Source of the DNA: Candidatus Thiodiazotropha endoloripes
Lineage (GTDB): Bacteria; Pseudomonadota; Gammaproteobacteria; Chromatiales; Chromatiaceae
Length of the DNA: 64,000 nucleotides
Assembly (NCBI GenBank): GCA_001709035.1
Contig: LVKA01000008.1
Location: 1,054,001-1,118,000, forward strand
Direction of reading: 5' to 3'
Shown here: positions 1 to 64,000 of the stretch, piece after piece
How positions within the stretch are numbered: position 1 is the stretch's first letter
How the letters are laid out: each line of letters begins with the position of its first letter
Program-made: the position numbers and the translations under genes
The notes under the pieces: generated by a model
What the model saw: the letters and a program-made list of their open reading frames with translations, nothing else
Told to the model about the DNA's origin: nothing
The model's database searches: none

Positions 1-1
1 G

Positions 2-643
2 GAGACCTTCTCCGCCTCCTGTGGAAAACTGGAGAGTGGTGAATTGAATATTGCCGCCGGGGAGTCCACCATTCTCTATATCCTGCCCGAGCCGATTCGC
101 CGCTTTGCTGAACGATATCCCGGCATTCGGGTGAAGTTGCACAATGTTACCGGACGCGATGGAATGGCCATGCTCAGGGCGGATGAGACCGATCTCGCGA
201 TTGGCTCGATGCTCGAGATTCCGGATGATGTAACCTATCAACCGGTCGTCAACTATGCACCGGTACTGATCACTCCCAAGGATCATCCTTTAGCCAAGAA
301 AGAACAGATTCGACTGCACGATATCAGCCCCTATGGGCTGATCCTGCCACCTCACCACCTGAGCACCTGGAGGATGGTCGACCTGGTGTTCAAGCAGCAC
401 AACGCCAGTTATAACGTGACCCTTGAAGCCGGGGGTTGGGAAGTGATCAAAAAATATGTGGAGATCGGTCTTGGCATCTCGATTGTCACCGATGTCTGTC
501 TGACCGGGGAGGAGCAAGTGGCAACCATCCCGCTGGGTGACTATTTCCCCGACCGGAGCTACGGCATCGTGCTCAGACGGGGTAAGTTTCTATCGCCCCA
601 GGCCAAGCGATTTCTGGAGATTGTCCGCGAACTCTATAATTAA
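2..643 (+). CDS. LysR-type transcriptional regulator, CysB-like, C-terminal part (5' truncated by window edge)
   Basis: The reading frame is open from base 2, so the DNA-binding N-terminus lies outside the window. The visible ~213 residues form the two-lobed effector-binding domain of LysR regulators: an opening strand 'LNIAAGEST', the hinge region 'LITPKDHPLAK', and near the end 'GWEVIKKYVEIGLGISIV', a pattern typical of the CysB/Cbl branch. CysB-type proteins sense sulfur intermediates and activate sulfur-assimilation genes; that this one does so is only inference. It ends 150 bp before a sigma-54 activator on the same strand. The upstream end was not seen, so autoregulation or a target operon cannot be judged. 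Confidence 0.85.
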   Translation, partial: ETFSASCGKLESGELNIAAGESTILYILPEPIRRFAERYPGIRVKLHNVTGRDGMAMLRADETDLAIGSMLEIPDDVTYQPVVNYAPVLITPKDHPLAKKEQIRLHDISPYGLILPPHHLSTWRMVDLVFKQHNASYNVTLEAGGWEVIKKYVEIGLGISIVTDVCLTGEEQVATIPLGDYFPDRSYGIVLRRGKFLSPQAKRFLEIVRELYN

Positions 644-792
644 CCGCTATAAAACAACTCTTTTTCCCATTATTGGGGGTAAAAAAGAACTATTTTCAGC
701 TGGTTAGCGATATTTCTACCTGTTTTGGTCATTGTTATTTTCCTCATGCAGAAAAGTGTTTTAGAATAGACCCGCTTGTAGAGGAGATGGAT

Positions 793-1734
793 ATGATCGG
801 AAAGGCCCCGGAATTTCAAACCCTGCTTCGCGCCATGCGAATTGTGTCTGCAACAGATGCAACGGTATTGCTAACTGGTGAAAGTGGCACTGGCAAGGAG
901 TTGCTTGCTCAGGCACTGCACGAAAACAGTCGTCGCTCCAACATGCCTTTTATTACGGTGAATTGTGCTGCACTGCCCACCCAGCTGGCAGAGAGCGAGC
1001 TGTTTGGACATCGTAAAGGCGCCTATACCGGTGCAACCTCTGACAGTATGGGTAAGGTTCAGGCCGCACAGGGTGGCACCCTGTTACTGGATGAGATCGG
1101 TGAATTGCCACTCAGCGTTCAGGCAAAGCTGCTGCGCTTTCTTGAGACTGGCGAATGTCAGATGGTTGGCCGGGCCAACAACAAACGGGTCGATGTGCGA
1201 ATCATTGCAGCAACCAATCGTGACCTCTCCAAATCCCTTGATGAGGGAACATTCCGAAGTGACCTCTACTATCGTCTGAATGTAGTTCCTTTGGAGCTGC
1301 CACCTCTGCGTGAGCGTGCCGGGGATATGGAATTGTTGCTCAACGGACTGACCTTTGAACTATCCAAAAGCTACAATCTGCGTGCACCGGTCTATAGCAG
1401 GCAGGTGTTGAAGACTTTGAACTCCTATCCTTGGCCTGGAAATGTTCGTGAATTGAAGAATTTTGCTGAACGTATGCTGATTCTCTTCTCTGGCAGAAAA
1501 GTCGAAGTTGAAAATCTGCCGATTGAGTTCCGCAGTCAGGTTAAGCGGAGTGCGGTCAAGGAAGGCAGTTTTGTCCTGCCGGAACAGGGGTTGAGCATGG
1601 ATCGGCTGGAGGCCGACCTGATTGAACAGGCACTCTCCAAAGCACTGGGTAACCGCAGTAAGGCAGCTCGCCTGCTTGGTCTTACCCGGGATACCCTGCT
1701 CTACAGGATGAAGAAATACGCGATCGATTGTTAA
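793..1734 (+). CDS. Sigma-54-dependent transcriptional activator lacking an N-terminal sensor domain
   Basis: The protein is an AAA+ bacterial enhancer-binding protein. Walker A is GESGTGKE near residue 29, the sigma-54 contact loop is GAYTGA near residue 76 (Tyr for the usual Phe), and Walker B is LLLDEIGE. A Fis-type helix-turn-helix fills the last ~45 residues (NRSKAARLLGLTRDTLLYRMKKY). I chose the ATG at 793 because GAGGAG at 781-786 sits six bases upstream. An ATG at 787 and a TTG at 673 are in frame; the TTG would add ~40 residues with no recognisable domain. Most family members carry a receiver, GAF or PAS domain. This one begins directly at the AAA+ domain, as in PspF-like activators controlled by a separate partner. 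Its 3' end lies 13 bp from a convergent gene. Confidence 0.9.
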   Translation: MIGKAPEFQTLLRAMRIVSATDATVLLTGESGTGKELLAQALHENSRRSNMPFITVNCAALPTQLAESELFGHRKGAYTGATSDSMGKVQAAQGGTLLLDEIGELPLSVQAKLLRFLETGECQMVGRANNKRVDVRIIAATNRDLSKSLDEGTFRSDLYYRLNVVPLELPPLRERAGDMELLLNGLTFELSKSYNLRAPVYSRQVLKTLNSYPWPGNVRELKNFAERMLILFSGRKVEVENLPIEFRSQVKRSAVKEGSFVLPEQGLSMDRLEADLIEQALSKALGNRSKAARLLGLTRDTLLYRMKKYAIDC

Positions 1735-1747
1735 CGGTCCCTGGGTC

Positions 1748-2371
1748 TCAGTAGATTCTGAAACCACCATGGCGTCTGCGGCTGCGATAGTCGAACAGGG
1801 CAATTCCGGCGAATATGCCTAATAGGAAAGTGATCGCAGTTGCAATCAGCCCCCATTTCAGAGGGAGCATCGTTCCAAAATCCCCCTGTTGCGCTCTGAG
1901 ACTTTCGTTCTCCTGCTGAATACGATCCAGTGCCGCGACGATTCCCTCGGTATTTTCCAACTGATCCTGTAACTCGGTGTTGGTTTGCTGTTCCTGGCTT
2001 TTCAGATTATTGAGCAACTTTTCCGTCTCACTCAGCTGTTGCCCTTTAACCCGCAAACTCTCCTTCAACTCACTGTTTTCAGCTGTCAGCTCGATCACAA
2101 GCGTACGGGCAGGTTTGGATTTGATTAAAAAACCGGCTTTGGTCCAACCGACCGTGCCGTCCTTTGTACGTACTTCGGCGAAAAAACCCTCTTCACTGAG
2201 TAATTCCAGCTCAGTTCCGCTTTTGAGACGTTTTAATAACTTGCCTTTGGAGTTGATCAGCTCGTGGAGAGATAGATTCAGTTCATCAGTGACATAACGG
2301 GTCTCGGAATGGGCAGACATACTGACACAGAGTAGACAGCTACAAAGCAGTGAAACGATATAGAACTTCAT
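1748..2371 (-). CDS. TIGR04211-type SH3 domain protein (YgiM-like)
   Basis: A 207-residue exported protein. It has an N-terminal signal peptide (residues 1-22, ending 'SAHSE'), a bacterial SH3 domain (about 25-90, with 'GTELELLSEEGFFAEVRTKDG'), a long Gln/Glu-rich coiled coil (about 95-165), a single membrane segment (about 172-192) and a short basic tail (YRSRRRHGG). This order is that of E. coli YgiM and the TIGR04211 family, inner-membrane proteins facing the periplasm with no firmly assigned biochemical function. It is transcribed convergently with the sigma-54 activator and has no obvious operon partner. Confidence 0.85.
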   Translation of the reverse strand: MKFYIVSLLCSCLLCVSMSAHSETRYVTDELNLSLHELINSKGKLLKRLKSGTELELLSEEGFFAEVRTKDGTVGWTKAGFLIKSKPARTLVIELTAENSELKESLRVKGQQLSETEKLLNNLKSQEQQTNTELQDQLENTEGIVAALDRIQQENESLRAQQGDFGTMLPLKWGLIATAITFLLGIFAGIALFDYRSRRRHGGFRIY

Positions 2372-2593
2372 TAGAGTTAAGGGCCTTAACCTATCTCGCG
2401 GAAATCCCGCATCAAATCAAACAATCAGTCAGAAAAAAGCATATCGAATAGGAGACCGGCATACTAGTCCCAATCTTGCCAGTGAGGCGTGGTTCACTGA
2501 AACCACAGCATCCCCGGTCTGTTCAGTTTCCGTTCAGTAAGCCCCGATTATGCTGAACTCGAAACATAGCAAAAAGATCACAGGAGACATCTG

Positions 2594-2992
2594 ATGAACG
2601 CAATCCACAAACTGGTTGTAGCCACGACATTGAGTCTGATCGTTACCGGACCAGCCTTGGCTGGCCATGCGGATCAACAGAGAGTTTGCGATCATGAGTG
2701 GGCGGATAGAATTGATCAGCGTTTGGATCGTCAGTATCGACGCATACAGCGGGGTGTTGATCAACACAGCCTTACCTACAAGGAGCGTAAGCAATTAAAG
2801 AAAAAACACAGAAAAATTAGAAGATTGTCTCGGGAGTATCAAGAAGATGGATATCTCTCCCGAAAAGAGTTCAAACGCCTGACCCGAAAACTCGACAGAC
2901 TCAGTGATCGAATCTGGGAGTACAAACATAATGATCTGGAGCGTTATGTGATCTATCACGATCGATATGCACATCAGAACGAGCGTCGGTAA
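2594..2992 (+). CDS. Small basic periplasmic protein of unknown function
   Basis: 132 residues with a clear signal peptide (about 1-23, cleavage after 'GPALA') preceded by a good ribosome site (AGGAG at 2582-2586). The mature part is helical and highly charged, rich in Arg/Lys and Tyr ('RQYRRIQRG', 'KQLKKKHRKIRRLSREY'), with a pattern suggesting two long amphipathic helices. I do not recognise the family. The layout recalls small periplasmic helical hairpins such as Spy/CpxP in general form only, and the LTXXQ motif that defines them is absent. The gene stands alone between oppositely oriented neighbours. Confidence 0.7.
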   Translation: MNAIHKLVVATTLSLIVTGPALAGHADQQRVCDHEWADRIDQRLDRQYRRIQRGVDQHSLTYKERKQLKKKHRKIRRLSREYQEDGYLSRKEFKRLTRKLDRLSDRIWEYKHNDLERYVIYHDRYAHQNERR

Positions 2993-3030
2993 TTGCTGAA
3001 CAGGTAGCTATTTCGTTCGCAGCTTGATGT

Positions 3031-3050
3031 GGATTCGTGTAAACAGGCCC
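3031..3050 (+). repeat. Solo end of the 46996-47258 foldback element
   Basis: These 20 bases (from GGATTCGTG to ACAGGCCC) match the outer end of the terminal inverted repeat of the element at 46996-47258 with one mismatch (TAAACA for TTAACA). No second arm is visible nearby, so this is a solo or decayed terminus. Confidence 0.55.
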
Positions 3051-3059
3051 TAAGCCGAT

Positions 3060-3084
3060 CTCCTTCTCCTTCCGGGAGAAGGAG
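3060..3084. terminator. Hairpin between two convergent genes, possible bidirectional terminator
   Basis: CTCCTTCTCC at 3060-3069 pairs perfectly with GGAGAAGGAG at 3075-3084 around a 5-base loop. It lies between the ends of the small periplasmic gene (2992) and the histidine kinase gene (3118). There is no strong T-run, so it may equally be a REP-like pyrimidine/purine palindrome. Confidence 0.4.
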
Positions 3085-3117
3085 TTCGCTATGAGAGGGG
3101 TTTGGATCCGTTATCGC

Positions 3118-5445
3118 TCAGGCTTTAAAATGATTGGAAAAACTCTCCAGGTGAGCCAGTAGCTCAGAGAGCTCATCATCAATCAATGCTTGCGGTTGAT
3201 TTTCACGTTTCATGATCGACTTCAGGTACATCGCTTTGGCATGGATTGACGTGGCTCCGCTATTGCTAGCCGATCCAGCTAATTTGTGTACCGCCTGATA
3301 GAGAGCGGACTTATCCTTTTTCAGCGAAGCCTGTTGGATGTTACTCGATATTTCAGGCAGCATGGCTAAAAACTCTTTCAGGATCAAACGAGCGGCCTGT
3401 TCGTTCCCCGCCACACTTGCCAGGGCGGTATCACGGTCATAGATTTTATTGCCCGCTTGCAGACTATGGTTCCGTTGGCCGGTTGGGTTTTGGTAGTTAA
3501 TGTTTTTGCACCATTTTGCGATGATGCCGTATAGCTGCTCAGGCAGGTAGGGTTTTGGCAGAAGGTCATTCATTCCCGCGTCGGCCACCTCCTTACGTTT
3601 TTCCGGCAATACATGGGCAGTAACTGCAATGATCGGTATGTTTTCCGTGGCCGAGTTAGGTTGCCTCAACTGTATGGCCGCGTCGATACCGCTCATAATG
3701 GGCATCTCGAGATCCATCAGAATCAGATCGAAGTTGATTTCAGAGATTCTCTCCATTGCCTCAATGGCACTGTATACGGCAACCACTTCCGCCCCTTCGT
3801 TGAGCAGCAGAGTCTTGGCCAGCATCAAATTGACGTTACTATCGTCTACCACCAAAATTCTCAAGTCTTTGAGTAGTGAACCGTGAGGCTCCAATAATGC
3901 AGTTTTTACGTCGTCAGCGAGATCGATGACAGACATATCCTTCATCTTCTCTTTCTGAGGAAGCGACAGATAGATGGTGATGGTGAACTCTGATCCCTTC
4001 TTGGGAGTGCTCTTCAACGAAATGCTGCCGCCCATCAGCTGGACCAGGCGCTTGGCGATTACCAGGCCCAAGCCGGTACCTCCATAGTGTCGGGTCAATG
4101 AACCATCGGCTTGTTGAAACGGCTGAAAGAGTTGCTCCTGCTGGTCCTGGCCAATACCGATGCCGGTGTCACGGATTTTGATGGCGAGGGCGATTCTTTG
4201 ATTTTTTTGCCGTTGTTTCTCAATATTGATGGTGACCTGACCCTGGTCTGTGAATTTGATGGCGTTACCCACCAGGTTGATCAGAATCTGCCTTAAACGT
4301 GTTGAGTCGCCATACAGCACGGGGGGAATGTCGTGAGCCACATAGGTGACCAGTTTTAAACCCTTTTCCAGTGCTTTGGGGGTAAACAGGACCTGCACGC
4401 TTTTGATCATCGATTCCAGTACGAAATTGCTGTTTTCAAGCTTTACCTTGCCGGCTTCCATTTTTGAGAAATCGAGAATGTCATCAATGATGTCGAGTAG
4501 TGAATTAGCGGAGCTGGTGATAATGCGTAGATAGTCCGCTTGCTGATCATCCAGTTCGGTTTTCTCAAGTAAGTGAGCAAAGCCGATGACACCGCTCATT
4601 GGGGTACGAATTTCGTGGCTCATGGTTGCCAGAAAATCACTTTTTGCCTGACTTGCAGCCTCTGCACCTTCTTTTGCCCATTCCAATTCCTGAGTGCGCT
4701 CTGCTACCAGTTGTTCCAGATCCTGTTGGTATGCGTTCAAATCCCGGTCATACTGCTCGATTTTATTCAGCATGATGTTGAACTCGTCGACCAGTGTTCC
4801 CAGCTCATCATTACTGACCCGCTTCGCACGACGGCTAAAATCTTGATCAGCCGTTATGGCTTCTATGGTGGATAACAGCTGATTGACCGGAGCAGAGACG
4901 ATTTTTTGAAATCGACTGGAAAGCAATAGCGCAAAAAGCATGGAGATAGTGAAAACCCCAAGTATCAGGAGTGCCTGTTGAATCAACACTGAACGGGCAT
5001 TACTCATATCACCAACGATAACGAAATAGCCAATCAGCTCTTCATCAAGCACAATCGGCTCTTCGACTTCAATCAATCCAAACAGCAGAAAAGAGCCCTC
5101 GGAAGTGTTGGTTTGTAGTTTCTCAGGGGTATTTGATTTTCTCTGATATGCTGCAAAAACCTTTCGATTCAGATTAAGTATTTTTGCACTGACAACATCG
5201 CTTTGTGTGGCCAGGGTTGAGAGAATGTCCTCAGCAGCGTGTTCGTCACGAAAAGTGATAGCTGCGCTGCTGTTGGCGCCCAATACCCTTGCCAGTGTGT
5301 GTAGCCTCGATACTGTCTCGTCGCGAGTCGAGGTGATTTCCAAAACCATAGATAAAAACAGACTGAGCAATAGCACTGAGGCCGCAGAGGCCAGAATAAT
5401 GGCTTCAATTTTTTGTTTGATCGAAGCATTGTGCAGTAGATTCAT
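3118..5445 (-). CDS. Hybrid sensor histidine kinase with receiver and HPt domains
   Basis: 775 residues with a BarA/TorS-like order. There are two membrane segments (about 12-32 and 153-175) around a ~120-residue periplasmic sensor, then HAMP (about 180-245), a coiled coil, HisKA with the H-box SHEIRTPM (about 275) and HATPase with its N and G boxes ([23 protein letters not shown]). A receiver follows (LRILVVDDS, phospho-acceptor in 'ILMDLEMP', Lys in 'LLPKPY'), then a C-terminal HPt with VHKLAGSA. A full internal phosphorelay is therefore present, but no partner response regulator lies nearby. Its start codon overlaps the stop of the YfiR-like gene, so the two are translationally coupled. 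The periplasmic YfiR-like protein and upstream TonB receptor suggest an envelope or ligand signal. Confidence 0.93.
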
Positions 5446-5996
5446 TACTTAGCCTCATCATCGATAATTGTGGCTAGATCAAGTAGTCTTGAACTGAGCC
5501 TTAAGCCAGCTGATCGCGTGGTGTTGAGATTGATAATGAAACGTAGTTTATCCCGATCCTGTGTCAGTTCGATCATTCCACCCATTTGGCTGAATTGGTC
5601 CATTTCACTGATTGTTAAAACTGGTTGCATCTTGATTGACTGCAAGACCTCTCGAATTCGATTTTGGGTTGATTCTGCTAGATAGAGTAGATGGCAGTTA
5701 CTCAGGATAGATTCATCGCTGATCTTAACGATCTTGATCGGTTTTCCTCGTAACACCCGGCCGGCCAGTTTAGGCAGGTTTTTGGTTATATTGTCGTCGC
5801 CGATCGAGCACAATGTTAAGGTGTCCTGCACTGTTTTTGATTGATTGTCAGGCCAGCGGGTGAATTTTGCAAAATTGTAGATAAATACTGTCTTCAAGAG
5901 GGCGGCTTCCTGCTCAGAATCCTGGGCGGCAGAGATTGTCATTGTGGACAATGAAAACACCACTATTGTTATGTAGGTCAACAGCCTTGTTGCCAC
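5445..5996 (-). CDS. YfiR-like periplasmic protein (DUF4154)
   Basis: 183 residues with an N-terminal signal peptide (about 1-24) and the family hallmark '[16 protein letters not shown]' near the start of the mature chain, followed by the alpha/beta core and the C-terminal '[14 protein letters not shown]'. In Pseudomonas aeruginosa, YfiR is the periplasmic repressor of the diguanylate cyclase YfiN. Here the partner encoded next is a hybrid histidine kinase, so the likely role (inference) is to relay a periplasmic or outer-membrane signal to the kinase sensor domain. One Cys pair (in 'TLCSIGD' and 'LSNCHLL') could form the family disulfide. Confidence 0.88.
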
Positions 5997-6328
5997 GATT
6001 TCAATCCACTTTGAAGCTTTATTCTGTTATTTCAAATTTTATCTCTACTCTTTATCTATAACCGGTTACCACTGACTCGAACTACGGTCGTTACCTTCAT
6101 GGGTGTGGAAAAAAGGTAAGCTAAACAGGGTGCGAGTTGCGTGCAGAGCTGACAGTGGTCGTGTCGTGTTACCGAGCTAAAGACCGCGCCTTCAGCGAAA
6201 CTATTTGGCTTATCTTTTTGCGGAGCATTCGAATTGTTTGCTCTGGCTTTTGTCTTGGATTTTAGTGTCTTTTTCATTGTGTCGTTTAACTCTGTTATTA
6301 GGTATTTTGCTAAATGTCGCCTGTAGGA
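5997..6328. other. 332-bp intergenic stretch with no supported gene
   Basis: Lies between the TonB receptor gene and the yfiR-like gene, both transcribed leftward. It is AT-rich and I see no conserved frame, hairpin with T-run or repeat. It may hold a separate promoter for the yfiR-kinase pair. Confidence 0.5.
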
Positions 6329-8404
6329 TCAGTTGTTGAATTTGTACCTGATCTCTGCGTAAAAATTTCTTTCCGGTAGTGGTAGACCCTCAGGAATGTT
6401 CGGACTGGTGTACTCTCTTGCATCTTCATCGAAAAGATTCCGAATTGAAGTAGCAAACTCCCAGTTTTTACCCGGTAAGTACCTGAATGTTGTGTCGACA
6501 ATCAGATAGTCATCAAGTGAGGTTCGGTTGTCGTTGGCTCTTCTTTCGCGCTCACCGATCCAGTTGAATTGAAGGTTCCAGTTCCAGTGGTCAAGAAAAA
6601 ACCAATCACCTCGTAGGTAGGCATCCTGCTCCGGTTGATCAAACGCGCGAAATGCACTGTCGTCCTGCTCCCGAATGGTGTAACTACCGGAAAGTCTCAA
6701 GCTATCTGTCAGTTGCCATTTGGCTTCCAGCTCAATACCTTGAATGGTGTGCTCCCCGATATTGGTAAAGGTGCCGAGCGACTCTTCAGGTTCTTTTACA
6801 TCGTCAATCAGATCGGTCTGCTGGTAGCGGAATAGATTCATCGCCAAATTCAGATTTGAATTGAGTCTGTAAGCGAACGCCAGCTCCCAGGTCTCAGAGC
6901 GTTCTGGCTTTAGCTCTGGGTTGGGCAGGGCATTGGAGGTACTGGCATAGAGCTCTTGAAATGATGGGGGTCGGAATGCGCGACCGTAGAAGAGTTTGGT
7001 TGTCAGCTGATCAGTGCTCTGCCAGACCAGGCCAAGACGTGGATTGAATGTGCTGCCGAAGTCTGAGTAGTGATCATACCTGGCTCCGGCAGTCAGTTCC
7101 CAATCATTCGCCAGCTGCCAGATATCCTGAGCGAAAACATAGTAAATCTTACGTCTCTTTTCCGGTGAAAATGCATAAGGGGTATCGCTGAGGTCAACCA
7201 GTTCACTGCCCAGTGGAATTTCATTGCCATCGGCGCCGGTTCCGAAGTTCACATACTGTTCTACCCGATAGAGATCCTGCCAGATGTAACCGGTCCCCAG
7301 ACGAATGGATTGCCCCTGAAATCCACTATAGAGACCACTCGCTTCAGCGGAGATTCTCTGCTCAGCCGAACGCATTTGGTTGATTATTCCCGCTGTGTTT
7401 GCATCTGACAGGGCTCCCGGGGGGCGTTCCTGAAAGCCGTCACCGGAAGAGTAGCTGTAGTCCTGAAAGCGTAATTCTGCGTCGACAATCCAGTCTGGAT
7501 GGAATTGACTGTTGTTGTAAAAAAGGTCTGTGTTGATCCGTTTTTCATTGGCATTGGTGACTGGGTCGAGTACGCCAAGTCCGGACATGCCGGTCTCAAT
7601 CTCGCTATGATAGGTATAGTCAAGATTCAGTCGCCAGTTTGAGTATGCTGCAGAAAAGCGGATCTCTTCACTCTTCCAACCATATTGGGCATTATCCGGT
7701 GCGAGTGAGGCGTTGGTGTCGGATCGACTGTCTGACACCGATTGGGCATCAGTATTGATCTGGGGATCGTGACCATCGGTATTGTAAAAATCCATAGTCA
7801 GCCCGATATCGAGACCATTCAGGCTATCACCATATTGGATCCAGCCGTTATCTGTATCAAAACTGCCACTACGAAGCCCAACTTCGTTGTGGCTGACCTT
7901 GCTGGCTGCTTTGGTAATGACATTAATCACACCGGCCGAGGCGTCGGCACCAAACAGAGCAGAGCCAGGGCCGCGTATAACTTCAATACGCTCGATACTG
8001 CTGATTGGCATGCCTTTCCAGAAGAAACCAAAGCCCCACAAGAGATCACGCATTGAGACGCCGTTGACCATTAACAGAGTCTGGGTGGCCGTGGCGCCTC
8101 TTATCTGTATCAGTGGGCGGAAACCAAACTGATTGGCTCTGATGTGTATACCCGGAACACTCTCCAGAATATCGACAAGATTTGTCGCACCGGTTGCCTT
8201 GATATCCTCTTCAGTAATCACGGTTACCGCTGAGGGAGCTTTGGCTACCGTCTGTTTTGTATCGGTAGAGATCGTAACTTCCAGTTCCATCAACTCTTCC
8301 AGACTGAGAGAGAGAAAATGGTCAAGTTTTTCATCGTGTACGGCGTGAACCTGTGGTCCAATCAGTAGCAGGAGAGAAAACATGTAAAGACTATTTTTGA
8401 ACAT
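6329..8404 (-). CDS. TonB-dependent outer-membrane receptor
   Basis: 691 residues. A signal peptide (about 1-21) is followed by a plug domain ('TVAKAPSAVTVITEEDIKATGATNLVDILESVPG', 'GSALFGADASAGVINVITK') and a 22-strand-type barrel ending in aromatic 'RYKFNN'. The plug-barrel pattern matches the BtuB/CirA-like (COG4771) group. The TonB box is probably the short stretch before 'TISTDTKQTVAKA'. The substrate cannot be read from sequence. There is no cobalamin riboswitch or evident Fur box upstream, and the downstream YfiR-like and kinase genes suggest a sensory rather than purely nutritional role. Confidence 0.93.
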   Translation of the reverse strand: MFKNSLYMFSLLLLIGPQVHAVHDEKLDHFLSLSLEELMELEVTISTDTKQTVAKAPSAVTVITEEDIKATGATNLVDILESVPGIHIRANQFGFRPLIQIRGATATQTLLMVNGVSMRDLLWGFGFFWKGMPISSIERIEVIRGPGSALFGADASAGVINVITKAASKVSHNEVGLRSGSFDTDNGWIQYGDSLNGLDIGLTMDFYNTDGHDPQINTDAQSVSDSRSDTNASLAPDNAQYGWKSEEIRFSAAYSNWRLNLDYTYHSEIETGMSGLGVLDPVTNANEKRINTDLFYNNSQFHPDWIVDAELRFQDYSYSSGDGFQERPPGALSDANTAGIINQMRSAEQRISAEASGLYSGFQGQSIRLGTGYIWQDLYRVEQYVNFGTGADGNEIPLGSELVDLSDTPYAFSPEKRRKIYYVFAQDIWQLANDWELTAGARYDHYSDFGSTFNPRLGLVWQSTDQLTTKLFYGRAFRPPSFQELYASTSNALPNPELKPERSETWELAFAYRLNSNLNLAMNLFRYQQTDLIDDVKEPEESLGTFTNIGEHTIQGIELEAKWQLTDSLRLSGSYTIREQDDSAFRAFDQPEQDAYLRGDWFFLDHWNWNLQFNWIGERERRANDNRTSLDDYLIVDTTFRYLPGKNWEFATSIRNLFDEDAREYTSPNIPEGLPLPERNFYAEIRYKFNN

Positions 8405-8757
8405 TATTTAATCGCGTTTCTTTGACCAATAACGCTGGTTCACATGAAAGCAGGACAGGTAGAGGCGATGAATTGAGTGATAAAAGGTCATCAAGTTCAG
8501 GGTAGTTGTAAATCGCATCTGTTTTTTGTTGATGTTTGATTGCGGGGCATTGCTGCAATTTGTCATCAAGCTGAATCACCTTATTGTGTCGGGGCACCCG
8601 ATAAAATGAATTCAGACAATTTACTTGTTACAACTATTGTAATTCAAAAAGAACAAAAGAGATAAAGGGCAATGGGATTAATTGTGGGGAGTGGGGGAGG
8701 TGCTGTTAGGATTTGAAATACATATCTCAGGCTAAGTTAAGAGTTAATATCATAACT
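8405..8757. other. Non-coding stretch between leftward genes
   Basis: About 350 bp separating the MFS gene end from the TonB receptor start. I looked for a cobalamin riboswitch box and a Fur box and found neither. No credible gene is present. Confidence 0.5.
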
Positions 8758-9927
8758 TTAATTGGGCTGTTCAATACGTTTCAAATACCACAATATGGTT
8801 GTGCCAATGACCATCATTCCGGCAGCCAAATAGAGTCCGAGATGGTAGTTGCCGCTATAAGCTGCAACAGAACCGGTCACAGCGGGTGCAAGGATTTGGG
8901 CTATGCCGTAAGCCACAGTCATTCTGCCCATCATTTTTGCGGGTCGGGTTGGGTAGTAACGGCCTGCCATTGTGAGTACAAGGCTGACAATGCCAATGAA
9001 GGTGGCACCGAATAATACCGCGCCCAGCATGGCCAGGATCAGATCAGCCTTAACAACCGGTAGCAGAATGCCGATGATTTGTAAGATTGAGGCGATGATC
9101 AAGGCATTCAGATAACCGGTTTTACGTGCAATCAGATCCCACAATATACAGGCCGGTGTTGCCGCCAGGCCGAGTAGCAGAAATGTCCAGGCTCCCAGGC
9201 CCAGCAGGCCGGGCAGTCGATCCACAATGGCCACAATGAATGTGGCGCTGACAACATATCCCACGCCGGCACAGAAGTAGACAACCATAAAAAGCCTTAG
9301 AAACAGTGTGCTTGGCGGGTTGTCAGTCATGGACCGACCACTCTGGGTTACACTCTGGGTTTCAGGGCGAGGCAACCAACGCCAGGCGGGGAAGATCAGG
9401 ATCAATCCGAGCAGGGTCAGTAATTGCCACTGCTGACTCCAATCCAGATGTGACTTCATGACCTCAACCAGTGCTGCACAGATTGCGATTCCCGCCCCGA
9501 GGCCGCTGAAATGGATACCCAGTTCACTTCGATGGTCATGGCGTATCAGCCAATTGAGAATCAACCCCGATCCCAACAAAAGTCCAGCAGCACTGCTCAG
9601 ACCGGCAAAAAATCTCAAGAGGGACCAGATCCAGAAGTTTTCCGTCATACCCATGCCGATTGTGGTTACTACCGCAACGATTAATCCAATCCGGTATAAA
9701 CGGTCTTTCAGCATGAGGTCACTGATCAGTGCTGCGATAATCGCACCGGTCAGGTAGCCGATGTAGTTGATCGAGGCCAGCCAGCCCGCTTCCGAGATAC
9801 CAAGTCCCGCTTGCTGCTGCATGATCGGGAGTAGGGGCGTGTAGGCAAACCGGGCGATACCCAGGGTGAGTATCAGGCTGAGAATGCCGGCCACCAGTAT
9901 CTTCAATCGCTCTGTTTTTGGGTTCAT
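8758..9927 (-). CDS. MFS transporter, YbfB/YjiJ family
   Basis: About 390 residues with 12 hydrophobic segments. The opening 'LSLILTLGIARFAYTPLLPIMQ' is the characteristic first helix of YbfB/YjiJ-family transporters, and 'AALISDLMLKDRLYR' marks the cytoplasmic loop 2-3. I set the start at 9927 (MNPKTERLK, preceded by AAGGGCG). A start at 10053 would add 42 polar residues overlapping the divergent regulator. Substrate unknown. A LysR regulator diverges from it across a 97-bp spacer with a palindrome, so this is probably a regulator-transporter pair. Confidence 0.88.
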   Translation of the reverse strand: MNPKTERLKILVAGILSLILTLGIARFAYTPLLPIMQQQAGLGISEAGWLASINYIGYLTGAIIAALISDLMLKDRLYRIGLIVAVVTTIGMGMTENFWIWSLLRFFAGLSSAAGLLLGSGLILNWLIRHDHRSELGIHFSGLGAGIAICAALVEVMKSHLDWSQQWQLLTLLGLILIFPAWRWLPRPETQSVTQSGRSMTDNPPSTLFLRLFMVVYFCAGVGYVVSATFIVAIVDRLPGLLGLGAWTFLLLGLAATPACILWDLIARKTGYLNALIIASILQIIGILLPVVKADLILAMLGAVLFGATFIGIVSLVLTMAGRYYPTRPAKMMGRMTVAYGIAQILAPAVTGSVAAYSGNYHLGLYLAAGMMVIGTTILWYLKRIEQPN

Positions 9928-9973
9928 CGGTCGCCCTTGAGTTTGATGGATAAAACTTACATACTTCCATGTA

Positions 9974-9994
9974 TCAAATAAAGTGAATATTTGA
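9974..9994. promoter_or_regulatory. Palindrome in divergent MFS/LysR spacer, likely LysR operator
   Basis: TCAAATA (9974-9980) and TATTTGA (9988-9994) are perfect inverted arms separated by seven bases, 30 bp before the lysR start and 46 bp before the MFS start. An interrupted palindrome in a divergent LysR spacer is the usual arrangement for LysR-type regulators. Confidence 0.5.
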
Positions 9995-10024
9995 GAAGAT
10001 TTCGTTCTGAATTGGAGAAAGGTC

Positions 10025-10903
10025 ATGGAGTTGAATTCACTCTTAACATTCAAGGCCGTGGTGGAGGAGGGTGGAATACTCTCGGCTTCGAGAAAGCTGA
10101 ATACAGTTCAGTCCAATGTGACCAGTAGAATCAAAAGGCTCGAACAGGAGCTGAATTCAGAACTCTTCTATCGCAAGGGGCGTGGTCTGGCGCTGGCGCC
10201 TGCCGGTCATGTGTTGTATGAGTATGCGTGCCAGATTCTGCAACTGGAGACGCAGGCGGGCATGGCGGTTCGGCAGGTTGGCGAGCAATCCGGTGAACTC
10301 CGCATCGGAGCCATGGAGACCTTCGCTTCCCTGCGTCTGGCGCCCGCGTTGAAAAGATTGAAAGCCTCCCACAAAGGGGTGGAGCTGAGAGTCGTGACTG
10401 ACACTTCTTCAGCACTGGTTGAGCGGGTATTGAATCATAAACTGGACTGTGCTTTTGTAGCCGGCAGGGTGGACCAGGAGAAGTTGTTGGTCTGTGACAT
10501 TGGTCGTGAAGAGCTGGTTCTGGTTCGGGCCAGAGGAACTGACTGCCAATCCCAGCTTATCCTGTTTCGTGAAGGCTGCGCCTATCGGGCCAGGGCACTG
10601 GCCTGGCACAGGGAGTGTGGTCAGCAGGTCAGTGAGGTTATGGAACTGGGCACCCTGGACGGCATACTCGGATGTGTCTCAGTCGGCCTGGGCTGTACCT
10701 TGATGCCTGCCTGGGTAGTCGCACAAAGTCGTTATGCCGATGAGCTGGCGATGGAGCAGATTCCACCGCACCTCGCAATGGTGCCTACCGTTATGATCCG
10801 GCATAAACAGGGGGTGCCGATGAAAGCGCTGGAGACACTGGCCCAGGCAGTCATCGAGTCAGCAGAAAACAACAATCGGGCTGCTCAGTTGAAAATGGCC
10901 TGA
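10025..10903 (+). CDS. LysR family transcriptional regulator
   Basis: 292 residues. The N-terminal winged helix-turn-helix (about 1-60) carries 'FKAVVEEGGILSASRKLNTVQSNVTSRIKRLEQELNSELFYRKGRG', followed by the linker helix and a two-lobed effector domain from 'GELRIGAMET'. The gene diverges from the YbfB/YjiJ-type transporter and most likely controls it and itself through the palindrome between them. The effector is unknown. The overall form matches regulators such as PtrR/CzcR that sit next to small-molecule exporters, but this is analogy only. Confidence 0.92.
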   Translation: MELNSLLTFKAVVEEGGILSASRKLNTVQSNVTSRIKRLEQELNSELFYRKGRGLALAPAGHVLYEYACQILQLETQAGMAVRQVGEQSGELRIGAMETFASLRLAPALKRLKASHKGVELRVVTDTSSALVERVLNHKLDCAFVAGRVDQEKLLVCDIGREELVLVRARGTDCQSQLILFREGCAYRARALAWHRECGQQVSEVMELGTLDGILGCVSVGLGCTLMPAWVVAQSRYADELAMEQIPPHLAMVPTVMIRHKQGVPMKALETLAQAVIESAENNNRAAQLKMA

Positions 10904-11044
10904 TTGGATCTACCTGGAGCCGGTTGCTCGCCAGGTGAACAAATTAGCTCGCATGAATCCGAATAGCCGCAGCTCCAATGAATCTCAATAACAGGGGTAA
11001 CATGCGGTGATCCGTCAATATCATAAAAAACGGTTACTGACCTG

Positions 11045-12193
11045 ATGCAAGAACACAAAAGTATTGCCCAATTCGATCATTTTATACCTGTAAGTACATC
11101 CCGATTGATTACCGCCTTGGTCAGGGCTGGCCTGTCCACTGAACAGGTAAGGGTTGTGCATAAGATCAGAAGACTGATTACCCTGCAATTCTCTGATCGA
11201 TTGATAAAATTGAAGCAGCTCTACCAACCCTTCAATCCTGACCGGGAGCTGTTAGTTGAGGGCGCTGAATCGATTCAATCTGCAGATACAATCCAGCAGA
11301 TAAAGCAACTGTTGCATGAGGCGAATTATAGTGAACTCACGCGGCAGCAGATCGAATACGCATTGGAGCAGACCTCTCCCTACGGTCTGGATGTAAAGAT
11401 CGACTTTGATCAATTTACAGATGTCTCTCTGTTTTATCGTGCTAAAAGCCAACGGTCAGTGATGGTTCGGGACTGGAAGACCTTGTTTATCAAAAAACGG
11501 AGTGTCAATCTGATCGCCTATCAGAGAATCTGTCTGCTGCTTCACTATCCAAAAGAACATCACATGTCGGGAATTCATATCAAGTTGTTCAAAGATATCT
11601 TAAGACCTGATCTTGAGATGCTGTTTCCTGACTGTAAAATAAGAATGAAAACCATTGATAAGATCAAGCTAGCGATTACAGGTGGTGGTGGTACGGCTGG
11701 TGGCCTGGTGGCTACCATTGGTAAATTAACCGCCGCAGTTTCACCGCTGGCTATCGTTATGGCTGTGGCAGGTTTTGCGGCGTTACTCTGGCGTCAAATC
11801 AACAAAGTGTTTGTCCAGCGAACCAGGTATATGGCCTCCCTGGCTCAGAATCTCTACTTCAATAATCTTGATAACAACATGGGGGCAATCACCTATCTGA
11901 TCGATCAGGCACGGCAGGAAGAGATCAAGGAGACGCTGCTCGCCTATGGTCTGATTAACCTGCAGAAGATAAACAATAGCGCGGAGCTAGATTCGGCTTG
12001 CGAAACCTGGTTGATGGAACAGTTTGATTGCACAATCGATTTTGATATCGAGGATGGTCTGAAAAAACTCGTTGATTACAAGCTTATCGAACAGCAGAAC
12101 GATCCATTGAGTTGCCAGTCAGCGGAAATTCTGTGTGAACTATTGGATCGCCAATGGCAGGAGTATATGCAATTGCCAGAGAATCGGATCTAG
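11045..12193 (+). CDS. DUF3754 (TMEM143-like) membrane-anchored protein
   Basis: 382 residues. The middle contains the DUF3754 signature: 'FYRAKSQRSVMVRDWKTLF', 'RICLLLHYP', 'IHIKLFKDILRPDLEMLFPDCKIRM', then two adjacent hydrophobic segments (about 220-255) and 'LYFNNLDNNMGAITYLIDQARQEEIKETLLAYGLI'. DUF3754 is the domain of the eukaryotic mitochondrial protein TMEM143 and of many bacterial proteins; its function is not known. It stands alone between the LysR regulator and an exported rhodanese. A hairpin follows the stop codon. Confidence 0.85.
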   Translation: MQEHKSIAQFDHFIPVSTSRLITALVRAGLSTEQVRVVHKIRRLITLQFSDRLIKLKQLYQPFNPDRELLVEGAESIQSADTIQQIKQLLHEANYSELTRQQIEYALEQTSPYGLDVKIDFDQFTDVSLFYRAKSQRSVMVRDWKTLFIKKRSVNLIAYQRICLLLHYPKEHHMSGIHIKLFKDILRPDLEMLFPDCKIRMKTIDKIKLAITGGGGTAGGLVATIGKLTAAVSPLAIVMAVAGFAALLWRQINKVFVQRTRYMASLAQNLYFNNLDNNMGAITYLIDQARQEEIKETLLAYGLINLQKINNSAELDSACETWLMEQFDCTIDFDIEDGLKKLVDYKLIEQQNDPLSCQSAEILCELLDRQWQEYMQLPENRI

Positions 12194-12202
12194 TCGCCGG
12201 TT

Positions 12203-12230
12203 TTCTAGGGCGTGATAACAGGCCCTAGAA
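12203..12230. terminator. Hairpin after DUF3754 gene
   Basis: TTCTAGGGC (12203-12211) and GCCCTAGAA (12222-12230) form a perfect 9-bp stem ten bases after the stop codon. There is no T-run. The right half (ATAACAGGCCC) also resembles the end of the foldback element at 46996-47258, so it may be a decayed element end rather than a dedicated terminator. Confidence 0.4.
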
Positions 12231-12357
12231 TCCATACCTTTCAAGGGTTGGTAACAACTGTCCGGATAAGATATAAAAAAACATCGATTGCTGCTGACTG
12301 CCGATGAGTTCGAATCAGCACGATACACCTTAGTTGGCTTTTAAGATGGAATACAGG

Positions 12358-13017
12358 ATGAACTCTAAACGCATTGTTTTACTTCTCTTGGGAACGCTGC
12401 TTTTTACAGTCACCGCTCAGGGGTTGGAGGTGAACATAACAGCGCAGATTGACGAATTTGAGGTCGAACATCAGGGTAAGATGATCACCATTCGTCGTAA
12501 TCAGGACACCGAGGCCATGTTGGAGTTCGATTTTGCTCGGACCTCTCGACCATGTCCACCATTCTGTGCCCAACCAATGAAGGTTGCGGATGGGATTGAA
12601 ACGATTGGTGAAGTAGAACTGATCGCCTTTTTACAGAATCAGCTTGTTGAACAACAAGGTTTGCTGATCGATGCCAGGACCGAAGATTGGCATGAACGGG
12701 GTACCATACCCGGCTCAATCAATATTCCTTTTACTCACCTCAATCCAACGCAGGGTGCTGATGAAATTACCCTTGAGGAATCGCTGCAACGTTTAGGCGC
12801 TCGATTTGTCAACGGGAGATGGGACTTCCGTCAGGCAAAGCAGCTGGTTATTTGGTGTAACGGTCCCTGGTGTGGTCAATCTCCTACCGCAATCCGGGGC
12901 TTGATTGGGGTCGGATACCCCAAACAGAAATTACTCTACTATCGGGGAGGGATGCAGCTATGGCGGATATTCGGTTTGCCGGTGGTCTCTCCAGATGGTG
13001 TCTTGCTTGATGAATGA
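12358..13017 (+). CDS. Exported rhodanese-like protein
   Basis: About 219 residues with a signal peptide (about 1-23, 'LLLLGTLLFTVTAQG'). The rhodanese domain (about 85-210) has 'LLIDARTEDWHERGTIPGSINIPF' and an active loop 'WCNGPWCGQSPTAIRGL' with two Cys, so the catalytic Cys is present. The N-terminal ~70 mature residues contain a second Cys pair (CPPFC). Start uncertain: ATG 12346 and TTG 12334 are in frame, but 12358 gives the best signal peptide. It is probably a periplasmic sulfurtransferase or thiol-handling protein; the acceptor is unknown. Confidence 0.85.
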   Translation: MNSKRIVLLLLGTLLFTVTAQGLEVNITAQIDEFEVEHQGKMITIRRNQDTEAMLEFDFARTSRPCPPFCAQPMKVADGIETIGEVELIAFLQNQLVEQQGLLIDARTEDWHERGTIPGSINIPFTHLNPTQGADEITLEESLQRLGARFVNGRWDFRQAKQLVIWCNGPWCGQSPTAIRGLIGVGYPKQKLLYYRGGMQLWRIFGLPVVSPDGVLLDE

Positions 13018-13158
13018 TCATACAGCTTGACTAAACCTTCCGGCTCGAAAGGCCAGTCTCGGAGTCCGGTTTTTCTGCACAGCACTGGCGGCTGGTCCCA
13101 TTTCCAAAGGCTCGATGGCGCTTCAGTGAGGTGTCAGTTGAGTTGAACCTTGAAAAAT

Positions 13159-13191
13159 ATGACTATTAGTCATAAAATGACTGACAGTCAT
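13159..13191. promoter_or_regulatory. Paired palindromic operators upstream of the TetR gene
   Basis: Two 15-bp palindromes, ATGACTATTAGTCAT (13159-13173) and ATGACTGACAGTCAT (13177-13191), have identical 6-bp arms and centres 18 bp apart. They lie 22-54 bp upstream of the TetR start. The same half-site and spacing recur at 13856-13888 ahead of the RND adaptor, which points strongly to binding by the TetR protein and autoregulation. Confidence 0.75.
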
Positions 13192-13212
13192 ATTTATTCG
13201 ATAGCAGCGATC

Positions 13213-13839
13213 ATGAAATCACTAAGAAAACAGAGAGAGTTTGAGCGTCGGGAAGAAGATATCCTGGATGCTGCGTTGACTCTGTTTTCAGGCCCGGGCT
13301 GGGAGTCTGTATCGATCGACCAGATTGCCAAACTGGCGGAAATCGGCAAGGGCACGGTCTACAACCACTTTGCCAGCAAAGATGAGCTGCTGTTTCGTCT
13401 GATGTTGAGGTTTTACGAAGGCCTACTATTTCAACTGAAGCAAGAAACTTTTGACTCCAATCAGATACTAACGAGTTTTGAGCGTATTTTCAGGCTTGCC
13501 TTCAAGTACCATCTTGAGCACCGGGAATATCGCTATGTGGTTGAATATTGTAAAAGAATCGATTTCAGGGAGCGGGCTGAAGAGGCCTGGCGCTCCTCCT
13601 TTCTGGATCTTGACAGGGCATTCGGTGAGTGGGGAGATCCGATGTTGTTGTCGGCCATGGAGCAGGGCCTAATCGCAAATCGTCCTACCGGACACATCCA
13701 TATGGGTATGCATGCCTGTTTCAATGGTGCGATTGAAATGTTGTGGGCCGGCCGTGACTGGTGCCTGCATGGCGATGAAACTGAAATATTAGAAGCCGTG
13801 ACTGCTTTTATGATGGCTGGCGTAATCGGCCATTGCTAA
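13213..13839 (+). CDS. TetR/AcrR family regulator of the adjacent RND pump
   Basis: 208 residues. The TetR DNA-binding domain (about 8-60) reads 'ILDAALTLFSGPGWESVSIDQIAKLAEIGKGTVYNHFASKDELLFRLM'. The C-terminal ligand domain is helical and shows no closer family match. I start at ATG 13213 because the upstream in-frame bases carry two palindromic operators rather than coding sequence. The gene is followed 62 bp later by the RND adaptor with another pair of the same operators between them. It therefore probably represses itself and the pump until a substrate is bound. Confidence 0.92.
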   Translation: MKSLRKQREFERREEDILDAALTLFSGPGWESVSIDQIAKLAEIGKGTVYNHFASKDELLFRLMLRFYEGLLFQLKQETFDSNQILTSFERIFRLAFKYHLEHREYRYVVEYCKRIDFRERAEEAWRSSFLDLDRAFGEWGDPMLLSAMEQGLIANRPTGHIHMGMHACFNGAIEMLWAGRDWCLHGDETEILEAVTAFMMAGVIGHC

Positions 13840-13855
13840 AAAAATTTACTGCAAA

Positions 13856-13888
13856 ATGACCGGTGGTCATAAACTGACTAAGAGTCAG
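13856..13888. promoter_or_regulatory. Second pair of TetR operators, upstream of the RND operon
   Basis: ATGACCGGTGGTCAT (13856-13870) and CTGACTAAGAGTCAG (13874-13888) are palindromes with the core TGACY-N5-RGTCA and centres 18 bp apart, the same geometry as the pair at 13159-13191. They end 13 bp before the adaptor start codon, so repressor binding would block both transcription and ribosome access. Confidence 0.72.
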
Positions 13889-13901
13889 TAACGAGGATGC
13901 A

Positions 13902-14957
13902 ATGAAGAATTCTACCTATTTATCAGTCGGACTTCTGACGCTGGTTGTGATTTGGATGTTAAGTGGTGCCATGGCGAAAGTGACTGATCCTATTGTCACC
14001 GAAGCGCTCAGTTCCAAGCCGTTGATGCAGGTTCAGGTACTTGATATCAAAGCTGAGATGATCGATCGGGAGATCGTGGTGCAGGGTGAACTGATGCCGA
14101 ATCGCACCATTGAAGTGCGTGCTCAGACCACATCAAAGGTGGCTGAATTACCGGTTGAAAAAGGCCAAAGGGTTGACGCTCGACAGTCGATCGTTGAACT
14201 GGATGCTGAAGATCGCCATGCTCAGCTGAAGCGGGCTGAGGCAGCGGTGGATCACTTTAAACTCGAAGTGGCAGGGGCGCGTAAGCTTGAGCAGCGTGGA
14301 CTTCAGTCGGAGAATCAATTGAAATCGGCTCTTGCCTCACTGGCGGCCGCGGAGGCTGATCTGAAACGAGCCAGGCTGGAGTTGGACTATATCCAGATCA
14401 AGGCGCCATTCAGCGGTATTCTCGAACAGCGATTTGTGGAATTGGGCAGTCATCTGGAAAAGGGTGACAAAGTTGCATTGATCCTTGATGAATCGCTACT
14501 CAAAGCGGTTGGACTGGTCTCTCAACAGGCAGCGGGAAAACTGGCTGCGGGGCAGCTGATCAAAGTGCGGTTGCTGGACGGACAAGAGGCCGAAGGCAAT
14601 ATCACCTATATCTCCCAGCTCGGTGATTCAGAGACCCACAGCTTCCGGGTTGAAGCGGAGATTGATAACAAGGCTGGTCGACTCAATGCCGGTGTCAGTG
14701 CGGAGTTGAGAATCGTCATCGGCAAGGAACTGGCTCATTTCATTTCACCGGCCGTGCTTGCGTTGAATGACAGTGGCACAGTTGGTATCAAGAGTGTTGA
14801 TCAGGCCGGTTTGATCGCTTTTCATCCGATCGAATTCGTGCGTACCGAAGCGGATGGTATCTGGGTCTCCGGGTTGCCTGAATCTGTTCAGGTGATTTCT
14901 CAGGGACAGGGCTTCGTCAACGCGGGTGAAACCGTGATACCGGTTCCGGCATCATAA
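13902..14957 (+). CDS. RND efflux periplasmic adaptor subunit (HlyD/AcrA-like)
   Basis: 351 residues. An N-terminal hydrophobic segment (about 7-24) lacks a lipobox Cys, so the protein is probably an anchored or secreted adaptor. It is followed by a biotin-lipoyl half domain ('TSKVAELPVEKGQRVDARQSIVELD'), an alpha-hairpin (about 105-155), the second half ('LDYIQIKAPFSGILEQRFVELGSHLEKGD') and a beta-barrel. Adaptors of this type join the inner-membrane permease to a TolC-like channel. The stop overlaps the start of the permease gene (TAATGA), so the two are translationally coupled. No outer-membrane factor is encoded with the pair. Confidence 0.93.
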   Translation: MKNSTYLSVGLLTLVVIWMLSGAMAKVTDPIVTEALSSKPLMQVQVLDIKAEMIDREIVVQGELMPNRTIEVRAQTTSKVAELPVEKGQRVDARQSIVELDAEDRHAQLKRAEAAVDHFKLEVAGARKLEQRGLQSENQLKSALASLAAAEADLKRARLELDYIQIKAPFSGILEQRFVELGSHLEKGDKVALILDESLLKAVGLVSQQAAGKLAAGQLIKVRLLDGQEAEGNITYISQLGDSETHSFRVEAEIDNKAGRLNAGVSAELRIVIGKELAHFISPAVLALNDSGTVGIKSVDQAGLIAFHPIEFVRTEADGIWVSGLPESVQVISQGQGFVNAGETVIPVPAS

Positions 14958-17900
14958 TGAATACTCTGATCGATCTTGCCTTCTCCCGCAGTCGCGCGGT
15001 TCTACTCTCACTGCTGTTTATCCTTGTTGCTGGCGCCATGGCCTATAACGGGATACCAAAAGAGTCGGAACCCGATATTGCGGTACCCATCATCTACGTC
15101 TCAATGAGCCATGACGGTATTTCACCTGAAGATGCTGAAAGGTTGCTGGTCAGGCCGATGGAGAAAGAGCTGCAGTCCATCGCCGGTCTCAAAGAGATGA
15201 AGAGTACGGCAGGTGAAGGGCATGCTTCTGTGCAACTGGAGTTCAGCGCAGGTTTTGACAGTAAGCAGGCGTTGACCGATGTGCGTGAAAAGGTCGATAT
15301 CGCAAAAGTGAAGCTGCCGGATGCGACAGACGAGCCAGAAGTGGTAGAGGTGAATGTCGCTCTGTTTCCTGTCTTGACTGTCTCCCTCTCCGGTCCCATT
15401 CCGGAACGCAGTCTGGTGACTATCGCCAGGGATCTGCAGGATCGTATCGAGGCCCTGCCGGGGGTATTGGAAGCGGTGATTGGTGGCGATCGTGAAGCTG
15501 TGCTTGAGGTGATTGTCGATCCGGCGATCATGGAGACCTACGGGGTCGAATATGATGAATTGATTTCCATGGTGACAAGTAACAACCGACTGGTTGCCGC
15601 CGGGGCAATGGACACAGGTGCTGGTCGGTTGGTGCTCAAGGTGCCTGGTGTTATTGAAGAGCTGGATGATGTACTGCGCATGCCGGTTAAGGTGGATGGC
15701 GACCGGGTGATTACCTTTGGTGAAGTGGCGAGTATCCGACGCAGTTTCAAGGATCCAGAGAGTTTCGCCAGAGTGGATGGCCAGCCTGCCTTGACCCTAG
15801 AGGTCAAAAAGCGGGTTGGTGCCAATATCATCGATACCATCACTGAAGTCAGAAGCGTTGTCGAGGCTGAGCGCAAACATTGGCCAACCGGATTGAATGT
15901 CTCCTACATGCAGGATAAGTCGGATCAGATCAGAGAGATGCTCAGCGACCTGCAGAACAACATTCTCTCCGCCATCATTCTGGTGATGATTGTGATCATC
16001 GCGGCATTAGGGCCAAGATCGGCCGTTCTGGTCGGATTGGCAATACCCGGTTCATTCCTTGCAGCTATGCTGGTGCTCGACTCAATGGGCTTCACACTCA
16101 ATATCGTGGTGCTTTTCAGTCTGATTCTGGTGGTGGGTATGTTGGTAGACGGTGCCATCGTCGTGATTGAAATGGCTGACCGCAAAATGCAGCAGGGGAA
16201 TGCTCCCATGAATGCCTATGCGGCAGCGGCAAAACGCATGTCCTGGCCGATTACCGCATCCACCTTGACCACTCTGGCGGTATTCGCCCCATTGCTGTTC
16301 TGGCCGGGATTGGTAGGGGAGTTCATGAAGTATCTGCCGATCACGGTGATTATTGCCTTAACTGCATCGTTGGCCATGGCATTGGTGTTTGTACCTGTAC
16401 TGGGTGGCACGATCAGCCGGCGTGAGCAAACGACCGAAACAGTTGTGGAAGGAAGTTTCACTCAACGCTATGCAAAACTGTTGGCAAAGCTCCTGCATCA
16501 TCCGGGAAAGACTCTGGGAGTGGCATTGCTGGCGATGTTTATCGCCTACCTCTCCTATATGCAGTTTGGTAAGGGTATGGAGTTCTTTCCGGATGTGGAA
16601 CCGGAATTTGCTCAGATTCAGGTACATGCCCGTGGTGATCTCTCTGTTCATGAAAAGGATGCCATTGTGCGTCAGGTCGAACAGCGGGTATTGGATTTTC
16701 CCGAGCTTGATTCGGTCTATGCGCGCTCTTTCAATTCGGCCCAGGGGCAGAATATGGCAGAAGATGTTGTTGGTGTAATACAGCTTGAATTTATCGACTG
16801 GGATCAACGACGACCGGCGGCTGAAATTCTTGAAGAGATGCGTCAGCGCACACAAGATATTCCAGGTATTCAGATTGAATTTCGCAAAGCGGAGAATGGT
16901 CCATCCGGAGGTAAACCGATTCAGATCGAGCTCGGCAGTCGAGAGTTTAAACGGGTTGCCAAAGTGGTCTCCCAGTTGCGGGGACTGATGGCTGAACAGG
17001 GTGGCTACATTGACATTGAGGATGATCGACCGCTGCCCGGAATCGATTGGCGTCTTGAAGTCGATCGTGAACTTGCCGCCCGCTATGGCGCGAGTGTATC
17101 AATGCTGGGTAGTGCGGTACAGATGATCACCACCGGGATCAAGGTAACCGAGTACAGACCGGACGATACCGATGATGAAGTGGATATCAGAATACGCTTT
17201 CCCTACAGCGAGCGTAACCTGGGGCAACTGGATCAACTCAAGGTTTCCACCGTAAAAGGCATGGTCCCGATCAGTAATTTCGTCACCCTGCAACCTGCCG
17301 CGAAAAGCGGTAACCTGCGTCGGGTCGATGCACAACGGGTGATTACCATCCAGGCGGATGTGGAGGAAGGATTACTGCCGGACAACCAGCTGAAAGGGTT
17401 GCAGCAGCTGATTGCGGATGCTGATCCGGATGCCATGGTGAAGATCAGTTTCAAAGGTGAGGATGAAGATCAGCGGGAAGCCATGACCTTTCTCATGGGG
17501 GCCTTCATCAGCGCCATCTTTCTGATGGCATTGATCTTGGTGATTCAGTTTAATTCCATCTATCAGGCGTTTCTGGTGCTTTCCGCCATTGTGTTTTCAA
17601 CCGCAGGGGTTCTGCTCGGATTATTGATTACCGCTCAACCTTTCGGGGTGGTGATGGTCGGCTTGGGCATCATCGCTTTGGCCGGTATCGTGGTGAACAA
17701 CAATATTGTTCTGATCGATACCTATAACAGATTGCGCCGTGAGGGGTTGGACAGTTTCAATGCGGCACTGACAACCGGGCGTAGACGCTTGCGCCCGGTG
17801 TTTCTGACTGCATTCACCACGGTATTGGGACTGATGCCGATGGTGCTGGCAATGAATATCGACCTGATTCACCGCAGTATCAGCTTCGGTGCGCCATCCA

Positions 17901-18076
17901 CCCAGTGGTGGACGCAACTCGCCAGTGCCATTGCAGGAGGTCTCTCATTTGCAACGCTGCTGACACTGATTTTGACACCTTGTCTGTTGGTGTTGGGAGA
18001 GAGTGTTTCGGTCAGAGTCTCAGCAGGTATTGGAAAGCTGTCCGGTCGCCAGTTGGTGGAGCCCAAATCTCCATAG
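14957..18076 (+). CDS. RND efflux permease (AcrB/MdtB-type, HAE1 family)
   Basis: 1039 residues, standard length for a resistance-nodulation-division pump: 12 membrane helices and two large periplasmic loops. TM4 reads 'VGMLVDGAIVVIEM' and TM10 'LAGIVVNNNIVLIDTYNRLRREG'. The second Asp of the classic AcrB Asp pair is Gly here and the AcrB Lys is replaced within VNN, a combination common in the COG0841 branch distant from AcrB. It probably exports amphipathic compounds by proton antiport. Control is by the neighbouring TetR regulator. A TolC partner must come from elsewhere; the TolC-like protein 187 bp downstream belongs to a different operon by its domain content, but a shared channel cannot be excluded. 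Confidence 0.94.
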   Translation: MNTLIDLAFSRSRAVLLSLLFILVAGAMAYNGIPKESEPDIAVPIIYVSMSHDGISPEDAERLLVRPMEKELQSIAGLKEMKSTAGEGHASVQLEFSAGFDSKQALTDVREKVDIAKVKLPDATDEPEVVEVNVALFPVLTVSLSGPIPERSLVTIARDLQDRIEALPGVLEAVIGGDREAVLEVIVDPAIMETYGVEYDELISMVTSNNRLVAAGAMDTGAGRLVLKVPGVIEELDDVLRMPVKVDGDRVITFGEVASIRRSFKDPESFARVDGQPALTLEVKKRVGANIIDTITEVRSVVEAERKHWPTGLNVSYMQDKSDQIREMLSDLQNNILSAIILVMIVIIAALGPRSAVLVGLAIPGSFLAAMLVLDSMGFTLNIVVLFSLILVVGMLVDGAIVVIEMADRKMQQGNAPMNAYAAAAKRMSWPITASTLTTLAVFAPLLFWPGLVGEFMKYLPITVIIALTASLAMALVFVPVLGGTISRREQTTETVVEGSFTQRYAKLLAKLLHHPGKTLGVALLAMFIAYLSYMQFGKGMEFFPDVEPEFAQIQVHARGDLSVHEKDAIVRQVEQRVLDFPELDSVYARSFNSAQGQNMAEDVVGVIQLEFIDWDQRRPAAEILEEMRQRTQDIPGIQIEFRKAENGPSGGKPIQIELGSREFKRVAKVVSQLRGLMAEQGGYIDIEDDRPLPGIDWRLEVDRELAARYGASVSMLGSAVQMITTGIKVTEYRPDDTDDEVDIRIRFPYSERNLGQLDQLKVSTVKGMVPISNFVTLQPAAKSGNLRRVDAQRVITIQADVEEGLLPDNQLKGLQQLIADADPDAMVKISFKGEDEDQREAMTFLMGAFISAIFLMALILVIQFNSIYQAFLVLSAIVFSTAGVLLGLLITAQPFGVVMVGLGIIALAGIVVNNNIVLIDTYNRLRREGLDSFNAALTTGRRRLRPVFLTAFTTVLGLMPMVLAMNIDLIHRSISFGAPSTQWWTQLASAIAGGLSFATLLTLILTPCLLVLGESVSVRVSAGIGKLSGRQLVEPKSP

Positions 18077-18204
18077 CTGTCTCATTTATTAAGGAAGCCT
18101 TAGGGTCTGCTGGCATTGAATTCAGTTTATGGATCTTGATTGTCGTCAATGCCAAACTTTATCTTGCACAAAGATAAATTGGCAGTTAGTTTTCAAAAGT
18201 TTAC

Positions 18205-18232
18205 TTGACTCCAGATGTCAACAATCCATACT
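18205..18232 (+). promoter_or_regulatory. Putative sigma-70 promoter of the exopolysaccharide operon
   Basis: TTGACT (18205-18210) and CATACT (18227-18232) with a 16-bp spacer lie about 30 bp before the GTG start of the first gene. The -35 matches consensus at five of six positions and the -10 at four of six. No other convincing promoter was seen in the 187-bp spacer. Confidence 0.35.
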
Positions 18233-18263
18233 CTTGAAAACAACTGTATACCTAACTGTTTAA

Positions 18264-20333
18264 GTGAAACACTCTAGTCGTTTAAATCTTCTGTTTCTGT
18301 TGCTTCTTGGCCTGATATCCCCTCTGTTCTCAACTGCTGCTGAGCGGAACTCCACCGATTCAGAGGCTGTTAGCCTAACACCGAGTTCAGCTCCACCGGG
18401 AGATCAACAAGGCGAACACTACTGGCAATGGCTCTCTGAGCAGGCCGATCAGCTCGATCATTTGATTTCCCATCAAATGTCTGATCGTTCAACCAGAAAT
18501 CTCTTAAAAACGGATTGTGAAAGATCCCAATCGGTCAACTACCGACAACAGGCCCTGTTGAAAGAGGCTGATCTTTCACGCAAGGACCTGGGCCTCTATT
18601 TCGATGCCGGTGTACGGGATGAGTGGGATTCGGACTTCGAATCCGAAGACAGACAACGCGCCTACCTGGGCCTGACCTGGCGAGTGCTTGAGGATGGTTA
18701 TCGGGAAAAAAAGCATCGTGCCAATCTGGCAGAGACTAGAGCCGAGACTGAGGTTCTGCAAGCCAAACTCGATCTTCGCAAGGCCCTGGAGAACTGTCGC
18801 TACGACTCAACCAGAGACAGCTTTGCCCCTGTCTGGCTGCCGCTGCTGACGCTCAAGGAAAACTTTCTGGCAAAACTCTTCGCGATGCAGAAAGAGAGTT
18901 ATCTGATGGGTGGGCTCTATCTGGACGACCTGCTTGACAGCCAAAGAGAGCTGAAATCGATTCTGGAGCACTATCGAATGCTGCAGAATGGGCTGGATCG
19001 CCAGCTGGACGAAGTCGGACCCGGTATGCCGCCGTTGCTGGATATGGATATGGGTGAGATCAGACGGCGAATAACGGATGATCCGGAAAAGCAACGATTG
19101 GTCGAGTTGCAACATTCGATACTGGATGAACAAAGCGTTGCCAATGACGATAAACGATTGCGTTTCTACCTGCGTTACAACATTGATGAGGATCGTGATG
19201 AAAATGGAGCGACGGTCGGGGCTGCGTTTTCCATGCCGCTTGCCGGTGGTCGCTACTCCGAATCGGTGGTTGATCTCCACAAAAAGGAACTCGAACAGGA
19301 GCTGAAGGATGAGCAAAGGCGTCGGCTGAGACGGGCTGAGCTGGCCTATGGTGAGCTTTTGGAGCAGCGGGAACGGGTAGTGAAGCAGAACTATCGCTAC
19401 CTGGCTGCCTACGAACAGTTACGCCGGTCCATTGGGCGGCACCACTGGCTACCTCAGGAGGGTGGTTTCAAGTCCGCTGTAACCCAGATGACAACCTTGA
19501 TTGAAGGTGCGGTGGAGTTGATGCGTGCTGTGGAAGAGATGTATCGGCGGGTACATCGGGTGTTTGCCCGATCCGGGGTTGCCTACAGTACCGAACTGGT
19601 ACAGGCGACACCATTGAAGAACAGTTTTTACCGGGCCAGACGGGGCGAGCGCTCCATCTACATCTGGTCTGACAGCTTCATTAAGATGCCGAATGGCGTA
19701 ATTCAGGAGTTTTTGCGCGCCAAAGGTGTTTCAGAGGTTGTGTTGAGTGGGAATGCGAGGATACCCGAGCTGAAACTGATCGACTTTATGAACAATGCCC
19801 GGCAGCAGGGAATTGATATCCAGACCCTGGTAGGGGACAACGGTTGGCTGAAGCAATCCAGACAAAAAAGTCTACTGGACAGGCTCGAACAGTTAACTGA
19901 ACGCAGCGGTTATCTCCATATCGATGTGGAGCCCCATACATTGCCTGATTTCAAACAGAGCAGGCGCAACTATCTGGATCGATATCAGCAGCTGATCAGC
20001 GCCATTCAGCAACGTCTTGGTGAACAGGTCAAACTTGCTGTATCTGTGCCATTGCATTGGGATAGTGAGGATTATCAATATCTTGATCGTAATGTTGATC
20101 GAGTCTATCTCATGTCCTACGAAATCAACCGGGTTGAACATTTAAAACGTCGGCTCGCTAAAGTACTGCCCCATATGTCGGTGGCAAAAGTTGTGGTGGC
20201 ATTACGGCCTGAGGACTTCATGCATGAAGTTGAATTGGAATCCGTCATAGAAGAGCTCGCTTCAGCATTTGGAGTTGAGCAGTTCGCGCTACACGATCTC
20301 GACAGTTATCTGCAACTCAGTGATGGTCAATAG
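18264..20333 (+). CDS. TolC-like outer-membrane channel fused to a C-terminal TIM-barrel hydrolase-like domain
   Basis: 689 residues beginning at GTG. There is a signal peptide (about 1-26), then a TolC-like region (about 60-450) with two repeats, each a beta hairpin followed by long helices ('LGLYFDAGVRDEW...AYLGLTWRVLEDGYREKK' and 'RLRFYLRYNIDED...GAAFSMPLAGGRYSESV'). From R463 a second domain shows alternating strands and helices of a TIM barrel: SIYIWSD, VSEVVLSG, IQTLVGD, YLHIDVEP (D554, E556), VKLAVSVP, VYLMSYE (E620), KVVVALRPED, EQFALHDLDSY. Acidic residues end the strands where glycoside hydrolases keep their catalytic groups. It is first in a coupled operon with an adaptor, a GGDEF-like protein and a GT2 synthase, so it probably forms the export channel and trims the polymer. 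The hydrolase assignment is inference from pattern. Confidence 0.75.
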   Translation: MKHSSRLNLLFLLLLGLISPLFSTAAERNSTDSEAVSLTPSSAPPGDQQGEHYWQWLSEQADQLDHLISHQMSDRSTRNLLKTDCERSQSVNYRQQALLKEADLSRKDLGLYFDAGVRDEWDSDFESEDRQRAYLGLTWRVLEDGYREKKHRANLAETRAETEVLQAKLDLRKALENCRYDSTRDSFAPVWLPLLTLKENFLAKLFAMQKESYLMGGLYLDDLLDSQRELKSILEHYRMLQNGLDRQLDEVGPGMPPLLDMDMGEIRRRITDDPEKQRLVELQHSILDEQSVANDDKRLRFYLRYNIDEDRDENGATVGAAFSMPLAGGRYSESVVDLHKKELEQELKDEQRRRLRRAELAYGELLEQRERVVKQNYRYLAAYEQLRRSIGRHHWLPQEGGFKSAVTQMTTLIEGAVELMRAVEEMYRRVHRVFARSGVAYSTELVQATPLKNSFYRARRGERSIYIWSDSFIKMPNGVIQEFLRAKGVSEVVLSGNARIPELKLIDFMNNARQQGIDIQTLVGDNGWLKQSRQKSLLDRLEQLTERSGYLHIDVEPHTLPDFKQSRRNYLDRYQQLISAIQQRLGEQVKLAVSVPLHWDSEDYQYLDRNVDRVYLMSYEINRVEHLKRRLAKVLPHMSVAKVVVALRPEDFMHEVELESVIEELASAFGVEQFALHDLDSYLQLSDGQ

Positions 20334-21320
20334 ATGAGAATTAGAAACAAGAAAAGTTTTGTGGTTGTGGGGCCGGAGGGGCAGGCGCCCAAGTCGTTCT
20401 GGTCACGCCTGACGCATGGGCTCTACCTACTGTTTCTGACGCTACTGGCGGTCTATCTGATCTATTTCACTTTTACCCGTTTTACCCAGTTCAAAGTTGA
20501 TGGACAAGTGGCAGTTGAACGGGTTCGAGTCGCTGCGCTGCAGGGAGGACGAATCGCCACACTCACTGTAAAAGCGGGGGACAGGGTAGTTTCCGGGGAG
20601 CAGATCGTGGTGCTTGAAACCAACCAGCAGTGTGCAGCCAAATCCGATAAAGCGATCAGAAAACTCAGACAATCGATTGCTCTCGATAAGCAGAGATTGA
20701 AGGGCTTGAAGCTTCGCAGGGATAAGAGTGCAGCCAGAAAGCAGCAGTTAATCGATGAACGGCGTCTTGGCCGGGTATTGGAGCTGGAACGGCGTAAACA
20801 GACTGAGTCACAGACTCTGCAGAGAATTCTGGATGAGCTGGAAGTAGAGATCGAGATCCTTGCGCAGGAGATCGAGTTACAGCAACAAGAGCTGGAGCTG
20901 CAACTGAAAAGCCATAGTGAGGTTGAAGATTGTGGGTTTGAACGAATAGCCGCTCCGGTGGATGGACATGTAATTGCTGTCAATCATCATCTGTATGAGA
21001 TCGTCAACCGAAAAGAGACGATTCTGATCTTGATGCCTGAAACTCCGGAGATATGGGTCGATGCCTTTACCAGGGCGGATGATCAGTTGCCGGTATTGAC
21101 CGGGCAATCCGTGAATGTCAGGTTGCCTGACGGGAGCCTGAGCCCAGCAGAGGTTTCCAGCCTGAAGTCTGCCGCTGTTCCCTTTCCCGACAGAAAGTTT
21201 GATGACTACACGCCAAAAGAGAGTGCTTTGCACCTACGGGTCAAGCCTATCAACGGCGAAGAGGCAAAACGGTGGCTGGAATTCGACCGAATGGCAGTGA
21301 CTGTTGAGGGGGAAAGATGA
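20334..21320 (+). CDS. HlyD-like periplasmic adaptor of the exopolysaccharide operon
   Basis: 328 residues. A short cytoplasmic N-terminus and one membrane helix (about 25-47) precede a lipoyl half ('GGRIATLTVKAGDRVVSGEQIVVLE'), a long coiled coil (about 105-190, very rich in Glu/Gln/Lys/Leu) and the second lipoyl half ('FERIAAPVDGHVIAVNHHLYEIVNRKETILILMPE'). A short barrel part ('GQSVNVRLPDGS') follows. The order is that of HlyD/EmrA adaptors and of the periplasmic part of alginate Alg44. The ATG follows directly on the upstream stop, and the 3' end overlaps the next start by four bases. Most likely it links the inner-membrane synthase to the TolC-like channel. Confidence 0.85.
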   Translation: MRIRNKKSFVVVGPEGQAPKSFWSRLTHGLYLLFLTLLAVYLIYFTFTRFTQFKVDGQVAVERVRVAALQGGRIATLTVKAGDRVVSGEQIVVLETNQQCAAKSDKAIRKLRQSIALDKQRLKGLKLRRDKSAARKQQLIDERRLGRVLELERRKQTESQTLQRILDELEVEIEILAQEIELQQQELELQLKSHSEVEDCGFERIAAPVDGHVIAVNHHLYEIVNRKETILILMPETPEIWVDAFTRADDQLPVLTGQSVNVRLPDGSLSPAEVSSLKSAAVPFPDRKFDDYTPKESALHLRVKPINGEEAKRWLEFDRMAVTVEGER

Positions 21321-22732
21321 GCGAAGGACTATTGATTACAGGGGATCAGAACCCTCTTCATCTGCCTGCCAAGAAGTCGACAGATGATACTCTGTGGCGT
21401 AGTCTGGATGTCGGGGCAGATGCTGACTATTTTCTGTTCGAGGTTAGCAGTGAATCAGAAGCCTACAGGGTAATCGGATTAGTAAGGCAGAAATTGCTCC
21501 CGGCAATCTATCTAAAGCCATTGATTTTGATTAATAGTGGTGGGGATTTATCGAAATCGCTGCAGGATCAGGTCGATTTCGTGATCTCTTCTCAGCAATT
21601 GGAGCAACAGCTGCCTGCCAAGTTATTGGATGAGGTTGAGTCGATTAATCGACGTATTGATGCCCTTCAGGAGCAGCGATTAAAAGCGGATACCAATATG
21701 GCGCTGCGGGTCGTCCGCTATCTCTACAGTAGAGACAGAGAAGTGGAACCGGTAGCCTCGATTCAGAATCGCGGAGGTTATACTTTTACCGGTATCGAAA
21801 GCTTGTTCGACGGTCATGATCAAAGCATCTGGCAAACCCTTGATTTTCTTAACTCACAACATCTGGTTCAGACGCGCTTTGTAACCCGCACACACCAGTG
21901 TGCGAGCTGTGGCTGTGCGTTCCTCAATTTCAAAGAGACCTGCCCCCAATGTGAGTCGGAAGAGCTCGATGCGGATGATCTGATACATCACTTCCGTTGT
22001 GGCTATACGGCGGAACTGTCAGACTTCAGGCAAGAGGAGCGGCTGGTCTGTCCCAAGTGTGATCAGACCTTGAGACATATCGGCGTCGACTATGACAAGC
22101 CCTCGATGATGTATCACTGCAGGAGTTGTGACCATCGATTCCAGGAGCCTGAAATTGCGACGACCTGCTTTGACTGTCATCGTACTGCACCACCCGAAAA
22201 TCAGATTCATCGCAATATCGAAGCGTATAAACTCAGTATGCTCGGTGTCAACGCAGCACTCTATGGGCTGGATTCGCTTTTTGCATCGATTCTAGAACGC
22301 AGACTTCAGTTGTTGCCACTGGATGTGTTCGAACGCTTTATCGCTGTCGAAAAGGCGAGGATCGGACGGTATAAGGTTTCCCACTCAAGTCTGCTGTTAA
22401 TCGATATTAAAGGTTTGGAGCAGATCTATCTTACGCTGGGAGAGAGAACCAGTGAGGTTTATGAAGAGCTGGCCAATCTGTTTTATGCCATGTTGCGCAG
22501 TTCCGATCTGATCAGTAGTCGCAATGAGTCCCTGTTTCTGATGCTGCTGACAGAGACTTCACCTGACGATGCAAAGATCGTCGAGGGACGGCTGAGTAGT
22601 GGTGTAGGGGAGTTGCTCAAGGCCAGCCTGGGAGCCAGTCCGGATATTATCTCACAAATCGTCAATGTGGATACCGCTCTGGATTTGACCGCTTATCTGG
22701 AATCATTTTTAAGCGAACATCATGCTGAATGA
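21317..22732 (+). CDS. Zinc-ribbon (TackOD1-like) protein with degenerate GGDEF domain keeping a c-di-GMP I-site
   Basis: 471 residues, soluble. Residues 1-110 resemble a receiver-like fold without clear phosphorylation residues. Residues ~140-310 carry a series of Cys pairs (C195/C198, then CPQC, CPKC, CRSC, CFDC) as in the TackOD1 metal-binding domain. Residues ~330-465 align with GGDEF domains, but the catalytic motif reads NESLF (403-407). The inhibitory-site motif RSSD (394-397) is kept at its exact spacing from it. Loss of GGDEF with retention of RxxD is the hallmark of c-di-GMP receptors such as PelD. The gene overlaps both neighbours (4 and 11 bp), so it probably switches the adjacent GT2 synthase on by binding c-di-GMP. 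Confidence 0.78.
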   Translation: MSEGLLITGDQNPLHLPAKKSTDDTLWRSLDVGADADYFLFEVSSESEAYRVIGLVRQKLLPAIYLKPLILINSGGDLSKSLQDQVDFVISSQQLEQQLPAKLLDEVESINRRIDALQEQRLKADTNMALRVVRYLYSRDREVEPVASIQNRGGYTFTGIESLFDGHDQSIWQTLDFLNSQHLVQTRFVTRTHQCASCGCAFLNFKETCPQCESEELDADDLIHHFRCGYTAELSDFRQEERLVCPKCDQTLRHIGVDYDKPSMMYHCRSCDHRFQEPEIATTCFDCHRTAPPENQIHRNIEAYKLSMLGVNAALYGLDSLFASILERRLQLLPLDVFERFIAVEKARIGRYKVSHSSLLLIDIKGLEQIYLTLGERTSEVYEELANLFYAMLRSSDLISSRNESLFLMLLTETSPDDAKIVEGRLSSGVGELLKASLGASPDIISQIVNVDTALDLTAYLESFLSEHHAE

Positions 22733-24026
22733 TACCTGGGACTTCATTACAGGACTGAGTGCGGCACAGCTGGTCAGTTACTTCTGGCCCTTCTTTCTTT
22801 TCGATTTGACCCGATACGTGGTATTTGATGTTCTTATCCTGACTCTTTATCTGCCAAGACGTAAACGAAATAAACAACGTCGTGCTGAAGCCAGGAGACT
22901 GCTTTTTCACGAGAAGCCACTGGTTTCGGTTATCGTTCCAGGAAAGAATGAAGGTAAACACATTCCAAGTCTTGCAGAATCGTTGACCCGCCAAACCTAT
23001 AAAAAGCTTGAAATCGTGATTGTCGATGATGGTTCCGACGATGATACAGAGATTATTTGTCGGAAGCTGCATAAGGATGGCAAGATCGATCAATATGTGC
23101 GCAATGAAGTGCGGGGCGGAAAAGCATCTGCGGCAAACACTGCGCTCTATTACTCAACTGGTAAGTATGTCATCCATCTCGATGCGGACTCAGAGCTTCG
23201 TTACGATTCGATTGAAACCATCCTGTTACCGTTTTACATGGATGCCAACATAGCTGCTGTGGGCGGTGATATCCGGGTTGCCAATCTCAATCAAACCATG
23301 GCAACCCGAACTCAGGCAATCGAGTATTTCAAAGGTATTTCCACCGGACGGACCGTATCCTCGATGCTTGGTATTCTGCGTATCATTGCTGGTGCCTATG
23401 GTGCGTTTCGTCGGGATACGCTGGATCGACTCGGAGGTTGGGATGTGGGACCGGGTCTGGATGGTGATATCACCATGAAGATCCGCAAGCTTGGCCTGAA
23501 GGTCGTCCATGAACCGCATGCTGTCTGTTACACCAATGTGCCCACGAGTTTTCGAAAACTGGCCCGGCAGCGATTTCGCTGGGACAGATCGATGGTGCGT
23601 TTTCGCGCCCGTAAGCATGTCGACGTTTTGATGCCGACATCGAATTTCAGGTTGAGTAATTTCATCGCAACGGTGGAGAACCTCTTTTACAATCTGTTCC
23701 TGAATTTCAAGTGGTGGTTCTATGTGGCGCAGGTGATCTTCTTTTACGGTGCTTTATTGCAACATATCATTGTGGTGAACTACGTGCTTTATACTTTGGC
23801 CAACCTGGCCGAGTTTCTGGTGGCCATGGTGCTGTTGCGAAAAACCCTGCGTAAGCAGGATCTGCTGTTGATTCTCTACCTGCCGTTGATGCCGCTCTAT
23901 ACCGGCCTCTATCTGCGTATCGTAAGAACCTATGCCTACATCATGGAGTTCATACACAAAGCCTCCTATGCAGACCGGTGGAATCCATGGAAGGTTTCCC
24001 GAGTTGTCAAAAAAGACCGCTTATAG
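22722..24026 (+). CDS. Processive family 2 glycosyltransferase (exopolysaccharide synthase)
   Basis: 434 residues. An N-terminal membrane segment (about 20-45) precedes a GT-A domain with the processive GT2 motifs: VDDGSDD (D102, D103), LDADSE (D154, D156), LDGD in place of TED (D247, D249) and QRFRW (283-287). The C-terminus has three to four membrane helices (about 310-410). This is the layout of cellulose, hyaluronan and poly-GlcNAc synthases, which polymerise a nucleotide sugar and thread the chain through the inner membrane. There is no PilZ domain, so c-di-GMP control would have to come from the upstream degenerate GGDEF protein. The sugar is not readable from sequence. Last gene of the operon. 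Confidence 0.9.
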   Translation: MLNDTWDFITGLSAAQLVSYFWPFFLFDLTRYVVFDVLILTLYLPRRKRNKQRRAEARRLLFHEKPLVSVIVPGKNEGKHIPSLAESLTRQTYKKLEIVIVDDGSDDDTEIICRKLHKDGKIDQYVRNEVRGGKASAANTALYYSTGKYVIHLDADSELRYDSIETILLPFYMDANIAAVGGDIRVANLNQTMATRTQAIEYFKGISTGRTVSSMLGILRIIAGAYGAFRRDTLDRLGGWDVGPGLDGDITMKIRKLGLKVVHEPHAVCYTNVPTSFRKLARQRFRWDRSMVRFRARKHVDVLMPTSNFRLSNFIATVENLFYNLFLNFKWWFYVAQVIFFYGALLQHIIVVNYVLYTLANLAEFLVAMVLLRKTLRKQDLLLILYLPLMPLYTGLYLRIVRTYAYIMEFIHKASYADRWNPWKVSRVVKKDRL

Positions 24027-24072
24027 TTTGCATCGAGCAACGCTTGTTTGTTGCTGGCAATAACCGGTTGTT

Positions 24073-25008
24073 TTACATTTCCTGAAAATATTGCGTCATC
24101 TTTTGCCGCGTCTTCGCATCGGGAAGGGCTCCATGGCAGGCGCCCATGTTGTCCACCATATGATGGGTCTTACTGGTGGCCGGGATTGCACAGGTGATCG
24201 CTGGGTGAGAGACGATGTATTTGAGGAAAAACTGCCCCCAACTGTGGCAATCGAACGCCTTGGCCCACTCGGGCAGACTTTTCCCTCTGGTCTTCCTGAA
24301 GAGCGCACCCCGGGCATAGGGGCGATTGGCAAGCACAGCGATATTGCGCTCCTGAGCCAGTGGCAACAGGCGTTGCTCCACCTCCCGGTCGACGATGTTG
24401 TAGCTCAGTTGAACGAAGTCGAACTTGTGATGCTTCAATGCCTGGTAGAGTTCATCGTGGTCCCGACCATGGGAGGTGGTAATACCGATGTAGCGAATGT
24501 TCCCGGCCGCTTTCATTGCTTTCAGTGTCTCCAGGTGGACCTGCCAATCCACCAGGTTGTGAATCTGCATCAGGTCGAATTGCGCTACCCCCCAAAGCTT
24601 GCGGGAGTTTTCCATCTGTCGGATGCCTGAATCCTTGCCACTGGTCCATACTTTTGTTGCAGTGAACAGCTCAGGATTTTTTGTGTCCGTCTTGAGTAAC
24701 TGACCGAGTACCGCTTCGGAGTTGCCGTACATGGGTGAGGAGTCGATCAAACTCCCCCCATTGGTGAAAAATAAATTCAGCACTTTGGCAAGGTTTTCCA
24801 GTTGGCTTGGATCGCCCACTGAATCGAATGTCCGGGAAGTACCCATACCGATTACCGGCAGCAACTCGCCACTGGCAGGGATTGGTTTCTTTATGATCGT
24901 GGTTGGCTTGGCAAATAACCGGCTGGAGGGAAACAGCAGACAACCACCAATACTGGCGAGGCTTTTCAATAGAGTGCGTCTGTTTAACTGGATATCGGTT
25001 TTTTTCAT
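24073..25008 (-). CDS. Tat-exported aldo/keto reductase
   Basis: About 311 residues. The N-terminus has a twin-arginine signal ('LNRRTLLKSLASIGG'), so the enzyme is exported folded, presumably with NADP(H) or another cofactor bound. The aldo/keto reductase barrel shows 'GGSLIDSSPMYGNSE' (catalytic Asp/Tyr), the Lys in 'FTATKVW' and the His in 'DLMQIHNLVDW', completing the usual tetrad. The start at 25008 follows the stop of the upstream transporter by one base. An in-frame ATG at 25047 would lengthen the n-region. Exported reductases of this kind occur in several gammaproteobacteria; the substrate is unknown. Confidence 0.9.
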   Translation of the reverse strand: MKKTDIQLNRRTLLKSLASIGGCLLFPSSRLFAKPTTIIKKPIPASGELLPVIGMGTSRTFDSVGDPSQLENLAKVLNLFFTNGGSLIDSSPMYGNSEAVLGQLLKTDTKNPELFTATKVWTSGKDSGIRQMENSRKLWGVAQFDLMQIHNLVDWQVHLETLKAMKAAGNIRYIGITTSHGRDHDELYQALKHHKFDFVQLSYNIVDREVEQRLLPLAQERNIAVLANRPYARGALFRKTRGKSLPEWAKAFDCHSWGQFFLKYIVSHPAITCAIPATSKTHHMVDNMGACHGALPDAKTRQKMTQYFQEM

Positions 25009-25009
25009 C

Positions 25010-26344
25010 TCACTCGTCTCCATTCTGAGAATTGGGTTGAGTTGCAATCCGGTTCTGCTGTTGACCGAGCCTGTATGCCACCCAGGCCCAGATCAGGGAG
25101 ATCGGGGCAGCGATCCAGGCTATCGTTGGGAGACTCATGCCAAGTGTGCGGAATCCTGTATAGACCCAGGAGCTGACTGCATCACCTCCGCGGTAGACAA
25201 CCGTATCGATGAAGTTCTTTGCTTTATATTTTTCATCCCGATTGAGTACCACATAGAGCATCTCCCTGGATGGCCGCATGACGGCGTAATTACCTGCTCG
25301 TCTCAATACCTGGACACCAATCAAAACAGGAAGTGCCGGGAAGAGGGCCAGCAGAACGAAGCCAAAACAGAGCAGCAGCGGGATCAATGCCAGCACCAGT
25401 GCCAGGCCAAACCCCTTTATCAGGCGAGCGGTGATGAAGGTTTGAAGGAACAGGGTGAGCGCATTCACGGAAAGATCGATGGTTGCAAACAGGGCAGTAC
25501 GTGCTTCGGAATCGGCAACGGCAAGCTTGATGATCTGTGCCTGTTGGAAATAGAGAAAGGTGGAGAGCAGGGTGAACAGCAGCATCAGAACACAGATTCC
25601 CATCAGGTAGGGGGAGCGTAGAACCAGCAGGATGCCATCCCAGATGCTTCCGCCAATCGGTTTCTCAATCCCTTCATCTGACCTGTCACTCTGCTCCTGC
25701 CGGTCACTGCTTGTGGCCTGCCACCGGATCAACCGGTTAATGCATAGAATCGACAGGCAGAGCAATCCGGCGGAAATCAGCATCATCTGACTGGTACCCA
25801 GCTGCTGTACGAGCGTCGCAGTCAAAAGCGGGCCGGTCAATGCTCCCACGGTTCCCCCACTGGCAATCAAACCGAACAGGCGTTTTGCCTGTTCGTTCCG
25901 GTATAGATCGGTCATGAAGCTCCAAAAGACAGAGACCACAAACAGGTTGAAGACACTTAGCCAGATGAAAAAAACACGGGCGACATTTGTCAGGGAATCG
26001 GCCGATTCGAATATCAGATAGAAAAGTATCAGATTGATAACAAAAAAGAGATAGACATAGGGCAGAAACCGCTTTCGCTGCAATCTTGAGGTGATAAAGC
26101 CAAACAGCGGTACCACCAGTAACATGGCGATGAAGGTGCCTGTGAATAACCATTGCAGTTGATCGATACCAGCAATGATGCCCATTTCATCGCGAATTGG
26201 TCTAAGCACATAATAGCTGCTCAGAATTGAAAAGAAATAGAGAAACGACCAGGCGACAGCACGACCCTCACCGGGATGAACCGACGCCAGGCGTCGTAGC
26301 ATGGCCTGCCATACAGGGAACAGAGTTTTCATGCCGTTGTTCAT
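25010..26344 (-). CDS. NTP/NDP exchange-type transporter (Tlc-like MFS protein)
   Basis: 444 residues with 11-12 hydrophobic segments. 'SSYYVLRPIRDEMGI' in the first part and 'FWSFMTDLYRNEQAKRLFGLIASGGTVGALTGP' in the middle are signatures of the bacterial ATP:ADP antiporter-like family. Classical members import nucleotides in Rickettsia and Chlamydia. Many free-living proteobacteria carry this shorter branch with unknown substrate, so nucleotide transport should not be assumed. It is the first gene of a two-gene unit with the Tat-exported reductase, suggesting a linked envelope function. Confidence 0.83.
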   Translation of the reverse strand: MNNGMKTLFPVWQAMLRRLASVHPGEGRAVAWSFLYFFSILSSYYVLRPIRDEMGIIAGIDQLQWLFTGTFIAMLLVVPLFGFITSRLQRKRFLPYVYLFFVINLILFYLIFESADSLTNVARVFFIWLSVFNLFVVSVFWSFMTDLYRNEQAKRLFGLIASGGTVGALTGPLLTATLVQQLGTSQMMLISAGLLCLSILCINRLIRWQATSSDRQEQSDRSDEGIEKPIGGSIWDGILLVLRSPYLMGICVLMLLFTLLSTFLYFQQAQIIKLAVADSEARTALFATIDLSVNALTLFLQTFITARLIKGFGLALVLALIPLLLCFGFVLLALFPALPVLIGVQVLRRAGNYAVMRPSREMLYVVLNRDEKYKAKNFIDTVVYRGGDAVSSWVYTGFRTLGMSLPTIAWIAAPISLIWAWVAYRLGQQQNRIATQPNSQNGDE

Positions 26345-27356
26345 CAGAATTCAGCTAAATGACAAGTACCATCGGTTGATGGTAAGTCGTATTGAATGGC
26401 CATTTATTTCTCGATACTGGCGAGAGTCAGAACGCATTTGATCGTTTACCTGAATTCGGTCATGTGCCGTGATGCCGTAACAGTGAATCGAACAGGGAAT
26501 ACTTAATGATCTCTATCTGCTGAGTTTCCCAAAAGAGTAAAACTTAAAAAAAACTGCTTATGAATCGATTTTATTTAAGTGCCGATAGAGACAGCACTTG
26601 CTTGTTCCGCTGAATGAAGGGGTTTGTCAATGTTCACTTCAGATCTGTTAAATAATAGTCGCTACGGCTCCGAGTACCATATATAGAGATATCAATGGGT
26701 GGTCATAGTGCTCCCTTACTCCGGAATCAATGAAATCATGGTGAGTCGCAGGGAAATGATGACTCTCAACCGAGTTGAAATGTGTACAGCTTAGTGGGCA
26801 CGGTATGGCTACCTGTACCAGGCAGCTCCTCATATTGAGTCAGCGATGGGCAGACATCAGTCGTTTGCTTCCTGATAACTCAAGATCTCATTGAGTGGTT
26901 GAAAGAATCGAGGTTTCACTGGGAGAAGGGGGGAAATAGGCGCTATTGAGATCGTTTTTAATTGAAATATGAGCGCTAGAAGGCTGATTTTGAGCTAGAA
27001 ATTTGGCTTTCTGATGCCGATTTATACTCAGGTATTCACACTGTTTCGGCCAGTGTTCTGAAATAATTATGATCTAAATCAATACTTTATACCATAGACT
27101 TTTTTGCCGACTGTGCCGTTCCTATCGATGAATTCCAACCATTGGAAATTTGTGATCATTATCCCAAAATCGACTTTCCACTAGATACTAATAAAGTAAT
27201 GAAGGGAGTACCTCACAGTTTTTATTTGTTCGTAGCAGTAGCATTTTTCCATACCAGTATGTCATTGAGATTCTCAATTAAATACTGAATGGTCATGTTT
27301 ATGACCAATAACAGAAGTGTTCCAGGACAACCGATGTTGCCCGTTTTTATACTGAA
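26345..27356. other. About 1 kb AT-rich non-coding region
   Basis: This separates the leftward transporter from the rightward multihaem cytochrome gene. Short open frames here show no signal peptide, known motif or ribosome site. The only readable element is an FNR-like site at 27069-27082. The length is unusual for this otherwise compact region and could reflect a decayed gene or long leader. Confidence 0.5.
27069..27082. promoter_or_regulatory. FNR-like binding site upstream of the multihaem cytochrome
   Basis: ATGAT-CTAA-ATCAA matches the FNR consensus TTGAT-N4-ATCAA at nine of ten fixed positions. It lies ~300 bp before the cytochrome gene, so it would imply a long leader. It would place the cytochrome under oxygen control, which fits a respiratory reductase. 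Confidence 0.42.
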
Positions 27357-27374
27357 ATGGTTGGGATGAGAGCT

Positions 27375-30023
27375 ATGAACAGATTGTCTTTCCAGATGTT
27401 GTCAATAGTGGTTTTGGTTTTGCTATCAAACAGTGTGGCTATTGGTGCGGACTTTAAAATCGAGAAGGCGCTATGGAAAGTAGAAAAGTCCCTGTTGATC
27501 GTCAAGGCTACCGCCGACAAAGGGCAGAGATTGCGCATCGAAAACGCCTATGACTCAGCTCAGGTGCTCAAAGAGTCGAAGTTGAGAAAGGAGACTCTTA
27601 CTACCAGAGTTCGCTCACCGGAGCAGCTTCCCTGTCGGATCCGGGTTGTAAATGTAACCACGGGTAGAGAGTTGGAGCAGGATGTCAAGAGCAGTAACAC
27701 GGAACAGATTCCGCAAGGCTGCTATCCAACCGGCCCTTCAGAACCACCAGTCAATAAAGCACCAGTCGCAGATGCCGGTATCGATCAGTTGCATCAACTG
27801 CAAGCCGGGCAAACCAGCATAAAGGTTACCCTGGATGGCAGCGGTTCAACCGACCCGGATGGTAAAGTTACCGACTTTATCTGGACAGGTTCACCTGATC
27901 CTGCCGATGTGGTATCTCCATCAATTACGCTAAGCGAAGGTACGCATAAACTCAGTTTGGTCGTGGTAGATGATCAAGGTGAATCAAGCGTATCCGACCG
28001 TGTTCTGATTACTGTGGAAGCAGCTCCCGTCGAACCGCCAGCGGACAATGAAGTACCTGTCGCGGATGCGGGTGCTGACCAGACTCATCAACTGAAGGTC
28101 GGTCAGAGCAGCATGACATTCAACCTTGACGGCAGTGGCTCAATGGATCCGGATGGTTCTGTAGCCAGCTATCGATGGGATGGTTCACCCAACCCTGCAG
28201 ATAAGGCTTCTCCAAGTGTTTCACTTTCTGAAGGCAGCTATGAATTCACCCTGATGGTTACTGATGATCAAGGTGCAATGAGTGTCTCTGACACTGTATG
28301 GATTACTGTCAATGCCGCAACTACAGAGCCACCTCAGACTGCTGCAGAGGCCCATGCCAGCATCGTTATCTATGAAGGCCCATCAACCTGCATCAGCTGT
28401 CATGAAGACCAGGCGGTAGCCATGCACGGTTCCGTGCACTATCAACAGTCAGGGGATACCATCAATCTGACCAATGATGTGACTCCATTCAGCAGCAGTG
28501 GCCTTCCCCGCGCCGGTGAGCGTGGTGATGGTGCAATCGGTATCAACACCTATTGTGGCTCTCACTTGAACTCGCCCCGTTTTACCTGTGCGGGCTGCCA
28601 TGTGGGTAACGGTCGATTCCCCAATTCGGAACTGCCTTTGGACAAGACTGAACGCCAGGCTGAATTGAGCAATATCGACTGTCTGATGTGTCATCAGGAT
28701 AGTTACAAACGCTTCCCGAATGGTGACTTCGAGCCTCTGGAAATTGTTGAAATGGGTGCGGATGGTAAGCCTGATCCAAGCCTGCCACCAATCGTAAGGA
28801 CCGGCTCCCAGGGTATCCCTGTGGTCGATCCAGTCACTCTCGATTTCGAGTTCGAGCCGGCCGATGCCAACAGTACCCTGGTAGACCTGGGTGGATCACC
28901 GATGATGCAGGATCGCGTGTCTGCAGCACAATCTGTACACGCAACCACCAGAAAGTCCTGTCTCAGCTGCCATGCCAAAGCGGGTGGCGGCGATGGTACC
29001 AAGCGTGGTGATCTGTCATCCGCTCTGATCGATCCCGCTCCAAGCATCGATATTCATATGAGTTCAAGCGGTGAGAACCTCTCATGTGCCGATTGCCATG
29101 ATGCGGGCGGACACCGTGTGAAAGGGCGTGGTCTTGATCTCAGACCTAATGATGTCGCTGAGCACTTTACCTGTGAAAGCTGCCATGACAAGCCACATGG
29201 TGACTACAGCAACCGTAATGGCGGCAGCCGCGATAAGCATGCCACCCGGGTTGCCTGTCAGACTTGCCATATTCCAACCTATGCCAAGGGCGTGCCTACT
29301 GAAACCAATCGTGACTGGGAAGACCCACACTTCTCAGCAGCAGCCTGTAACGGTCGCGGTGGTTGGTTGCCAAGAGAGGATAAGGCCCTCAACCTGACAC
29401 CGACCTACCATTGGTTCGACGGCACCAGTCAGGTCTATGTGCTGGGTGAAGATCTGGCGGACTACCCGGTAACTGTATTGGAAGACGGCAGTGATGCGAT
29501 AACACTGGGTCAACCGAATGGCTGGGTCAATACGCAGAACGCCAAGATCTATCCAATGAAGGAGCATACCTCTAAGTCTGCTGTGCATGATGCAAGCAAC
29601 AGTCTGATTGCCCATTCAACCTTTGAGTTCTTCCGCACCGGCAGCTTCGATACCGCTGTACAGAGCGCACTGGAACAGACAGGGCAGTCAGGTGACAGCT
29701 ATAGCGTGAAGAAGGTACATACCTTCCAGACCCTCAACCACGGCGTGGAAGACTCCTCTGCAGCACTTGAGTGTGGCGCATGTCATGCGAGTCTGAGTGG
29801 TGGGCCTTTACGCATGGATCTGGCCAATGATCTTGGCTATGGCATGAAAGGCAATGAAGCTGAGGTCTGCACCCAGTGCCATGAGAACAAAGGCAGCATG
29901 AGTTTCACCAAAGTACATGAAAAGCATGTCAAGGATAAGGGCATCGATTGCTCCACATGCCATGAGTTCAGCAGACCAGAACGTGGCTTGAATGCAAATG
30001 TTGCCAAGTTTGTAGAGGACTAA
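27375..30023 (+). CDS. PKD-domain decahaem cytochrome c related to octahaem tetrathionate reductase
   Basis: About 882 residues (ATGs at 27357 and 27366 are also in frame). A signal peptide is followed by a ~90-residue N-domain, then two PKD domains ('PVADAGIDQLHQL...LDGSGSTDPDGKV' and 'PVADAGADQTHQL...LDGSGSMDPDGSV'). The haem region has ten CXXCH motifs: CISCH, CAGCH, CLMCH, CLSCH, CADCH, CESCH, CQTCH, CGACH, CTQCH, CSTCH. The stretch 'CLSCHAKAGGGDGTKRGDLSSAL...CADCH...GHRVKGRGLDL' closely follows octahaem tetrathionate reductase (OTR). OTR reduces tetrathionate, nitrite and hydroxylamine in vitro. Two extra haems and PKD modules are not usual, so this is probably a surface or periplasmic variant. 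A terminator follows. Confidence 0.85.
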   Translation: MNRLSFQMLSIVVLVLLSNSVAIGADFKIEKALWKVEKSLLIVKATADKGQRLRIENAYDSAQVLKESKLRKETLTTRVRSPEQLPCRIRVVNVTTGRELEQDVKSSNTEQIPQGCYPTGPSEPPVNKAPVADAGIDQLHQLQAGQTSIKVTLDGSGSTDPDGKVTDFIWTGSPDPADVVSPSITLSEGTHKLSLVVVDDQGESSVSDRVLITVEAAPVEPPADNEVPVADAGADQTHQLKVGQSSMTFNLDGSGSMDPDGSVASYRWDGSPNPADKASPSVSLSEGSYEFTLMVTDDQGAMSVSDTVWITVNAATTEPPQTAAEAHASIVIYEGPSTCISCHEDQAVAMHGSVHYQQSGDTINLTNDVTPFSSSGLPRAGERGDGAIGINTYCGSHLNSPRFTCAGCHVGNGRFPNSELPLDKTERQAELSNIDCLMCHQDSYKRFPNGDFEPLEIVEMGADGKPDPSLPPIVRTGSQGIPVVDPVTLDFEFEPADANSTLVDLGGSPMMQDRVSAAQSVHATTRKSCLSCHAKAGGGDGTKRGDLSSALIDPAPSIDIHMSSSGENLSCADCHDAGGHRVKGRGLDLRPNDVAEHFTCESCHDKPHGDYSNRNGGSRDKHATRVACQTCHIPTYAKGVPTETNRDWEDPHFSAAACNGRGGWLPREDKALNLTPTYHWFDGTSQVYVLGEDLADYPVTVLEDGSDAITLGQPNGWVNTQNAKIYPMKEHTSKSAVHDASNSLIAHSTFEFFRTGSFDTAVQSALEQTGQSGDSYSVKKVHTFQTLNHGVEDSSAALECGACHASLSGGPLRMDLANDLGYGMKGNEAEVCTQCHENKGSMSFTKVHEKHVKDKGIDCSTCHEFSRPERGLNANVAKFVED

Positions 30024-30072
30024 AAAAAGGAGATGGTTTAACAGCAGGGACGCTGAATAGAACTCACAACCT

Positions 30073-30103
30073 AACCCATCCTGTCAGCAGGGTGGGTTTT
30101 TTA
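30073..30103 (+). terminator. Rho-independent terminator of the multihaem cytochrome gene
   Basis: AACCCATCCTG (30073-30083) pairs with CAGGGTGGGTT (30088-30098) with one G-T pair and a 4-base loop, running into a T-tract. It begins 50 bp after the stop codon. Confidence 0.8.
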
Positions 30104-30476
30104 TTGGACGACTGTTCTTATACAACACGAAAGCTATATCAGCAGTAGCATAAATAACTGGAGGCCAAATGCCGTATAAACATGCAGCTGAATAAGTAAA
30201 ACAGTCCGCGAATAAACGCGAATGGTTTTACTGATGCGGATCGGGCTGAAGCAGTTGAATCAAGCCGCAAATAGACGCCAAGCAGCGCCAACGGCCGATG
30301 AATGCTCACAGGCTATGTCACTGAATGGGTCCAATCGAATGCCAAATACTAATACAATTTGCCACTCTTGTTTGCGAAGTTTAAAAACAAAAAACAATCC
30401 GCTGTAGGCCCCCAAGGCAGAATCCACCTCCGGATTAGAGTAGGATTATCAGATCATAGGCAACAGCGATTGACGG
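30104..30476. other. Non-coding stretch with short repetitive 'CGCGAATAAACGCGAAT' motif
   Basis: About 370 bp between the cytochrome terminator and the convergent DsrE-like gene. It contains short tandem-like pieces (CCGCGAATAAACGCGAATGG near 30208 and CCGCAAATAGACGCCAAG near 30263) that look like copies of one degenerate dispersed motif. No gene is supported. Confidence 0.4.
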
Positions 30477-30953
30477 TCAATCGTAGTCCGGTCCTTGCAG
30501 CACAATCAACACAAAGCCAAGATTCTGGTAGTCGCGTATCTGTGCCGGAGCGGATGGTGAAACGTCGATATAGTCCGGAAAATCCTCGGGTGTGTAACCA
30601 TCCCAACTGGCATGGGTGCCGCAAACATGCAGATCGATCTCGTCGGCTCGCAGCTGACGTGCATACTCATGTATTGGCGCCAACAGACCATCGGATTCGT
30701 CCGCCAACAAGGCAAATTGCTCACGACCGTGGGTCACCACCGCAATCGCCAGATCAGGAAATCGCTCCCTTAAACGGGCACTGAGTTTTGCTATTTTGGG
30801 CAGTGCCCAACCTAAGGCGTCATCATCATCCTCAAGGATCTCAAAGACCACACCGGCGGGTTCCTCCTTGGCCTGCAGGAGACGCTCGATTTCTGCATCG
30901 GCCAACAGAGGAGCAGTGAAGCAGAGCATCAGTAGAAAGGAGAAGAAATGCAT
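30477..30953 (-). CDS. Exported DsrE-like protein
   Basis: 158 residues with a signal peptide (about 1-18) and a DsrE/DsrF-like alpha/beta fold. Features are 'AIAVVTHGREQFAL', an internal Cys in 'IDLHVCGTHASW' at the position used for sulfur binding in the superfamily, and 'PAQIRDYQNLGFVLI' at the end. Soluble DsrE proteins carry sulfur in cytoplasmic oxidation. A periplasmic member with one Cys may handle persulfide sulfur, but this is inference. It lies between a multihaem reductase-like gene and a WD40-cytochrome gene, which fits a redox or sulfur context. Confidence 0.82.
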   Translation of the reverse strand: MHFFSFLLMLCFTAPLLADAEIERLLQAKEEPAGVVFEILEDDDDALGWALPKIAKLSARLRERFPDLAIAVVTHGREQFALLADESDGLLAPIHEYARQLRADEIDLHVCGTHASWDGYTPEDFPDYIDVSPSAPAQIRDYQNLGFVLIVLQGPDYD

Positions 30954-31347
30954 CTGAAAAATCCTATCCGGTCAGTATCTGAGTAGGTAGACATTGGTTG
31001 CAGGTTCAAGTTTCAAAACACTGATCGCAATGGCTGGTTTAAACAACGAGGGAGAGATTAAAATCTATCACAGAGTGATTCAGGATTGATATGGATGATA
31101 TCTGCTTGTAGCAATACAATGAGAGAGCCGTGAAGTAATATCGAACTCCAAGTTCGCCTCCAGCCCACATCCATCTGGGACAAGACAGCCCTGATTCAGA
31201 ACTTATGGGGTACGGTGAGTATGGCTGCATTAAGGGCGGCTGCAATCGCATATGCATACTACAAAGTATCGATGCCTGAATAATTGGCGCCTACACTTTT
31301 AATGTTTCACCGTGTGATTGTAAAACAACTCCCGAACCAGTGATGAT
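30954..31347. other. Non-coding stretch, nothing recognised
   Basis: About 390 bp between two leftward genes. I see no conserved frame, repeat or clear terminator in it. Confidence 0.45.
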
Positions 31348-32664
31348 TTATTGGTTTTTCAGGTAATCGATTAAAGCAGCACGTTTTTCAGCATCCGGGA
31401 TTTTCTGTAGTGGCATTTTGGACCCGGGAACAACATGGTTCGGTCCCTTGGCAAACAGCTCATCCATCGTCTGTTCAGTCCACACCACATCAGATTGAAC
31501 CAATCCCTGAGAATAGGGGTACTCAGCAAGGGTACCCGCCTTACGGCCCATGATTTTATACAGGGATGGGCCGGCACGATTGGACACTTCTGGATTGAGG
31601 CTGTGACAGACACTGCATTTACGCGCAAACTGCAACTCGCCAAGGGGTACGCCTGATGTCACCTGGAAACGCCTCTGATAATGGTGTTTGCCCCAGTCTG
31701 TGCTATCGGTATCCGAGATCTTCCAGTATTTAACCTCGTCATCGAGAGAGCCGAAATAGATACCCTTGCCATCAGCGGTAAAAGCCAATGCCCACACCGG
31801 GCCAGGTATACCGGTTGTTTCACCGATCACTGACCACTGCTGAGAGTCCCATACCCGGATCACGCCATCAATGCCGCCGCTGGCTATCAGACCATGTCGG
31901 TCAGAAACCGCAAGTCCCATTACCGGCTTTTCATGTGGGATCAGGATCTTGGAAATCGTGGCGGATGTCACATTGAGCAGTTGTACATCGCCATTGCTGG
32001 TGCCAAACAGAATTTGACCTGCAAACCAACGCATAATATTGATCGGCCAGTCGTGATCATGAAGGACTTTTATAAAGTCCCCCGTTTGTGTATCCCAACT
32101 TCTGATTTTGCCGTCATAGCCCCCTGCGTAGACGGTTTTTCCATCGGTTGAAAGTAGCACGGAGTGCATGGTTTGTTGATGCACTTTGATTTCATGCAGA
32201 GCCTTTCTGGATTGAAGATCCCATAGACGGACAGTGCCATCCCAACTTGCCGATGCCAGCAAGTTGCTATCTGCTGTGACATCAACCGAAACAACTTTGG
32301 CCTGATGGCCGACAAACCTGTGTAACAGTTTCTGTTCTTTCACATCCCATAGATAGACCGTGCCATCATCACCACTGGAAACTGCCTCTGTTCCTGAAGG
32401 CAGAAACCGGACTTCAGCGACAGCGCCCCGATGCTCGAGGAAACGTTTTGTACTCTTGGGTTGTGGGGAATCAAGGTCCCATAACATCACCGTGTAATCG
32501 AGGCTGCCCGAGATGGCCTGTTTGCCATCCGGACTGATCGAAACGCAATTAACCGGTCCTCCATGACCATTGAGCTGCCTGTTGGAGTCAGGGGGTTCAG
32601 CACCTGTTGATGAAAAATGGCTAAACAACAGGAAAGCAAAAAAAGAAAATTTTAAGGCTTTCAT
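31348..32664 (-). CDS. WD40 beta-propeller fused to a class I cytochrome c
   Basis: 438 residues. A signal peptide (about 1-22) precedes seven or so WD40-type blades (about 30-325), with repeated 'GHGGPVNCVSISPDGKQAISGSLDYTVMLWD' and 'VRLWDLQS' patterns. A C-terminal cytochrome c domain has the haem site CSVCH, 'RAGPSLYKIMGRKAG' and the axial Met in 'PGSKMPL'. The protein is periplasmic. Known relatives occur in sulfur-oxidising and denitrifying bacteria without a settled role. The propeller probably serves as a docking platform or interaction surface for an electron-transfer partner. Confidence 0.9.
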   Translation of the reverse strand: MKALKFSFFAFLLFSHFSSTGAEPPDSNRQLNGHGGPVNCVSISPDGKQAISGSLDYTVMLWDLDSPQPKSTKRFLEHRGAVAEVRFLPSGTEAVSSGDDGTVYLWDVKEQKLLHRFVGHQAKVVSVDVTADSNLLASASWDGTVRLWDLQSRKALHEIKVHQQTMHSVLLSTDGKTVYAGGYDGKIRSWDTQTGDFIKVLHDHDWPINIMRWFAGQILFGTSNGDVQLLNVTSATISKILIPHEKPVMGLAVSDRHGLIASGGIDGVIRVWDSQQWSVIGETTGIPGPVWALAFTADGKGIYFGSLDDEVKYWKISDTDSTDWGKHHYQRRFQVTSGVPLGELQFARKCSVCHSLNPEVSNRAGPSLYKIMGRKAGTLAEYPYSQGLVQSDVVWTEQTMDELFAKGPNHVVPGSKMPLQKIPDAEKRAALIDYLKNQ

Positions 32665-33002
32665 TTGTTTTTCCTTTTATATCAGCACTGCTGTTGGCTG
32701 TTTGGCCACTGGTTAATAAAAGGTGTGGAAATAGAAGGATATACCTAATTCAGACTTAGGCTAGTGTATATGCGGGCCCGTCTGATGCTGAACTGATTCC
32801 ATTGAGAATGAACTTTGTTTGTTACCTCTGTGATTTCAAATGAAATAAACCAATGCAGCTGAAATCACCATTGATAAAGTATGGTTAAGCGAAGGTGGCG
32901 TTAAATTATTGAGATTATAACCGAATCACCCAGCTAAAAGGATGCTGGTTTCTTATCTGTCATCAGACGCTAATTCAAGTCTCGACAGACAGTGCTCTCA
33001 AG
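32665..33002. other. Non-coding stretch, nothing recognised
   Basis: Lies between the WD40-cytochrome gene and the broken hydrolase gene. It is AT-rich and probably contains the promoter of the cytochrome gene at its left end. No gene is supported. Confidence 0.45.
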
Positions 33003-33968
33003 TCACTCTCTCTTCCATGATTGCAAATGTTTCTGCATAAACAAGGCGGCACGAACGGTTGCATCTTTGGTCGCCAGGTCATCTGCAAAGGTACGAATAT
33101 GTATCGGTCGAAAATCGAATCCACGACCAACCCCCGGATAGGTTAACAGGCGTACGTCCTTGCCCGATTGTTTCATCGATTTAACGGCAGTCTCAATCGA
33201 GCGCCGGCGCTGATACTGTTCATACTCGCCCATCACAATCATGGTTGGAATCTCAAGGCGATCGGCTTCAATCGCATAGCGGTACACCTGCATGGGCTCT
33301 TCGGCGTTGGGGTTCTGCCAATGAGGGTAGAAGGCGACATAACAAGCAATATCCTTCTGTTGCCGCTTATATTTTACTGCTACCTGTAACGTGTAGTAAC
33401 CGCCACGTGTGTGGGAGTATAGACAGACTCTGGACGTCGAAACATCGGTTTGGGCAAGCAGATAATCCACTCCAGCGTTGGTATCGCCCTCAGTGGCATC
33501 GAGATGCTCGATTGGTAGTTTGTCTATGAAGCGGGCGGTATAGACATCGGGTGCCAAAACCACAAAGCCACGCGCGGCCATACGTCGGGGTAATCGTTGT
33601 ACCAGGTTATCCAAACCACGACGTCCGTGCTGAAACAACACCCCAGGCTACTTACCCTGCTTCCTGGGCCTGTAGAGAATCGCCGGAATTTCCGTATTGT
33701 CATCCGGATTCAGATAGGTTACTTTTTTTTCAATGACTTCAAAGTTTGAAGGGGTCTCCAGTATGCCGTGCTCATGCCAGTTTTCATCGAACCAGAATTT
33801 TTCAGTTAGTGGTCTGGTATTGATAGGAGCCTCAAGCATTCGGCCAACCACAGTGTCAGATGGGGTGATGGGGGTTGAATTATTTTCTGTTGCTTCTGCC
33901 TGATGGGTTGTTGGGAAAATTACGAGTAAAAAAGTCGTAATCGAAAATACACATGCTTTAGCATACAT
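33003..33968 (-). pseudogene. Exported dienelactone-hydrolase-like protein interrupted by an in-frame amber codon
   Basis: One continuous frame of ~322 codons broken only by TAG at 33648-33650 (minus strand). Residues before it (signal peptide about 1-25, then 'FEVIEKKVTYLNPDDNTEIPAILYRPRKQGK') and after it ('PGVLFQHGRRGLDNLVQRLPRRMAARGFVVLAPDVY') belong to one alpha/beta hydrolase domain, and no frame shift is needed to join them. A single base change from CAG (Gln) would restore the reading. The catalytic sites also look eroded: the nucleophile elbow is SHTRGG, the Asp position reads 'MGEYEQY', and the usual 'GHGF' His is Arg (VGRGFD). A decaying gene is the simplest reading; amber readthrough or sequencing error is possible. 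Confidence 0.75.
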
Positions 33969-34062
33969 AGGTATATCCTACCGAGTTTCTTTCGCTACTA
34001 TTACAGGTAGTATGGTCGGTAATTGATAAATAGAGAAACCAGAGAACCCCTTTGAACATTCC

Positions 34063-34088
34063 GTCATTCCGGCGAAGGCTGGAATCCT
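34063..34088. repeat. REP-like palindrome
   Basis: The stretch GTCATTCCGGCGAAGGCTGG with following AATCC contains an imperfect palindrome (ATTCCGGC / GGCTGGAAT) of the kind dispersed between genes in many proteobacteria. Only one copy is visible in this window. Confidence 0.45.
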
Positions 34089-34202
34089 AAATCTGTGGAG
34101 ATAACGAAAGCCTTTAGGTCAGTAGTTCTTGAATAAGCGCTGAGCTTTAAACAATTTACCTTTTTACAATGAGTTACATTGGATGAACGAAAATAATATG
34201 GG

Positions 34203-34580
34203 ATGATCACCATGACATCGGAAAATTCTTCAGACAAACTGGACCAGATTGTTGCCGAAGCACGTCGAAACCGGGAGCAGCGGGAAAAAGGCTATCGTGA
34301 ACAGGCGTTGAAGATGTACCCTTGGGTGTGCGGGCGATGCGCAAGGGAGTTCACTCGTGAAAACCTGCGAGAGCTTACCGTACATCACAGGGATCACAAT
34401 CACGACAATAATCCGGCTGATGGTAGCAACTGGGAATTGTTGTGTATCTACTGCCATGATAACGAACATTCCCGCTACAAAGATTCCAGTTACGGCGATG
34501 CATCCGAGAGTAAACAGACGAATAGTGCCACGCACAACCCATTCGCCGATTTGGCAAGCATGCTTAAGGAGAAGAAGTAA
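34203..34580 (+). CDS. yajD: YajD family HNH nuclease
   Basis: 125 residues. An N-terminal charged helix leads to the HNH core: two Cys in 'WVCGRCAREF', 'LTVHHRDHNHDNNPADGSNWELLCIYCHDNEHSRY' and a second pair 'CIYC', with the catalytic His in 'VHHRDHNHDN'. This is the form of E. coli YajD. Members are presumed metal-dependent nucleases of unknown cellular role. The start could also be ATG 34212. It ends three bases before the DUF2164 gene, so the two are probably co-transcribed. Confidence 0.9.
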   Translation: MITMTSENSSDKLDQIVAEARRNREQREKGYREQALKMYPWVCGRCAREFTRENLRELTVHHRDHNHDNNPADGSNWELLCIYCHDNEHSRYKDSSYGDASESKQTNSATHNPFADLASMLKEKK

Positions 34581-34583
34581 CAC

Positions 34584-34838
34584 ATGTCTGCAATAGAGTT
34601 TTCAAACGATGAGAAAGCGTTCATCGTGCATAAGATCAAAAACTATTTCAGTGAAAAACTCGATCAGGAGATTGGTCAGTTCGATGCAGAGTTTCTACTG
34701 GACTTCTTCTCAGAAGAGATCGGTTCATATTACTACAACCGCGGCTTACAAGATGCCCGGGCAGTGCTTGAGAGTCGGTTGGAGAACATCGATGAGGCTC
34801 TGTATGAGATTGAAAAGCCAACTGAGTTTGCACGTTAG
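34584..34838 (+). CDS. DUF2164 family protein
   Basis: 84 residues, acidic and helical. The pattern 'FSNDEKAFIVHKIKNYFSEKLDQEIGQFDAEFLLDFFSEEIGSYYYNRGLQDA' is characteristic of DUF2164, a short cytosolic family found widely in proteobacteria with no known function. It follows yajD by three bases in the same direction. Confidence 0.88.
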   Translation: MSAIEFSNDEKAFIVHKIKNYFSEKLDQEIGQFDAEFLLDFFSEEIGSYYYNRGLQDARAVLESRLENIDEALYEIEKPTEFAR

Positions 34839-34941
34839 TGGCTATTTGAACAATCAGTTGCAACTACTCAAAGTGGTTGTAAATAAGGTACATTATCTCA
34901 TTGCTGCCTCACTAACTTTCAGTCTAACTCACACAAATCTG

Positions 34942-34984
34942 AAAGCCCCTCTCCCTTTACGGGAGAGGGGTTGGGGAGAGGGTG
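34942..34984. repeat. REP-like CCCCTCTCCC/GGGAGAGGGG palindrome, copy 1
   Basis: GCCCCTCTCCC and GGGAGAGGGG form a stem around TTTAC, followed by GGGGAGAGGG. The same sequence with minor changes occurs at 43204-43246 and 43936-43978. An inverted relative lies ~90 bp downstream. Confidence 0.7.
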
Positions 34985-35075
34985 TACGCGAAGCGTTTCA
35001 TGAGAGTCAAAGATAAAGCCGCTTTTACCCTTCATTTATTATCATATCGATTCTTGGTGAAATGATGCGGGTCAT

Positions 35076-35122
35076 TCTCCCCCTCTCCCCCGGCCCCTCT
35101 CCCGCAAGGGGAGAGGGGAGCT
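35076..35122. repeat. REP-like palindrome, inverted partner of copy 1
   Basis: CCCCTCTCCC-CCGG then CCCCTCTCCC-GCAA-GGGGAGAGGGG: the reverse-complement arrangement of the repeat at 34942-34984. The pair forms a BIME-like unit, seen again at 43204-43323. Confidence 0.65.
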
Positions 35123-35453
35123 GTTCACCCCACTGGTTTGACTCGCTGACGATATGTGACTCTTTCCAGCTTTAATCCCCTGCTGCACGATGCTTTTCAT
35201 GTCTCAACTCACAATCTGCAAGAAAAGCTAAATACATTTCATCAGCTAACGGTATAACCTTCGAAGTTAATGGGGCCGCTGTGACATTATCTGCTTAATT
35301 TAAAATAGACCTGCGGAAGCAGAAAGGTAAATGACGACTTATTCAGTAGATAAATTGAATGGGGTAGGGTGTCTTCACAGAAAGTACCTGTTAACAATGA
35401 TTGGTATTAGTTGAGTAGTCTAGTGATCAATCAAAAACCAATACTTTGTTCCG

Positions 35454-36380
35454 TTATTCTGTCATATCATCAAAGGTTTTTCGTAACTTGCTCAGTGCTT
35501 CCTCTCTCTGCTCTGAAGTCAGGCGCTGTAAGTTCTGCAGTTTCCAGCGTACAGCTGGCAGGTCCTGTGCATGAGTATATTTCAGAAGGTCCCATTTTGG
35601 TTCTCCGCTCTTGAGAGACAGTAGAAAATGCTTGTGATGATCAGTCAATTGGTGCCTGAGGGTTTCTATCATTGTATGGCGGGAATATTCCAACTGATTT
35701 ACTGTAACAGTCTGTAGAGACATGCCTTGGAACTGTTGTTCAAAGACCGGTTGCAGAGGCTGCAGTCTTGGCGCAAGTAGTTCAGCGATTGGGCGGTTGC
35801 TGCTTATCAGGTAGACAACGAACAGCTCCATCAACTCAGAGGTTATGCCATCACTTTCAAGCAGTATCATCACGTCAAACAGATCGCGGGGATGTTGTCT
35901 GTCGAGAGCGGCCACCAGTTTGCCTGCGTACAGCTCTTCCAGCGACAAAACATGGGTTTCAACGTAACCAAACTGATCGGCTACCGAATCCTTGACTGGG
36001 ATTTCACTCGCATCAAGCACACTACCCCGGAGAACCGGGGAGACCTCAATCTTGATCGAGACACCGCCAGCAGTTATCTGTAACCGTTGAATGTAATTGC
36101 CTTCTCCTGGTATCGCAGTCACAGATGTATCTGCAAGCACACGTTCTACATCAGCGGCAATCCCTTTCACTCCATCTTCAATTGTAGAGAGCGCGGCCTC
36201 CCGGTTATCCAAAGGGAGATAAGTCAGATCGATATCCACAGACAGGCGCGGCAGGTCTCGAATAAACAGATTGATTGCAGTGCCACCCTTCAGGGCAAAA
36301 CGAGGTTCCCGTGCCACCAGCGGTAGAACACGCATAACAAGCTCCACCTGACGGTAATAGGGGTTACTCCGGTTTAGCAT
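35454..36380 (-). CDS. abiEii: AbiEii/AbiGii-type toxin, nucleotidyltransferase
   Basis: 308 residues. The nucleotidyltransferase signature is intact: 'FALKGGTAINLFIRDLPRLSVDIDLTYL', with GGT at 32-34 and the metal-binding Asp pair at D49/D51, plus 'LEELYAGKLVAALDRQHPRDLFDV'. AbiEii toxins transfer nucleotides to cellular RNA or protein targets and arrest growth; in phage defence they act by abortive infection. Its start overlaps the end of the antitoxin gene by 17 bp, the normal AbiE order (antitoxin first). Key residues appear complete, so the toxin is probably functional. Confidence 0.9.
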   Translation of the reverse strand: MLNRSNPYYRQVELVMRVLPLVAREPRFALKGGTAINLFIRDLPRLSVDIDLTYLPLDNREAALSTIEDGVKGIAADVERVLADTSVTAIPGEGNYIQRLQITAGGVSIKIEVSPVLRGSVLDASEIPVKDSVADQFGYVETHVLSLEELYAGKLVAALDRQHPRDLFDVMILLESDGITSELMELFVVYLISSNRPIAELLAPRLQPLQPVFEQQFQGMSLQTVTVNQLEYSRHTMIETLRHQLTDHHKHFLLSLKSGEPKWDLLKYTHAQDLPAVRWKLQNLQRLTSEQREEALSKLRKTFDDMTE

Positions 36381-37149
36381 GGAAGGTGTCAGGCACTGTT
36401 ATTTGGTAGTGCTTGTCCAATCTGCCGCCTCGCGTGACCAGGCGTTTGCCGCGCCCCAGATCGATGGCGTCTAGGTCTATACGTTTTGTCCACGGGTATG
36501 CATAGTGGTTGGCGAGAAAAAGGAACAACCGTTTCGCCTTATTGTGAACACAAGACTCCAGCAAAGCGTTTACCACGGCTGGTCGTGCTGTGGTCAGCCC
36601 TTCAAAGAGCTCTGCGGCAAACGAAAATGAGGCAGGCGTTTCATCCACTTCACTCAAAACTTCAAGGATCGCCCGCTCCGGTGCTGATACGCGTAGTGTC
36701 CAGTCGCGTACTTTTGTCGGCAGCATCACCCAGGCCTGTTCAGGGTCCTGGGTAAAGAGACAGCGGCGATGGAATGACAACGCTACATTGAGAGAGACTT
36801 GTTCGACCCAGGTTGGAGGCCGGTCTTTACCCCATACATGGACATTGGCATCGCCGCTGAGTGAAAGGTAGTGGGCTAAACCCTGGCGATTGAGGGCGGT
36901 GACTCCACCGATATGCAGCTGTAACTGCCCCAGCTTTTGTAGCCCAAGTACTACCCCTTCCCAGGTAACTGGTTCACCGGGTCGAGCGTAAACACGACTG
37001 CCAAGCGACTTGAGCCACCCGCTTTGTACATATTTACGAACCAGCTGGGGGGTGTAACCATTGGCGGACAGCCAAGAGCTGGGGATGGCCACCCCCTCAG
37101 GAAGCAACTGCTGCAATCGGTTTAATTTTTCGTCTTTTCGTATACCCAT
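36364..37149 (-). CDS. abiEi: AbiEi-type antitoxin / transcriptional repressor
   Basis: About 261 residues. The N-terminal winged helix (about 5-60) includes 'RLQQLLPEGVAIPSSWLSANGYTPQLVRKYVQSGWLKSLGSRVY'. The middle has 'LGLQKLGQLQLHIGGVTALNRQGLAHYL', as in the AbiEi antitoxin core, and the C-terminal 'VSAPERAILEVLSEV' region follows. AbiEi neutralises the toxin in a type IV (non-contact) manner and represses its own promoter through the winged helix. I start at ATG 37149. An upstream start (37197) would place the operator palindrome inside coding sequence. Confidence 0.88.
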   Translation of the reverse strand: MGIRKDEKLNRLQQLLPEGVAIPSSWLSANGYTPQLVRKYVQSGWLKSLGSRVYARPGEPVTWEGVVLGLQKLGQLQLHIGGVTALNRQGLAHYLSLSGDANVHVWGKDRPPTWVEQVSLNVALSFHRRCLFTQDPEQAWVMLPTKVRDWTLRVSAPERAILEVLSEVDETPASFSFAAELFEGLTTARPAVVNALLESCVHNKAKRLFLFLANHYAYPWTKRIDLDAIDLGRGKRLVTRGGRLDKHYQITVPDTFHAKPE

Positions 37150-37169
37150 GGTGTATTTATAGAGTAAAT

Positions 37170-37198
37170 ATTGAACCAATGATAGGTTTTGGTTCAAT
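37170..37198. promoter_or_regulatory. Inverted repeat upstream of abiEi, likely antitoxin operator
   Basis: ATTGAACCAA (37170-37179) and TTGGTTCAAT (37189-37198) are perfect 10-bp arms with a 9-bp spacer, starting 21 bp upstream of the abiEi start codon. AbiEi proteins repress their operon by binding inverted repeats at this position. Confidence 0.65.
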
Positions 37199-37340
37199 TA
37201 AACTAATAAAAATATACCTGTGGTTTATTTTCTTGGATTTTAACGAACGATGACAATATCAATTGCTGACTGTCCCGGTTTGGCGCGGGAATGCCAAATC
37301 AAGCTTGCCATTAAGAGGGTGAGATGTTTGTTTTTATTTT

Positions 37341-37417
<77 letters not shown>

Positions 37418-37490
37418 GAAAACGGCAGGATTCTAACAGATCGCATCACCGCCGGTATAGCTAGTGATGCTACCTATCTCTAATCCGGGT

Positions 37491-39338
37491 TTAATCGTTG
37501 TCGAGGAAGCTGCGGAGTCTGTCGGAGCGGGAAGGGTGACGCAGTTTGCGCAACGCCTTGGCTTCGATCTGACGGATACGCTCACGGGTGACGTCGAACT
37601 GTTTGCCCACTTCTTCCAGAGTGTGGTCGGTGTTCATGTCGATGCCGAAGCGCATGCGCAATACTTTCGCTTCACGGCTGGTGAGGCCGGCGAGCATGTT
37701 TTGGGTGGCTTCGCCCAATCCCTCGGCGGTGGCCGATTCGATGGGGGATACCACACCGGAATCTTCGATGAAGTCGCCAAGATGGGAGTCTTCGTCGTCG
37801 CCGATGGGGGTCTCCATGGAGATCGGCTCTTTGGCGATCTTCAGTACCTTGCGGATCTTGTCTTCCGGCATCTCCATGCGTTCCGCCAGCTCTTCCGGAG
37901 TGGCTTCCCGGCCCATCTCCTGGATCATCTGGCGCGAAATTCGGTTCAGCTTGTTGATCGTCTCGATCATGTGTACCGGGATACGGATGGTGCGGGCCTG
38001 GTCCGCGATGGAGCGGGTGATGGCCTGACGGATCCACCAGGTGGCGTAGGTCGAGAATTTGTAGCCGCGACGATATTCGAACTTGTCCACCGCCTTCATC
38101 AGGCCGATGTTGCCTTCCTGGATCAGGTCGAGGAACTGCAGACCCCGGTTGGTGTACTTTTTGGCGATCGAGATCACCAGTCGAAGGTTGGCTTCGACCA
38201 TCTCTTTTTTGGCGCGGCGTGCCTTCGCTTCGCCGATCGACATCTTGCGATTGGTCTCTTTGACCTCGCCGATGCTCAGCTGGCAGTCGGCTTCGATGGT
38301 AACCAGGCGTTTCTGGGTGCGCAGAATCTCTTCTTTGTGCTCTTGCAGGGCTTCCGCGTAGGATTTGCCACTGTTCAGCTGATCTTCGATCCACGCCAGG
38401 TTGGTCTCATTGTCCGGGAAGGATGCAATGAACTCTTTCCGCGGCATGCGCGCCTTGTCCACACAGAGATGCATGATGATGCGCTCCTGATTACGGATGC
38501 GCTCGATGATGTCTCTCAGGGTGGCGACCAGCAGATTGAAGGTGGCGGGCACCAGTTTGAATTCGAGGAATGACTCGGAGACTGAATCCACCGCTTTCTG
38601 GGTTTTGGCGTTGGCCCGGCCGCTCTTTTTCAGGCAGGTGCAGAGGGCGTTGTAGCGCTTGCGCAGCTCTTTGGCCTTGGCGGCGACTTCTTCCGGATCC
38701 GGACCGGTATTCTCCGGTTCGTCATCATCAGAGTCGTCGTCATTGTTGTTTGCATTGTTGTCCCCGTTAGCGTTCTCTTTCAGGGCCTGGGGCTGAACCG
38801 GGGTAGGGATCTCATCCGGTTCGTTGGGATCGATGAAACCGCTGGTGATATCCGCCAGACGGGCTTCACCCTCTTCAACCTTCTCCAACTGGGTGCAGAG
38901 CAGGTTAACAGTGGGTGGGAAGGTGGCCAGGGCGGCAGAGACCTGGTTTAGGCCCTCTTCAATACGTTTGGCGATACGCAGCTCACCTTCGCGGGTAAGC
39001 AGTTCCACAGTACCCATCTCACGCATGTACATGCGTACCGGGTCGGTGGTGCGGCCAAATTCGCTGTCGACGCTGGCCAGGGCGGCAGCGGCGGCTTCTG
39101 CGGCATCTTCGTCGGTGGTGACGGCCGAGTCGCTCAGGGTGTTGTCTTCAAGGTCAGGAGCGGACTCATGGACAGTAATGCCCATGTCATTGATCATCCT
39201 GATGATATCCTCGATCTGTTCAGGCTCAACGATGCCTTCAGGAAGGTGATCATTAACTTCCGCGTAGGTAAGGAAGCCCTGTTCCTTGCCTTTTGCAATC
39301 AGTTGTTTCAATTGAGATTGCTGCTGTTCCTGGTTCAT
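37491..39338 (-). CDS. rpoD: RNA polymerase primary sigma factor RpoD (sigma-70)
   Basis: 615 residues, normal for a gammaproteobacterial housekeeping sigma. In order: region 1.1 (about 1-80), region 1.2 with '[21 protein letters not shown]', a non-conserved insert containing a run of Asn/Asp ('[14 protein letters not shown]') near 190-215, regions 2.1-2.4 ('[59 protein letters not shown]'), region 3 and region 4.2 ('[32 protein letters not shown]'). It is the last gene of the leftward rpsU-yqeY-dnaG-rpoD cluster. Long open frames on the opposite strand are only codon-bias shadows. Confidence 0.98.
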
Positions 39339-39441
39339 CTTCTACCTTGTTGTGAGACGAGGTTGGTTATGTCGAGACTGAACTCGCCATATTAGCACAT
39401 TTTTATATTGTTGCACTAGTTACTCGGTGGGGCGCTCTGGG

Positions 39442-41196
39442 TTACGATTTGCTTTCATCCTGTTGTATCTTTCCCGGGTAACGCTGTTTTATCTCTTCAA
39501 GCTGCTGTTCAGACAATTCACTTGGAGGAATATTCCCCAATTGAGGGCGTTTCTGCTTATGAAACTGCGCATTCAATCTGTGAAGTGCATCACGAAACTC
39601 TGTGGCCTGATCCATCCCAGGCAGGTCAAATTGGTAGTTCGCCTGAGCCAGTTTGTTGAGATGGGCAAAGTAGTCTGTGTCCCGCCAGCGCTCGATCAGA
39701 GCTGCTTTACTAAGCGTAGGTTGAGTTCTAATAATTTCAAGTAGTTGCTTGAGAATAGTGATGCCTGGATTATCCCATCCCTGCCAGTCAGCGGAGACCT
39801 CATCGGCCACTTCATAGAGATGGGGATGATCGAGCAAAAGTGCAATAGCGGTGCGGATCGGGGTGGGTGCCTGAGACTTGTTCGGCGTCGGTTTTGCCGG
39901 TTTCCGTCGGGGTGTGGTTGGTAGGTCGTCCAGGTGTCCCGCTTTCAGGCCGACCAGCTCTTCCAGGCGCTCAAACATCATCTGCCGGAATACCCCTTTG
40001 GGCAGTTTCTCCAAGTGGGGTTTGGCCAGTTGGGCCAGTTTGGCGCGGCCGTCGATACTCTCCATGTGCACCTGGGATGAGAGGTGTTGCAGCAGGAACT
40101 CGGAGAGGGGTGTGGCCGTTTCGATGCGCCGCTGAAAGGCCTCGCTGCCCTCTTTACGTACCTGGGTATCCGGGTCTTCACCCTGGGGCAGAAAAAGAAA
40201 CCGGACTTCCCGGCCATCCCGCATCAGTGGCAGGCTGGTGTTGAGCGCCTTCCAGGCCGCATCCCGGCCGGCCCGGTCCCCGTCAAAGCAGAAGATCACT
40301 TCCGGGCAGTTGCGGAAGATCAGCTCCAGATGTTCGTGGGTGGTGGCGGTTCCCAGGGTTGCCACGGCGTTCTGGATGTTGTGTTGCGCCAGCGCCACCA
40401 CATCCATATAGCCTTCGACCACCAGCAGGTTGCTGATCTCCCGATTGGCCTGGCGGGCTTCGTAGAGGCCGTAGAGTTCCCGGCCTTTGTGAAACAGGGG
40501 GGTTTCCGGGGAGTTCAGGTACTTGGGCTTGTCGTCTCCCAGCACCCGGCCGCCAAAACCGATGGTTCTGCCGCGGGGATCCCGGATCGGAAAGATGATC
40601 CGGTCTCTGAAACGGTCGTACTGTTTGCCGTTGCTTTCGCTCAGCAGGCCGCACTTGTTGAGCTTCTCCAGGTTCGATTTGTCGCCACCTAATGTGCTGG
40701 TCAGGTTGTCCCAGCCGGGTGGGGCAAAACCGATCCCGTAGCTGGCGGCGATCTGGCCGCTCATGCCTCTCGATTTCAGGTAATCCACCGCTGTGGGGCT
40801 GTCGGTATGGTGTTTGAGCTGATGCTGATAGAAGCGGGCGGTCTTCTCCATCAGCTCATAGAGGGGTCTTAAGTCGGGGCCCTGTTCTTGTCCCCCCTCT
40901 CTGGGGACCTCAAGGCCCGCCGACTGGGCCAGCTCTTCGACCGCTTCGACAAAGCCCAGGTTGTCGTACTCCATGAGAAAGCCGATCGCCGAGCCGTGGG
41001 CGCCGCAACCGAAGCAGTGGTAGAACTGTTTACTGGGGCTGACGGTGAAGGAGGGGGTTTTTTCGTCGTGAAAAGGGCAGCAGGCCTGGAACTCCTTGCC
41101 GGCCTTCTTCAGCGGCACACGTCGGTTGATGACATCGACGATGTCAACCCGATTGAGCAGCTGATCGATAAAGTGTGTGGGGATCTTGCCTGCCAT
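39442..41196 (-). CDS. dnaG: DNA primase
   Basis: 584 residues. The N-terminal zinc-binding domain has CxxH...CxxC ('CCPFHDEKTPSFTVSPSKQFYHCFGCGAHG'). The catalytic TOPRIM domain holds 'LLVVEGYMDVVALAQ' and 'IFCFDGDRAGRDAAWKAL', and the C-terminal DnaB-binding region follows. The enzyme makes RNA primers at the replication fork. It lies in the macromolecular synthesis cluster between yqeY and rpoD. Confidence 0.97.
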   Translation of the reverse strand: MAGKIPTHFIDQLLNRVDIVDVINRRVPLKKAGKEFQACCPFHDEKTPSFTVSPSKQFYHCFGCGAHGSAIGFLMEYDNLGFVEAVEELAQSAGLEVPREGGQEQGPDLRPLYELMEKTARFYQHQLKHHTDSPTAVDYLKSRGMSGQIAASYGIGFAPPGWDNLTSTLGGDKSNLEKLNKCGLLSESNGKQYDRFRDRIIFPIRDPRGRTIGFGGRVLGDDKPKYLNSPETPLFHKGRELYGLYEARQANREISNLLVVEGYMDVVALAQHNIQNAVATLGTATTHEHLELIFRNCPEVIFCFDGDRAGRDAAWKALNTSLPLMRDGREVRFLFLPQGEDPDTQVRKEGSEAFQRRIETATPLSEFLLQHLSSQVHMESIDGRAKLAQLAKPHLEKLPKGVFRQMMFERLEELVGLKAGHLDDLPTTPRRKPAKPTPNKSQAPTPIRTAIALLLDHPHLYEVADEVSADWQGWDNPGITILKQLLEIIRTQPTLSKAALIERWRDTDYFAHLNKLAQANYQFDLPGMDQATEFRDALHRLNAQFHKQKRPQLGNIPPSELSEQQLEEIKQRYPGKIQQDESKS

Positions 41197-41274
41197 AGTT
41201 GTCAGTCGACCATTCCAGTGGAGGCCCTGACAGCAAGGATAACCGAAACTTGAGAGAACTGCCTCAGCGGGGTG

Positions 41275-41718
41275 TTATCCGGCCAGCTTTTGTTTGACCA
41301 GGCCGCTGACCTTGCCTATGTCTGCCCGCCCCTGCATCTGAGGTTTGAGCTTGCCCATTACCTTGCCCATATCCTGCATACCGGCCGCACCGACTTCCTG
41401 AATGGCGCTTTCGATCATGCTGGCGACTTCCTCGTCACTCAGGCCGGCAGGGAGATAGTCTTCAATGATGGCGATTTCGCTTTTTTCCTGGTCTGCCAGC
41501 TCCTGGCGACCGGCGGATTCATACTGTTCCACCGAATCCCGGCGCTGTTTGATCATCTTATCCAGGATGGCCAGAACCTGACTGTCGTCAAGTTCTGCCC
41601 GTTCGTCGACCTCACGTTGTTTGATTGCCGCAGTGATCAGCCTCAAGGTGCCTAAACGGTCCTTGTCCTTGGCTTTCATAGCCGTCTTGACATCATCTTG
41701 GATGCGCTGTTTCAACAT
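41275..41718 (-). CDS. yqeY: GatB/YqeY domain protein
   Basis: 147 residues. 'LKQRIQDDVKTAMKAKDKDRLGTLRLITAAIKQREVDER' opens the YqeY helical domain. 'QRRDSVEQYESAGRQELADQEKSEIAIIEDYLPAGLSDEEV' and 'GKVMGKLKPQMQGRADIGKVSGLVKQKL' complete the family pattern. YqeY resembles the tRNA-binding tail of GatB but its own role is not settled. It sits between rpsU and dnaG, as in many gammaproteobacteria. Confidence 0.95.
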   Translation of the reverse strand: MLKQRIQDDVKTAMKAKDKDRLGTLRLITAAIKQREVDERAELDDSQVLAILDKMIKQRRDSVEQYESAGRQELADQEKSEIAIIEDYLPAGLSDEEVASMIESAIQEVGAAGMQDMGKVMGKLKPQMQGRADIGKVSGLVKQKLAG

Positions 41719-41752
41719 GGAGGAGTCCGTGAGGGTCTGACTGGATCAGCGA

Positions 41753-41968
41753 TCAGTACTGACGCTCGAACCGACGGCTCTCGCGAGAGACCTTTTTCAG
41801 GTTGCGCTTTACAGCGGCAGCGGCTTTGCGCTTGCGTTCCCAGGTAGGCTTTTCATAGAACTCACGGCGACGGACTTCGGCAAGAATACCGGCCTTTTCG
41901 CAGGAGCGCTTGAAACGGCGCATGGCAACTTCAAATGGTTCGTTCTCTTTAACGTGTACGTTTGGCAT
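41753..41968 (-). CDS. rpsU: 30S ribosomal protein S21
   Basis: 71 residues, standard length: '[53 protein letters not shown]'. S21 binds the small subunit near the anti-Shine-Dalgarno region and helps initiation. First gene of the leftward cluster; tsaD diverges from it across a 119-bp spacer that must hold both promoters. Confidence 0.98.
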
Positions 41969-42087
41969 CTATGCTGTATCCTCGCTACTTTTAGCTTCGC
42001 CGACAATCGAAAGGCGGGAATTCTACTCATTGCCACCCCAGTTTGCAAAGGTGTGGCGTAAATAAATCGGTTTAAATCCACATCACT

Positions 42088-43131
42088 ATGCGAATTTTAG
42101 GTATTGAGACCTCCTGTGACGAGACCGGGGTTGCGATATATGACCATGATCAGGGGTTACTGGCGGAAGCTCTGCACAGTCAGATTGCTATTCATCAAGA
42201 GTATGGTGGGGTGGTGCCGGAGCTGGCTTCCAGGGACCATGTGCGGAAGCTGTTACCGCTGATCCGTCAGCTGTTCGCGGATGCAAATATTGGCCCGGAG
42301 AGTCTCGGCGGGGTGGCCTATACCACCGGGCCCGGTCTGGTCGGGGCGCTGATGGTCGGTGCTTCGGTGGGGCGAAGTCTGGCCTGGTCATGGGGGGTTC
42401 CGGCGATTGGTGTGCACCATATGGAGGGGCATCTGCTGGCGCCGATGCTGGAAGCTGAGCCTCCCGAGTTTCCGTTCATCGCCATGCTGGTTTCCGGAGG
42501 ACACACCCAGCTGGTGGAGGTTCAGGGCGTCGGTCACTACCGGCTGATGGGGGATTCCCTGGATGATGCGGCCGGTGAGGCCTTCGATAAAACCGCTAAA
42601 CTGCTGGATCTGCCCTATCCGGGTGGACCGGAGCTCTCCAAACTGGCGACCCGGGGGAATCCTGAGCGCTACCGGTTTCCCCGCCCGATGACCGACCGTC
42701 CCGGCCTCGATTTCAGTTTCAGCGGCTTGAAGACGTTTGCCCTGAACACCCTGCAGGATGCCGCCAAAGCGGAGGGTGAGCCGATTCCACCGCAGACCCG
42801 GGCCGATATCGCCCGCGCCTTCGAAGAGGCGGTGGTGGACACTTTGATGATCAAGTGTCGGCGTGCGGTCCGCGAGACCGGCATCAAGCGCCTGATCATG
42901 GCGGGTGGTGTCAGCGCCAATCAACGCTTACGGGAACGGATTGGTGAGATGATGGCCAAGGAGGGTGGGGCGGCCTACTATCCTCGGTTGAAGTTCTGCA
43001 CCGACAATGGGGCGATGATCGCCTATGCCGGGTGCCAGCGGCTGATGGCCGGTGAGCACGACGGATTGAGCTTTTCTGTTACGCCTCGTTGGCCGATGGA
43101 GGAGCTTAATGGGTTGTCGCAGGCCGGATAG
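42088..43131 (+). CDS. tsaD: tRNA threonylcarbamoyltransferase TsaD
   Basis: 347 residues. '[19 protein letters not shown]' and the metal-binding His pair in '[15 protein letters not shown]' mark the ASKHA-fold Kae1/TsaD family, with '[11 protein letters not shown]' and '[11 protein letters not shown]' for nucleotide binding. With TsaB, TsaC and TsaE it makes N6-threonylcarbamoyladenosine at position 37 of ANN-decoding tRNAs. It diverges from rpsU, the usual arrangement. Its last ~110 bp are duplicated at 43751-43860. Confidence 0.98.
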
Positions 43132-43203
43132 CCGCAAGGCGGAACATGGCGTGTGTGATCAAGGTTCTCCCGTTATTTCTCAATCGATTCAGAAGTGACC
43201 TTT

Positions 43204-43246
43204 AAAGCCCCTCTCCCTTGATGGGAGAGGGGTTGGGGAGAGGGTG
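43204..43246. repeat. REP-like palindrome, copy 2
   Basis: Same CCCCTCTCCC-N-GGGAGAGGGG unit as at 34942-34984, here with TTGAT in the loop. It lies in the tsaD-epmB spacer. Confidence 0.65.
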
Positions 43247-43277
43247 AAGCTCAGGTGATTGATGGAGCTGTCGGGTA

Positions 43278-43323
43278 CTCCCCCTCTCCCCCGGCCCCTC
43301 TCCCGCGAGGGGAGAGGGGAGCT
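43278..43323. repeat. REP-like palindrome, inverted partner of copy 2
   Basis: CCCCCTCTCCCCCGG with GCCCCTCTCCCGCGAGGGGAG, the inverted partner in the same order as at 35076-35122. In the duplicated unit B this palindrome is replaced by a poly-C run. Confidence 0.6.
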
Positions 43324-43405
43324 ACTCTCCCTCCTGATTAGTAGTCTGATGATTTGTGCGTTTTTACTCAAATCTTTATTAGAATAAGTCAGCGGTGAAT
43401 TGGGA

Positions 43406-43750
43406 TTAAACCGGGGTTTTTGAAGCCTCCCCGGCAATCTCCCGGACCATCCTGGGCACCAGGTAGCCCGGCAGTTGTTGCAGCAACTGCCGTTGAAGTA
43501 GCTCGATCCGATCCGGCTCAACCTCGAAGTGACCCGCCCCGGAGACCCGGTCGAGCAGATGCAGGTAGTAGGGCAGGACACCGATCTCAAACAGTCCTTC
43601 ACTGAGCCTGACCAGGGTCTCTGCGTCGTCATTCACCCCCTTCAGCAGCAGCGACTGGTTGAGCAGAGTGATCCCGGCGGCACGCTTTTTTCACACGCCT
43701 CTGCCAGCGCTGGTGAAAGCTCATTGGGGTGGTTGGTATGCAGCACCATG
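43406..43750 (-). pseudogene. Truncated, frameshifted 3' copy of epmB
   Basis: This matches the last ~345 bp of epmB (44098-44443) and keeps its stop codon and final residues ('[13 protein letters not shown]'), but has no 5' part. Relative to epmB it lacks one A before the T6 run near 43686, so the frame shifts. Within the readable part it differs by clustered substitutions (e.g. 'IELLQRQLLQQLPG' for '[14 protein letters not shown]'). It cannot make an enzyme because the radical-SAM Cys motif is missing. Confidence 0.85.
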
Positions 43751-43860
43751 CCTATGCCGGGTGCCAGCGGCTGATGGCCGGTGAGCATGATGGATTGAGC
43801 TTCTCGGTGACGCCTCGTTGGCCGATGGAGGAGCTTAACGGGTTGTCGCAGGTCGGATAG
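43751..43860 (+). pseudogene. Truncated 3' copy of tsaD
   Basis: These 110 bp match tsaD bases 43022-43131, including the stop codon, with a few substitutions (for instance TTCTCGGTGACG for TTTTCTGTTACG, which keeps the amino acids). It has no start or catalytic region and is the left end of duplication unit B. Confidence 0.85.
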
Positions 43861-43935
43861 CTGCAAGGTTGAACTAGGTGATTGGAGTCACGGTTATCCT
43901 GTTATTTCTCAATCGATTCAGAAGTGACCTTAAAA

Positions 43936-43978
43936 GCCCCTCTCCCTTGATGGGAGAGGGGTTGGGGAGAGGGTGAAG
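43936..43978. repeat. REP-like palindrome, copy 3
   Basis: Same sequence as copy 2 (43204-43246), carried by duplication unit B. Confidence 0.65.
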
Positions 43979-44009
43979 CTCAGGTGATTGATGGAGCTGT
44001 CGGGTACTT

Positions 44010-44030
44010 CCCCCCCCCCCCCCCCCCCCC
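44010..44030. repeat. Homopolymer run of 21 C
   Basis: Bases 44010-44030 are all C. In unit A the same place holds a GC-rich palindrome plus flanking bases. The run lies in the spacer after epmB. Long poly-C tracts are rare in bacterial genomes outside phase-variable loci and may also come from faulty assembly over a hairpin. Confidence 0.9.
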
Positions 44031-44097
44031 GGTAGTCTGATGATTTGTGCGTTCTTTTCTCAAATCTTTATCAGAATAAGTCAGCAGTGAATTGGGA

Positions 44098-45138
44098 TTA
44101 AACCGGGGTTTTTGAAGCCTCCCCGGCTATCTCCCGGACCATCCTGGGCACCAGGTAGCCTGGCAGCTGGTGCAACAGCTGCGCCTTAAGGGGTTCGATC
44201 CGATCAGGCTCGACCTCGAAGTGACCCGCCCCGGAGACCCGGTCGAGCAGATGCAGGTAGTAGGGCAGGACACCGATCTCAAACAGTCCTTCACTGAGCC
44301 TGATCAGGGTCTCTGCGTCGTCATTCACCCCCTTCAGCAGCACCGACTGGTTGAGCAGGGTGATCCCGGCGGCACGCATTTTTTCACACGCCTCTGCCAG
44401 CGCTGGTGAAAGCTCATTGGGGTGGTTGGCATGCAGCACCATGACGCTCTGCAGTCGGTTGCTGCTCAGCAACTCGAGCAGCCCCGGGGTAATGCGTTGC
44501 GGCAGCACGACCGGCAGGCGACTGTGCAGTCGCAAACGCTTGAGTTGTGGTAATGCTTGCAGTTCTGCCAGCATCTTTTCCAACCGCTGGTCATGGATCA
44601 TCAGTGGATCGCCACCACTGAGAATCACCTCCCGGATCGAAGCTTGACGGCGGATGGTGTCGAGGATGCTCTGCCACTGCCCCGGGGTCGCGGTGCCATT
44701 CTGATAGGGATAGTGGCGCCGGAAACAGTAGCGACAGTGCACCCCACAGGCGCCGGTGGTGAGGATCAGTACCCGGCCCTGGTATTTGTGTAACAGCCCT
44801 GGTTGCTGCTTCGCCTGCAGGTCACCGACTGGATCGTCGATGAACCCAGGCGCGTCGACCATCTCGTCACGACAGGGCAGTATCTGGCGCAGTAGCGGAT
44901 CGAGCGGATCCCCTTTGGTCATCAGATCGGCGTAGTGTCGCGGCACCTTGAGGCTGAATTGATGCTGTGCGAGTTGGCGGTCGGCCAGGTTCTCCGGCTT
45001 GAGCTGCAGATAGCTGAGCAGGCTCTGCGGATCATTGAATGCCTCCGCCAGGGCCGTTTGCCAGGCGGGTAACTGCACACCGGCGCCCGTCTCAGGTATG
45101 ATGTGCGCCGCAATTAAAATGTTTCGTGAGGATGACAT
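44098..45138 (-). CDS. epmB: EF-P beta-lysylation protein EpmB (lysine 2,3-aminomutase family)
   Basis: 346 residues. The radical-SAM motif is '[15 protein letters not shown]' (CxxxCxxC), with '[22 protein letters not shown]' and '[19 protein letters not shown]' as in KamA/EpmB. It converts (S)-alpha-lysine to (R)-beta-lysine for attachment to EF-P. The start at 45138 overlaps the efp start by two bases; GTG codons further in (such as the one before 'QLPAWQ') may be the true start, leaving room for divergent promoters. Divergent from efp. Its 3' end is duplicated at 43406-43750. Confidence 0.95.
45074..45102 (+). promoter_or_regulatory. Putative sigma-70 promoter of efp
   Basis: TGCACA (45074-45079) and TATGAT (45097-45102) are separated by 17 bp, 35 bp before the efp ATG. 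It lies inside the longest reading of epmB, supporting a later epmB start. Confidence 0.42.
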
Positions 45139-45709
45139 GGCTAGCTATAGCACCAATGAGTTTAAGGGTGGTCTGAAAATCATGCTGGATGGCGACCCCT
45201 GCTCTATTATTGAAAACGAATTCGTCAAGCCTGGCAAAGGGCAGGCTTTCAACCGGGTCAAGATTCGCAATCTGAAAACTGGCCGGGTTCTGGAAAAGAC
45301 CTTCAAATCGGGTGAATCCGTGGAAGGCGCCGATGTGCATGAGACCGACATGCAATATCTCTATAACGATGGCGAGTTCTGGTACTTCATGGATCCGGAG
45401 AGCTTCGAGCAGGTGAGTGCGGACAGTGCTGCGGTGAGCGAAAGCTCCAAATGGCTGAAGGAGCAGGATCTCTGCATGGTGACCTTGTGGAATGGCACAC
45501 CGATCATTGTCGAGCCACCGAAGTTCGTGGTGTTGAGTGTTTCAGACACCGATCCTGGTTTGAAAGGCGATACCTCTGGCAGTGGCGGCAAGCCGGCCAC
45601 CCTGGAGACCGGTGCTGTGGTTCGGGTGCCGCTGTTTGTGCAGATTGGTGAGTCGATCAAGGTGGATACCCGCTCCGGTGAGTATGTCTCCCGAGCCAAG
45701 GATGATTAG
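45137..45709 (+). CDS. efp: Elongation factor P
   Basis: 190 residues from ATG 45137 ('[46 protein letters not shown]'). The Lys at the tip of the first domain (KPGKGQ) is the modification site for beta-lysine, and the three beta-barrel domains follow, ending '[29 protein letters not shown]'. EF-P relieves ribosome stalling at polyproline stretches. It is followed 20 bp later by epmA and diverges from epmB, so substrate and both modifying enzymes are encoded together. Confidence 0.98.
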
Positions 45710-45729
45710 GTCGATCTGATTTTCCTGCC

Positions 45730-46710
45730 ATGAACCATTTGGATCAATGGCGACCCTCGGCCTCCCTTGGCATGATGCGTCGCCGGGCAAGAGTGCTGCG
45801 GGAGATTCGAGAGTTTTTCTGGCAGGCTGGGGTGCTCGAAGTCGAGACCCCGGTCTGTTCCCGTTTCGCCACCACCGATCCGGCCATCGACAGTTTCAAG
45901 ACCCGATTCACCGGCCCGCAAGCTGCACAAGGTCTTCCCCTCTACCTGCAAACATCCCCTGAGTTTCCGATGAAGCGTCTGCTGTGCGCCGACAGTGGGC
46001 CGGTCTATCAGATCTGTAAAGTCTTCCGCGAAGGGGAATTGGGGAATCGACACAATCCTGAATTCACGCTGCTGGAGTGGTATCGCCCCGGTTTTGACCA
46101 TCACAAATTGATCGATGAGGTGGCTGAGCTGGTCAACCTTCTCAGTGATGAAGTGCTTCCTGTGGAGAGGTTGAGCTATGCAGAAGCCTTCCAGCGAAGC
46201 CTGAAAGTGGATCCTCACAACGCCACCATCGAACAGTTGAGAGCGGCGGCCATCGATCATCGTCTGTCCGGTATCGAGGCGCTGATATTGGACCGGGATG
46301 GCTGGCTCAATCTGTTGCTGAGTCATCTGATCGAACCTGGCCTGGGTCAGCAGAAGATGACCTTTCTCTATGACTATCCGGCCAGTCAGGCGGCGTTGGC
46401 AAAAGTCAGTGGCGATTCACCTGCAGTGGCTGAACGCTTTGAGCTCTATATCTCGGGGATTGAGATTGCCAATGGTTTTCATGAGTTGGATGATTCTGCA
46501 GAGCAGCAGCGTCGCTTCGAAAAGGATAATAGCCAACGACATCAAGAGGGTCGGCCGAGTGTCCCGATGGATGAGTGGTTGCTGCAGGCGCTTGCGCAAG
46601 GTCTGCCCCCCTGTGCCGGTGTTGCACTGGGTATCGATCGATTGATGATGGTGTTGACGGGAAGCGACAATATACGGGATGTGATCAGTTTCAATCTTGA
46701 TCGGGCCTGA
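45730..46710 (+). CDS. epmA: EF-P lysine aminoacylase EpmA (GenX/PoxA)
   Basis: 326 residues. It is a class II lysyl-tRNA-synthetase-like catalytic core without an anticodon-binding domain: motif 1 near 'VLEVETPVCSRFATTDPAIDSF', motif 2 'VFREGELGNRHNPEFTLLEWYR', motif 3 'GVALGIDRLMMVLTGSDNIRDVISF'. It attaches beta-lysine, made by EpmB, to the conserved EF-P lysine. Same operon as efp. Confidence 0.97.
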   Translation: MNHLDQWRPSASLGMMRRRARVLREIREFFWQAGVLEVETPVCSRFATTDPAIDSFKTRFTGPQAAQGLPLYLQTSPEFPMKRLLCADSGPVYQICKVFREGELGNRHNPEFTLLEWYRPGFDHHKLIDEVAELVNLLSDEVLPVERLSYAEAFQRSLKVDPHNATIEQLRAAAIDHRLSGIEALILDRDGWLNLLLSHLIEPGLGQQKMTFLYDYPASQAALAKVSGDSPAVAERFELYISGIEIANGFHELDDSAEQQRRFEKDNSQRHQEGRPSVPMDEWLLQALAQGLPPCAGVALGIDRLMMVLTGSDNIRDVISFNLDRA

Positions 46711-46995
46711 GTGCAATCGGCCAGACTTCGGGCAAGTTGATGGGTTGCTTCTCATTCAGCCCTCCGGTAAATAAAAACCGTTAGAATTTCAGTATGGTGC
46801 GCCTTTTTATCGGTTGCAGAGTGAACTCTACTCAAAGAAACGGATGGGCTGCCGTTTAATATCCTGGTCGCTCTATACCGGATTGCCCGCTTTGTTTGTG
46901 CAATCTAGGTTTACGCAACTTCTGACTTCATTCACTTATAATGCATCACGGCGAATGGCGGATCGATCGATTCATCAGAGGCTCTGCGTTTCTTA
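46711..46995. other. Gene-free stretch before the foldback element
   Basis: About 285 bp after epmA. I see no convincing terminator, promoter or gene; one short open frame has no ribosome site or recognisable protein. Confidence 0.45.
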
Positions 46996-47258
46996 GGGCC
47001 TGTTAACACGAATCCAATACGCCCTGCTGGGTCTGTTTTGTGCCCAGCAAGGCAGAATGAGCGTAGTGTAGTTATTCTACATGAGCGAATGATAACGCCG
47101 CTGGGCGCAAATCAGCCCCAGCCATCTGGGTTGCGCCTGACAAAGCGCCACTCGGAGTTGCTCGTCACTCATTTGGAGTAACCAAACTACGCTCCTCGCG
47201 CCTTGATGGGTGCTTTTTCAGGCGCAACAGGACGTATTGGATTCGTGTTAACAGGCCC
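46996..47258. mobile_element. MITE-like foldback element with 26-bp perfect terminal inverted repeats
   Basis: Bases 46996-47021 and 47233-47258 are exact reverse complements, starting GGGCCTGTTAACACG and ending with the mirror CGTGTTAACAGGCCC. Homology continues inward: left-half 'GAGCGTAGTGTAGTTATTC' matches right-half 'GGAGTAACCAAACTACGCTC' in inverted orientation, so the element is two divergent copies of a ~130-bp unit facing each other. It has no coding capacity. Its right end lies 33 bp before the lipase start codon. No clear target-site duplication is visible. Possible solo ends occur at 3031-3050 and near 12211-12225. Confidence 0.8.
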
Positions 47259-47291
47259 GAATTCGTAACAGTCACAGTGCAAGGTAATGCA

Positions 47292-48209
47292 ATGGCTTCT
47301 GAAAATGACATCCGTAAGTTGAATGTTGAACGTATTGAGCTTCTGATTGAATGCAGTATCCAGGCCTATAACGCCCTTTCGGAAACTCAGCTCGCCCAGT
47401 GTGCGATGGACAAGGTGGCCGCGCCAGCGGGCTTTGAGCTGATTGATTCCTGGAGTGGTGTGGATTCCCTGTTCGGGCGGGAGAAGACGGTTGAAACCTA
47501 TGGCGTGGTGTTTCGTACCAGATCCGCCCCCTGGCAATATGTGTTTGCCTTTCGTGGTACTGACAGCACACTCGACATGCTCGATGACTGCGGGGTGGAG
47601 CCACAAGCTTTTGTCCCCTTTGAGTCGAATGCGGCTGTGCCGGATCCGGTTCGGGTTGAGTCGGGATTCAACGATATTTACAGAAGCCGGAATGGATCTG
47701 TAGTTTCAATGCAGGCTCAGCTGTTTGCCTTGATCGACAAGTATCGGCACTCATCCAGACCGCTCAGTGAGATCTATATAACGGGGCACAGTCTGGGTGG
47801 AGCACTCTGTCAGCTGTTCACGCTCGACCTGGCCATCTCCAGACCTGACATCCGCGCAGAGAACATCAATTTTGCCTCGCCCAGGGTGGGCAACAAGGCG
47901 TTTGTCGATTTCTATGGTGAACAGACTCGCCATCCAACCCTGCGAGTGGTGAATGTGCATGATGCAGTTCCCCATCTACCACCGTCCAAGCTGGGTTTCA
48001 GGCACCATCCTTCAGCCTATCTGGTCGCTTTTCACGCCACCGACATCCTCGGCAAAATGGATCTCAAGGTGGCTCACTCAAGTGACAACTACCAGGCGGT
48101 GATCCGTTGTGCCAGCAGCAGCGGTATCGGTATCTGCAACAACAAGCAGTTACAGGTTGCTGAGAATTTCACGATCTGTTCTGAGCTGCCGGAACTTGAG
48201 GATCACTGA
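47292..48209 (+). CDS. Class 3 lipase family protein
   Basis: 305 residues with no signal peptide. The alpha/beta hydrolase core has 'YVFAFRGTDS' (oxyanion region), the nucleophile elbow GHSLGG with Ser167, Asp224 in 'VVNVHDAVPHLPP' and His262 in 'VAHSSDNY', a complete Ser-Asp-His triad of lipase 3 type. I start at ATG 47292 (AAGG eight bases upstream); GTG 47277 is in frame. Substrates are probably acyl esters or phospholipids. The foldback element ends just upstream, so its promoter may lie in or across that element. A cysteine-hydrolase-like gene follows 270 bp later. Confidence 0.9.
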   Translation: MASENDIRKLNVERIELLIECSIQAYNALSETQLAQCAMDKVAAPAGFELIDSWSGVDSLFGREKTVETYGVVFRTRSAPWQYVFAFRGTDSTLDMLDDCGVEPQAFVPFESNAAVPDPVRVESGFNDIYRSRNGSVVSMQAQLFALIDKYRHSSRPLSEIYITGHSLGGALCQLFTLDLAISRPDIRAENINFASPRVGNKAFVDFYGEQTRHPTLRVVNVHDAVPHLPPSKLGFRHHPSAYLVAFHATDILGKMDLKVAHSSDNYQAVIRCASSSGIGICNNKQLQVAENFTICSELPELEDH

Positions 48210-48482
48210 GCCATACAGGCTCGGTTTGATTTCTCATGCTATGGGTTGGCTGAGCCAAACCCGGTTCGGGTCCCGGCCTACCGCAGACTCCGGTTGAATA
48301 CGACATACTTGGCTGCCGGTTCAGTAATTATTACCCCGTGTCGGGATGCTGAAGGCAATAATTAATCAAATCCTTCCTAAACTATCAGAGAGCATGGCCG
48401 CAAAGCTGACATGGCCTGAGGCTTGGTGTGCCCGATAGATGTGATTCACCACCGCCGATGATGCAATCCAAAGGAGCTTGAT

Positions 48483-49199
48483 ATGGTGATAATGAAAGAT
48501 GTGTTGGAAGCAGCGGAAGAGGTTGCGGTTAAGTTGCATAAACAACCGGAAAGTTATGATCCGGCAACACTCAAAACGCTGGATGAATTGGGTACCGCGA
48601 TTACCTGCGGGTCTGTTTTACTCTGCAGCGGAACGGCTGCTGAAAGCCGTTTGATTGAAGAGGTGGACCATACCGATTTCAGCCATTCGGCAATGATTGT
48701 CCGCTTTCATGATGATCCCCAGCTCTACCTGTGGACGGCCGATACAGTGGATAAGATGGATGATCAGATCGATAAGGAGTCAAATCCGGACCATCCCGGT
48801 ACCCACCTGCTGGTGCTCAGAGACTATCTGGCCAATCTGGACAAATATTATCCATCCCCTGACGGCTCCAAATACCGTTTTGCCTTTGCCGGGTTGCAGG
48901 GTGTGGAGATTGATGAAAAACAGCTGTGGTCGGTGATGTATGAGTATGACGGTACCCCGTTTCCGCCGACCAAACAGGAGTTTCTGCATTGGATAGAGGG
49001 TCAGGTGGATATCGATAGCGGCATGCTGAACTCATTCTGTGCCCAGATGGTGGCCAATACCTATCAGAAAATGGGCTGGCTCAAAACCGAACACCCACCC
49101 AATCACTATAATCCCGGCTCGTTTGCCAAAACCGTTTCAATCAATCGGGAACTGACCGGGGGGATAACGCTTGATCGACCGGTCTATTTCAAACTTTGA
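48483..49199 (+). CDS. Permuted papain-like (YiiX/NlpC-type) cysteine hydrolase-like protein
   Basis: 238 residues, cytosolic by sequence. 'TCGSVLLCSGT' then 'VDHTDFSHSAMIVRF' (His68) precede 'SGMLNSFCAQMVANTYQKMGW' (Cys186). A His before a Cys in this spacing is the order of permuted papain-like enzymes such as YiiX/YaeF, which often act on lipids or amide bonds at membranes. A good ribosome site (AAGGAG) precedes the ATG. It follows the lipase gene in the same direction. The family assignment is by pattern only. Confidence 0.65.
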   Translation: MVIMKDVLEAAEEVAVKLHKQPESYDPATLKTLDELGTAITCGSVLLCSGTAAESRLIEEVDHTDFSHSAMIVRFHDDPQLYLWTADTVDKMDDQIDKESNPDHPGTHLLVLRDYLANLDKYYPSPDGSKYRFAFAGLQGVEIDEKQLWSVMYEYDGTPFPPTKQEFLHWIEGQVDIDSGMLNSFCAQMVANTYQKMGWLKTEHPPNHYNPGSFAKTVSINRELTGGITLDRPVYFKL

Positions 49200-49411
49200 T
49201 GGATGACAGGAGTGGATGGTTTGCACTTGGATTAGAGGAGCACCACCCGGCCCGCACTCTTTAAGTGCTTCTGTTTATAGCCTTAAGGGTTGGTTTTTAA
49301 GTTCTGTTAAAGTGGGTGCTTTTCAACTAAGATGCGATCAAGCGAGGGATGCGCTTTAGTTGTTGAATTGCGTTTTATTTTTAGTCGAGAGCAAACCTGA
49401 TCTGACCTCGC

Positions 49412-50584
49412 ATGACACTCGATATTCCATCCATCTATTTCGTCAGCATCGTCACCAATCTGTCGATGACACTCGCGGTGATGATCGTTGCGCTGCGCCA
49501 ATCCATACCCGGATTGAAGCTGCTGGCCTGGGGGTTGGTAAGCAATAGCGGCTACTATCTGGTGCTGGGTGCGAAAGGGGTGCTTCCCGATCTGGTGGCG
49601 ATTGGCTTCGGCAATATGCTGGGGGCGCTGACCCTGACCCTGGTATTGAAAGCGGTGCTCAGCAGTCGGCGGGCGCAGATGGAGCCGGCACTCTACATCA
49701 CGCCGGTTGCTTTGATGCTGGTCGTCAGCCTGATACTGATTGATGACAGGCACTCAAGGCTGATCATTGCTTCGTTCATTATCAGTTATCAGATCGCGCT
49801 GATTCTTTGGGCGCTGGTGAGGCCGGGCAATACCTTTGTCGGGCGGGGCCGGATGATCATGTCTCTCGCCTGTGTCGTTGGTATGGTGACCATGGCCTAT
49901 CGGGGGATGTCTTTTCTGCTGGGCTGGCATGAGGTTACGCCCTTTCAATCCAGGGATGTTTTGACAACCCTGTTCTACATGATCAACTATCTGGGGATGT
50001 TCTTTCTTGCCTTCGGCTTTGTTCTGACAACCGTGGAGCAGGGTGCCGAACAGAATCGCAGAATGGCGCTGATCGATCCACTCACCGGGATGTTCAATCG
50101 CCGTGCCTTGTTTGAGTCGATGGACAAGCTGTTTACCAAAGCTGAAGCGGAAGCTCAGCCGTTGAGTCTGATGATCATGGATGTCGACCTGTTCAAACAG
50201 GTTAATGATCGTTATGGACACCAGGCTGGTGATCTTGTCTTGAAGCGGGTTGCGAATACCATCAAGGGACGCCTGCGCCAGGAGGACATCGTCGGTCGCA
50301 TCGGTGGTGAGGAGTTTCTCGCTGTGTTGCCCGATACGCCGCCCGAGGGTGCGATACGGCTGGCAGAAGAGTTGCGACAGACCTTGGCGGCAGAGTCAGT
50401 GGTGTTCAAAGAGCAGACGATTCAGGTAACCATCAGTGTCGGGCTCTACAGTTCGGTCAGCCTGGCATCCTCCCAGACCCCGGATTCAGTCATTGCCTCG
50501 GCGGACAAGGCCCTCTACCGGGCCAAAACCAACGGGCGCAATCGGGTTGAGGTGAACAAGGTGATGGCGGCGGTTTCTGCCTGA
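49412..50584 (+). CDS. Membrane diguanylate cyclase (GGDEF)
   Basis: 390 residues. Six or seven membrane helices (about 1-205) precede a GGDEF domain (about 215-385). The active-site motif is GGEEF ('GRIGGEEFLAVLP') and the product-inhibition site RQED (RxxD) lies at the normal spacing, so the enzyme should be active and feedback-regulated. It makes c-di-GMP from two GTP and could supply the signal for the degenerate GGDEF receptor encoded at 21317. It ends six bases from a convergent outer-membrane protein gene. Confidence 0.93.
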   Translation: MTLDIPSIYFVSIVTNLSMTLAVMIVALRQSIPGLKLLAWGLVSNSGYYLVLGAKGVLPDLVAIGFGNMLGALTLTLVLKAVLSSRRAQMEPALYITPVALMLVVSLILIDDRHSRLIIASFIISYQIALILWALVRPGNTFVGRGRMIMSLACVVGMVTMAYRGMSFLLGWHEVTPFQSRDVLTTLFYMINYLGMFFLAFGFVLTTVEQGAEQNRRMALIDPLTGMFNRRALFESMDKLFTKAEAEAQPLSLMIMDVDLFKQVNDRYGHQAGDLVLKRVANTIKGRLRQEDIVGRIGGEEFLAVLPDTPPEGAIRLAEELRQTLAAESVVFKEQTIQVTISVGLYSSVSLASSQTPDSVIASADKALYRAKTNGRNRVEVNKVMAAVSA

Positions 50585-50590
50585 TCCCAT

Positions 50591-51811
50591 CTACACCCCC
50601 ATCTTGAAGTGAATGCTCCCGCCCCGCTCTATGTAGTTATGCTGGGGATGGTTGTATTGCTGATCCTCTCTTGTGGTGTGGTAGAAGGATAGGTCGGCGG
50701 TGATATTCCTGACGACCGGCATGGAGAGCGAAATGGTCCATTTGTCTTCATCCCGTTTGTTGTTATAAGGGCCGAAACCGCCAAGAATGGCCGCGTACAG
50801 AGGGTCGGCTATGCGTGCATTGGCCTTGTGGTTGGATTTGACGTTCTCAACGGTCAGACTCCAATCCTCCCAGCTGAATCCGATACTCAGCCGATTGCTC
50901 TCTTTCGTTTCGGTCAGGTTTTCGGTCGCTGGAAGATAGGGGCGATGACCTTCGCCATCGTGTCGTACAAAAGTCAGTTCGATATCAATGCCCTTTAGTC
51001 GCCCTGCCAGCTCGATCCCTTTCAGGAGATCGTCACCCTCCAACGGATTGAATGAACCCCGATAGGATCCACCGCCAAAGATCGGCGCGATTAATGTCAA
51101 TCCATCAGATTCCGGCGTCAACAAAATGCCCAGAGCGACATCGGTATTATCGAACTCAAAGCTGTTGGCGGGAAAGACCGGGGTGGTATAGACATTATCC
51201 TTGTTGCCGCTGAGATGTTTACCGTGGAGATATAAATGTCGGTATTTAACGGTCGCTTCTGTGGTGTTTTCAGCAAAATCGATCAGACTGTCGTAGTCGA
51301 TAAAAGCGGACTGATGCTGAAGTGTGTAGTCGTGGACCGCCCGTTGCCAGGATAGATCGACATCAAAATGATTGCTGTCGTAGGCAATCAGAGCGCCAAT
51401 GCCTTCAATACTGATATGTTTTCCGCCAGGTTCGTCATCTGTTTTTCCAAGATAGTCACGCAAACCGATGCCTGCTTTGAAGCTTCCTCCAAAACCCTGC
51501 CATTTTGCGCCGTAACGGCATTCCAGGTCATGGGCTGAGAAATCTTTCCACTCCGCGTTGCGGACATCGGAGATTCCGATGATGTTGTTGAATGAATCGA
51601 TTCGGGTTTCGCCTCGTAGCAGTCCCGGTTTGCAGTGGAACAGTCCTGCCGGGGTGATCAGCGAGGCGGAAGCGCCCAATGTGTTGAGCTGGTAATCGGT
51701 ATCCTGTCGGCTATTGGCGAATAATCCAACGGTTGAGCCTTCGGTGGCTTGAACATCCATTGTCACAAACAGCGTGAATAACACAATATATCTGGATTTG
51801 TTCAATGACAT
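50591..51811 (-). CDS. Probable outer-membrane beta-barrel protein, unknown function
   Basis: About 406 residues with a signal peptide (about 1-23) and many alternating hydrophobic/polar strands with aromatic ends ('ISLSMPVVRNITADLSFYHTTRE', 'GSIHFKMGV' at the C-terminus). The start at 51811 (MSLNKSRY) gives a clean signal peptide; the longer frame adds 13 polar residues. No family recognised. It is convergent with the diguanylate cyclase and lies downstream of the autotransporter gene. Confidence 0.65.
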   Translation of the reverse strand: MSLNKSRYIVLFTLFVTMDVQATEGSTVGLFANSRQDTDYQLNTLGASASLITPAGLFHCKPGLLRGETRIDSFNNIIGISDVRNAEWKDFSAHDLECRYGAKWQGFGGSFKAGIGLRDYLGKTDDEPGGKHISIEGIGALIAYDSNHFDVDLSWQRAVHDYTLQHQSAFIDYDSLIDFAENTTEATVKYRHLYLHGKHLSGNKDNVYTTPVFPANSFEFDNTDVALGILLTPESDGLTLIAPIFGGGSYRGSFNPLEGDDLLKGIELAGRLKGIDIELTFVRHDGEGHRPYLPATENLTETKESNRLSIGFSWEDWSLTVENVKSNHKANARIADPLYAAILGGFGPYNNKRDEDKWTISLSMPVVRNITADLSFYHTTREDQQYNHPQHNYIERGGSIHFKMGV

Positions 51812-52023
51812 GATTGGTGAATTTGATTTCAGTGAGGGTGGACAGTACAAATTAGGCTTTTAATGAACAGAATTAATTAAAGAACCTATCCTACTGCCAA
51901 TAGTGGATCGAAGGGAAGTGATTCATTTCAGGCCGGCAACTCAATATCTCGCTTTCAGAAGTTCAATCGTGCATACGACGGCAGAAGCGATCTATTGAGT
52001 TGCCGGGTAGATAACGAGTATTG

Positions 52024-55000
52024 TCAAAACTCGATTCGAATACCGGCAGTTACTCTATTCAGTGTGACGTTATCCTGGCTAAGCCGGGTTTCATAAGATA
52101 GGAAGCCGGTTTTACCATGGGCAAATACAGCAGATAGACCTAAACCCAGATTGAAGTAATCCCGATCCGGCTCATCAGTCTCTATGGAGAACCGAGACTG
52201 GGTTGGGTCACTCACAAAACGGGCATTGATGAAACGTGAATCGTCACTGAATTCATGTTCCCATTCAAATCGAAAGTGCGGTATCAGTACAGCGCTGGCC
52301 AGATTCAAGTTGTATGAGAGGTTGCCGCCAACCACCAGCACCATCGATTTCAATTCCTGATCTTCAATGCGTAGCATGGATCCAACACCTGCTGCATTCG
52401 GATTTGAGGCCCGTTCCGAATATGCATCGATCTCTGCGCGGGTATAGGCCAATCGTCCATAGGGAGTGATAGTCAGAGCATTGCGATGATACTCATATCC
52501 GGCACCGAGATTGAAGGCATACTCCATACCATCTGTATCACCTTGACCGAACTGATCCGCACTACCCTGTGTGTTCACCCGTCTACTCGTCTCATAGCTG
52601 TTTGAACCTATCTGGATCAATCCATCGATGTAGATATTGTTGTTTTGGTAGTAGGTGCCATAGGCGGAAAGGCTTAATGCATCCATCTCCAGATTGCCCG
52701 AAGCATTATTATAGTCAGAGTCGTATCTGGAGTAGCCTATTGCGCCACCCGCCACAAATTCATTACTGAAGCGGTAGTCCAGTCCAAAAGTGATGCCCCG
52801 GGTATCGAAATCAAACCCAGACTCCTGTTCGGTGTCATCCATTTCACCAAAATTGACGGTGCCATTGATAAAGGCCCCCCAACGTCCTATCAATGCATCG
52901 TCACCGGCACCACCACCGGTTGCTGGGTCATCTATGGGTAGAAGGCCATTAAGCAGGTTCCGGTTGAAGGAGATTCCTGCGTAGTTGACCGTTAATCCAC
53001 TCAGATTCATGCCGGTATCACCACGGCGCAAAGCCAGCAGTCTGGTATTGACATTGGTATGTTGAGCGGTGGCGGCTTCAATGGACGCTGAGCCTTGTGC
53101 AGCAACCTCTTCCGGTGCCAGCAAAGCCAGGGTTGCAGCAGCGTCCGTGCTTGAATCGCTAACCAAGGTGTTGCAGGTTGTCAGGAGATCCTGTTCAGCT
53201 GCGGAGAGATCAGCTGAAGCTTGTTTGTCCAGTAGTGCTGGGCAGAGGTCATCGAGGCTTGAACCCACCGATTGTTCGTTTTCCGATAACCCTGGAGTTT
53301 GGGCGATACTATTGATTACAAACTCTACCTTCGCGGTGTTGAGCGTCGCTTCCAACTTGATAACGCCGGTCTGTTGAATGGTCATCGTGGTGGAGGCCTG
53401 ACCATTTTGGTCAGTGGTAGATTCACTCTCTGTCAGGAGCGCCGCATTTTCCGGTATCACGCTCCAGACAATGATTGAATCGGCGACAGGCTCGCCACTG
53501 AGGTCTGTCAACTGTACTGTAAATGGACCAACCGTTGCACCAGAGCTGCCTGACAAATTATCTCCGGCGACAATTTCCAATTGACTGTCATCACGGTTGA
53601 CGGTGATGGTCACCTGATCTTGATGGGTCAGGCCCGCATCATCCGTTACGGTCAATGTCAGGGTATGGGTTCCCAGGTTGAGTCTGATGGTTGGAGATGA
53701 ACCGGTAGCGATTTCGGCGCCACTTTCGTACCATTGATAAGAGACGATTGAGCCATCCGGATCCGTCGAATTGGTTCCATCCAGAGTAACCGATTCTGAA
53801 CCATCCCCATCCCGGTCCGTTAGCGATTGATCGATACCTGCATCGGCTACGGGTGTGGTTGAGTTGGTTGCTACCGTCACTGTGATCTGATCTTCTGAGC
53901 TCAGATCATCACTATCGGTAACTCGAAGTGTGAGGGTGTGGATGCCCTGGCTTAGAGTTACTGTCGGGGTGACTCCGGTGGCGATTTCGGTGCCGTTCTC
54001 GAACCATTGGTAAAGAACAATGGTACCGTCCGCGTCGCTAGATCCTGAACCATCGAGGGTCACCTGTTCGCTGCCGTTTGCGTCATCGTCACTCAAGATA
54101 ATATCCTGCCCGGCACTTGCCACCGGTGCGGATGGTCCCTCAGTGATCGTGATCACCACTTGGTCCTCACTGATGAGATCACTGTCATCCGTAACTCTCA
54201 GCGTCAGAGTGTGTGTTCCAACGGCTAAAGTGACAGTTGGGGTTGCGCCGGTAGCAATGGTGGTGCCGGATTCAATCCACTCGTAAGTTACGATAGTACC
54301 ATCCGAATCCACCGAGTTACTCGCATCGAGTGACACATCTTCCAGGCCATTACTGTCAGTATCGGCAATCTGCTGATCCTGCCCAGCATCGGCAGTAGGC
54401 GCATTCGGGCCGGGTAACACGGTAATGACCACCTGGTCTTGACCACTCTGCGAATCATTGTCGAAGACCTGGAGTGTCAGAGTATGGGTCCCTATGCCCA
54501 GATTGACAGTGGGTGAAACCCCATTTGCGATTTGGGTCCCGTTTTCCAGCCAAACGTAATTCAAAATCGTTCCACCGTTATCGGTAGAGCCAGAGCCATC
54601 GAGTGTCACAGCTTCTGAATTGTTATTATCGCTATCGACAACAGTTTGATCGATACCGGCGTTAGCCGTTGGTGCCGACTGAATAATAATCGTGATGGCC
54701 GAGAGGTCGGTTAAGCCGTCGTTATCCGTAACCCTTACCGCTAATGACAAAACTCCAGGGTCTCGAGCACCCAACCAATCTGAATCGGTATAGGTGCAGG
54801 TAGGTAAAGTAATCCAGGTGTTTATATTGCTCACAGCTTCACATGTCACAATTGAACCGTCCGGATCAAACGATGAGAGTAGATCGAATGATGGTATCGG
54901 GTCACCAAACTGTATCGTGACTGGTCCTGCAGGATTAACCACTGCAGTCGGAAAGGCCCCAACCTGGGTTGTGGTTGAGATTGAAGTACCGAATGATGGG

Positions 55001-55521
55001 CAGAAAGCTGTTGGAGTTTGCACCGGCACCAGCTGGCATGCTGCTTCAAACAATACCGTATGGTTTCCAGGAGTTGGACTATTCCAGGTGAATGAGGGAG
55101 TCTGACTGCCGCCTTCAACCAGATTGTTACAGGCAAAATAATCAGGAAAACTGGCATCGACAGAACAGCCAACGGCATCGATTTCTCCTGAATCGGCTCG
55201 GACTACAGCACCATCGACCCGCATTCTGATGCTGATGCCGATACTACTGGGTGGATTGACGCCATCATCGATATTATTGGTTGTCAGACTGTAGGTTATC
55301 GGTGATCCAACGGCCACCGAATTGGGTGGTGATTGCGAGAGTCCTGAAAGCTGGATGTCATTCGCTGTGAGCGAGAGGGGGTAACTCGATAGCAGCATAA
55401 TACCGATGGCAACCATCCATTGGCGGCTGGCTATATCTATAACAGTTTCAGCAGACCATTTGGCACCCAGATGTTTCGAGAATAAGCCGATTGTCTCGAT
55501 GCGTGCTTGAAGAAACCACAT
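52024..55521 (-). CDS. PKD-repeat autotransporter adhesin-like protein
   Basis: 1165 residues. The long N-terminus (an extended signal region before 'MVAIGIMLLSSYPLSLTAND') starts at ATG 55521 with a strong GGGAGGGAG ribosome site. The passenger has a domain with conserved Cys, then four clear PKD repeats plus one degenerate one ('VTLDGSGSTDNGG', 'VSLDASNSVDSDG', 'VTLDGSGSSDADG', 'VTLDGTNSTDPDG'). A Big-1/invasin-like Ig domain ('SGSSGATVGPFTVQLTDLSGEPVADSIIVWSV') and a Ser/Ala-rich linker follow. The last ~280 residues are an autotransporter beta-barrel ending 'AGIRIEF', with the terminal Phe recognised by BAM. It is probably a surface adhesin. Confidence 0.88.
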   Translation of the reverse strand: MWFLQARIETIGLFSKHLGAKWSAETVIDIASRQWMVAIGIMLLSSYPLSLTANDIQLSGLSQSPPNSVAVGSPITYSLTTNNIDDGVNPPSSIGISIRMRVDGAVVRADSGEIDAVGCSVDASFPDYFACNNLVEGGSQTPSFTWNSPTPGNHTVLFEAACQLVPVQTPTAFCPSFGTSISTTTQVGAFPTAVVNPAGPVTIQFGDPIPSFDLLSSFDPDGSIVTCEAVSNINTWITLPTCTYTDSDWLGARDPGVLSLAVRVTDNDGLTDLSAITIIIQSAPTANAGIDQTVVDSDNNNSEAVTLDGSGSTDNGGTILNYVWLENGTQIANGVSPTVNLGIGTHTLTLQVFDNDSQSGQDQVVITVLPGPNAPTADAGQDQQIADTDSNGLEDVSLDASNSVDSDGTIVTYEWIESGTTIATGATPTVTLAVGTHTLTLRVTDDSDLISEDQVVITITEGPSAPVASAGQDIILSDDDANGSEQVTLDGSGSSDADGTIVLYQWFENGTEIATGVTPTVTLSQGIHTLTLRVTDSDDLSSEDQITVTVATNSTTPVADAGIDQSLTDRDGDGSESVTLDGTNSTDPDGSIVSYQWYESGAEIATGSSPTIRLNLGTHTLTLTVTDDAGLTHQDQVTITVNRDDSQLEIVAGDNLSGSSGATVGPFTVQLTDLSGEPVADSIIVWSVIPENAALLTESESTTDQNGQASTTMTIQQTGVIKLEATLNTAKVEFVINSIAQTPGLSENEQSVGSSLDDLCPALLDKQASADLSAAEQDLLTTCNTLVSDSSTDAAATLALLAPEEVAAQGSASIEAATAQHTNVNTRLLALRRGDTGMNLSGLTVNYAGISFNRNLLNGLLPIDDPATGGGAGDDALIGRWGAFINGTVNFGEMDDTEQESGFDFDTRGITFGLDYRFSNEFVAGGAIGYSRYDSDYNNASGNLEMDALSLSAYGTYYQNNNIYIDGLIQIGSNSYETSRRVNTQGSADQFGQGDTDGMEYAFNLGAGYEYHRNALTITPYGRLAYTRAEIDAYSERASNPNAAGVGSMLRIEDQELKSMVLVVGGNLSYNLNLASAVLIPHFRFEWEHEFSDDSRFINARFVSDPTQSRFSIETDEPDRDYFNLGLGLSAVFAHGKTGFLSYETRLSQDNVTLNRVTAGIRIEF

Positions 55522-55778
55522 AACTCCCTCCCTTTTGCTTATTATGTAATCAACGGACTTCTGATGAGCCAGTTGGATGATTATTTAGCAAGAGCTATTT
55601 AGTCGATAATCTATTATTTGGGAAAAATAGTCCAAAATAATTGATCAGTGTCAAGTAAACTCCATTCTCAGCTTAACTTGTCTAATAACTACTTTTTGAC
55701 TGATTATAGAATTCGAAGCGTTTGATCGAGTTGGGCTATCGATCCGATGCTTGCCCTTTTCCGTTATTTATTCTATTG

Positions 55779-55794
55779 TTCGAAATATGTCGAA
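55779..55794. promoter_or_regulatory. Palindrome over the arsR start, possible ArsR operator
   Basis: TTCGA (55779-55783) and TCGAA (55790-55794) are inverted arms around six bases that include the ATG of arsR (55787). Binding there would allow self-repression at the start site, but the arms are short. Confidence 0.35.
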
Positions 55795-56113
55795 ATATAG
55801 AAATAACGAAAATCAACTAGCTGAAATGTTTAAAGCTTTGGGTAACTCCCACAGGTTATTGATTTTCAAGCGTTTGAGTAGTTGCTGTCAGCCTGGAACA
55901 CGGTGTGATCTGGAGCAGGCCATCTCTTTCAGTGTGGGTGAGCTGGGTGAAGGGCTAGGCATAGCTCCGTCAACCCTGTCCCACCATCTTAAGGAGTTGC
56001 ATCGAGCCGGATTGATTGAAATGGAACGGCAGGGTAAACGGGTGGTCTGCTGGATAGAACCAGAGACGCTCACATCCCTTGGCGCCTTTTTCAGCGCTGA
56101 CATTAAAACCTAA
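55787..56113 (+). CDS. ArsR/SmtB family metalloregulator
   Basis: 108 residues. The winged helix reads 'FKALGNSHRLLIFKRLSSC...VGELGEGLGIAPSTLSHHLKELHRAGLIEMERQGKRVVCW', with a Cys pair 'SSCCQPGTRC' near residues 32-39 that may bind As(III). It ends 15 bp before arsM, so it is most likely the arsenic-responsive repressor of that gene. I start at ATG 55787 because an upstream ATG at 55751 adds 12 residues not found in the family. Confidence 0.9.
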   Translation: MSKYRNNENQLAEMFKALGNSHRLLIFKRLSSCCQPGTRCDLEQAISFSVGELGEGLGIAPSTLSHHLKELHRAGLIEMERQGKRVVCWIEPETLTSLGAFFSADIKT

Positions 56114-56128
56114 TGATCCGGAGGGATT

Positions 56129-56998
56129 ATGTCTGAAAAATCGAATTGTTGTGATACAGATTGCTGTACTACAGAAGCTCAGATCGAGGTGGTGGAAGAC
56201 AGCCATCGTCAGCAGGTACGGGAAGCCTATGCCCAGGTGGCCATTGCCGATAGCGAGGGTTGCGGGTGCGGTGTGGCGTCGAGCTGCTGCGGAGTCTCAG
56301 ATGATGCTGCGATCAATACACTGATTTCAACCCGATTGGGCTACAGCGAGTCGGATCTGCAGGTGGTTCCCGAGGGTGCAGACATGGGGTTGGGTTGTGG
56401 CAATCCTAAAGCCATCGCCGCGCTGCAGGTGGGCGAAACGGTGGTCGATCTGGGTTCCGGTGGCGGTTTCGATTGTTTCCTGGCGGCCGCGGAAGTGGGT
56501 AGCGAAGGAGCGGTGATCGGGGTTGATATGACCCCTGATATGCTCTCAAAAGCGCGAGGAAACGCTGCCAAGGGCAACTACACCAATGTGGAGTTCCGGC
56601 TTGGGGAGATCGAAGCGCTGCCGATTGCAGACAACACCGCGGATGTGATCATATCCAACTGTGTGATCAATCTGTCGCCGGATAAGGCGCGGGTTTTCAG
56701 AGAGGCCTTTCGGGTATTGAAACCGGGTGGCCGCCTGGCCATTTCCGATGTCGTGGCGACCATCGAGCTGCCCGAAGAGATGCGCAACGATCCACAGCTG
56801 ATCGCCGGCTGCATGGGTAATGCGTCATTGATTGAAACCTTGCAGAGCTGGATCGATGAGGCAGGTTTTACCTCCATTCGTATTCAGCCGAAGGATGAAT
56901 CGAAGTCTTTCATAAGTGATTGGGCGCCGGGACGTGGTGTGGAGGACTATGTGGTCTCTGCAACCATCGAGGCGATCAAACCTGATGGGGCCGTCTGA
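56129..56998 (+). CDS. arsM: Arsenite S-adenosylmethionine methyltransferase ArsM
   Basis: 289 residues. It has a Cys-rich N-terminus ('CCDTDCC', 'CGCG', 'SSCCG'), a Rossmann SAM domain ('[16 protein letters not shown]'), the family motif '[15 protein letters not shown]' with a catalytic Cys, and a further Cys in 'LIAGCMGN'. Three conserved Cys positions fit a functional As(III)-binding enzyme. It methylates arsenite to mono-, di- and trimethyl forms. In the ars operon with the regulator; no ArsB or Acr3 pump is encoded in the window. Confidence 0.95.
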
Positions 56999-57023
56999 GC
57001 CGGCTGGATTCAAGCCTGGATCA

Positions 57024-57926
57024 TCAGGTCAAATCGGCGATGGCACTGCCCATCTTGACTGGTGATCCCGGGATAAAGGTTTCAGACCACTCCACCGCAT
57101 CCTTGCCAAACAGCAGGATGACGGTGGAGCCCATGTTGAAACGTCCCATCTCCTCGCCTTTCTCCAGATCTACTGTCTCAGGCTGCTGTTTCGAGTTGTA
57201 GTCCCAGTTGGAGACCCTGAGGCGGGCCGGTGTCACCGTACCGGCCCAAACGGTTTCAATACTGGAGACAAAGATTGCACCGACCAGGATCATGGCCATC
57301 GGACCAGCCTCGGTATCGAACAGACAGATCACCCGTTCGTTGCGGGCAAACAGCCGTGGCACCTTCCGACAGGTGGTCTCATTGACACTGAACAGCCGGC
57401 CGGGGACATGGACCATTTTGCGCAGTTTTCCAGCCAACGGCATATGCAGGCGGTGGTAGTCCCTGGGTGAAAGATAGATGGTGGCGAAATGGCCTTCCTC
57501 AAACAGGTTGGTCATCTCCTGGTCACCGCCGAGCAGTTCAATCAGGGCATAGTCGTGCCCTTTGGCCTGAAACAGGTAACCCGACTCGATATCACCGGCT
57601 TGGCTCAGGGTGCCGTCAGCCGGAGAGGCAATCTCATGCGCCAGCTGTGTCACCGGGCGTGCATCCGGGCGCAGCGCCCGGGTAAAGAAATCGTTGAAGC
57701 TGCGATAGCGGCTGGGGTCGCTCTCCATGGCTTCCTGCATATTCACATTGTACCAGTCCACAATGCTGCGGATGATCATATCCTTGGCCGGCTTCAACTC
57801 GACCCGGGTCAGCTTGTGCATCAGAGCGGAGAGAAAGTGGTGGGGCAGCAGATACTGAAGCGCGACGAACAGCCCTTCCAGCAGCTTTTGTGGAAAATCT
57901 TTTCGCGACGGTTCTGTTTGATTCAT
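57024..57926 (-). CDS. psd: Phosphatidylserine decarboxylase
   Basis: 300 residues. The proenzyme is cleaved before Ser in 'FNMGSTVILLFG' (the common form is LGST) to give a pyruvoyl-bearing alpha subunit. His and Asp motifs are present ('SPADG', 'DYHRLHMP'). It makes phosphatidylethanolamine at the inner membrane. It is the last gene of a four-gene leftward operon; the next upstream gene (SCO-like) ends eight bases before its start. Confidence 0.96.
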   Translation of the reverse strand: MNQTEPSRKDFPQKLLEGLFVALQYLLPHHFLSALMHKLTRVELKPAKDMIIRSIVDWYNVNMQEAMESDPSRYRSFNDFFTRALRPDARPVTQLAHEIASPADGTLSQAGDIESGYLFQAKGHDYALIELLGGDQEMTNLFEEGHFATIYLSPRDYHRLHMPLAGKLRKMVHVPGRLFSVNETTCRKVPRLFARNERVICLFDTEAGPMAMILVGAIFVSSIETVWAGTVTPARLRVSNWDYNSKQQPETVDLEKGEEMGRFNMGSTVILLFGKDAVEWSETFIPGSPVKMGSAIADLT

Positions 57927-57933
57927 GGTTTGA

Positions 57934-58521
57934 CTACGGGTTTGAATGGATCAGCTTGATTAAATCCCTGGCGATAGTAGCGGCATCTACCGCCTCGGTA
58001 AATAGGGCATGCAGATTTCCTTGCGGACCGATCAGGTAGAGGGTCGGTTGCCCGGTCTCCTCGGTGACGGCAAAACTGAGAAAGGTCTCATCGATCTGTT
58101 CGGCGCTTCCCTGCAGACCAAACAGGTTGCCACTCAGGTAGGAGGTTGAGCTCTCCAGGCTGGCAGCACTGAATTTCGGCAAATAGAGAAAATGGGTCTG
58201 TTGCTGCAGCTCAGGGTGGGATGCCAGACGGTTGTGCACCTTCATCAGTCTGTTGAAGGCGGGGGCAGGCTGGGACTGACCGCTTGGATCGAGCATCAAC
58301 AGGCTCCAATGGTCGAGCAGCCGCTGCTCGTCATAGTCCGCACCAGTGTGATCCTGCAGTACGAACGGTGGGGCAGGGGTGGGCGGTACGATACTGACTC
58401 CCTGGATATCCGGTATTTCGCGACTCTTCTGGGTGAAGCCGGCATAGTAGGCCAGGGCGAAGGTGAGCAGGGCCAGGGTCAGGATAACGAAACGGCGCTG
58501 CCGGTTGGAGGGACGTCTCAT
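57934..58521 (-). CDS. SCO1/SenC-like thioredoxin-fold protein lacking the copper-binding Cys pair
   Basis: About 195 residues with one N-terminal membrane anchor (about 12-30) and a thioredoxin-like fold ('APPFVLQDHTGADYDEQRLLDHWSLLMLDPSG' and 'FAVTEETGQPTLYLIGPQGNLHALFT'). At the place where SCO proteins have CxxxC, the sequence is 'LDPSGQSQPAP', so no Cys remains. The His in the later region is also not clear. It is probably a chaperone-like relative that has lost metal binding. The start at 58521 overlaps the upstream sulfurtransferase stop (ATGA). Confidence 0.72.
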   Translation of the reverse strand: MRRPSNRQRRFVILTLALLTFALAYYAGFTQKSREIPDIQGVSIVPPTPAPPFVLQDHTGADYDEQRLLDHWSLLMLDPSGQSQPAPAFNRLMKVHNRLASHPELQQQTHFLYLPKFSAASLESSTSYLSGNLFGLQGSAEQIDETFLSFAVTEETGQPTLYLIGPQGNLHALFTEAVDAATIARDLIKLIHSNP

Positions 58522-59342
58522 GGCATCGCTTTCGGGGTGTCGTCCCGGTTTCCCCAGTCTGACCAGGAGCCTGGGTAGCCCTTGCAATTATCAAACTCAA
58601 GATAGCGCAGCACCAGCCAGGTCAGGGATGAGCGGTGGTGGGTCTGGCAGTAGGTGATCACCTCTTTGTCCCGGGTAATACCCAGTTTGGTCAGCATCGC
58701 CTCCAGCTCAGCCTTCGGTTTCAGGCGCAGGTTATGCTGCCGGTCCATCACCTCCAGCCAATCCAGATTGACTGCCCCGGGAATATGGCCGGGATATTGG
58801 GAGAATCTGGAGAGACCACGAAACTCATTGCTGCTCCGGGCGTCCCAGAGTGCCAGTTGCGGGGAATCGAGCCGGCTGAGAATGTAGGCTCTGCTGGCGA
58901 CAGCGCTCTTATCCAACGTCGCCTGAAAGCTGGCAGACGAAATGGAACTCATCTCCCGGCTGCAGGGATAACCTTCATTGGCCCAGGCGTGCAGGCCGCC
59001 ATCCAGCAGCGAGTAGTGCCGATGTCCCATGGCGTGCAGGGTCCAGAGCAGACGGGAGGCATTGCCGCCGCCTTCGTCATCGTAGGCGACAACATGGGTT
59101 TCATTACCGATGCCGTGATCGGCGAACACCTGCTGTAACTGCTCAGGTTCAGGTAGCAGTCCATGGGTTGGATGGTCAGATGCGGTGATTGCTGCATAAG
59201 CGAGATGTACCGAACCCGGGATATGCAGCTCCCGGTAGGTACTTGCTTTACAGAGATCCACCAGGAGCAGGCTGGGCGCCTGCTCATTCAGGTGGTTTTG
59301 CAGATCGTCTGGCTGGACAAGCAGCGGTAGCTGAAGGCTCAA
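58518..59342 (-). CDS. Two-domain rhodanese sulfurtransferase (SseA-like)
   Basis: 274 residues with two rhodanese domains. The N-terminal domain is inactive. The C-terminal one has the active Cys in 'ITYCQTHHRSSLTWLVLRYLEF', with an unusual loop (CQTHHRS). Proteins of this form use thiosulfate or 3-mercaptopyruvate as sulfur donor. Both ends overlap neighbours by four bases, so it is translationally coupled to the aminotransferase before it and the SCO-like gene after it. Confidence 0.92.
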   Translation of the reverse strand: MSLQLPLLVQPDDLQNHLNEQAPSLLLVDLCKASTYRELHIPGSVHLAYAAITASDHPTHGLLPEPEQLQQVFADHGIGNETHVVAYDDEGGGNASRLLWTLHAMGHRHYSLLDGGLHAWANEGYPCSREMSSISSASFQATLDKSAVASRAYILSRLDSPQLALWDARSSNEFRGLSRFSQYPGHIPGAVNLDWLEVMDRQHNLRLKPKAELEAMLTKLGITRDKEVITYCQTHHRSSLTWLVLRYLEFDNCKGYPGSWSDWGNRDDTPKAMP

Positions 59343-60526
59343 CTTTCTGCGGAGAGGGATTTCTGCACGGCAGCCAGCGCAACACCACGATTGATTGGTG
59401 CCTCCATCTCGCTCAATACCGCTTCAAGGGCACTGACGCAGAGCAGGATATTCTCGGCTCTGGCGCTATGCCCCATCAGCCCGATACGCCAGACCTTACT
59501 GGCCAGTGCACCAAGGCCGGCACCGATTTCGAGATTGTACTCATTCAGCAGGCGACTGCGCACTGTGGCGTCATCCACCCCTTCAGGAATGGAGACCGCA
59601 TTCAGCTGCGGCAGGCGGTGCGCCTCATCAACGATGAAACTGAGTCCCATCGCTTCCAGTCCGGCCTTCAGGGCGTTGTGCATCTTGCGGTGGCGTGCCC
59701 AGGCGTTCTCCAACCCCTCATCCTGCAGTATGCAGAGTGCTTCATGCAGGCCATACAGTCCATTCACCGGTGCGGTATGGTGGTAGGCACGCTTCTGGCC
59801 ACCTCCCCAGTAACCCATCACCAGGTTCAGATCGAGGAACCAGCTTTGTACCTTGGAGCTGCGATTTCTGACCTTATCCAGGGCCCGTTCACTAAAGCTG
59901 ATCGGCGAAATGCCTGGCGCGCAGGAGAGACACTTTTGTGTGCCGGAGTAGATACTGTCGATTCCCCATTCATCCACTTTCAGTTCGCTGCCGCCCAGAG
60001 AAGTGACGGAGTCCACGATGGTCAGACAGTCGTGACGATGGGCCAGCTCGACCAGTTCTTTGGCATCGGATCTGGCGCCGGTAGAGGTCTCGGCGTGAAC
60101 AAACGCCAGCACTTTCGCATCACTGTTGGATTGCAGGGCGGCTTCGACCTTTTCCAGGTCGACGGCTTTGCCCCACTCATCTTCCACCATGATCGGGGTG
60201 CCGCCACAGCGCTCCACATTCTCCTTCATGCGTCCGCCAAATACCCCGTTCTGGCAGACGATGACCTTGTCACCGGGCTCAACCAGATTGACAAAACAGG
60301 TCTCCATACCGGCTGAGCCAGGTGCGGAAACCGGCATCGTCAGTGCGTTCTCAGTTTGAAAAGCGTACTGAAGCAGGGACTTGGTCTGTTCCATCATATC
60401 GACGAAGACAGGATCCAGATGGCCAATGGTCGGGCGTGCCAGGGCTTGCAGAATCCTCGGATGAACGTCTGAAGGACCTGGACCCATCAGGGTGCGGACA
60501 GGTGGATTAAAGCTAGGAGTAGTCAT
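59339..60526 (-). CDS. PLP-dependent alanine/serine-glyoxylate aminotransferase family protein
   Basis: 395 residues, class V fold. 'FNPPVRTLMGPGPSDVHPRILQA' at the start and the PLP lysine in 'YSGTQKCLSCAPGISPISF' are typical of the alanine-glyoxylate or serine-glyoxylate transaminase group. The substrate cannot be fixed by sequence. It is first in an operon with a sulfurtransferase, an SCO-like protein and phosphatidylserine decarboxylase. A 430-bp spacer upstream probably holds the promoter. Confidence 0.93.
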   Translation of the reverse strand: MTTPSFNPPVRTLMGPGPSDVHPRILQALARPTIGHLDPVFVDMMEQTKSLLQYAFQTENALTMPVSAPGSAGMETCFVNLVEPGDKVIVCQNGVFGGRMKENVERCGGTPIMVEDEWGKAVDLEKVEAALQSNSDAKVLAFVHAETSTGARSDAKELVELAHRHDCLTIVDSVTSLGGSELKVDEWGIDSIYSGTQKCLSCAPGISPISFSERALDKVRNRSSKVQSWFLDLNLVMGYWGGGQKRAYHHTAPVNGLYGLHEALCILQDEGLENAWARHRKMHNALKAGLEAMGLSFIVDEAHRLPQLNAVSIPEGVDDATVRSRLLNEYNLEIGAGLGALASKVWRIGLMGHSARAENILLCVSALEAVLSEMEAPINRGVALAAVQKSLSAES

Positions 60527-60957
60527 GAAGAACTGCCTTATTGTTGAAAATTGATATCAAAGTCGTTGTTTTCGGTTGCTGAGTATAAGTGGCGAGCCGA
60601 TTCAGCATCAAGCACCTACAGCCGGACGGGCTATAGGGTATTGGCAATATCGTTGATCGAGCGCCCCGCCAAGTAGCGGTGACGGAGTTGTTCTGGGAGA
60701 GGATTTCTGTTGTTTAATTCCGACTAAAACAGTCGACTAATCGATCGATCAACGACACCTAAAAAACCCTATGACGAACTCTGTTTAAAAAATTTAGGGG
60801 GTTTGTATCTGCATGAATTTGCAGTGTTTTTAAGCGAAAGAAATCTATTTTCAATAATGAGACGAATGTCGTTCAGTTATGTGATCCAGTTCCTCAGGAT
60901 AGACAGGGACTTGCCGTAATCTATTGGCAAATAGAGCGCGTCATTGAGGCCACATAA
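60527..60957. other. Divergent spacer, no gene recognised
   Basis: About 430 bp between the aminotransferase operon and the lipoprotein gene. It must hold both promoters. I see no repeat, riboswitch or strong palindrome. Confidence 0.45.
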
Positions 60958-62253
60958 ATGAAATCATTACAGATCTTAACATCAGCTGTTGCACTAAGCT
61001 TTATCCTTAGTGCATGCGGCGGAAGTGGTGATCCGGAGTCGAGCGAAACTGCCAACAATTCCGAGCAGGAGACCATCGTATCCAATGATGGAGAGACATC
61101 CGAGACACCGGCTGATGAGAATAATGGCGATAGTGGCCAGCAAGAGAACACCGAATCTCAAAACCCTGTCGTCGTGCCACCTGCGCCGGTTACAGAATCC
61201 AACCCGACACCGCCTGCTGAAACCGTAACACAACCCACTCCCAGTCAGCCTTCGGATCCGGTTCAGACCACTCCTGTCGTGAATGACACACCTGCCGAAG
61301 AGCCGGCTCCTGATACCACCGGCCCAGCACCTGAAGAGAATGCTGGAGCAACCGATCCTGCCGAAGAGCAGCCCGCTGACACCAACGATCCCGCAGCGGA
61401 AGAGCCAGCAGCACCTGTGGCGAATATCGGTTCAGCCCACCTGAATTCAGCAATAGTCTCCGGCGACCAGGTGATGCTCTCCTGGAGCAACGATTTTGAC
61501 GCCCCTGAAGGCGGTTTCGATGTTGTCATCGACTCCATGGATACAGGCGCAGACCGCACTCACGCACTGACAGCGGCCATCAGCGGTCTCGATCTGACCA
61601 TCCAGCACTGTTTTATGATTGAGTCCCGCTACACCGTTAGCGGAGATTTTCAGATCTCCAATCAGGTCTGTAGTGAAGCGCAGGCCCCCGTAAACGAAGC
61701 GCCCACCATCAGTGGTACTCCGGCAACATCCGTTGATGCTGGTGTGGCCTACAGTTTTACTCCGGCGGCAGATGATGCGGATAACGACAGCTTGGCCTTC
61801 TCCGTTGCCAATCTGCCAGCGTGGGCCAGCTTCAACAGCTCAAATGGCAGACTGAGCGGTACACCATCCACACAGGACGTAGGTGACTACAACAACGTCC
61901 GGATTACCGTCAGCGACGGTACCGATAGTGCAAATCTGGCCTCGTTCAGCATCCGAGTCAACAGTGTACAGGTAGCCGCAAGCACCGGTTCCATGTCACT
62001 TAACTGGACTGCACCGACAACCAGGACTGATGGTTCCTCGTTGAATCTTTCCGACATCAGCGGTTATCAGATCTATGTCGGCACAACCGCGTCCAACCTG
62101 CAAATGCATGTCGATCTGAGCCAGGGCGATCTCTCAAGTTACACGCTTGATAATATGGATCTCGGTGACTACTACGTCGCTATTACCGCCTATGATCACA
62201 ATGGTAACTCAAGCGATTTGTCAAACATAGTTCAGAAGAGCGTAGTCAATTAA
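60958..62253 (+). CDS. Secreted lipoprotein with Pro/Glu/Thr-rich linker and Ig/fibronectin-like domains
   Basis: 431 residues. The lipobox LSAC (Cys20) gives a lipidated N-terminus. Residues ~25-150 are a low-complexity, acidic Pro/Glu/Thr-rich stalk. A fibronectin-like domain (about 150-230) and a cadherin-like putative-Ig domain ('PTISGTPATSVDAGVAYSFTPAADDADNDSLAFSVANLPAWASFN') follow, then a second fibronectin-like domain ('MSLNWTAPTTRTDGSSLNLSDISGYQIYVGT'). It is probably an outer-membrane surface protein for adhesion. A strong terminator follows. Confidence 0.85.
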   Translation: MKSLQILTSAVALSFILSACGGSGDPESSETANNSEQETIVSNDGETSETPADENNGDSGQQENTESQNPVVVPPAPVTESNPTPPAETVTQPTPSQPSDPVQTTPVVNDTPAEEPAPDTTGPAPEENAGATDPAEEQPADTNDPAAEEPAAPVANIGSAHLNSAIVSGDQVMLSWSNDFDAPEGGFDVVIDSMDTGADRTHALTAAISGLDLTIQHCFMIESRYTVSGDFQISNQVCSEAQAPVNEAPTISGTPATSVDAGVAYSFTPAADDADNDSLAFSVANLPAWASFNSSNGRLSGTPSTQDVGDYNNVRITVSDGTDSANLASFSIRVNSVQVAASTGSMSLNWTAPTTRTDGSSLNLSDISGYQIYVGTTASNLQMHVDLSQGDLSSYTLDNMDLGDYYVAITAYDHNGNSSDLSNIVQKSVVN

Positions 62254-62310
62254 TTGAGGATTCGTGTTATTCAGCCATTTGGTTAAATAACAGTTATCTG
62301 GAACGCGTAA

Positions 62311-62358
62311 TCCTGAGGATTGATGGTTACTCATCAATCCTCAGGATTTTTGTCTTTT
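62311..62358 (+). terminator. Rho-independent terminator of the lipoprotein gene
   Basis: TCCTGAGGATTGATG (62311-62325) pairs perfectly over 15 bp with CATCAATCCTCAGGA (62332-62346) around a 6-base loop, followed by a T-rich tract to 62358. It lies 58 bp after the stop. Confidence 0.92.
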
Positions 62359-62603
62359 TAGGGAATTTCAAATGGCTTAGGGATAGTCAATTCACTATTT
62401 TGAGTGCTGTAATTCAGAAGTTCACACACCATCCTCGGTTTGTGAATATCGATCAGAAGTAGTGGAAATAGGGTAATTTCAATCACATTCTCACTGGTTG
62501 TCGTTGGCCGTGAGCTTCCTTACGGTTCGATTATGTGTTTTGATGCCCTATAGTAATCAGAGGGATTTCTGAATGATGGACCATGAGAGGGATAACGGCG
62601 GCT
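62359..62603. other. Spacer before the ATPase gene
   Basis: About 245 bp between the terminator and the ATPase start. It is AT-rich and presumably holds the promoter; nothing else recognised. Confidence 0.4.
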
Positions 62604-64000
62604 ATGTATGAGTCGTTTTTTGGATTCAAGGACACGCCATTTCGCCTGAGTGCGGACGAAAAGTTTCGCTACGCACATAACAACTATCTCCGGGCATCCG
62701 CCTATCTGGCTTATGCGCTGCAGCAGAGCGAAGGCTTTGTGATGATCACCGGGCAACCCGGTTCCGGTAAAACGACGCTGGTCAGAGACGTAATCTCCGA
62801 GATCGACAACTCTAAATTCAACGCACTCAATCTGGTAACCAGTCAGCTCCAGGCGGAAGAGCTATTGAGAAAGGTTGCGCTTGAGTACGGTTTGCCTGCC
62901 GAGTCTTATAACAAGGCAACTTTGTTGACCAGTATCAGCAAACATCTTTCTGACCTCTATGATCGTGGACAACGCTCAATTCTTTTTCTGGATGAGGCTC
63001 AGAATCTATCGGCCAATGGTCTTGAAGAGTTGCGATTGCTTTCGAATCTGCAAAAGGGAAACTGCTCTTTGCTTCAGATTGTGTTGATCGGTCATGATGA
63101 GTTAAGGGAGCTGGTCCTTAACCCAAAAATGGAACACATACAGCAGCGCCTCATTGCAACCTGCCAAATCAAACCCATGTCGGCGGAGCAGAGTCGTGAA
63201 TACATAATTCACCGGATGGGCATCGTCGGCTGGCAACAGGATCCACAATTGGCTGATGAAGTCTATGGATTGGTGCACCAGGCCGCACAGGGCGTGCCAA
63301 GAAAAATCAATCATCTGATGAGTCGACTGTTGCTCTTCGCCTCTCTGGAAGAGAAGCATTCGTTAACAGATGAAGATGTCCTGGTGATCCTCGAAGAGCT
63401 TGTGGATGAGCGACGTATCACCTTGGCAGAGAATGAGTCCTTCACAGACTTTGCCGAGCGATATCGAATCGAGAAACAGCAGCATTCGATGGAGCAGCAG
63501 GCTGCTGTGCAAAAGGCAGTTGTGCACGACATTTTTGAAAACCGTCCTCTGCAGGAACAGTACTTCAATGAAGACGAGGCCGATAAGCGTCAGGAGTTGA
63601 TTGCCAGTACCAATCAGATCACTACAAATCTGCTTTCAGCCATTGATGATGCCGGTCAGAATATTGAGGAAGCCTGGGATCTTCCAGACTCCGATTGGGG
63701 ATCCTGGGAGAGTGATCTGAGCGTAAAAAGACCGCTGCAGACACCAGACCTGGAGTTGAGCCACGCCTCGTTATTCGAAAACAGTGAGTTTGAGGAAGAG
63801 AGTGCTGATGAGAGTGCAACCGATAACGAGCTGTCCGTTGAGTTTCCAAGTGCGGATGAGATATGGAATAGCGATTTGGACAGGAACGCTCTGGATAGTT
63901 TGATTTCGGAGCAACAAAAGCAACGCAATATCAGCACATCTCAGGTTGAGCAGACGCCAAAACATCAAAATTCAAAGCGGATGGATGATGAGCATCGCTG
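62604..64000 (+). CDS. GspA/ExeA-like AAA ATPase (XrtA/PEP-CTERM-type), 3' truncated by window edge
   Basis: The frame is open from ATG 62604 to the last base (at least 465 residues). The AAA region (about 1-270) begins 'MYESFFGFKDTPFRLSADEKF', with Walker A GQPGSGKTT, Walker B 'SILFLDEAQN', 'QRLIATCQIKPMS' (arginine region) and 'GVPRKINHLMSRLLLFA'. It is very close in form to the ExeA/GspA group and to TIGR03015 secretion ATPases of exosortase loci. After residue ~285 there is a long acidic, Gln/Ser-rich region with no recognisable domain, with the rest beyond the window. No exosortase or type II secretion gene is seen here. Confidence 0.88.
   Translation, partial: MYESFFGFKDTPFRLSADEKFRYAHNNYLRASAYLAYALQQSEGFVMITGQPGSGKTTLVRDVISEIDNSKFNALNLVTSQLQAEELLRKVALEYGLPAESYNKATLLTSISKHLSDLYDRGQRSILFLDEAQNLSANGLEELRLLSNLQKGNCSLLQIVLIGHDELRELVLNPKMEHIQQRLIATCQIKPMSAEQSREYIIHRMGIVGWQQDPQLADEVYGLVHQAAQGVPRKINHLMSRLLLFASLEEKHSLTDEDVLVILEELVDERRITLAENESFTDFAERYRIEKQQHSMEQQAAVQKAVVHDIFENRPLQEQYFNEDEADKRQELIASTNQITTNLLSAIDDAGQNIEEAWDLPDSDWGSWESDLSVKRPLQTPDLELSHASLFENSEFEEESADESATDNELSVEFPSADEIWNSDLDRNALDSLISEQQKQRNISTSQVEQTPKHQNSKRMDDEHR

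What the first reader, a model, noticed from the sequence alone, without database searches (positions are those of the whole stretch)
18264..24026. Undescribed-looking c-di-GMP-controlled exopolysaccharide synthesis and export operon
Four overlapping or abutting genes encode a TolC-like channel fused to a TIM barrel, a HlyD-like adaptor, a zinc-ribbon protein with a degenerate GGDEF domain and a processive GT2 synthase. Known systems combine these parts differently: Pel uses PelD with GT4, Alg44 joins PilZ to an adaptor, and Bcs/Pga use BcsA/PgaC with beta-barrel porins. Here a tripartite tunnel like that of drug pumps appears to export a GT2-made polymer, with c-di-GMP sensed by a separate protein. 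There is no PilZ, TPR or deacetylase gene. Function is inferred from domains and gene order.
Basis: partly seen in the sequence, partly recalled or inferred. Interest (0 to 1): 0.88.

Follow-up and report, generated by a model that had tools for sequence, protein, structure and literature searches.

The report
c-di-GMP-linked sugar-polymer synthesis and export operon
Four neighbouring genes in a clam-symbiont-like bacterium appear to build a sugar polymer in the inner membrane, push it out through a drug-pump-like tunnel with a built-in sugar-cutting domain, and switch this on with the signal molecule c-di-GMP; related gene sets recur in other bacteria.

Summary
Window 18264-24026 has four tightly packed + strand genes in a Candidatus Thiodiazotropha-like genome: a TolC-like protein fused to a TIM barrel, an HlyD-like adaptor, a TackOD1 zinc-ribbon protein with a degenerate GGDEF domain, and a processive PgaC-like GT2.

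It is a recurring module. Of 36 TackOD1 loci examined, 33 have GT2 and HlyD genes adjacent; 16 also have the channel/TIM gene. The gene order seen here forms one supported group in a GT2 tree, spanning at least two classes.

c-di-GMP sensing is inferred: in 119 aligned relatives (window included) the I-site residues R394, D397, R425 are invariant and no GGDEF motif remains; nearest precedents are BcsE and PelD. The TIM barrel has a GH18/PgaB-type fold with invariant acids after strand 4, so I predict a GlcNAc-containing polymer. The TolC assignment is only moderate: sensitive profile comparison supports it, ordinary family searches miss it.

I found no description of this gene set in the library searched. 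Nothing was tested at the bench. Verdict: a new variant of synthase-dependent exopolysaccharide secretion.

The parts
18264..20333 (+). P1: hydrophobic N-terminus (likely signal peptide), TolC-like channel region (about residues 55-450), then GH18/PgaB-like TIM barrel (about 460-689)
19923..19931 (+). D554-x-E556 of P1, just after barrel strand 4: predicted catalytic acids
   Evidence: Invariant in 12 of 12 sequences aligned; strand 4 is residues 550-553 in the model. The comparison with GH18 motifs is from recall.
20334..21320 (+). P2: HlyD-like periplasmic adaptor with one N-terminal hydrophobic helix (25-51)
   Evidence: PF13437 5.6e-9, over cut-off; hydropathy; weak solved matches to a Lipase C adaptor (5nen, E 0.0015) and a MacA (4dk0, E 0.0034).
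21317..22732 (+). P3: receiver-like N-terminus, TackOD1 zinc ribbons (124-306), degenerate GGDEF (about 323-471); predicted c-di-GMP sensor
22496..22591 (+). I-site of P3: R394-x-x-D397 ... R425
   Evidence: R394, D397 and R425 invariant in 119 of 119 aligned sequences, window included; no GG[DE]EF-like motif in 119. In a wider set of 32 loci, 31 with letters here: R394 30, D397 31, R425 R in 22 and K in 6.
22722..24026 (+). P4: processive GT2 polysaccharide synthase, PgaC-like, with hydrophobic segments at 24-44 and within 333-401
   Evidence: TIGR03937 PgaC_IcaA 147.7 bits over residues 42-375, below its 422.3 cut-off; D103, D154, D156, D247 and Q283-R-x-R-W287 invariant in 32 of 32 loci aligned (the frame-broken L042 was left out).

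Best explanation
The operon encodes a synthase-dependent exopolysaccharide system. The inner-membrane GT2 (P4) polymerises a sugar, most likely GlcNAc-containing, and extrudes it. The HlyD-like adaptor (P2) and the TolC-like P1 form one sealed duct across periplasm and outer membrane. The GH18/PgaB-like domain at the C-terminus of P1, which in TolC topology (recalled) lies in the periplasm, trims or clears polymer at the duct. P3 is a cytoplasmic co-factor whose dead GGDEF domain binds c-di-GMP at its I-site and activates or assembles the synthase, as PelD and BcsE do. Shown here: gene anatomy, recurrence as a module, motif conservation, GGDEF and TIM folds in models. Inferred: the TolC-like duct (moderate), c-di-GMP binding, the activation step, polymer identity, hydrolase activity.
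For: Module conservation: 33 of 36 TackOD1 loci have adjacent GT2 and HlyD genes and 16 of 36 the channel/TIM gene. GT2 catalytic residues invariant in 32 of 32 loci aligned. I-site R394/D397/R425 invariant in 119 of 119 with the cyclase motif lost in all 119. P3 has no hydrophobic segment. GGDEF fold. TIM fold GH18/PgaB with D554, E556, M617, Y619 invariant in 12 of 12. TolC-repeat match of both halves by hhalign. Channel/TIM proteins of the other gene order score 36-56 bits on PF02321 (cut-off 22) in 4 of 4 scanned. Host genome has 92 GGDEF matches, P3's own among them.
Against: The AlphaFold model of the P1 channel region failed (pLDDT mostly under 50). PF02321 does not hit P1 or the 5 other layout A proteins scanned. 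hmmsearch with a profile of 29 TolC-family rows hits neither P1 nor any of its relatives at E 1e-3 (it also misses the layout B proteins that PF02321 finds). A profile of the channel region found no solved structure. The hhalign probabilities are 72-87, not conclusive, and the two halves do not match each other (E 0.067). The channel parts of the two gene orders match only weakly (E 0.016-0.29), although their TIM parts match at 2.4e-11. 15 of 36 loci have no channel match nearby, so a duct there would need another TolC. The Foldseek list for the barrel also holds non-glycosidase TIM barrels at similar E. No experiment shows c-di-GMP binding or a polymer. Confidence lowered from 0.72 to 0.70.
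Confidence: 0.7

Rival explanations
1. P1 is the outer-membrane factor of the RND pump encoded just upstream, and the GT2 pair is a separate, merely neighbouring unit.
For: An adaptor-like ORF (13902-14957; HlyD-profile match) and an RND gene (14957-18076, ACR_tran 1.7e-166) lie immediately upstream, and the RND gene is also beside P1 in L029 and L031.
Against: tblastn with the RND protein against 18 loci that have or may have the channel gene finds it only in the window, L029 and L031; none in L032, L033, L036, L038, L040-L042, L071, L075, L077, L079 and L083-L085 within the fetched flanks, and L030 starts too close to tell. In layout B the channel gene lies downstream of GT2.
Confidence: 0.08
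2. P4 makes a lipid-linked or short oligosaccharide, and the tripartite duct exports a glycolipid or small glycoconjugate rather than a long polymer.
For: Other GT2 families such as HpnI also match weakly (43.5 bits); HlyD/TolC ducts usually move small molecules or proteins (general knowledge).
Against: Best curated match is the polymer synthase PgaC/IcaA (147.7 bits, below cut-off) and the Q-R-x-R-W motif of processive enzymes is invariant in 32 of 32 loci aligned. A GH18/PgaB-like domain fits an N-acetylhexosamine polymer.
Confidence: 0.13
3. P3 is not a c-di-GMP sensor: the RxxD residues are structural and TackOD1 is the working part, for example a metal- or redox-responsive scaffold for the synthase.
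For: TackOD1 Cys and His residues are as invariant as the I-site (11 Cys and H224 in 119 of 119); the function of TackOD1 is called obscure (PMC5847659, passages). In the wider set R394 is His in 1 of 31, and R425 is D, E or G in 3 of 31.
Against: In 11 diverse sequences the only invariant residues of the GGDEF region are F338, R394 and D397, while positions of the GGDEF motif vary freely.
Confidence: 0.15

Closest known systems
XcsAB-TolC, cyanobacterial cellulose export (proposed by Maeda 2018, not read; as reviewed in PMC12430437, passages)
   Same: GT2 synthase + HlyD-like adaptor + TolC-type channel proposed as tripartite polysaccharide exporter; c-di-GMP controlled; a glycanase is part of the set
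   Different: PilZ sits inside the synthase; the genes are scattered in T. vulcanus; endoglucanase separate; no TackOD1/GGDEF protein in the passages read
BgsBA mixed-linkage glucan, Sinorhizobium/Rhizobium (PMC9495663, passages)
   Same: HlyD-like protein encoded next to a c-di-GMP-activated GT2
   Different: c-di-GMP bound by the C-terminus of the synthase; cellulose-synthase-like GT2; putative two-gene operon
BcsE of E. coli-type Bcs (PMC7439463, passages)
   Same: Degenerate receiver-GGDEF tandem that binds c-di-GMP at an RxxD I-site and supports a GT2 synthase
   Different: No TackOD1 described in the passages; Bcs also has PilZ in BcsA; its BcsB and beta-barrel porin are recalled
Pel / PelD (PMC8461298, passages)
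   Same: Separate degenerate GGDEF sensor with RxxD, no PilZ; a further Arg (R402) needed for binding
   Different: PelD has transmembrane helices and GAF; synthase is GT4 PelF with PelE and PelG; Pel outer-membrane parts not compared here
Pga/PNAG (PgaABCD; system recalled)
   Same: Nearest GT2 by curated model (PgaC) and nearest TIM barrel by Foldseek (PgaB)
   Different: No deacetylase, PgaD or TPR porin among the four genes; PgaC model cut-off not reached
NfrB/NfrA of E. coli (PMC8669469, passages)
   Same: Dedicated c-di-GMP-controlled GT2 with processive motifs and an outer-membrane partner
   Different: Sensor is an MshEN domain fused to the synthase; NfrA is a TPR protein with a predicted outer-membrane pore; no HlyD/TolC in the passages

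Membership tests
Synthase-dependent exopolysaccharide secretion systems | Membrane processive GT with D, DxD, D, Q(Q/R)xRW and TM segments | tested here: met
   Motif residues invariant in 32 of 32 loci aligned; hydrophobic segments at 24-44 and within 333-401. In the third motif D247 is kept but the preceding residue is not E as in TED (sequence).
Synthase-dependent exopolysaccharide secretion systems | c-di-GMP receptor encoded with the synthase | tested here: inconclusive
   I-site residues invariant in 119 of 119, but binding not measured.
Synthase-dependent exopolysaccharide secretion systems | Makes a secreted polysaccharide | not testable with these tools
   Needs expression and chemistry.
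TolC / outer membrane efflux protein (PF02321) | Match to the family over its cut-off | tested here: not met
   No PF02321 match on P1 or 5 other layout A proteins; 4 of 4 layout B proteins match at 36-56 bits. P1 may work like a TolC; it is not filed as a PF02321 member.
TolC / outer membrane efflux protein (PF02321) | Two tandem repeats of the TolC kind | tested here: inconclusive
   Each half aligns to the same TolC repeat by hhalign, E 4e-6 and 3.5e-5, well above controls, but the halves do not match each other (E 0.067), hmmsearch fails and the model is poor.
HlyD-type periplasmic adaptor | N-terminal TM, lipoyl and beta-barrel regions | tested here: met
   PF13437 over cut-off; HlyD_D23 and Biotin_lipoyl_2 match below cut-off; hydrophobic helix 25-51.
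TackOD1 (PF18551) | 11 conserved Cys with a conserved His | tested here: met
   11 Cys and H224 invariant in 119 of 119; definition from PMC5847659 (passages).
Active diguanylate cyclase | GG(D/E)EF motif | tested here: not met
   Absent in all of 119 and in all of 32 loci.
XcsAB-TolC | PilZ domain in the GT2 (the variant proposed for export) | tested here: not met
   No PilZ listed for P4.
Pel system | GT4 synthase PelF with PelE and PelG | tested here: not met
   The synthase is GT2 and no such domain is among the four proteins.
Pga system | PgaC at curated cut-off, with PgaB deacetylase | tested here: not met
   147.7 against 422.3 bits; no deacetylase domain in the four proteins.
GH18 / PgaB-type glycosidase | TIM fold of that type | tested here: met
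   Foldseek best hit PgaB; the VIA top rows are nearly all chitinase-type.
GH18 / PgaB-type glycosidase | Catalytic acids placed as in GH18, with activity | tested here: inconclusive
   D554/E556 invariant in 12 of 12 just after strand 4; no residue-level superposition, no Pfam GH match, activity not tested.
BcsE | Receiver-GGDEF tandem with I-site | tested here: inconclusive
   VIA rows against PleD and DgcR align model residues 1-471 or 2-471 but with large rmsd (5.7-18); BcsE is not among the rows shown.

The most novel reading that the evidence does not exclude
A distinct, widespread class of c-di-GMP-gated polysaccharide secretion: GT2 + HlyD with TackOD1-GGDEF* as the constant regulator, and in some branches a complete operon-encoded TolC-type tripartite duct whose channel carries its own glycosidase. 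It would give TackOD1, whose function is called obscure, an assignment as an adaptor that couples c-di-GMP to a sugar polymer synthase.
Probability: 0.57. Interest if true: 0.8.

Novelty: new variant of a known kind. Interest (0 to 1): 0.7.

Why it matters
The XcsAB-TolC model of tripartite polysaccharide export is said to lack experimental validation, and its parts are not encoded in one operon (PMC12430437, passages). Here all parts lie in one operon, so the idea becomes directly testable. A channel-glycosidase fusion would tie the periplasmic hydrolase to the exit duct, a job that other systems give to separate proteins (recalled for BcsZ, PelA, PgaB). The 33-of-36 linkage gives a working hypothesis for a zinc-ribbon domain of unknown function. 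In a clam symbiont such a polymer could matter for colonisation, which is speculation.

Tried and rejected
Active diguanylate cyclase for P3: rejected, GGDEF motif absent in 119 of 119. Channel as part of the upstream RND pump: rejected as main reading, linkage not conserved. First profile comparison of P1 relatives with five own-genome OEP loci failed (Prob 1.1, E 0.02): two of the five extracted ORFs (L003, L006) were plainly too short and L007 was not checked. It was repeated with 29 OEP rows of 380-560 aa from 31 loci tried, some of them the same protein twice, and with more P1 relatives. Internal repeat test, N half against C half: not significant (E 0.067). hmmsearch with a profile of those 29 rows: no P1 relative at E 1e-3, only an ordinary OEP in the flank of L084. 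RLS-type TolC-binding motif in the adaptor (recalled): a match in 8 of 28 adaptors, at differing places, so not conserved. Protein searches with P1 alone and with a 9-sequence alignment found the same 10 relatives, 54-94% identical, so the wider spread of P1 was seen only through TackOD1 loci. Profile search of the channel region against solved structures: no match. TIM profile: best solved match is a putative GH97 from Cellulomonas fimi, 10yv_A, E 1.2e-7. Mirror-tree correlations of GT2, TackOD1 and HlyD distances are high (r 0.88-0.95 against at most 0.43 in 2000 permutations), but shared host ancestry alone could give this, so they are not used. Promoter-like sites in 17900-24400: 4 against a shuffle mean of 6.0; terminator-like 12 against 5.8, most of them inside genes. 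Rfam over 17500-24500: none. VIA lists for P1 and P3 are filled by one domain each and say little about the channel region or the TackOD1 fold. Rows dropped before counts: L042 and L035 left out of the 32-locus sets; 3 of the 120 listed TackOD1 proteins left out of the 119-row alignment as short, and 26 of 146 were never listed. TackOD1 matches below the family cut-off were not followed: 6 genomes and 3.
Full report
What is there. The window lies in a 4.87 Mb genome whose nearest named relatives are Candidatus Thiodiazotropha and a symbiont of Stewartia floridana. Four + strand ORFs fill 18264-24026 with a 0-base gap and 4- and 11-base overlaps, which looks like a translationally coupled operon. 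The same four genes in the same order are intact in L029, L030 and L031 at 89-99% protein identity.

P2 and P4. P2 is an HlyD-type adaptor. P4 is a GT2 whose best curated model is PgaC/IcaA, well below cut-off. Its D103, D154, D156, D247 and Q283-R-x-R-W are invariant in 32 of 32 loci aligned, with hydrophobic segments at both ends. The next-best own-genome match is 23% identical.

Recurrence. TackOD1 was sought in 274 genomes of the class, 195 of the order and 398 of the phylum: over cut-off in 14, 8 and 15, the own genome being in each. Those loci plus L032 give 36 distinct loci once repeats are removed (L068-L070 repeat L030, L029 and L031). Contexts were read with Pfam for part of the genes and with profiles built from some of the loci themselves, so partly circular for those. 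Adjacent GT2 and HlyD genes: 33 of 36; two of the 33 (L032, L083) show only part of HlyD at a contig end, and in L042 the genes are broken by frame changes. Without the cassette: L035, and L123 and L124, whose TackOD1 matches are fragments on short contigs. Channel/TIM gene: 16 of 36. Layouts: A, channel-HlyD-TackOD1-GT2 (11: window, L029-L031, L040-L042, L071, L079, L084, L085); B, TackOD1-GT2-channel-HlyD (5: L033, L036, L038 with channel and barrel split, L075, L077); C, TackOD1-GT2-HlyD (15), with no match to my channel, barrel or TolC profiles in flanks of 1.2-7.6 kb (the TolC profile is narrow). L032 and L083 fit A but are cut. In a GT2 tree the 10 layout A rows usable there form one side of a branch with 100/99 support and include two loci from outside the class. 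The module is patchy near home: 3 same-genus genomes besides the own one have a TackOD1 match and at least 18 listed ones have none.

How it most likely works. c-di-GMP, for which the host has many candidate enzymes (92 GGDEF matches), binds P3; P3 then activates or assembles P4. P4 extrudes a polymer into the P2-P1 duct, and the periplasmic barrel domain trims it or clears stalled chains. The PgaC-like synthase and PgaB/GH18-like barrel point to an N-acetylhexosamine polymer. Layout C may borrow a general TolC. Steps beyond gene anatomy, motif conservation and modelled folds are inference.

What is known. TackOD1 appears in one paper of the library, where its function is called obscure (PMC5847659, passages). 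Searches for the combination showed no description of this gene set in titles or abstract openings; most listed papers were not opened, and most subscription papers are not held. The nearest precedents are XcsAB-TolC, BgsBA, BcsE, PelD, Pga and Nfr (see Closest known systems). By working principle the closest is XcsAB-TolC; by sensor, BcsE/PelD; by synthase and barrel, Pga. For XcsAB-TolC, Pel and Pga a defining feature was tested and not met; for BcsE the test was inconclusive.

Verdict. Real, conserved and plausible, not validated; a new variant of a known kind, with TackOD1's link to polymer synthesis as the most surprising part.

Noticed in passing
window 13902-18076: An adaptor-like ORF and a large RND pump gene (ACR_tran 1.7e-166) lie just upstream of the operon; the RND gene is beside it also in L029 and L031 but in none of the other loci tested.
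   Followed up: yes
window 25010-26344, - strand: An MFS-like protein that also matches the TLC ATP/ADP transporter family (PF03219, 43.3 bits over a 21 cut-off), a family best known from intracellular bacteria and plastids (recalled).
   Followed up: no
L036:10932-13442: Layout B channel protein that also carries an N-terminal AMIN domain: AMIN-TolC-TIM in one chain.
   Followed up: no
L042:4400-9500: Layout A cassette interrupted by several frame changes, either assembly errors or decayed genes; described only.
   Followed up: partly
L035:6624-8015: A full-length TackOD1-GGDEF* protein beside PhoB/PhoR-like and phosphate-transport-like genes, without GT2 or HlyD.
   Followed up: no
window 27357-30023: 888 aa protein with many CxxCH haem-binding motifs and PKD-like repeats by eye (translation); no domain search was run.
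   Followed up: no
P1 barrel (window 19626-20330) against 10yv_A: The P1-type barrels share sequence with a solved protein called putative GH97 from Cellulomonas fimi (E 1.2e-7), including the stretch that holds D554 and E556; a possible lead to barrel specificity.
   Followed up: no
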